Source: Anaerolineales bacterium
Lineage (GTDB): Bacteria > Chloroflexota > Anaerolineae > Anaerolineales > UBA4823
Direction of reading: 5' to 3'
Assembly: GCA_022865865.1 (NCBI GenBank)
Contig: JALHTN010000564.1
Span: 1 to 22,224, forward strand
Length of the DNA: 22,224 nt
Shown here: piece by piece, positions 1-22,224 of the stretch
Layout of the letters: each line of letters opens with the position of its first letter
How positions within the stretch are numbered: the first letter of the stretch is position 1
Position numbers and translations under genes: made by a program
Notes under the pieces: generated by a model
What the model was told of the DNA's origin: nothing
What the model saw: the letters and a program-made list of their open reading frames with translations, nothing else
Databases searched by the model: none

Positions 1-1
1 T

Positions 2-595
2 CGCAGCGGGAAAGTCGAAAACTTATTATGGGATGAGGCAAAGCTCGCTGCTAAAGGGATTGGGGTGCACTGGGTGGACCGAGGGGGAGATGTCACCTAC
101 CATGGACCTGGACAACTTGTGGGTTACCCCTTATTGCCTTTAGGAACCCCGGGTGCCCACCAGGAACCAAAACACCTTCCGCAGGCAGACTATATCGGTT
201 ACCTGCGCAAACTGGAGAGGGTGATCATCGCAACTTTAATGGAATTTGGATTGAGGGGGGAGCAGCAACCAGGTATGACTGGAGTATGGATCAGGCCAGG
301 CACAAAATCTGATCATGTTGTAGATGATGCCCACCCCGACCAACGTCCAATCAAGATCGCTTCTATTGGCGTTAAGGTAGACGCACGTGGGGTATCAAGG
401 CACGGCTTCGCCCTGAATGTCAATCCGGACATGTCCTATTGGGAAGGCATCATTGCTTGTGGTTTGGATGGATATGGTGAGACCAGCCTTGCAGAACTAC
501 TTTCCCCAACACCGGACATGAAAACCGTGATTGAGAGGTTAATTTATGCTTTCGGTGAGCAATTTAACTTCAAAATGATGATCGAACCACTTTGA
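2..595 (+). CDS. lipB: Octanoyltransferase LipB (5' end cut by window edge)
   Basis: LipB transfers octanoyl from acyl carrier protein to a lysine of lipoate-dependent proteins, the first step of lipoic acid synthesis in the cytoplasm. The frame is open to the left edge, so the internal GTG at 65 is not the start; about 30-40 N-terminal residues are probably missing. Of 197 visible residues, the family signature RGGDVTYHGPGQ is at 28-39, the catalytic lysine motif PIKIASIG has K118, and C153 in ACGLDG matches the acyl-accepting cysteine. SRHGFALNVN follows the lysine as in the family. An insertion-like stretch around residues 45-62 lies between the GPGQ and helical parts. No lipA is visible downstream. 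The next gene has its own promoter. Confidence 0.95.
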   Translation, partial: RSGKVENLLWDEAKLAAKGIGVHWVDRGGDVTYHGPGQLVGYPLLPLGTPGAHQEPKHLPQADYIGYLRKLERVIIATLMEFGLRGEQQPGMTGVWIRPGTKSDHVVDDAHPDQRPIKIASIGVKVDARGVSRHGFALNVNPDMSYWEGIIACGLDGYGETSLAELLSPTPDMKTVIERLIYAFGEQFNFKMMIEPL

Positions 596-611
596 GAAGT
601 CCGCAGCAAAT

Positions 612-640
612 TTGACACAGCAAATAAATACCATTAAACT
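612..640 (+). promoter_or_regulatory. Candidate sigma70-type promoter for the FHA gene
   Basis: Perfect -35 TTGACA (612-617), a 17-nt spacer, then TAAACT (635-640), a 4/6 match to TATAAT. It lies just after the lipB stop and about 50 nt before the ATG at 689. It suggests the FHA gene is transcribed independently of lipB. Confidence 0.55.
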
Positions 641-688
641 TGTTCCATCCCATATTCACCAATTAGACAGATGGACCAGGAGGAAGAC

Positions 689-1312
689 ATGACAAACCAG
701 CTGGTCATGAAAACCGGGCCAGCGCCCGGAAAAATATACAAACTGGATAAAACAGAGATCGCCATCGGGCGCGAGGCAGGCAGCGATGTTTTCATCAATG
801 ATGTAGAAGTCTCCAGGCAACACGCGCGCCTGGTGTCCCAATTCGGTGATTACATGTTGGAGGATTTAGGTTCAACAAATGGTACCTTCGTGAATGGGCA
901 GCGTATTACAGGACAGCGTATTCTGAAACCTGGAGACACTGTTCTCTTAGGAGAGAATATCAGCCTTTCGTACGAAGAAGTGGCTTTTGACCCCAATGCA
1001 ACTCAGATTAACCTATCAGATCCTGGAAGTGCGCCAGAATTCTCTCAATATGAAACGGGAGCACCGCAAGAAGCACAGTATCCTTCTGCCCCACCTCCTA
1101 CTTACTCCGGACAGGTCCCACCCAGCCCAGTAGAGCCGCTGATCCCGGAAGAGAGCCGTCCCAGGCGAACCGTGTTGTGGGCAGGGTGTGGTTGCGCTGT
1201 AGTGCTAATATGTGTGTTGGTTGGCTCAGCTTATGTTTTTGACTATCTCAATCTCTACTGCGCGCCGCCTTTCCGCGGAGCGATGGTGCTGATCGGCGCC
1301 GCTTGTCCTTAG
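689..1312 (+). CDS. FHA-domain protein with C-terminal membrane anchor
   Basis: FHA domains bind phosphothreonine peptides, usually as readers of Ser/Thr kinase signalling. The ATG at 689 is chosen over the one at 671 because AGGAGG (678-683) sits 5 nt before it; this gives 207 residues. The FHA fold spans about residues 25-95 and keeps the ligand-binding positions: GR at 27-28, SRQH at 42-45 and GSTNGTFVNG around 61-70. A Pro/Ser-rich linker (about 112-158) leads to one membrane helix (about 161-186) and a short tail with two cysteines. The FHA head is therefore predicted cytoplasmic and the tail outside. The next gene has the same general plan of soluble head, linker and one helix, so the two may act together at the membrane; that is inference. 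No kinase gene is visible here. Confidence 0.9.
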   Translation: MTNQLVMKTGPAPGKIYKLDKTEIAIGREAGSDVFINDVEVSRQHARLVSQFGDYMLEDLGSTNGTFVNGQRITGQRILKPGDTVLLGENISLSYEEVAFDPNATQINLSDPGSAPEFSQYETGAPQEAQYPSAPPPTYSGQVPPSPVEPLIPEESRPRRTVLWAGCGCAVVLICVLVGSAYVFDYLNLYCAPPFRGAMVLIGAACP

Positions 1313-1366
1313 ACTTTAAACCGGAAGGGGTAATTGAAGATTAATCGGAAAATTAATATAACCACC

Positions 1367-1399
1367 TCAACCCGAATGGAGCATCAATATTCGGGTTGA
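1367..1399 (+). terminator. Stem-loop after the FHA gene, terminator-like
   Basis: Perfect 11-bp inverted repeat: TCAACCCGAAT (1367-1377) and ATTCGGGTTGA (1389-1399) around an 11-nt loop, 55 nt after the FHA stop. No uninterrupted T tract follows, so intrinsic termination is uncertain; it could instead be an mRNA 3'-end stabiliser or an operator for the next gene. Confidence 0.4.
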
Positions 1400-1587
1400 C
1401 TGTTTAACTGACACCTACCCAAGTGGGGGGATTTTTCTTGTCTGCCCGTTCATATTCAGCATTGAAATTTGAGCTGGTCATTAACAATTATGATAGGAAA
1501 CGTACTCAAGTGCAGATCTGTTGATAGAATGTCCTTGAAAATTGCAATCGTCCTTGTGTTGAATTCGAACTGGTCTAGAGGGCAGAT

Positions 1588-2535
1588 ATGGATATTCAAG
1601 GTGCAATCTATCAAGCAAAAAAGGCGGCAGGCGAGAATGATATCGCCACTGCGCAGAAGATCTTAAAAAAGATTATCAACCAAGATCCTAATAATGTAGA
1701 TGCTTGGTTAACCCTGGCGGATATAGTAGAGAAACCAGAACTGACCATAAAATGCTTGCAATGGGTGCTCAAAATTGATCCAGAGAACAAGGCTGCGCGG
1801 CAAAGGCTGCACAGCCTGGGGCTGACAACCCCTGATCCAGAAATAGGAAAAAAGCAGGCTGAGTCTGCCCCCCAATCGCTTGAGGATCGTTTACAAAGCG
1901 TAGCACAACCAGGGATTGAGAATGGTGACCCGTGGGAGATAGCGCCACAAATTCCCTCGACCTCCAGGACAAATCCTTCTGCAGCAATCGCGCCACCAAA
2001 GCAAAAACAAGAAATGCGCATCGCTAAAAATCGGCCTCAAAAACCAAAAAAGTCGGGGCGTTGGTTGGAGTTTTCCCTGATTGGGGTCCTGGTTGTGATG
2101 GCTGTTTGTGTGTGTGGCTTATTTGTATTCCTCCCAAAGAATGTAACGGGGCAGGGTGAACAGCCTCCCGAAGAGGCTGCTTCTCCCACTGAGAACCCGG
2201 TTGAAGTGATCTTCGACAATATTCGTGCTTCAAACGCGGAGAGTGTTCCGCACTACATGGCAACGATTCATTCAAAAAGCCCCTCGTATCAAAGCACAAA
2301 AGAAATGACTGAACAAGCCTTTGGATTATTCGATTTGTCTTACAGGGTTTCAGGTGTCAAGATCCTCAAACAAAATGAGAATGAAGTGGTTGTTGCCTTC
2401 ACCCTTACCACACAAAAAATCCGCGGGCCAAGTTTTCGTGATAATCGGATTACCGGTGACATGATCCTCCGAAAGGAAGATGGGAAGTGGAAGATCTACA
2501 ACCAGGTTGTTCACGATATCAAATATCTGAATTAA
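1588..2535 (+). CDS. TPR-containing membrane protein with extracytoplasmic NTF2-like domain
   Basis: No specific function is recognised. The 315 residues show two or so TPR-like helical repeats at about 5-75, including DPNNVDAWLTLADI and IDPENKAARQRL, then a disordered Pro/Gln-rich linker, one membrane helix at about 160-183, a Pro/Glu linker, and a C-terminal alpha/beta domain at about 205-315. That last domain ends in a pattern like MILRKEDGKWKIYN, typical of SnoaL/NTF2-like (DUF4440-type) folds. TPR repeats bind proteins, so the cytoplasmic part probably docks a partner and the outer domain may bind a ligand or act structurally; this is inferred from architecture. The ATG has a modest SD (GAGGG about 6 nt upstream). 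It converges with the lipoprotein gene at 2711. Confidence 0.8.
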   Translation: MDIQGAIYQAKKAAGENDIATAQKILKKIINQDPNNVDAWLTLADIVEKPELTIKCLQWVLKIDPENKAARQRLHSLGLTTPDPEIGKKQAESAPQSLEDRLQSVAQPGIENGDPWEIAPQIPSTSRTNPSAAIAPPKQKQEMRIAKNRPQKPKKSGRWLEFSLIGVLVVMAVCVCGLFVFLPKNVTGQGEQPPEEAASPTENPVEVIFDNIRASNAESVPHYMATIHSKSPSYQSTKEMTEQAFGLFDLSYRVSGVKILKQNENEVVVAFTLTTQKIRGPSFRDNRITGDMILRKEDGKWKIYNQVVHDIKYLN

Positions 2536-2710
2536 CAAGCTACAAAAATCCCATTCTGCAACAGCAACCTGGTTCCGGTCTTGGATACGATGAACAATCG
2601 TAATTTAGGGTTTATATTCTCACGCCCGGAAAACAGAATGCTTTATCTATCCACCTGCCCGACAGATAGGCCTTTTGCTTGGTGAATTGGTGGGGAGAAT
2701 ACGATCGCGG

Positions 2711-4243
2711 TCACTCAGCCCTGATGAATGAGTGCTGATCCTGTTTGGGCTGGTAAGTTCCTGTCAAGACATCGTTCTGGATAAGGTCAAGTTTTTGATT
2801 GACCAGATAGAGCGCTTTACCAGCCTGAAAGTAATTTCCCGCCCGTATTTGCAGATCAACCTCGATTAACAATTCTTCGATACTCAGGTTCTGTGGAGTT
2901 GAAGGTCTGCGAAGGTAATCAGCTACAATTCCATTTTGACGCATCTGCTCCCCCTCAGGCAGCCAGGCTGTCAAGAAATAAGCTGAGGGATCGAGGATAA
3001 GCTGGTAGCGCCTGACCGCTTCATAATAGTTAACCGATAGGATTAGATCGGCGCGCATGTCTGGGATGATATGCTGCCGGTTCAACTCGGCCGTGAATAA
3101 ACTTTCCAGCTGCTGGAAGGAAATATCAAAATGAGCCTGCATTGCCGCATCCAGTGCTTTGGATTCTCTTTCACTGGGGTGAGGGTGAATATCGCGGTAA
3201 AAATCGCTAAATGCAAGCCAACCGTAGCGGTTAATCATAAACTCAACCAATGCCGCCCCTTCAAGATAACCGATTTCATGCTGTGAGGTGTAGAAGGAGT
3301 CAGACAATTCAGTCAGCGGCAGGTACCAGCCCAGATCAACCAGGGCGGAAGCTCTGGGTATAATGGGTTCCTTTTTAAAATGCCCTTGGGAGAGATACAC
3401 TGCAAGACCTTCGACTAACAAGGAGGGGCGCAAATCACCACCCAGGCGGCGATCCAAGATATGGATCATCTCGTGGTGCAGAACCTGAGCGAGATCATTG
3501 CCCGCATAATTGCTTTCGATATAGGAAACATAGATCTCATCGGCAGCGAAGCCTCCATGTCCCAGAACACGGGGTAAGATGGTGACAGGTATCCGCTGAT
3601 CAAATCCTACACCCATGCTGAGAACGGCTTGTTCTGCCTGCGCCTGGATGATATCCATCAAAGATGGGAGATCTTGGGCAAAATCCGTTCCAGATATGAA
3701 ATAAATTTCACAGCATTCAAGCGTCTCCGTTACCCAGTGTGCCGCTGGCTCAGGGTTTGGCACATCATCCGCTGGTAGCAGACGCACCGTTTCCGTCCAG
3801 GAAGGACCTTCTGGCTGGATTGAAAAGTTAATCAGGTATTCCCCTGGTTGGAGGTCACCGGTATCCCAAATCCAATTGAACGTGGCTTGCAAACGACCCC
3901 CAATGCCTTGTTCACTAAATCCTGCCGAGCTCTGATCATTCTTTATTCCGTCAACTTGAACTTGAACTTTTATTTCCTTCAGGTTAATGTCTGCCAGTGA
4001 TATAACTTCTATGCTGATTTGATCTCCAACAAACAATGAGCCATCTGGGTGCAGGATAACGTTGAATTCCGTTTCAGGTAATGCTGTTGGGGTGACCGTG
4101 GGTAGAGAGGCTGCAGTTGGTAGGATTATGGTTGGGGCAGCAGTCGGGGTTGGGGTCGTGATCGCCGTAGGACGCGGTTTGAATGAACTCGCCGCCTGGC
4201 AAGAGATCAAAATTACTGCTACTATCAAATACACGCGCCGCAT
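2711..4243 (-). CDS. Lipoprotein with gluzincin-type zinc peptidase site
   Basis: A predicted exported, lipid-anchored metallopeptidase. The ATG at 4243 is preferred over an upstream in-frame TTG (4309) because it gives a compact signal peptide, MRRVYLIVAVILISC, with lipobox LISC and lipidated Cys15. The result is 510 residues. A Thr/Pro linker (about 25-57) follows. A beta-rich domain (about 60-160) precedes the catalytic part. The zinc motif HHEMIHILDRR contains H257, E258 and H261, and E278 in LLVEGLAVYLS, 17 residues after the second His, is the likely third ligand (HExxH...E, as in gluzincins and Peptidase_MA-like proteins). The C-terminal 170 residues look helical. It is probably surface-exposed and acts on peptides or wall-associated protein; the substrate is unknown. 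It is transcribed away from the aminotransferase. Confidence 0.85.
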   Translation of the reverse strand: MRRVYLIVAVILISCQAASSFKPRPTAITTPTPTAAPTIILPTAASLPTVTPTALPETEFNVILHPDGSLFVGDQISIEVISLADINLKEIKVQVQVDGIKNDQSSAGFSEQGIGGRLQATFNWIWDTGDLQPGEYLINFSIQPEGPSWTETVRLLPADDVPNPEPAAHWVTETLECCEIYFISGTDFAQDLPSLMDIIQAQAEQAVLSMGVGFDQRIPVTILPRVLGHGGFAADEIYVSYIESNYAGNDLAQVLHHEMIHILDRRLGGDLRPSLLVEGLAVYLSQGHFKKEPIIPRASALVDLGWYLPLTELSDSFYTSQHEIGYLEGAALVEFMINRYGWLAFSDFYRDIHPHPSERESKALDAAMQAHFDISFQQLESLFTAELNRQHIIPDMRADLILSVNYYEAVRRYQLILDPSAYFLTAWLPEGEQMRQNGIVADYLRRPSTPQNLSIEELLIEVDLQIRAGNYFQAGKALYLVNQKLDLIQNDVLTGTYQPKQDQHSFIRAE

Positions 4244-4249
4244 AACGTA

Positions 4250-4277
4250 ATTATACCCACCAGACTTGACTGGTAAA
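4250..4277 (-). promoter_or_regulatory. Candidate leaderless promoter of the zinc lipoprotein
   Basis: On the minus strand TTTACC (4277-4272), a 16-nt spacer and a perfect TATAAT (4255-4250) end exactly 6 nt before the ATG. Transcription from this -10 would begin at or within a base or two of the start codon, so the mRNA would lack an SD. The -35 matches 4 of 6 consensus positions. Confidence 0.5.
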
Positions 4278-4306
4278 ATAAACAAACAATAAACTATCAA
4301 AATCTT

Positions 4307-4418
4307 CAAAATTCCTATCTCCGCCGCAAGCGGACGGAGTATTACGGAATTTTGCCCCTACGGGTACAGATTTTGTTAAAGCTCGGAACCCACGTAGCAA
4401 GTTACGGGGTATTCTGTA
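4307..4418. repeat. Composite palindromic intergenic element
   Basis: Two nested hairpins sit between divergently transcribed genes. Hairpin 1: CAAAATTCC (4307-4315) pairs with GGAATTTTG (4346-4354) and encloses CTCCGCCGC/GCGG-A-CGGAG (4319-4339) with an AA loop. Hairpin 2: TACAGA (4365-4370) pairs with TCTGTA (4413-4418) and encloses ACCC-A-CGTA / TACGGGGT (4388-4410). The density of pairing suggests a BIME/MITE-like mobile palindrome or a structured RNA, not chance. Only one copy is in this window, so a dispersed repeat is not shown. Confidence 0.45.
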
Positions 4419-4460
4419 AAAATAAATTAATGGCAGTTTTCTTGAAACCTGGAGGTTGAA

Positions 4461-5534
4461 TTGTCCCCCATGTTCGTCCCAGGCCCGGTGGATGTCCACG
4501 CTGAAGTCCTGGCTGCTCAAGCCCAAGCCATGCTGCCGCACCGCAGCCGGGAATTTGAAAGCCTGTATCAGCGGGTCCGGGAAAAAGCCCAACCCTTGTT
4601 TGGATCCAATGCCCAGGTTTTCATCGTCACCAGCTCGGGCACTGGATTACAAGAAGCTGCCATTCGCAATTTGGCAAAGAAAAATGTGCTCTGCCTGGCG
4701 AATGGCGCTTTTAGTGAACGCTGGTTTGAAGTGGCTAAAAGCAACGGCAAGCTGGCTGATCTGTTAGAGGTTGATTGGGGAAAGGCAATAGCGCCGCAGG
4801 TAGTAGCAGATGCCTTGGAGCAAAAAGAATACGAGCTGGTCACATTGGTTCATAACGAAACCTCAACCGGCGTACAGAATCCGGTGCAGGAGATCGCGGC
4901 TGTGGTGCATGATATCAGCCCCGCCACATTAATATGTGTCGATGCGGTCTCCTCTCTGGGCGGAGTTAATTTTGAGATGGATAAATGGGGCCTGGATATG
5001 GTTTTGACCTCATCTCAAAAATGCTTGGCGCTCCCCCCTGGATTGGCTTTAGCATCTGTATCCGTCCGGGCACTTGATTATGCACGCGGAGTTCCAGATA
5101 GAGGCTGGTACTTTGACCTGGTGCGTATGGCCGAGCACCTGATCAAAGATTCCACTCCTGCGACGCCTGCCATGTCTTTGATCTACGCCTTAGATTTGCA
5201 GCTCGACCGTATCATGGATGAGGGTTTAGAGAATCGCTTTGCGCGGCATAGTGAGATGGCAACTCTCGTGCAGGATTGGGCAATCGCCAATGATTTCAAG
5301 CTCTTCGCAGAAGAAGGGTATCGATCCCAAACCGTGACTGCGGTCTGCAACTCCCCGGGGCTGGACATAAGCGATCTAAATAATTTCCTCATTAAGAACA
5401 AAATGCGCATCGCCAATGGGTACGATCGGCTGCGGGAGAAGACATTCCGCATTGCGCACATGGGCGATACACAGGTTGCTGATATCAACTCTCTTTTAAA
5501 CGCGATAAGCGGTTTCATTGCCAAGAATCAATAA
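4461..5534 (+). CDS. Class V aminotransferase (alanine-glyoxylate / serine-pyruvate type)
   Basis: A PLP-dependent transaminase of fold type I. The start is TTG at 4461, supported by GGAGG (4451-4455) 5 nt upstream; the next ATG (4470) would be 14 nt from the SD. The 357 residues match full family length. Visible marks: N-terminal FVPGPVDVHAEVL, the HRSREF motif at about 27-32, SSGTGLQEAA for phosphate binding (about 58-67), D161 in CVDAVSSLGG contacting the PLP ring nitrogen, and Schiff-base K187 in SSQKCLALPPG. A likely substrate arginine lies in KTFRIAHMG near the C-terminus. Family members use alanine, serine or related donors with glyoxylate or pyruvate; the exact substrate cannot be told. 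The rRNA methyltransferase follows after 25 nt, probably co-transcribed. Confidence 0.92.
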   Translation: MSPMFVPGPVDVHAEVLAAQAQAMLPHRSREFESLYQRVREKAQPLFGSNAQVFIVTSSGTGLQEAAIRNLAKKNVLCLANGAFSERWFEVAKSNGKLADLLEVDWGKAIAPQVVADALEQKEYELVTLVHNETSTGVQNPVQEIAAVVHDISPATLICVDAVSSLGGVNFEMDKWGLDMVLTSSQKCLALPPGLALASVSVRALDYARGVPDRGWYFDLVRMAEHLIKDSTPATPAMSLIYALDLQLDRIMDEGLENRFARHSEMATLVQDWAIANDFKLFAEEGYRSQTVTAVCNSPGLDISDLNNFLIKNKMRIANGYDRLREKTFRIAHMGDTQVADINSLLNAISGFIAKNQ

Positions 5535-5559
5535 TAATTACTTAGTCAAAGGAACAACA

Positions 5560-6786
5560 TTGTCGAATATTGTGGAACTAACACTGGAGAATCCTGCCTA
5601 CGGTGGAGACACAATTGGGCGTTTGCCTGATGGTCGGGCAGTCTTCGTCCCATTCAGCATGCCGGGTGAAACTGTGCGCATCAGGATTGCTGTGGACAAG
5701 AAAAAATTCGCCCGGGGTGAATTATTAGATGTGCTCGAACCAGATCCTTCACGAATCGAAGCGCGCTGCCAGCATTTTACTGCCTGCGGTGGATGTCATT
5801 ACCAGCACATCGCCTACGACCAGCAGCTGCTGATCAAGCGTAAAATTCTTCAGGATCAATTAGAAAGAATTGGTCGCTTAGTTGAACCGCACATTGAACC
5901 GATGATACCATCTCCCAATATATTCAACTACCGCAACCAAATTAAATTTCACATCAGCAGCGGTAACAAACTTGGTTTTATCCGTTCGAATAAGCAGGGA
6001 GTTCTAGAAATCAGTGAATGCCATCTGCCAGAAGAGCCGCTTGGTAATTTTTGGCCTTTGCTGGATGTCGATTCAGAAACCGGTATCTCATCTCTTGGAT
6101 TGCGTCTTGGCATCCAGGATGATATTCTGGTGACTCTTGAATCAGATTACCAATTTAATGCTGAGTTCAATATCGAAGCCCTGCCGGTGTCAGTTGTCCA
6201 TCTCAGCCCAGATAAAATGGAAATACTAGCCGGCAGTGAATACAACGTTATGCAGTTGAGAGATAGGAAGTTCCGGGTTTCAGCGGGTTCATTTTTCCAG
6301 GTCAACACAACCCTCGCAGAGCAAATGGTGGCAGCAATCGAAGAACTCATACCTGATGGATCTAGAATGGTCCTAGAATTGTACTCAGGGGTCGGGTTGT
6401 TTAGCGCCTTTCTTGCACCCAGAACTGAAAAGTTAATCGCGATCGAGGCCTCAGAGAGTGCAAGCGAAGATTTTGTTTACAACCTTGATCAATTCGAAAA
6501 CGTTGACCTTTATCAAGGCCCTGCGGAAGATATTTTACCGAATTTAAATTTGCAGCCTGAGATCGTGTTAGCAGATCCACCAAGAACAGGATTGAATAGG
6601 ACAGTGATTGACAGCATCCTATCCATGAGGCCAGAATCATTATTGTACATCTCATGCGATCCAGCTACCTTAGCCCGGGACAGCAAATTGCTAACGGAAG
6701 GGGGTTACACAGCAAATAAGTTCATCCCCTTTGATTTCTTTCCTCATACGTACCATATTGAAACACTGAGCATCTGGACAAAGTGA
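5560..6786 (+). CDS. rlmD: 23S rRNA (uracil-C5)-methyltransferase, RlmD/RumA family
   Basis: A SAM-dependent enzyme that makes 5-methyluridine in RNA. The TTG at 5560 is chosen because AAAGGA (5548-5553) lies 6 nt upstream and the TRAM domain begins directly there; this avoids overlap with the aminotransferase and gives 408 residues. The TRAM domain is at about 3-60. Four cysteines for a 4Fe-4S cluster are C70, C76, C79 (CQHFTACGGC) and C154. SAM motif LELYSGVGLFSAF is at about 272-284, ADPPRTGL at 338-345, and catalytic nucleophile C366 is in YISCDPATLARD. The cluster points to RlmD-like proteins over TrmA, but the exact target (U1939, U747 or tRNA U54) is not decided by sequence, so the symbol is a family-level call. 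Confidence 0.92.
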   Translation: MSNIVELTLENPAYGGDTIGRLPDGRAVFVPFSMPGETVRIRIAVDKKKFARGELLDVLEPDPSRIEARCQHFTACGGCHYQHIAYDQQLLIKRKILQDQLERIGRLVEPHIEPMIPSPNIFNYRNQIKFHISSGNKLGFIRSNKQGVLEISECHLPEEPLGNFWPLLDVDSETGISSLGLRLGIQDDILVTLESDYQFNAEFNIEALPVSVVHLSPDKMEILAGSEYNVMQLRDRKFRVSAGSFFQVNTTLAEQMVAAIEELIPDGSRMVLELYSGVGLFSAFLAPRTEKLIAIEASESASEDFVYNLDQFENVDLYQGPAEDILPNLNLQPEIVLADPPRTGLNRTVIDSILSMRPESLLYISCDPATLARDSKLLTEGGYTANKFIPFDFFPHTYHIETLSIWTK

Positions 6787-6796
6787 CAATCTCCTC

Positions 6797-6827
6797 TTGA
6801 CACAAGAACACATGTTCTGGTATAAAT
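6797..6827 (+). promoter_or_regulatory. Strong sigma70-type promoter of the SOS cassette
   Basis: Perfect -35 TTGACA (6797-6802), an 18-nt spacer, an extended -10 TG at 6818-6819 and TATAAAT (6821-6827). Two LexA boxes overlap it: one fills the spacer and one follows the -10. It begins 10 nt after the rlmD stop and so starts a separate unit. Confidence 0.85.
6805..6818. promoter_or_regulatory. LexA (SOS) box 1
   Basis: AGAACACATGTTCT, with perfect 5-bp outer arms AGAAC/GTTCT around four bases. It matches the GAAC-N4-GTTC core of LexA sites in Gram-positive bacteria. It lies inside the -35/-10 spacer, so bound repressor would block RNA polymerase. Confidence 0.85.
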
Positions 6828-6841
6828 AGAACATATGTTCT
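6828..6841. promoter_or_regulatory. LexA (SOS) box 2
   Basis: AGAACATATGTTCT, a perfect 14-bp palindrome with the GAAC-N4-GTTC core. It begins right after the -10 and covers the expected transcription start. The centre is 23 bp from box 1, about two helical turns, so both dimers would bind nearly the same face of the DNA. Confidence 0.88.
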
Positions 6842-6867
6842 TGTATTTTACTATCAAGGAGTTCAAT

Positions 6868-7677
6868 ATGGCCACTAACTTTATAAATTTACCAACTTTA
6901 TGGAATGGCTCCCAGCAAAGACAAATTCCTGCAACTAGAAATTCTGCTGATTTCTTAACCCAGACCAGGCAGCCCTCCCCACATCTTTCGTCCATTCTTT
7001 CTGAAACCAGCCCCTTCCCGCCATATTCCCTGGTTATTGGCCTTTGCACCGATGGCCTACCCTTCATGCTTAGTCTCGATAATCCAAAATCTGGTTCGAT
7101 CCTGGTTGTAGGAGAAAATGCATGGGCGAAAAGCCAGATACTAAATGCAATGGGTATCTCATCTTGCCGGATCAATCATCCTGAAGAGGTCAGCTGGTCT
7201 GTTATCACAAGAAATGCACACCAATACGCCGAACTGGTGAGCAGCCCTCATTGTCAGGCCGTGATTAACCCTCACGATCGCGCAGCAGGGGAGCTGGTCG
7301 TCGAGATGGCTTCCATTGTCGAGCAAAGAAGGTTTGGACGGGAACGCGGCGGTACGAAAGTGTTAATGATTGATGATTTTCAGAGTTTCGTCCCCATGTT
7401 AAGCGATTATAGTGTGTACTTAAATCTAAAAACCTTGGTATCAAAAGGTCCTGCCTGCGGCATCTGGCCGCTGATTTCTATCAAGTCGGATGAGGCACAC
7501 ACTGAACAGGGTCAACTGCTGCGCACGTTCGGGACCTACATATTCGAGAAAGCCGGGCATGAACCAAGCCATACGCCATCAATAAGGCCCCAGCATACAA
7601 CTGAACCAACCTTCCAACCCAATTTCAATGTCATCGTTGGCGGCAGGCTAATCCCGATCTGCAGCCTATCTATTTAA
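6868..7677 (+). CDS. SOS-controlled FtsK/HerA-like ATPase-fold protein, degenerate Walker A
   Basis: Not a family I can name with certainty. ATG 6868 is fixed by AAGGAG (6856-6861) with a 6-nt gap; an ATG at 6835 lies inside LexA box 2 and is rejected. The 269 residues show a RecA/FtsK-like core. LMLSLDNPKSGSILVVG-type strands lead to a P-loop-like GENAWAKS (about 82-89), where the last glycine before Lys is Ala but Lys and Ser remain. KVLMIDDF (164-171) looks like Walker B, and LVSKGPACGIWPLISIK (190-206) resembles the FtsK/HerA segment GRAAGIHLILATQ. The N-terminal 60 residues and the tail after about 228 are low in recognisable motifs; no membrane helix is visible. A role in DNA-damage response is inferred from the promoter, and ATP hydrolysis is uncertain. 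It probably works with the 89-aa gene 24 nt downstream. Confidence 0.8.
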   Translation: MATNFINLPTLWNGSQQRQIPATRNSADFLTQTRQPSPHLSSILSETSPFPPYSLVIGLCTDGLPFMLSLDNPKSGSILVVGENAWAKSQILNAMGISSCRINHPEEVSWSVITRNAHQYAELVSSPHCQAVINPHDRAAGELVVEMASIVEQRRFGRERGGTKVLMIDDFQSFVPMLSDYSVYLNLKTLVSKGPACGIWPLISIKSDEAHTEQGQLLRTFGTYIFEKAGHEPSHTPSIRPQHTTEPTFQPNFNVIVGGRLIPICSLSI

Positions 7678-7701
7678 CCGCTCGATTCATGGAGATTTAT
7701 T

Positions 7702-7971
7702 ATGAAAGTTGGAATGCTATGGTTTGATAATGACTCGAAATCTGACTTAACCACAAAAGTCTGCCGCGCAGCAAACTACTACCAGGGGAAGTATGGAAAT
7801 CAGCCCAATATCTGTTTTATTCATCCGAGTATGGCCGTACCCGAGCCAGAATTAGACTCGACAGACCAAAATATTAAAGCTGGTGATATTGAAGTCCGGC
7901 TGACAAAAGATGTACTCCCCCATCATTTCTGGATCGGGATACACATCCAGAATGAAAGCCTAGTCACGTAA
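7702..7971 (+). CDS. Small 89-aa protein of unknown function in the SOS cassette
   Basis: I do not recognise this family. The ATG is preceded by GGAGA (7691-7695) at a 6-nt gap, and the gene follows the ATPase-like gene by 24 nt with no promoter between, so it shares the LexA-controlled transcript. It starts MKVGMLWFDND, a beta-strand followed by an acidic turn, then a helix with KVCRAANYYQGKYG, a second strand PNICFIHPSM, a variable Pro/Glu/Asp loop (about 47-58), and a third part VEVRLTKDVLPHHFWIGI with paired histidines. The alpha/beta layout suggests a compact single domain; one Cys lies in the helix and one in strand 2. It has no signal peptide or membrane helix. Its last 8 bp overlap the 3' end of holA on the other strand. 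Confidence 0.75.
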   Translation: MKVGMLWFDNDSKSDLTTKVCRAANYYQGKYGNQPNICFIHPSMAVPEPELDSTDQNIKAGDIEVRLTKDVLPHHFWIGIHIQNESLVT

Positions 7972-8962
7972 TATCGGCTATCAAAAGGTCGATGCTCAAA
8001 TCGATGCTCATCATCCCCGTTTTCAACCCTGCGTCGATTTCAAGCAAGCGATGGAAGATCCCATCCAATTGCGACTGCGAAAAATGGCGCGACTGAGCAG
8101 CGAGTTTTCCGCCAACATAGGGGTGGACATTCAAGAGACGGGTGATGTCCTGCTCTCCACCCTGTTGATCGAGGATCTCTCGTGATTGAAGCAGTAATCT
8201 GAATTGGCGCACGATCATACCAAATATACTCTGGGCATCATTGTCGGCCAAGAGGCGATGATATTCACTAATAGCTCTCTTGCGATCCCGATTTCCCAGG
8301 GCATCGACTAAATCGAAGATACCGCCTTCCGGGAGCAGCGCCGTCAGCTCTGCGACATCAGATTCGGTGACCGGTCTCTCGTAATTTACATATGTCAGTA
8401 TTTTTTTGATCTCCTGGTCAGCCAGACGAACATCACCCCCAACCATTTTTGCCAGGCTGCTGGCAGCCTGTGGTTCGAATTCTCCACCTGTCTTACGTGC
8501 CCGGTCAATTATCCATCCGGTTAATTGAGAGTCGCCTGAAGCGCTGAATTCCCTGGCATATACTTTCCCACCCATCGATTCTCCCCATTTTTGCAACCAG
8601 TGCTTCTTCCCCTGCCTCTTGTCTCTTGCCGCCAGGAGAGGCCGGTGTTCAGATAAAACGACAGCACTTTCTTCCGGGAGAGTTTCCAGCAAGGATAATA
8701 CTCTCTTGCGATTTGTGTCATTTTCCATAAATGCCAGGGGATGGTAGAGAACGGTCAAACGCCGGGAGGCGAGAAATGGCATAGATCTAGCGGCTGTCTC
8801 AAGCTGCTCAATTGAAAGTGAGCGGCCATCCAGAGTGAGGAAATTCAACTCAATTGTGGATGGATCGCCTAATCGAGATTTCAGCGCGGTAATAGCTTCA
8901 TTAATCGCAACAACATCATCTCCATGAAACAGGTAGACGACCGGCTTTTGTTGTTGCTCCAT
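7964..8962 (-). CDS. holA: DNA polymerase III delta subunit
   Basis: HolA is the clamp-loader subunit that opens the beta sliding clamp during replication. The 332 residues match family length (about 330-345). The N-terminal strand VVYLFHGDD begins the first AAA-like domain, which lacks a Walker A as in all delta subunits. MPFLASRRLTVLYH and ESAVVLSEHRPLL are family-like, as are SSLAKMVGGDVRLADQEIKKI (about 173-193, domain II) and GGIFDLVDALGNRDRKRAI in the C-terminal collar region. It starts 2 nt after the stop of the DUF6391 gene, so the two are translationally coupled; no clear SD is visible. Its 3' end overlaps the SOS cassette by 8 bp, tail to tail, with no terminator visible. Confidence 0.93.
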   Translation of the reverse strand: MEQQQKPVVYLFHGDDVVAINEAITALKSRLGDPSTIELNFLTLDGRSLSIEQLETAARSMPFLASRRLTVLYHPLAFMENDTNRKRVLSLLETLPEESAVVLSEHRPLLAARDKRQGKKHWLQKWGESMGGKVYAREFSASGDSQLTGWIIDRARKTGGEFEPQAASSLAKMVGGDVRLADQEIKKILTYVNYERPVTESDVAELTALLPEGGIFDLVDALGNRDRKRAISEYHRLLADNDAQSIFGMIVRQFRLLLQSREILDQQGGEQDITRLLNVHPYVGGKLAAQSRHFSQSQLDGIFHRLLEIDAGLKTGMMSIDLSIDLLIADIT

Positions 8963-8964
8963 GA

Positions 8965-9498
8965 TTAATTTCTGGTGGTGATGCGGTGAGCCTTCATCCT
9001 GCCCTTGCGAGTGGCCGCTATCTCGATTACCTGCAAATTTCCTGGCTCGGCAGAAGTGGTAACCCTCTCTTGCAGGACGAAGCCCAATGGCTGAGAGAAT
9101 ATCAGCGCTAAAGTGGCTAAAAACATAGCAAATGGCAGGCGTTCTAATTTATCACGAGTCCTTCTACCTGCTCCCAACATGGCTATCCCGGCTGCTAAAC
9201 CAGCTAAGACACCAGAAGTCACAAAATTTGTCCCGCAATTACGGTGCACTGCCAGGTGGTTTTCTCCATTCCGCAATCTGGAAAGCCCCTCCTCGACAGA
9301 TTCATAAACATCCTCTAATGGCACATCTCCAATTATCCAAAAGCCGCCTGCATCTGAATGACCCGCCAGACTGCGCTTCGGATAACGCTGCGAGAGGATA
9401 TGCAAAGTAGCATGCTCTAGCCCATGATTGCGCTGGATGCGGGAAATAAAGGGCACATCGCGCTTCTTGTTCACCTGTATTGTTTCACTTTCAGCCAT
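8965..9498 (-). CDS. DUF6391-type membrane protein
   Basis: A conserved family of unknown function, found mainly in Chloroflexota and cyanobacteria as I recall. The ATG at 9498 (MAESET) is chosen over 9513 because GGGAG lies 6 nt upstream; it gives 177 residues. Visible: the conserved HGLEHATLHIL at about 25-35, a glycine/aspartate-rich region (SDAGGFWIIGDV), HRNCGTNF at 85-92, then two membrane helices at about 93-111 and 121-143 and a basic C-terminal tail. The conserved His/Glu/Cys residues all lie before the first helix and could bind metal or form an active site; that is inference. It directly precedes holA (2-nt gap), probably in one transcript. Confidence 0.8.
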   Translation of the reverse strand: MAESETIQVNKKRDVPFISRIQRNHGLEHATLHILSQRYPKRSLAGHSDAGGFWIIGDVPLEDVYESVEEGLSRLRNGENHLAVHRNCGTNFVTSGVLAGLAAGIAMLGAGRRTRDKLERLPFAMFLATLALIFSQPLGFVLQERVTTSAEPGNLQVIEIAATRKGRMKAHRITTRN

Positions 9499-9541
9499 AT
9501 GATGCTCCCTCATGCTCTCGTTTGATTATCATTACCTGATT

Positions 9542-9547
9542 ATTATA
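9542..9547 (-). promoter_or_regulatory. Candidate -10 for the DUF6391-holA unit
   Basis: Perfect TATAAT on the minus strand, 43 nt before the ATG at 9498. No good -35 is visible at 16-18 nt (best is TTAGCC at 18), so this is only a suggestion. Confidence 0.3.
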
Positions 9548-9660
9548 CCCGCCACTCTTGGTCTTGGCTAAGGGCACCATATCAGGCAATCATAAATCGA
9601 ATAAATATCTAAGTTGCCTGTCAAGCAAAAAATACTAGTCCTTTGAGAGGAGGCCAAGAT

Positions 9661-10284
9661 TCAACGATTTCCCCGCTGGTATGCCTCATAAGTCTCAAGC
9701 AGCGTGATTTGGATCTGGTCAGTAAAGCGGTAAATCTTGCGAAAAATATCACTCCATGCTTTGGGGGTTTGGATTGCAGACTCTTCATAAACTGTGAGCA
9801 TTGCATCGAACAATGTGTTGCGGAAGAACAGGAATGCCCTGGAGGCTTCTGCAGCTGTAAGTCCCCTGCGCCAACCCCGCGATGCATATTCGAAACCCAG
9901 TGAACGGGCTTCCGAATTGTCATACTCACCATTCATCGCCAGAGAATCGAGCAATCCTTGCAGTAGCGCACGCCCGCTGAGTCGATATTGCCCCCGCGCC
10001 TCATCATCCAGCTTCTCGTACCAACCTTCGCTCTCCAGAGTACCCTCGCTAACCTTAACCCTGATATTTTTCAAGGCTGCCTGCACCACTAAATGACCTT
10101 CATCCAACCCATCTTCCCGGTGGGTCTGGATCCAAAGATCGACATCGCTGCGGCGAAAACGCCGGTGTCCCCCTTGTGTTCGATGCGCGGGGAGGTGCCC
10201 CTGGTCTGACCAGCTGCGGACTGTGGAAGGATGTACCCCCAGCTTGCCTGCTGCCTCACTTAAACTGAGCCAATCTTCTGCCAT
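9661..10284 (-). CDS. MerR/BldC-type helix-turn-helix regulator with C-terminal helical domain
   Basis: A probable transcription regulator. Of its 207 residues, 1-58 form an excisionase/MerR-like winged helix: LSLSEAAGKLGVHPSTVRSW is the helix-turn-helix, followed by the wing HRTQGGHRRFRRSDVDLWI. Residues about 65-200 are all-helical, with SGRALLQGLLDSL, GFEYASRGWRRGLTAAEASRAF and FRNTLFDAML. This resembles the RsbR-N/RsbRD N-terminal sensor fold, which I suggest only tentatively. ATG 10284 has GAGG 4 nt upstream. It lies 52 nt downstream of the PucC-like transporter on the same strand and may be in its transcript, so it could control that gene. No effector-binding site is recognisable. Confidence 0.85.
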   Translation of the reverse strand: MAEDWLSLSEAAGKLGVHPSTVRSWSDQGHLPAHRTQGGHRRFRRSDVDLWIQTHREDGLDEGHLVVQAALKNIRVKVSEGTLESEGWYEKLDDEARGQYRLSGRALLQGLLDSLAMNGEYDNSEARSLGFEYASRGWRRGLTAAEASRAFLFFRNTLFDAMLTVYEESAIQTPKAWSDIFRKIYRFTDQIQITLLETYEAYQRGNR

Positions 10285-10336
10285 AAATCCTCACATCCAC
10301 CAATCAACTTAATTCGCCAATGAACCTTCGTGCGTC

Positions 10337-11671
10337 CTATGCATCACTTACCAGGGCAGCTTTCTCAATCACCGAAGTAGTCTTCGCCTGCTCGCGAAAT
10401 GCCGCCACATTAATCCTGCGCAAAAGGATTAATGAAACAAGCAATAGAAAAGCAAGAATTGAAAAAACTGAGACATAGGCCATCACAGGATCTATCAAAA
10501 CGCGGGTCAGGATATCACGCACTACACCGCTTAATAAAGCACCAATCAAGCGAGAAGCCGCATTCGCCATCCCCCAGGCACCGATATACAAACCAACTTT
10601 AGCAGCCGTGGTCATATCCAGCATCAATGATAGATTAGACACGGTTGAAAATCCTGTGCCTGTTCCCAACAAAATCACACCAGCATAAAAAACACTGGTG
10701 TTAATTAAAATACCACTCGAAGCGATTAACACGAATCCAACCAAAGCAATTCCCCCTCCCCAAAAAGCGATCCTCCGTTTGCTCACCCGGCGTTCTAAAG
10801 CACCTGCGGCCACTAAAGCCACGAGAGTGAAGACTCCCCAAATTGAGGTGATGCGAGTCGTGTCCCTCACCGGCATTCCAAACGCTTCACCTCCATAAGG
10901 TTCCAAGAGGATATCCTGGCCAAGCAGTGCGATCAACAATATTATCAGGTAAACAAAAAAGATCGTTGCTTGCTTATTTTCCAGGATCGTACCTGCCAGA
11001 ACTCTCCAGGAGTGGCGTTCCTGCTCATCTGTCAGATCGACCAAGGTTCGCTTTTCTAATTTTATCAAGCCTAAAAATCCAAGAACCAGGGCTATAGTGC
11101 CCACAATCCAGAAGGACCTGATCAGTGCCTGAGGTGAATAGGGATCTACCAAACGACTCACGAGGAGCGAAGTCGCGATGATACCGATGATCATCATAAA
11201 AAACATGACCGAGATGGTGGTGCCACGCTCTTTCTCACCAGACAAATCTGTGGCTAATGAAAAATATGAGACCGTGGCGAAATTAAACCCCATTCCCCAG
11301 GCCCCAAATGCAAATAGCCCGAATATTAGACCGACCAAGAAATTATCAGCCAGCACGAATGCCGCTAAGGGGGCAAGGGTAACCCCGAGGACACAAAACA
11401 CAAGGCCAAGAGCGATATATGGCGAACGGTGCCAACCGAACAGCGGATGGCGGTCTGAAAAGGAACCAATGAGTACTTGAATTGGGGAAAGCAGATAAGG
11501 CAGGGAAGCAAGAACTGCCACCAATGTGGCTGAAAAAGCTAATTCCTTGATCATGACCCGGTTCAAAGTGCTGTTTATCGGCACCAGGGTCATCGCGACT
11601 GCAAGGTGTATCAAGCCCAACTGAAAGCGCTTTATGAACATTCGATTTCCGAAATTCTTCCTATCTCCCAT
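10337..11671 (-). CDS. PucC-family (BCD-type) MFS transporter
   Basis: An inner-membrane protein of the major facilitator superfamily, 444 residues with about 12 predicted helices. The N-terminal half has the PucC/LhaA signature: NRVMIKELAFSATLVAVL, then LPYLLSPIQVLIGSFSDRHP and LFGWHRSPYIALG at about 45-90. In phototrophs, relatives help assemble light-harvesting complexes or handle bacteriochlorophyll; related proteins also occur in non-phototrophs, with unknown substrate. No pigment-synthesis gene is linked here, and the chelatase 7 kb away is better read as cobalt-type. The start is uncertain: ATG 11671 has no SD, and an ATG ten codons inside (11641) is an alternative. The HTH gene follows downstream. 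Confidence 0.88.
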   Translation of the reverse strand: MGDRKNFGNRMFIKRFQLGLIHLAVAMTLVPINSTLNRVMIKELAFSATLVAVLASLPYLLSPIQVLIGSFSDRHPLFGWHRSPYIALGLVFCVLGVTLAPLAAFVLADNFLVGLIFGLFAFGAWGMGFNFATVSYFSLATDLSGEKERGTTISVMFFMMIIGIIATSLLVSRLVDPYSPQALIRSFWIVGTIALVLGFLGLIKLEKRTLVDLTDEQERHSWRVLAGTILENKQATIFFVYLIILLIALLGQDILLEPYGGEAFGMPVRDTTRITSIWGVFTLVALVAAGALERRVSKRRIAFWGGGIALVGFVLIASSGILINTSVFYAGVILLGTGTGFSTVSNLSLMLDMTTAAKVGLYIGAWGMANAASRLIGALLSGVVRDILTRVLIDPVMAYVSVFSILAFLLLVSLILLRRINVAAFREQAKTTSVIEKAALVSDA

Positions 11672-11687
11672 ATTTAAATCGGGAGAT
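11663..11687. repeat. Inverted repeat across the transporter start codon
   Basis: ATCTCCC (11663-11669) and GGGAGAT (11681-11687), 7-bp arms 11 nt apart, span the ATG at 11671 on the minus strand. In RNA the arms would pair and hide the start codon; in DNA it could be an operator. It may be chance. Confidence 0.3.
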
Positions 11688-11712
11688 CAAATTAATAGAT
11701 TATGAATAAGTA

Positions 11713-11742
11713 AATTTATCAGCTGCATCATACCCGCGTCAA
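11713..11742 (-). promoter_or_regulatory. Candidate promoter for the PucC-like transporter
   Basis: On the minus strand TTGACG (11742-11737), an 18-nt spacer and TAAATT (11718-11713). This is 5/6 and 4/6 agreement, about 40 nt upstream of the ATG at 11671. Confidence 0.4.
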
Positions 11743-11842
11743 TGTAGATTTAGGTAGGATTGGTATTAATGTTTATGAAGATTCTAGCGCGATTCAGCAG
11801 TGGCGAGGGTTATATCAACCTGCAGGCGGGAAAACTTGTCAT

Positions 11843-13240
11843 TTAATCATTAATCAAAATCAAATCCAATGCCTGGCGCAGGGAGCGTGCCTCCGTAACC
11901 TGGAGATCATCAGGCCATGGTTCCTCTCGGCGAAGTCTCCCGGGGACAACAGCTTGCTTAAAGCCAATATTGGCAGCCTCTTTCAGCCGGGCAGGCATAT
12001 GACCCACTGACCTTAATTCCCCTGAAAGACCTATCTCCCCGATCAGGACCATTTCCGCGCGAACAGGTATGTCACGGGTCGAGGAAGCGATAGCAGCTGC
12101 AATAGCAAGATCGGCAGCTGGCTCGCTCACTCGCAGACCGCCCACCACATTGACAAAGACATCTTGTTCCGCCAGTCGCAGACCAATTCGCCGTGAGAGA
12201 ACGGCCGTGATTAATAAAAGCCGATTAAAGTCTACTCCATTGGGTGTGCGTCGGGGATTTCCGAAAGAAGTTGCACTGGTTAAACCTTGGATTTCCACCA
12301 ACAATGGGCGCGTTCCTTCCATAGTGACTGCGATCGCCGAGCCCGGGGCATTCACCAGACGACCAGCCAGGAAGGATTCAGAAGGATTGCGCACTTCTAT
12401 CAAGCCCCCTTCCTGCATTTCAAAAACCCCAACCTCAGATGTAGCGCCAAAGCGATTTTTAACCGAGCGCAATAAACGATAAGACTGAAATCTTTCCCCT
12501 TCAAGGTAGAGCACTGTATCGACGATATGTTCCAGGACTCTCGGCCCAGCAAGCGTGCCTTCCTTGGTGACGTGCCCGATCAAAAAAACGGATATTCCGG
12601 TTGATTTTGCTAATTCCCGCAACCTGGATGCGCTTTCCCGCAATTGGGAAACCGAACCTGCTGACGATTCCAATTCAGACAAGGTTGTTGTTTGAATGGA
12701 ATCCACAATCAATAAGCTGGGTTGTACCTGTGAGACATACTCGAGAATCCTCGCCAGGTCTGTTTCTGTGACCAGAAGCAACTCGTCTGGCAGGATTGGC
12801 TCTCCATCTTTGGTGCTGCGCAGCAAACGCAATGCGCGCATTTTTATCTGTCCTTCTGACTCCTCCCCAGAGACATATAAAACCCTACTAGTGCGGGACA
12901 TTTCCAAAGCAGTTTGCAGAAGCAGGGTGCTTTTTCCAATCCCGGGATCACCTCCAACGAGCACAATTGAGCCAGGCACAACTCCACCACCAAGGACGCG
13001 AGCAAATTCTTGAATGGGCAGCAGCAGCCGTTCTTCAGCACCATCGTCGATTTCGGAGAGCCGGCGTGGGGTTGAGTCTCCAGCAAGCCCACGTGTTATG
13101 GTAGATCCTTTTGATTTGGGGGAGGTGACCACCTCTTCTATCATGCTATTCCAAGAGTTGCATTGAGGGCAGCGCCCCATGTCCCGCGCAGATCTGCGCC
13201 CACACTGCTGGCAAACAAACTGAGTTCTTAATTTTGGCAT
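11843..13240 (-). CDS. radA: DNA repair protein RadA (Sms)
   Basis: RadA is a RecA-like ATPase helicase that drives branch migration in recombinational repair. The ATG at 13240 is preferred over a TTG two codons earlier; neither has an SD (see the -10 at 13247-13252). Of 465 residues, the N-terminal zinc finger uses CQQC (10-13) and CPQC (24-27), Walker A GGDPGIGKST is at 96-105, VLYVSGEES at about 120-128, Walker B LLIVDSIQT at about 176-184, the RadA-specific KNRFG at 261-265, and a Lon-like C-terminal domain from about 300 to the end. All key residues are intact. It lies downstream of clpC but is separated from it by a terminator. Confidence 0.97.
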   Translation of the reverse strand: MPKLRTQFVCQQCGRRSARDMGRCPQCNSWNSMIEEVVTSPKSKGSTITRGLAGDSTPRRLSEIDDGAEERLLLPIQEFARVLGGGVVPGSIVLVGGDPGIGKSTLLLQTALEMSRTSRVLYVSGEESEGQIKMRALRLLRSTKDGEPILPDELLLVTETDLARILEYVSQVQPSLLIVDSIQTTTLSELESSAGSVSQLRESASRLRELAKSTGISVFLIGHVTKEGTLAGPRVLEHIVDTVLYLEGERFQSYRLLRSVKNRFGATSEVGVFEMQEGGLIEVRNPSESFLAGRLVNAPGSAIAVTMEGTRPLLVEIQGLTSATSFGNPRRTPNGVDFNRLLLITAVLSRRIGLRLAEQDVFVNVVGGLRVSEPAADLAIAAAIASSTRDIPVRAEMVLIGEIGLSGELRSVGHMPARLKEAANIGFKQAVVPGRLRREEPWPDDLQVTEARSLRQALDLILIND

Positions 13241-13246
13241 GATCAA

Positions 13247-13252
13247 ATTATA
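13247..13252 (-). promoter_or_regulatory. Candidate leaderless -10 of radA
   Basis: Perfect TATAAT ending 6 nt before the radA ATG on the minus strand, the same geometry as at the zinc lipoprotein. Transcription would start at about the ATG, which fits the absence of an SD. No good -35 is visible. Confidence 0.4.
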
Positions 13253-13306
13253 ACTTAGCAGTTTATTCGCCTCTACCCAATTAATTCAGTTTCTGCTAAC
13301 AACAGA

Positions 13307-13336
13307 AAAGGGCGCAGAAAAAAATCTGCGCCCTTT
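13307..13336 (-). terminator. Rho-independent terminator of clpC
   Basis: Perfect 12-bp stem AAAGGGCGCAGA (13307-13318) and TCTGCGCCCTTT (13325-13336) with a 6-nt A/U loop, followed on the minus strand by TTTTC. It lies 27 nt past the clpC stop and insulates radA. Confidence 0.88.
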
Positions 13337-13363
13337 AATAAGCCTCAAGTATCTATAAATTAT

Positions 13364-15850
13364 CTATCCTGTCGCTAATACTTCCTCTTCGATGGGTTTC
13401 TCTTCTTTTTTATACAGTGAGATCTCTTCATCAATTGCATCAACGATGATCGTGTCTCCATCTTCGAATTCGCCAGATAGCAGTGAATCAGACAATGTGT
13501 CTTCGATATTTTGCTGGATGACACGTCGCAAAGGCCGCGCTCCCATTTCCGGGTCGTAGCCCAATTCTACAAACAAATCGAGCGCAGCCGGGGTGATCTT
13601 GATCACAATGGCGTGCTCTTCAAGTCGCAGGCTGACTTTATCAAGTTCGAGCTGGACGATTTCCCTGATACTCTCCTTGCTCAAAGCACGAAAGACTATC
13701 ACCCCATCGACCCGGTTGATGAACTCTGGACGGAAGACTCGCTTGAGCGATTCCAGCAATTTCTTACGCATCTCCTGATAAGCCAGGTGTTCTTCAAGTT
13801 CCTGATCGCGTTTCACATCGAAACCAATAGAGGTTTGCCGTTTTATCATATCGGCTCCCACATTGGAGGTCATAACAACCAGTGCATTGCGGAAATCCAC
13901 TTTACGGCCACGAGCATCCGAGAGGTGGCCTTCCTCCATGATCTGGAGCAGCAAATTATGTGCCTCAGGATGCGCTTTTTCGATCTCATCGAAGACGACG
14001 ATCGAATAAGGTCGGCGGCGCAGGGCCTCTGTTAGCTGTCCAGATTCTTCATACCCAACATAACCTGGAGGGGCACCTACCAAACGACTGACAGAGTGGC
14101 GCTCCATAAACTCCGACATGTCCAGATGGATCAGGGCATCTTCGCTGCCGAAAAGGAAGCGAGCTAATGCTTTGGTCAATTCAGTCTTGCCAACACCGGT
14201 TGGTCCCAGAAAAATGAACGACCCGATTGGGCGGCGGGGGTCCTTCAAACCTGCTCTTGCTCGACGAACTGCCTTAGAGATAGCTTCGATGGCTTCTTCT
14301 TGGCCTACGATGTGCTGCCGGAGTTCTTCTTCCATTTTTAGCAAGCGCGCCGATTCTTCCTGGGCGATCTGCATCACAGGTACACCGGTCCACATTGAGA
14401 CCACTTCAGCGATATCTTCAGCTGTTACCACGGGGCTGCTGCTGCGATCCCACGCAGATTGTAAGCGCTCTAATTGGCTTTCATAAGCTTCCTGCCGTTC
14501 GAGTATTTCCTGTGCGTCTTCATAACGACCATCTTCCAGAGCCAAGGCATGGTTTCTGCGGCTTTCTTTAATCTGGCCGATCAGTTCTTTGGCTGTCCTG
14601 GCAGCTGGGCTCTTGTACATTCGAACACGCGAGGACGACTCGTCGATCAGATCGATAGCCTTATCTGGTAAGAAGCGGTCAGGAACATAACGAGATGAGA
14701 GTTGAGCAGCCGCATCAAGTGCATCATCCGATATGGACAAGCGATGGTGCTCTTCATAGGCAGGGCGCACGCCACGTAAAATCTCGATCGTCTCATCAAC
14801 GTTGGGTTCCTCAACCTGAACTGGCTGGAAGCGGCGCTCTAAGGCTGCATCGCTTTCGATATGCTTGCGATACTCATCATGTGTTGTCGCTCCGATCACC
14901 TGCAGCTCACCTCGTGATAAGGCAGGTTTTAGAATATTAGCGGCATCAACAGATGAACCTGCAGCTCCCGCACCCACCAACATGTGGAGCTCATCAATAA
15001 AGAGAATTGCTTCAGACGCCTTTAATTCGTCAATCACCCGCTTCAGCCGTTCCTCAAATTGCCCTCGATACATTGTCCCGGCAACCAAAGATCCTACATC
15101 CAGCTGTAGAACCCGTTTATTCAAGAGCGGCGCAGGTACATCTCCCTCAAGTATCCTCTGGGCTAAACCCTCGACGATTGCAGTCTTGCCCACGCCAGGT
15201 TCGCCGACCAAGGCCGGATTATTCTTCGTCCGCCGAGCCAGGATCTGGATTACTCTCTCGATCTCCATAACTCGCCCGACTACCGGATCAAGCTTGCCTT
15301 CTTCGGCTAATGTGGTCAAATCAATTGCTAGTTGATCTATCAGCGGTGTTTTCTGCTGTTGTTTTTCTTGCGGGGATGATTTTCCCTCACCAGAACTGCG
15401 CCGCGAGGAACTGCTCTCTTGGAGCACACGCCGGGTCTGCCGTCGAATCTGCTCAGGGGTGACACCCAGCTTCTTCAAGACATCATTGGCAACGCCCTCG
15501 CCATACCGGACCAACCCAAGCAAGAGATGTTCTGTACCGATATAATGGTGGCCGAGTCGACGTGCTTCATCAACAGCATACTCCAGCACCTGCTGGGTAC
15601 CTGGTGACAGGTCTAGCTTACCTCCTGGTGAGCTGCCTGTACCGGTCAGTCTCTCAACAATTTCCTGAACCCGCTCAATCTCCAATCCTAATTCTCGTAA
15701 AACTCGTCCAGCAACACCACCATCTTCACGTATCAACCCCAGGAGAAGATGTTCTGTGCCGATATAATTCTGCCGCATGCGCTCAGCTTCTTGATGGGCT
15801 AAGCTCAAAACTCGTCGAGCTCTTTGGGTAAACCGCTCCATGCTTGACAA
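13364..15850 (-). CDS. clpC: ATP-dependent Clp protease ATPase subunit ClpC
   Basis: ClpC is an AAA+ unfoldase that feeds proteins to ClpP. The start is TTG 15850: AGGAGG lies 6 nt upstream, whereas the ATG at 15841 would be 15 nt away. The 828 residues give two Clp_N repeats (about 5-145, each with [10 protein letters not shown]), a linker, Walker A GEPGVGKT (216-223), Walker B ILFIDEL (282-288), a middle region with UVR-like helices (about 430-462), second Walker A GPTGVGKT (549-556), Walker B IVVFDE (617-622), and the ClpP-docking loop IGF (675-677). The docking loop marks it as a protease partner, not ClpB. Neither clpP nor mcsA/mcsB/ctsR is nearby. It is flanked by terminators on both sides and so is monocistronic. 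Confidence 0.97.
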
Positions 15851-15885
15851 AGCGTACCTCCTACGATCACACAAATACCAATGTC

Positions 15886-15903
15886 ACCAAAGATAACTTT
15901 GGT
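15886..15903 (-). promoter_or_regulatory. Hairpin in the clpC leader
   Basis: ACCAAAG and CTTTGGT, perfect 7-bp arms with a 4-nt loop, about 22 nt upstream of the clpC SD. It could be an operator or a leader hairpin affecting translation; no known regulator is recognised. Confidence 0.4.
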
Positions 15904-15971
15904 TATTTACTATTTTGATTACGAGAAATTTAGTCCAATTGCATTTTACCAGAGTTTAACCTGCCGCCATG

Positions 15972-15990
15972 CGATTCGTGTCTCGAATCG
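15972..15990. promoter_or_regulatory. Inverted repeat CGATTCG-N5-CGAATCG upstream of clpC
   Basis: Perfect 7-bp arms with a 5-nt spacer, about 20 bp upstream of the candidate extended -10. The size and symmetry fit a dimeric repressor or activator site. It does not match CIRCE, CtsR or the LexA box. Confidence 0.45.
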
Positions 15991-16147
15991 AAGCAAGTTA
16001 ATAAAACTCTTAGGTTATGCTTTTTCAGCAGTTCTCCACCTGGATGATCTCAAATTTCAGACCCCTTTGCCCATAAAATTCCTGGGGGCTGTAAATTACC
16101 CCGCGTCAAAGTGCTGCATTGATCGTCAAATTGGATAATTAAAATAA

Positions 16148-16176
16148 AACAGCGCGCCAAAACCTGGCGCGCTGTT
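16148..16176 (-). terminator. Rho-independent terminator of rpsA
   Basis: Perfect 12-bp GC-rich stem AACAGCGCGCCA (16148-16159) and TGGCGCGCTGTT (16165-16176) with a 5-nt loop, followed on the minus strand by TTTATTTT. It is 10 nt beyond the rpsA stop. Confidence 0.92.
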
Positions 16177-16186
16177 ATTAATTCCC

Positions 16187-18289
16187 TTATTCTTCGCTCT
16201 CAGATTCACCCGAATCTTCGTTCTGTGCCTCTGCTTCTTCAGAAGATTCCTCTTCCTCAGTCTCTTCTTCAAGTTCAGCGGGGGACTCGTCTTCGGTTTC
16301 AACTTCTACTTCTGTTTCTTCTGATTCGGATTCAACTTCATCAATCACATCTTCTGCGCTTTCTTCTAATTCTTCAACAGCAAATTCTGCATCGGCAGAT
16401 GTTTGCTCCTCTTCAACAGCAACAAGGCCAGTTTCATCTTCTATGACGATTTCTTCTTCAAGTTCAGTGGGGGACTCGTCTTCGGTTTCAACTTCTACTT
16501 CTGTTTCTTCTGATTCGGATTCAACTTCATCAATTACATCTTCTGCGCTTTCTTCTAATTCTTCAACAGCAGATTCTGCATCGGCAGATGTTTGCTCCTC
16601 TTCAACAGCAACAAGGCCAGTTTCATCTTCTATGACGATTTCTTCTTCAAGTTCAGCAGGGGACTCGTCTTCGTTTTCAACTTCTACTTCTGTTTCTTCT
16701 GATTCGGATTCAACTTCATCAATTACATCTTCTGCGCTTTCTTCCAATTCTTCAACAGCTGATTCTACATCGGCAGATGTTTGCTCCTCTTCAACAGCAA
16801 CAGGGGCAGTTTCATCTTCTATGACGATTTCTTCTTCAGCCTCAATCTCATCAACTTCAACGGAGGCGATCTCGTATTCGACAGGTTCCTCTTCAGCCTC
16901 AATCACTTCAGATTCAGGAAATGCAACCTCAGATTCAACAGGTTCCTGCTCAATTTCAGTCACTTCAACTTCATCAGCTGAAGATTCATCTTCGACAGAT
17001 TCTTCTTCAACCATGGATTCTGCCTCGATAACTTCTTCTTCTTCATCGCCATGGGTTTCTTCAACTACATCAGCCAGGGTCATCTTCCAATCAAAATCTG
17101 AGTAGGCTGGAGAGTCGACTTTTCGTAAACTCAATCCGATGCGGTGACGGTCAGGTTCAATCTTGATCACACGTAGGGTAACAACATCTCCTTCATGAAG
17201 CACTTCTTTCGGGTGTGTGACCCGTTGCTCGCTGATCTCGGAGATGTGAATTAGGCCTTCCAAGTCCTCATCCAAACGCGCGAAAGCGCCAAATTTGGTC
17301 AGGTGTGTGATGGTACCTTCAATCAGTTGACCTTCTTTCAAGTTTTCGACCTTTTTCATCCAAGGATCTTCTTGCAATTGGCGAATAGATAGCCCAATTC
17401 GTTTTCGATCCCGATCAACACCGATAACTTTAACCTCGACTTCCTGGCCAACATTGAGAACTTCTCGGGGGTGCTCGATTCTCTCCCAAGATATCTCGGA
17501 TAGGTGCACCAAACCATCTGCGCCATCGATATTCACAAATGCCCCAAAATCTGCTAAGCTGGTAACCCTTCCGGTACGAACATCGCCTTCAGATAGCTCG
17601 TCTAACAATCTTTCCTTGAGTGATTCACGGGTCTCTTGAAGAGCGGTGCGTTCCGACAGAATTAAACGTCGTCGCTCCCGGTCAACTTCTATAACGCTGA
17701 CGGTAATGGGTTCATCGACCATTTCTCCCCAACGTTGTTCTGGAGTATTCCCACTTGAGTCAATTCTCCGGAGCAAGCTTACCTGTGAGGCTGGAACAAA
17801 CCCCCTTAATTGGCCAACAGGAATGATCAAGCCTCCTTTATTGAAACCAATGATTTTTCCATCGTGGGTTTCGCCAGAGGCAAGCAACGATTCAGCAAAC
17901 AGCCAATCTTTCTCTTCAAGCGCACGGACAAAGGAAAGTATAACGTTACCAGTTTGATCTTCTGGAGTGACTACATAGACTGTAATCTCTTTTCCAATTT
18001 CTAATTGTTCTCGATACTCGGGGTCAATCTGGTCTATTTCTCGAGAAGGAATCACCCCTTCAGATTTTGTTCCAATACTGACTAAGATCTCGTTTTCAGT
18101 AACTCTGGCAACAGTGCCTTTGCGGATGTCCCCCTGGCGTGGCATATCTAACCCCAAGCCATCATCTTCTAGTAACTCTTCCATGGTCGAAGATTGTTCT
18201 TCTTGGTCGCTTGGTTGGGTTATTTCCTCTTCTGGTTGCTCGTTCTCGGTTGTAGCCTCCTGCCCGTCAAGGGCAAAATTTTGATTCAT
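16187..18289 (-). CDS. rpsA: Ribosomal protein S1 with long acidic repeat tail
   Basis: S1 binds mRNA on the small ribosomal subunit. Four S1 domains are visible at about 52-122, 138-213, 234-304 and 319-389. The third and fourth have the strongest signatures, SLADFGAFVNIDGADGLVHL and HLTKFGAFARLDEDLEGLIH. The acidic N-terminal 50 residues are probably disordered. Residues 400-700 are almost wholly Glu/Asp/Ser/Val/Ala; the part at about 487-676 is three near-identical 63-residue repeats. Four domains is usual outside proteobacteria, but the 300-residue tail is unusually long. A clear promoter (18325-18353) and terminator make it a single-gene unit. ATG 18289 has GGAG 11 nt upstream, a loose SD. 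RNA binding is expected from the domains; the tail's role is unknown. Confidence 0.92.
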   Translation of the reverse strand: MNQNFALDGQEATTENEQPEEEITQPSDQEEQSSTMEELLEDDGLGLDMPRQGDIRKGTVARVTENEILVSIGTKSEGVIPSREIDQIDPEYREQLEIGKEITVYVVTPEDQTGNVILSFVRALEEKDWLFAESLLASGETHDGKIIGFNKGGLIIPVGQLRGFVPASQVSLLRRIDSSGNTPEQRWGEMVDEPITVSVIEVDRERRRLILSERTALQETRESLKERLLDELSEGDVRTGRVTSLADFGAFVNIDGADGLVHLSEISWERIEHPREVLNVGQEVEVKVIGVDRDRKRIGLSIRQLQEDPWMKKVENLKEGQLIEGTITHLTKFGAFARLDEDLEGLIHISEISEQRVTHPKEVLHEGDVVTLRVIKIEPDRHRIGLSLRKVDSPAYSDFDWKMTLADVVEETHGDEEEEVIEAESMVEEESVEDESSADEVEVTEIEQEPVESEVAFPESEVIEAEEEPVEYEIASVEVDEIEAEEEIVIEDETAPVAVEEEQTSADVESAVEELEESAEDVIDEVESESEETEVEVENEDESPAELEEEIVIEDETGLVAVEEEQTSADAESAVEELEESAEDVIDEVESESEETEVEVETEDESPTELEEEIVIEDETGLVAVEEEQTSADAEFAVEELEESAEDVIDEVESESEETEVEVETEDESPAELEEETEEEESSEEAEAQNEDSGESESEE
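16262..16828 (-). repeat. Three tandem 189-bp repeats inside rpsA
   Basis: The copies start near 16262, 16451 and 16640, with exact 189-bp (63-codon) spacing, judged from the recurring AAGTTCAG and GGGGACTCGTCTTCG blocks. Copies 1 and 2 differ at about three positions by eye and copy 3 at a few more. The differences keep the frame. Confidence 0.9.
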
Positions 18290-18324
18290 GCGTTTTAATA
18301 CTCCGGGTTTATAAGGTAGGCTAC

Positions 18325-18353
18325 ATTATAAAAGCATATAGATAACTTGGCAA
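18325..18353 (-). promoter_or_regulatory. rpsA promoter
   Basis: On the minus strand TTGCCA (18353-18348), a 17-nt spacer and a perfect TATAAT (18330-18325), about 36 nt before the ATG. Confidence 0.75.
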
Positions 18354-18356
18354 CCT

Positions 18357-18385
18357 TTGTGATAATATTGGGACTCAGTTATAAT
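18357..18385 (+). promoter_or_regulatory. Promoter of the chelatase genes
   Basis: TTGTGA (18357-18362), a 17-nt spacer and a perfect TATAAT (18380-18385), 19 nt before the ATG at 18405. Its -35 is only 3 bp from the rpsA -35 on the other strand. Confidence 0.65.
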
Positions 18386-18404
18386 CACAAGCAAGAGGAA
18401 AGAA

Positions 18405-19499
18405 ATGCCCCCAATTTACCCATTTTCCGCCATCGTAGGCCAAGAACGGATGAAACGCGCCCTGGTTTTGAACGCAGTTGCGCCCCGAATCGGTGGAGTG
18501 CTGATCCGCGGCGAACGGGGTACCGCTAAATCTACGGCAGCGCGTGCCCTGGCGGCACTCCTGCCTCCTGTTCACGTGGTGAATGACTGTCGCTTCGGAT
18601 GTGACCCTGACCGCCCAACAACCTGGTGCACTGAATGCCGGGAGCGAGTCTCTGCTGATGAATCGCTGCCTTATGTATTACAGCCAACCCCTTTTATTAA
18701 TTTGCCCGTCTCCGCCACAGAAGACCGCGTCGTAGGAACCTTAGATATAGAAAAAGCGATCCAAAAAGGTGAAAGACATTTTGAACCCGGGGTGTTAGCG
18801 GCTGCCAACAGGGGCTTACTTTACATTGACGAGGTAAATCTGCTGGACGATCATGTTGTTGACCTGCTGCTTGACTCGGCTGCAATGGGAATGAACATCG
18901 TTGAAAGAGAAGGGATTTCCTTCTCCCACCCCTCCCGGTTCATCCTGGTTGGAACCATGAATCCAGAGGAAGGCGATTTACGCCCGCAACTGCTTGACCG
19001 CTTTGCGCTTTCAGTAGAAATTCTTGGCATCCGGGATGCCCGTGACCGGGTGTTGATCATGGAGCGTAATTTGGCTTTCGAGGCGGACGCCGACAGTTTC
19101 CGGGAAGAATGGCAAGTCAAAGAACAGGATTTATCACATCAAATTGAAGCAGCTCACCTGCTGCTTGACCAAGTTACTTATAGCCAGCGCGATTTACTTT
19201 CCATCGCCGCTCTAACCACCTCCCTCAATGTAGATGGACACCGCGCTGATTTGGTGATCTTGAAAACCGCCCGCGCACACGCTGCATTTGAAGGCCGTAC
19301 CGCAATCAACGGACGGGATATTGCCTTGGCATCAGAACTGGCTTTACCCCACCGGATTAAGCGGGGACCCTTCCAGCAGGCAGAGATCACGATGGAGGAT
19401 CTGCAAGAAAAAATCGAACAGCTCCAGGGTGGTGCAACGACCGGTGAGCCAGAACCCCTACCGGGCGAGACCGAAACCGCAGAAAAAAAAAAGGGCTGA
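18405..19499 (+). CDS. Mg/Co-chelatase AAA+ subunit (ChlI/BchI-like); zero-frame product of a probable frameshift gene
   Basis: AAA+ motor of a three-part chelatase that inserts Mg2+ or Co2+ into a tetrapyrrole. ATG 18405 follows AGAGGA by 5 nt. Of 364 residues, Walker A GERGTAKST is near 36-44, a four-Cys insertion (DCRFGC then CTEC, about 60-78) follows, Walker B LLYIDEVNLL is near 137-146, and the arginine-containing sensor region LRPQLLDRFALSVEI is near 193-207. The C-terminal helical bundle ends about 330 in an acidic Glu/Pro linker. The four-Cys insertion and lack of bch/chl genes fit the CobN-partner type of cobalt chelatase better than chlorophyll synthesis, by inference. It ends two codons after a slippery A AAA AAG, after which the -1 frame continues into the VWA gene. 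Confidence 0.9.
   Translation: MPPIYPFSAIVGQERMKRALVLNAVAPRIGGVLIRGERGTAKSTAARALAALLPPVHVVNDCRFGCDPDRPTTWCTECRERVSADESLPYVLQPTPFINLPVSATEDRVVGTLDIEKAIQKGERHFEPGVLAAANRGLLYIDEVNLLDDHVVDLLLDSAAMGMNIVEREGISFSHPSRFILVGTMNPEEGDLRPQLLDRFALSVEILGIRDARDRVLIMERNLAFEADADSFREEWQVKEQDLSHQIEAAHLLLDQVTYSQRDLLSIAALTTSLNVDGHRADLVILKTARAHAAFEGRTAINGRDIALASELALPHRIKRGPFQQAEITMEDLQEKIEQLQGGATTGEPEPLPGETETAEKKKG
19483..19493 (+). promoter_or_regulatory. Candidate -1 frameshift site (A10 run, A AAA AAG)
   Basis: Ten A residues (19483-19492) followed by G. In the zero frame the reading is GAA AAA AAA AAG GGC TGA, so A AAA AAG (19487-19493) is in the phase of the dnaX-type slippery heptamer, with the stop two codons later. 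The -1 frame is open from 19448 to 20443. No clear stimulatory SD or downstream hairpin was found; only a small GGAC/GTCC hairpin at 19532-19545 is seen. Transcriptional slippage or a homopolymer sequencing error would give the same picture. Confidence 0.65.
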
Positions 19500-19537
19500 A
19501 CCACGAAACTATTGAAGAAGGATCTGAGAAAGGACCA

Positions 19538-20443
19538 TTGAGTCCCGCCCCACAATCTGTTTTTGATTCAGGCAGCGCCTCATGGTGGGAAGGTGGTGAA
19601 AAAGCGAAGATCGGACAATCCTTCACCCCTCGCAAGATCGACTCCCCCTTAGATAAACTTTCCCGTAAAAAGAGTGGTCGCCGCTCACGCTCGCATACTG
19701 AGCGTAAACGTGGTCGCTATATTCGCGCCAGGCCCGCTGGGGGTAAGGCTATTGACCTGGCTTTTGACGCCACCTTCCGTGCGGCCGCACCTTACCAGAA
19801 ACGGCGCGATGAACAGCGTAAACACGTGGCGGTTGCTATTCAACCAATGGATTTTCAACGCAAAGTCAGGGTTAAACGCACCTCCAATTTAGTGCTCTTT
19901 GTGGTTGATGCTTCTTGGTCTATGGCCGTCGCGGAACGAATGGCCGCCACGAAAGGGGCCATCCTTTCCCTGCTGACCGATGCCTATCAGCGAAGAGACC
20001 GGGTGGGCCTGGTTGTCTTCCAAAAAGATCGCGCCACCATGGTCTTACCCCCAACCAACTCAATCCAACTCGCCCGCCGTGCCCTGGCAGATATTCCTGT
20101 GGGCGGTAAGACTCCCCTTTCCGCGGGACTATTCTTGGCCTATCAAACTATTGAAAGAGAAAAGGTTCTCCACCCGGATGTGCTGCCATTGGTCATTTTG
20201 CTTACCGATGGTGCAGGGAATGTCTCAATGAGCGGGTTGCCGCCACAGGAGGAGGCTCACAATGTCGCGGAAAGGATTGCAGATGATGAAATCCGCTCCG
20301 TGGTAATCAACATGGAACATGCTGCTTTTGACCAGGGTTTAGCACAGGGATTAGCAGAGCATCTCAAAGCCCCCTGCTACACGCTTAATGAACTCAAGGC
20401 GGAGAATCTATACCTGGCTGTACGTGAGGAGATGGGTGGTTAA
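19538..20443 (+). CDS. VWA-domain chelatase subunit (ChlD/BchD-like), probably made as a -1 frameshift extension
   Basis: The D-type half of the chelatase, which bridges the AAA+ ring and the large catalytic subunit. The only in-frame start outside the upstream gene is a TTG (19538) with AAAGGA just 3 nt away, which is poor. The frame is open back into the A10 run, so a 679-residue I-D fusion is the better reading. A basic linker GRRSRSHTERKRGRYIRA is followed by TFRAAAPYQKRRDEQRK and the VWA domain from about residue 115. The MIDAS motif is DASWSM: D, S, S are kept but the usual Gly is Trp. The rest, including GGKTPLSAGL and LVILLTDGAGN, is intact. The fusion resembles the I-D proteins of the putative cobaltochelatase family that work with CobN; no cobN is in the window. 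Confidence 0.85.
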   Translation: MSPAPQSVFDSGSASWWEGGEKAKIGQSFTPRKIDSPLDKLSRKKSGRRSRSHTERKRGRYIRARPAGGKAIDLAFDATFRAAAPYQKRRDEQRKHVAVAIQPMDFQRKVRVKRTSNLVLFVVDASWSMAVAERMAATKGAILSLLTDAYQRRDRVGLVVFQKDRATMVLPPTNSIQLARRALADIPVGGKTPLSAGLFLAYQTIEREKVLHPDVLPLVILLTDGAGNVSMSGLPPQEEAHNVAERIADDEIRSVVINMEHAAFDQGLAQGLAEHLKAPCYTLNELKAENLYLAVREEMGG

Positions 20444-20510
20444 TTTTCACAAAGACTCTGGCTACCCCAACTCCTAACTGAGATCGTATATCGATGTTGC
20501 CCATTCTTGC

Positions 20511-22019
20511 ATGAACAGCCTATTGAAACTCACTGCGTCATTGCTGGTTTTGTTATCCATTAGCATCGTGTCTTCCGGGTGCTCTCCCGGAGAGCCTGTC
20601 ACCACCATTCCAACCAGCATTCCAATAACCCCCAGCGCTGATGCGGTGATAGAAAATATACCTGGCGATACGCCCATCCAGGAAAACACAGCTGCGGCAT
20701 CTTCCCCTGAACCTGTCGAGTCCGATCAACCCCTGAGCAGATATACCCTCTCAGCAGTCCTGGATTATGACGCTCATATCTTACAGGCCGACCAGCAGAT
20801 CTCATATTTCAATAACACGGGGATTGAATTATCTGAGATTCTGCTGCTAATCGAGCCAAACAGGTATCCAAACGGGTTCTCTCTCAAATCCCTCTCCTGG
20901 GAAAGCGGAGATCCTGTTTCGGTATATTCCCTTAATGAAAACGAGATGGTCGTCTCCCTGGAAGAAAATCTTCAACCTGGCAGCACGATCGGAATAAACA
21001 TCTCGTTTACTCTCACCTTACCAAACCAAAATGCTCCTTATGGCTACACGGAGCGGCAGACCAATCTGGGGGATTGGTATCCTTATGTGCCACCATACAT
21101 CCCTGATACAGGATGGCTCGTGCGACCTGATGCTTTCTATGGAGAACATCTGGCATACGATATGGCTGAATTTGTGATCGAAATTCAGCTCTCTGAATCT
21201 TTCTCCGCCAGCGGGGGTGAGCTGATAATTGCTGCCAGCTCTTTACCTGAAATTGGTGATGGCGTTTACTATTACCAGCATGCCCCTGCCCGAAATTTCG
21301 CCTGGACGGTAAGCGATCTTTATCTCGAGCAAGAAACCCTAGCTGGTGATGTGCTGGTAAAAGCCTATTCTTTCCCTTTTCACCCTCAGGCCGACACGCC
21401 CGCATTAGAGGAAACCGCAAAAGCCGTCTCAATATTCAGCGAGGTTTTTGAACCATACCCCCACCAATCTCTTTCCGTTGTGGAAGCCGATTTTCTGGAT
21501 GGGATGGAGTATGATGGCCTGGTTTTCCTCAGCCATGCCTTCTACGATTACTATACCGGGGACCCGCAGAGCAACTTAACCATTATTGCTGCTCACGAAG
21601 TTGCCCATCAATGGTGGTATGGCTTAGTAGGAAACGATCAAGCGCTGGAACCCTGGTTAGATGAAGCATTAAGCACCTTTAGCGAAGTACTTTATTACGA
21701 GCAGGCTTATCCAGATCTTACTGATTGGTGGTGGGAAAACAGGATCTATTTTCACAGCCCTCAAGGTTGGGCTGACAGCACTATCTATGAAGCAGAGGGG
21801 TTTTATCCCTACCGGGATGCCGTATATTTGAGAGGGGCTATGTTCCTGGGCGAATTGCGCGAATTAATGGGGGCGGACGCTTTTCAGGAATTTTTGAGGG
21901 ACTATCTCTCCACCTTCCGATATCGCCAGGCAAGTGGTGATGATTTTTTCAACCTGCTGACAGAATACACATCCGCTGATATAAGCGGTTTAGTAGGAAG
22001 GTATTTTGTTCATCGCTAA
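20511..22019 (+). CDS. M1-family metallopeptidase lipoprotein
   Basis: A predicted exported aminopeptidase-like zinc enzyme. A signal peptide with lipobox SSGC gives lipidated C24, then a Thr/Pro/Ser-rich linker (about 25-75). The N-terminal beta domain (about 76-280) is like M1 enzymes. The catalytic part has GMEYD at 331-335 in place of the classic GAMEN exopeptidase motif, HEVAHQWWYGLVG with H362, E363 and H366, and E385 in WLDEALSTFSE, 18 residues after the second His as required for M1. At 502 residues it is shorter than full aminopeptidase N (about 850-900) and lacks the large C-terminal helical domain. The start has no SD. The following gene also encodes a lipoprotein. Substrate unknown; peptide scavenging at the cell surface is a guess. 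Confidence 0.9.
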   Translation: MNSLLKLTASLLVLLSISIVSSGCSPGEPVTTIPTSIPITPSADAVIENIPGDTPIQENTAAASSPEPVESDQPLSRYTLSAVLDYDAHILQADQQISYFNNTGIELSEILLLIEPNRYPNGFSLKSLSWESGDPVSVYSLNENEMVVSLEENLQPGSTIGINISFTLTLPNQNAPYGYTERQTNLGDWYPYVPPYIPDTGWLVRPDAFYGEHLAYDMAEFVIEIQLSESFSASGGELIIAASSLPEIGDGVYYYQHAPARNFAWTVSDLYLEQETLAGDVLVKAYSFPFHPQADTPALEETAKAVSIFSEVFEPYPHQSLSVVEADFLDGMEYDGLVFLSHAFYDYYTGDPQSNLTIIAAHEVAHQWWYGLVGNDQALEPWLDEALSTFSEVLYYEQAYPDLTDWWWENRIYFHSPQGWADSTIYEAEGFYPYRDAVYLRGAMFLGELRELMGADAFQEFLRDYLSTFRYRQASGDDFFNLLTEYTSADISGLVGRYFVHR

Positions 22020-22054
22020 ATGAAAACGGCTGAAATCTGCGCCGGCAAAATGCA

Positions 22055-22224
22055 ATGAGATCACATATAGATTTCTTCTCCCTGCCCCTACTGATTTTCA
22101 TCTTATCTGCCTGCGCCAACCAAACGCCAACCAGTATTTCGACCCAACAAGATGCCACAACAAAGACCAGCCCTCCAGCGGAACAAACCGCGACCCATAC
22201 ACCCCAAACATTCCCAACCCTCCA
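22055..22224 (+). CDS. N-terminus of another lipoprotein (3' end cut by window edge)
   Basis: ATG 22055 opens a frame with no stop to the window end (56 codons visible). It reads MRSHIDFFSLPLLIFILSAC, a signal peptide with lipobox LSAC and lipidated C20, then a Thr/Pro/Gln-rich linker. This is the same head design as the two zinc-peptidase lipoproteins. Only 35 nt separate it from the M1 gene, so co-transcription is likely and it could be a paralogue or partner. The SD is weak. The function cannot be told from the linker. Confidence 0.75.
   Translation, partial: MRSHIDFFSLPLLIFILSACANQTPTSISTQQDATTKTSPPAEQTATHTPQTFPTL

Follow-up and report, generated by a model that had tools for sequence, protein, structure and literature searches.

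The stretch of DNA analysed here (the window, 22,224 nucleotides) carries a compact operon of two genes, A and B, behind a promoter overlapped by two LexA boxes (Table 1). GAAC-N4-GTTC has been described as the LexA box of Gram-positive bacteria (PMC3323433). A pattern search finds just two perfect GAACNNNNGTTC sites in all 22,224 bases, and both lie at the promoter of gene A. Box 1 sits inside the spacer between the -35 and -10 hexamers and box 2 just past the -10 hexamer. Shuffling the window gives an expectation of 0.29 perfect sites, and in 4 out of 100 shuffles at least two occur somewhere in the sequence. Two box starts 23 bp apart within one promoter is a far tighter condition than two sites anywhere. 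The boxes that the initial annotation placed over this promoter are real, and both match GAAC-N4-GTTC perfectly.

Table 1. Features of the two-gene operon and its downstream neighbour in the window.
Feature	Position	Strand	Basis
-35 hexamer TTGACA	6797..6802	+	read in sequence
LexA box 1, GAACACATGTTC	6806..6817	+	pattern search
-10 hexamer TATAAA, 18 nt past the -35 hexamer, last base not the consensus T	6821..6826	+	read in sequence
LexA box 2, GAACATATGTTC, starting 23 bp after the start of box 1	6829..6840	+	pattern search
Shine-Dalgarno AAGGAG of gene A	6856..6861	+	read in sequence
Gene A, 269 aa, RecA-like motor domain of the FtsK/EccC type (beta domain only)	6868..7677	+	homologues, alignments, AlphaFold2 model, fold matches
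Shine-Dalgarno GGAG of gene B	7691..7694	+	read in sequence
Gene B, 89 aa, small alpha/beta protein, LW[FY]D signature	7702..7971	+	homologues, family searches, model, conservation
holA, convergent to gene B	7964-8962	minus	TIGR01128

The promoter had been called consensus-strength. TTGACA, the spacer of 18 nt and TATAAA are all present, but the label is slightly generous: the -10 hexamer ends in A and not in T, which is also why a promoter scan with a T6 rule does not list the promoter. Gene A starts with ATG at 6868, and 24 nt separate its end (7677) from the start of gene B (7702), as given before. The 3' end of gene B overlaps the convergent holA gene by 8 bases. Hence the transcription unit consists of A and B only, the two-gene cassette originally described.

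Gene A had been read as encoding an FtsK/HerA-like protein. Alignments and fold matches do find a motor domain of the FtsK/EccC type whose ATP-binding loop is degenerate, and the AlphaFold2 model together with the fold matches shows the fold of an FtsK-type RecA-like beta domain. The FtsK/SpoIIIE profile scores 12.7 bits, below the curated cut-off of 24. Neither an FtsK_alpha match nor a hydrophobic segment was found in the window protein. Its Walker A motif reads GENAWAKS, and its Walker B motif is IDD, without the catalytic Glu. The K-S of the P-loop is kept, so the protein may still bind nucleotides weakly. Judged by the catalytic residues and domains of the family, the protein should be called FtsK-derived rather than an FtsK.

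Degeneration of the motor is widespread among the relatives. Walker A/B is degenerate in 74 of 91 aligned homologues of A. In a tree of A, the P-loop state of short A proteins changed repeatedly; long branches in this tree are flagged as possibly misplaced, and L223 and one short degenerate row were omitted for length. One sequence entered as short, L017, groups with canonical FtsK. Short A genes with a degenerate P-loop are under purifying selection. The related genome G001 has A as a gene of its own, in addition to two longer FtsK-like frames.

Searches of Pfam, NCBIfam and PADLOC found no family for gene B, and PHROGs returned only noise. This includes a PHROG match to endonuclease VII, which reached an E value of 0.09 in one of 26 members and was rejected. 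The predicted structure consists of one helix and a small sheet (pLDDT 81.7). A structure search with this model gave no confident relative, and therefore nothing in B itself points to FtsK. No membrane segment was found. The motif W-[FY]-D lies at the end of strand 1: W7 is present in 139 of 139 copies and D9 in 138, the sole copy without the Asp being L217. Basic residues are conserved at positions 19 and 30.

B had been called an orphan. This label has to be dropped: B has 126 homologues at E <= 0.001 and is a large Chloroflexota family. In a sample of the phylum, 60 of 301 genomes carry B. At the weaker end of this list, 11 of 16 loci (chosen as such, and not a random sample) have a perfect box between -450 and +15 of B. 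A second two-gene form of the operon occurs in three of these loci, from more distant Chloroflexota (L265, L266 and L268), where a box is followed by a DUF6504-like gene and then by B, without A.

B is also found on 24 viral contigs. Short A is absent from all of them, and no perfect box occurs in the 200 nt before B. In 7 of the 24, the retrieved flank contains FtsK-like genes. On L081 and L082, which look like close copies of each other, an FtsK-like gene is directly upstream of B. By eye, some viral contigs have ParA- or ParB-like neighbours of B. The viral contig L086 has two such frames (274-513 and 4444-4737), one of them B and the other B-like with a weaker match (E 1e-4).

If LexA controls the operon, then the boxes should be kept in relatives; the initial annotation had named homologues without boxes as evidence against its reading. 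A total of 271 genome-contig stretches match a B pattern and 249 of them encode a relative. We took the best 80 of the 249 (L001-L080), whose titles name Chloroflexota or subgroups, a few (Brevefilum, Aquidulcis) being placed by the tree listing. Boxes were counted in the 77 loci with at least 150 nt upstream (L023, L054 and L040, with less than 150 nt, were omitted), from -200 to +15 of the first gene of the operon. A perfect box stands at the start of the operon in 53 of the 77 loci: in 33 of the 46 that have A, and in 20 of the 31 counted as B-only. Allowing one mismatch raises the count to 70 (45 of 46 and 25 of 31), and the other 7 have neither. Two loci, L001 and L021, were counted as B-only although fragments of A are present. 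As controls, 605 regions upstream of other genes were taken from these loci; none of them contains a perfect box, and 35 contain a box with at most one mismatch. Most homologues keep the boxes. Among the loci with both genes and a perfect box is L030 of Anaerolinea thermolimosa, a relative that is in culture.

Pairs of boxes 22-24 bp apart recur in relatives. The sequence outside the operon-start spans of the B loci (804,368 nt) contains 12 perfect boxes. The GAACNNNNGTTC core is not enriched genome-wide: G001 contains 40 sites, against 65 for the pattern read backwards. Therefore, single sites elsewhere prove nothing, and the weight of the box evidence rests on where the boxes are placed, not on the number of sites.

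A LexA that recognises a different site would also speak against the cassette, as noted at the outset. In nine of ten related genomes a lexA gene scores over the cut-off, and all nine have an upstream site at -82 to -102 of the match, six of them perfect and three with one mismatch. Upstream of recA, 9 of the ten genomes have a one-mismatch site and none a perfect one. LexA of this clade thus seems to use the GAACNNNNGTTC site. Boxes in G001 also precede a family B DNA polymerase gene and an O6-methylguanine-methyltransferase-like gene. Other boxes in this genome are near LuxR-type or other genes, or within genes; these contexts come from 16 of the 40 sites, which are not a random sample. Two G001 stretches, L120 and L122, have perfect boxes beside genes with LuxR-type (GerE) domains, which may be further LexA targets or chance. 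A literature search, based largely on search listings, turned up no study of the Chloroflexota SOS regulon. From the upstream sequences, we regard it as almost certain that the A-B operon is under LexA control.

Are A and B kept together? In a sample of 396 genomes of the class of G001, 186 have an A-like match and 147 have B. Both are present in 92 genomes, A-like alone in 94 (in some of which the match is a canonical FtsK), B alone in 55 and neither in 155. For 59 of the 92 genomes with both, positions are listed for both genes, and in 51 of these 59 the two lie within 3 kb; this figure leans to stronger matches. B stands without detectable A in about 28-30 of the 80 B loci, and a recognised B is missing in 9 of 11 high-scoring loci with a long form of A. 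Because many loci carry one gene without the other, A and B, as far as gene content tells, need not act together. The idea of a two-gene module behind LexA boxes is supported, with one correction: the two-gene unit is not obligatory, because B alone behind a box and long A behind boxes without a recognised B both occur.

The surroundings of the pair are conserved as well. Of the 80 B loci, 31 have a frame like holA of the window and 24 a frame like its DUF6391 gene. In L211, L214 and L220 the arrangement B, holA, DUF6391 can again be recognised by eye.

More distant relatives have a longer operon. We looked at 18 loci picked for A-like and B matches together (L206-L223) and at 11 further loci picked mainly for high scores of long A (L254-L264); neither set is a random sample. 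Of these 29 loci, 27 have a perfect box in the 1,600 nt before A, and 15 have one between -300 and +15 of A. Pfam searches place lexA one or two genes before A in 8 of the 18 loci (L207, L209, L210, L212, L213, L219, L221 and L222). In L213 the S24 domain of LexA is over the cut-off and the DNA-binding domain below it; in L218, lexA was seen next to the operon by eye only.

Short A matches long A with a probability of 98.9. Long A scores over the cut-off for FtsK_SpoIIIE in five of five tested copies and for FtsK_alpha in four of five. The Walker A pattern of the P-loop is intact in all 16 listed copies of long A. A hydrophobic segment is absent in 13 of these 16, and weak and internal in 3. 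Long A is thus predicted to be an FtsK alpha-beta motor without a clear membrane anchor, the gamma domain being absent by length. Behind long A follows a protein with two hydrophobic helices in 15 of the 18 and 9 of the 11 loci, and DUF6504 in 10 of the 18 and 2 of the 11 (two confirmed); these counts are partly circular, the models having been built from 8 and 5 of the same loci.

The membrane protein (L209:4302-4658 and its equivalents) has a proline-rich tail and lies between long A and B; its L209 copy has no Pfam match. A Cys-rich protein, recognised by eye, lies between the boxes or lexA and long A in four loci (L211:2531-3028, L210:2425-3297, L212:1687-2658 and L262:3169-3594). The L211 and L212 copies have no Pfam match, and the gene is possibly a further uncharacterised SOS gene.

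The longer operon is probably the ancestral form. The A-B pair of the window appears to be what remains of an old SOS operon after reduction.

How does this operon compare to known systems? The initial annotation stated that neither gene is a standard SOS gene. For A there is a precedent: ftsK of Escherichia coli is described as SOS-induced, with the dinH promoter (PMC4080785). Hence, an FtsK-type gene under SOS control is no novelty in itself. A shares the motor fold of the FtsK/SpoIIIE translocases, and its long relatives carry both FtsK_alpha and FtsK_SpoIIIE. Unlike these translocases, the A family lacks a clear membrane anchor and, judged by the length of the proteins, the gamma domain; the window protein in addition has neither an alpha domain nor a normal P-loop. 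From the EccC/EssC ATPase domains of type VII secretion, A is set apart by its LexA boxes and by its partner B; no type VII secretion genes were recognised by eye in the window.

SftA of Bacillus subtilis is a soluble septal FtsK paralogue with a full, active motor. Like A, it is a soluble FtsK-type protein that exists besides a membrane-bound one. SftA differs from A in having this full motor and is not known to be LexA-controlled. B resembles SulA, YneA and DivS, which are small and LexA-controlled and several of which are encoded beside lexA, but it falls into none of their families and lacks a membrane segment. DUF6504 (PF20114) is a member of the longer Chloroflexota operons behind LexA boxes and is absent from the two-gene form in the window. 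The literature searched contains no description of a soluble, lexA-linked and repeatedly altered version of FtsK with a partner such as B.

To explain these observations, we tentatively favour, at somewhat less than even odds, a module that is derived from FtsK, is induced in the SOS response and would restrain or redirect the movement of the chromosome until repair, with A as a pseudo-motor scaffold for B. The observations behind this proposal are read from sequence: the boxes, the families, the architecture, the repeated change of the P-loop, purifying selection and the linkage of B to FtsK-like genes. From these we infer LexA binding, induction, contact between A and B, the target and the effect.

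In this proposal, LexA would repress the operon, and DNA damage would lead to cleavage of LexA, so that A and B are made. The ancestral operon would have encoded an FtsK alpha-beta motor, the two-helix membrane protein, DUF6504 in some lineages, and B, in several cases as one unit with lexA. In the lineage of the window, the operon would have shrunk to A and B, and A would have lost the alpha domain and the normal ATP-binding loop. Probably unable to pump, A would most likely act as an FtsK-like scaffold that does not translocate DNA and that brings B to its target. This target would most likely be the canonical FtsK-family motor of the cell or DNA at the division site. The most likely effect would be that chromosome segregation and septum closure are held or redirected until repair is done. 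Action of the pair on the chromosome or on division, as suggested initially, is plausible.

A bolder proposal is a checkpoint of the chromosome that belongs to the SOS response of Chloroflexota. Here, a soluble FtsK-type motor encoded with lexA would have lost its ATPase several times independently in part of the class, the pseudo-motor together with B would stall canonical FtsK and septum closure for as long as the DNA is damaged, and phages would carry B to hold the DNA motors of the host or their own. We consider this version rather doubtful.

Alternatively, the system may be a HerA-NurA-like repair complex, in which the ancestral motor of the FtsK type would pump double-stranded DNA at breaks, with B as its nuclease, clamp or DNA-binding partner. 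The intact Walker A of the long motors fits this idea, as do the nearly invariant W-[FY]-D, the conserved basic residues of B and the polymerase and methyltransferase-like genes behind such boxes in G001. However, B matches no nuclease family, and the Asp is missing in one copy. Repeated loss of the P-loop while the gene is kept is hard to square with a motor that is needed. We view a repair complex as doubtful.

Small SOS proteins encoded beside lexA are division inhibitors in several groups (yneA, divS, Rv2719c). B, or the membrane protein of the longer operons, could likewise block FtsZ or the divisome directly, with A only assisting. Such an inhibitor would fit with the many loci in which a box is followed by B alone, and with the several lineages in which the longer operon lies next to lexA. 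Yet neither a membrane segment nor a match to SulA or LysM was found in B, the operon in the window has no membrane protein, and the recurrent neighbour of B, where there is one, is FtsK-like. A division inhibitor of the SulA/YneA type is unlikely.

Mycobacterial ImuA is a RecA-fold pseudo-ATPase, and A could similarly be a mutasome accessory that helps to load an error-prone polymerase. We regard this as very unlikely. By eye, no ImuB or DnaE2 genes were recognised among the frames of the window or in the longer operons.

Least probable, and already disfavoured, is a mobile-element or defence module (toxin-antitoxin or anti-phage) with a borrowed LexA box: the viral copies of B with their ParA- or ParB-like neighbours and the PADLOC matches of two A relatives (P0064, with an intact P-loop, to mad8 at 4e-9 and SspH at 5e-5; P0063 to SspH at 8e-7), which AAA-type motors may give, stand against housekeeping neighbours kept at the chromosomal locus, viral copies of B without a nearby perfect box, and a PADLOC search with nothing for B and only E 0.006 for A of the window.

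Whichever function applies, the lexA-linked operon of Chloroflexota contains two uncharacterised families, B and the two-helix membrane protein. It also poses the question of what role in the SOS response an FtsK-derived motor has if it is kept despite repeated loss of its ATP-binding loop and probably does not pump DNA. B is a protein family shared with phages and is named here for study. Together, these features suggest that little-studied bacteria may handle a chromosome with damaged DNA in a manner that is so far undescribed.

Elsewhere in the window, at 16187-18289 on the minus strand, a gene encodes an S1-repeat-like protein of 700 aa whose long, acidic C-terminal part consists, by eye, of near-identical repeats.
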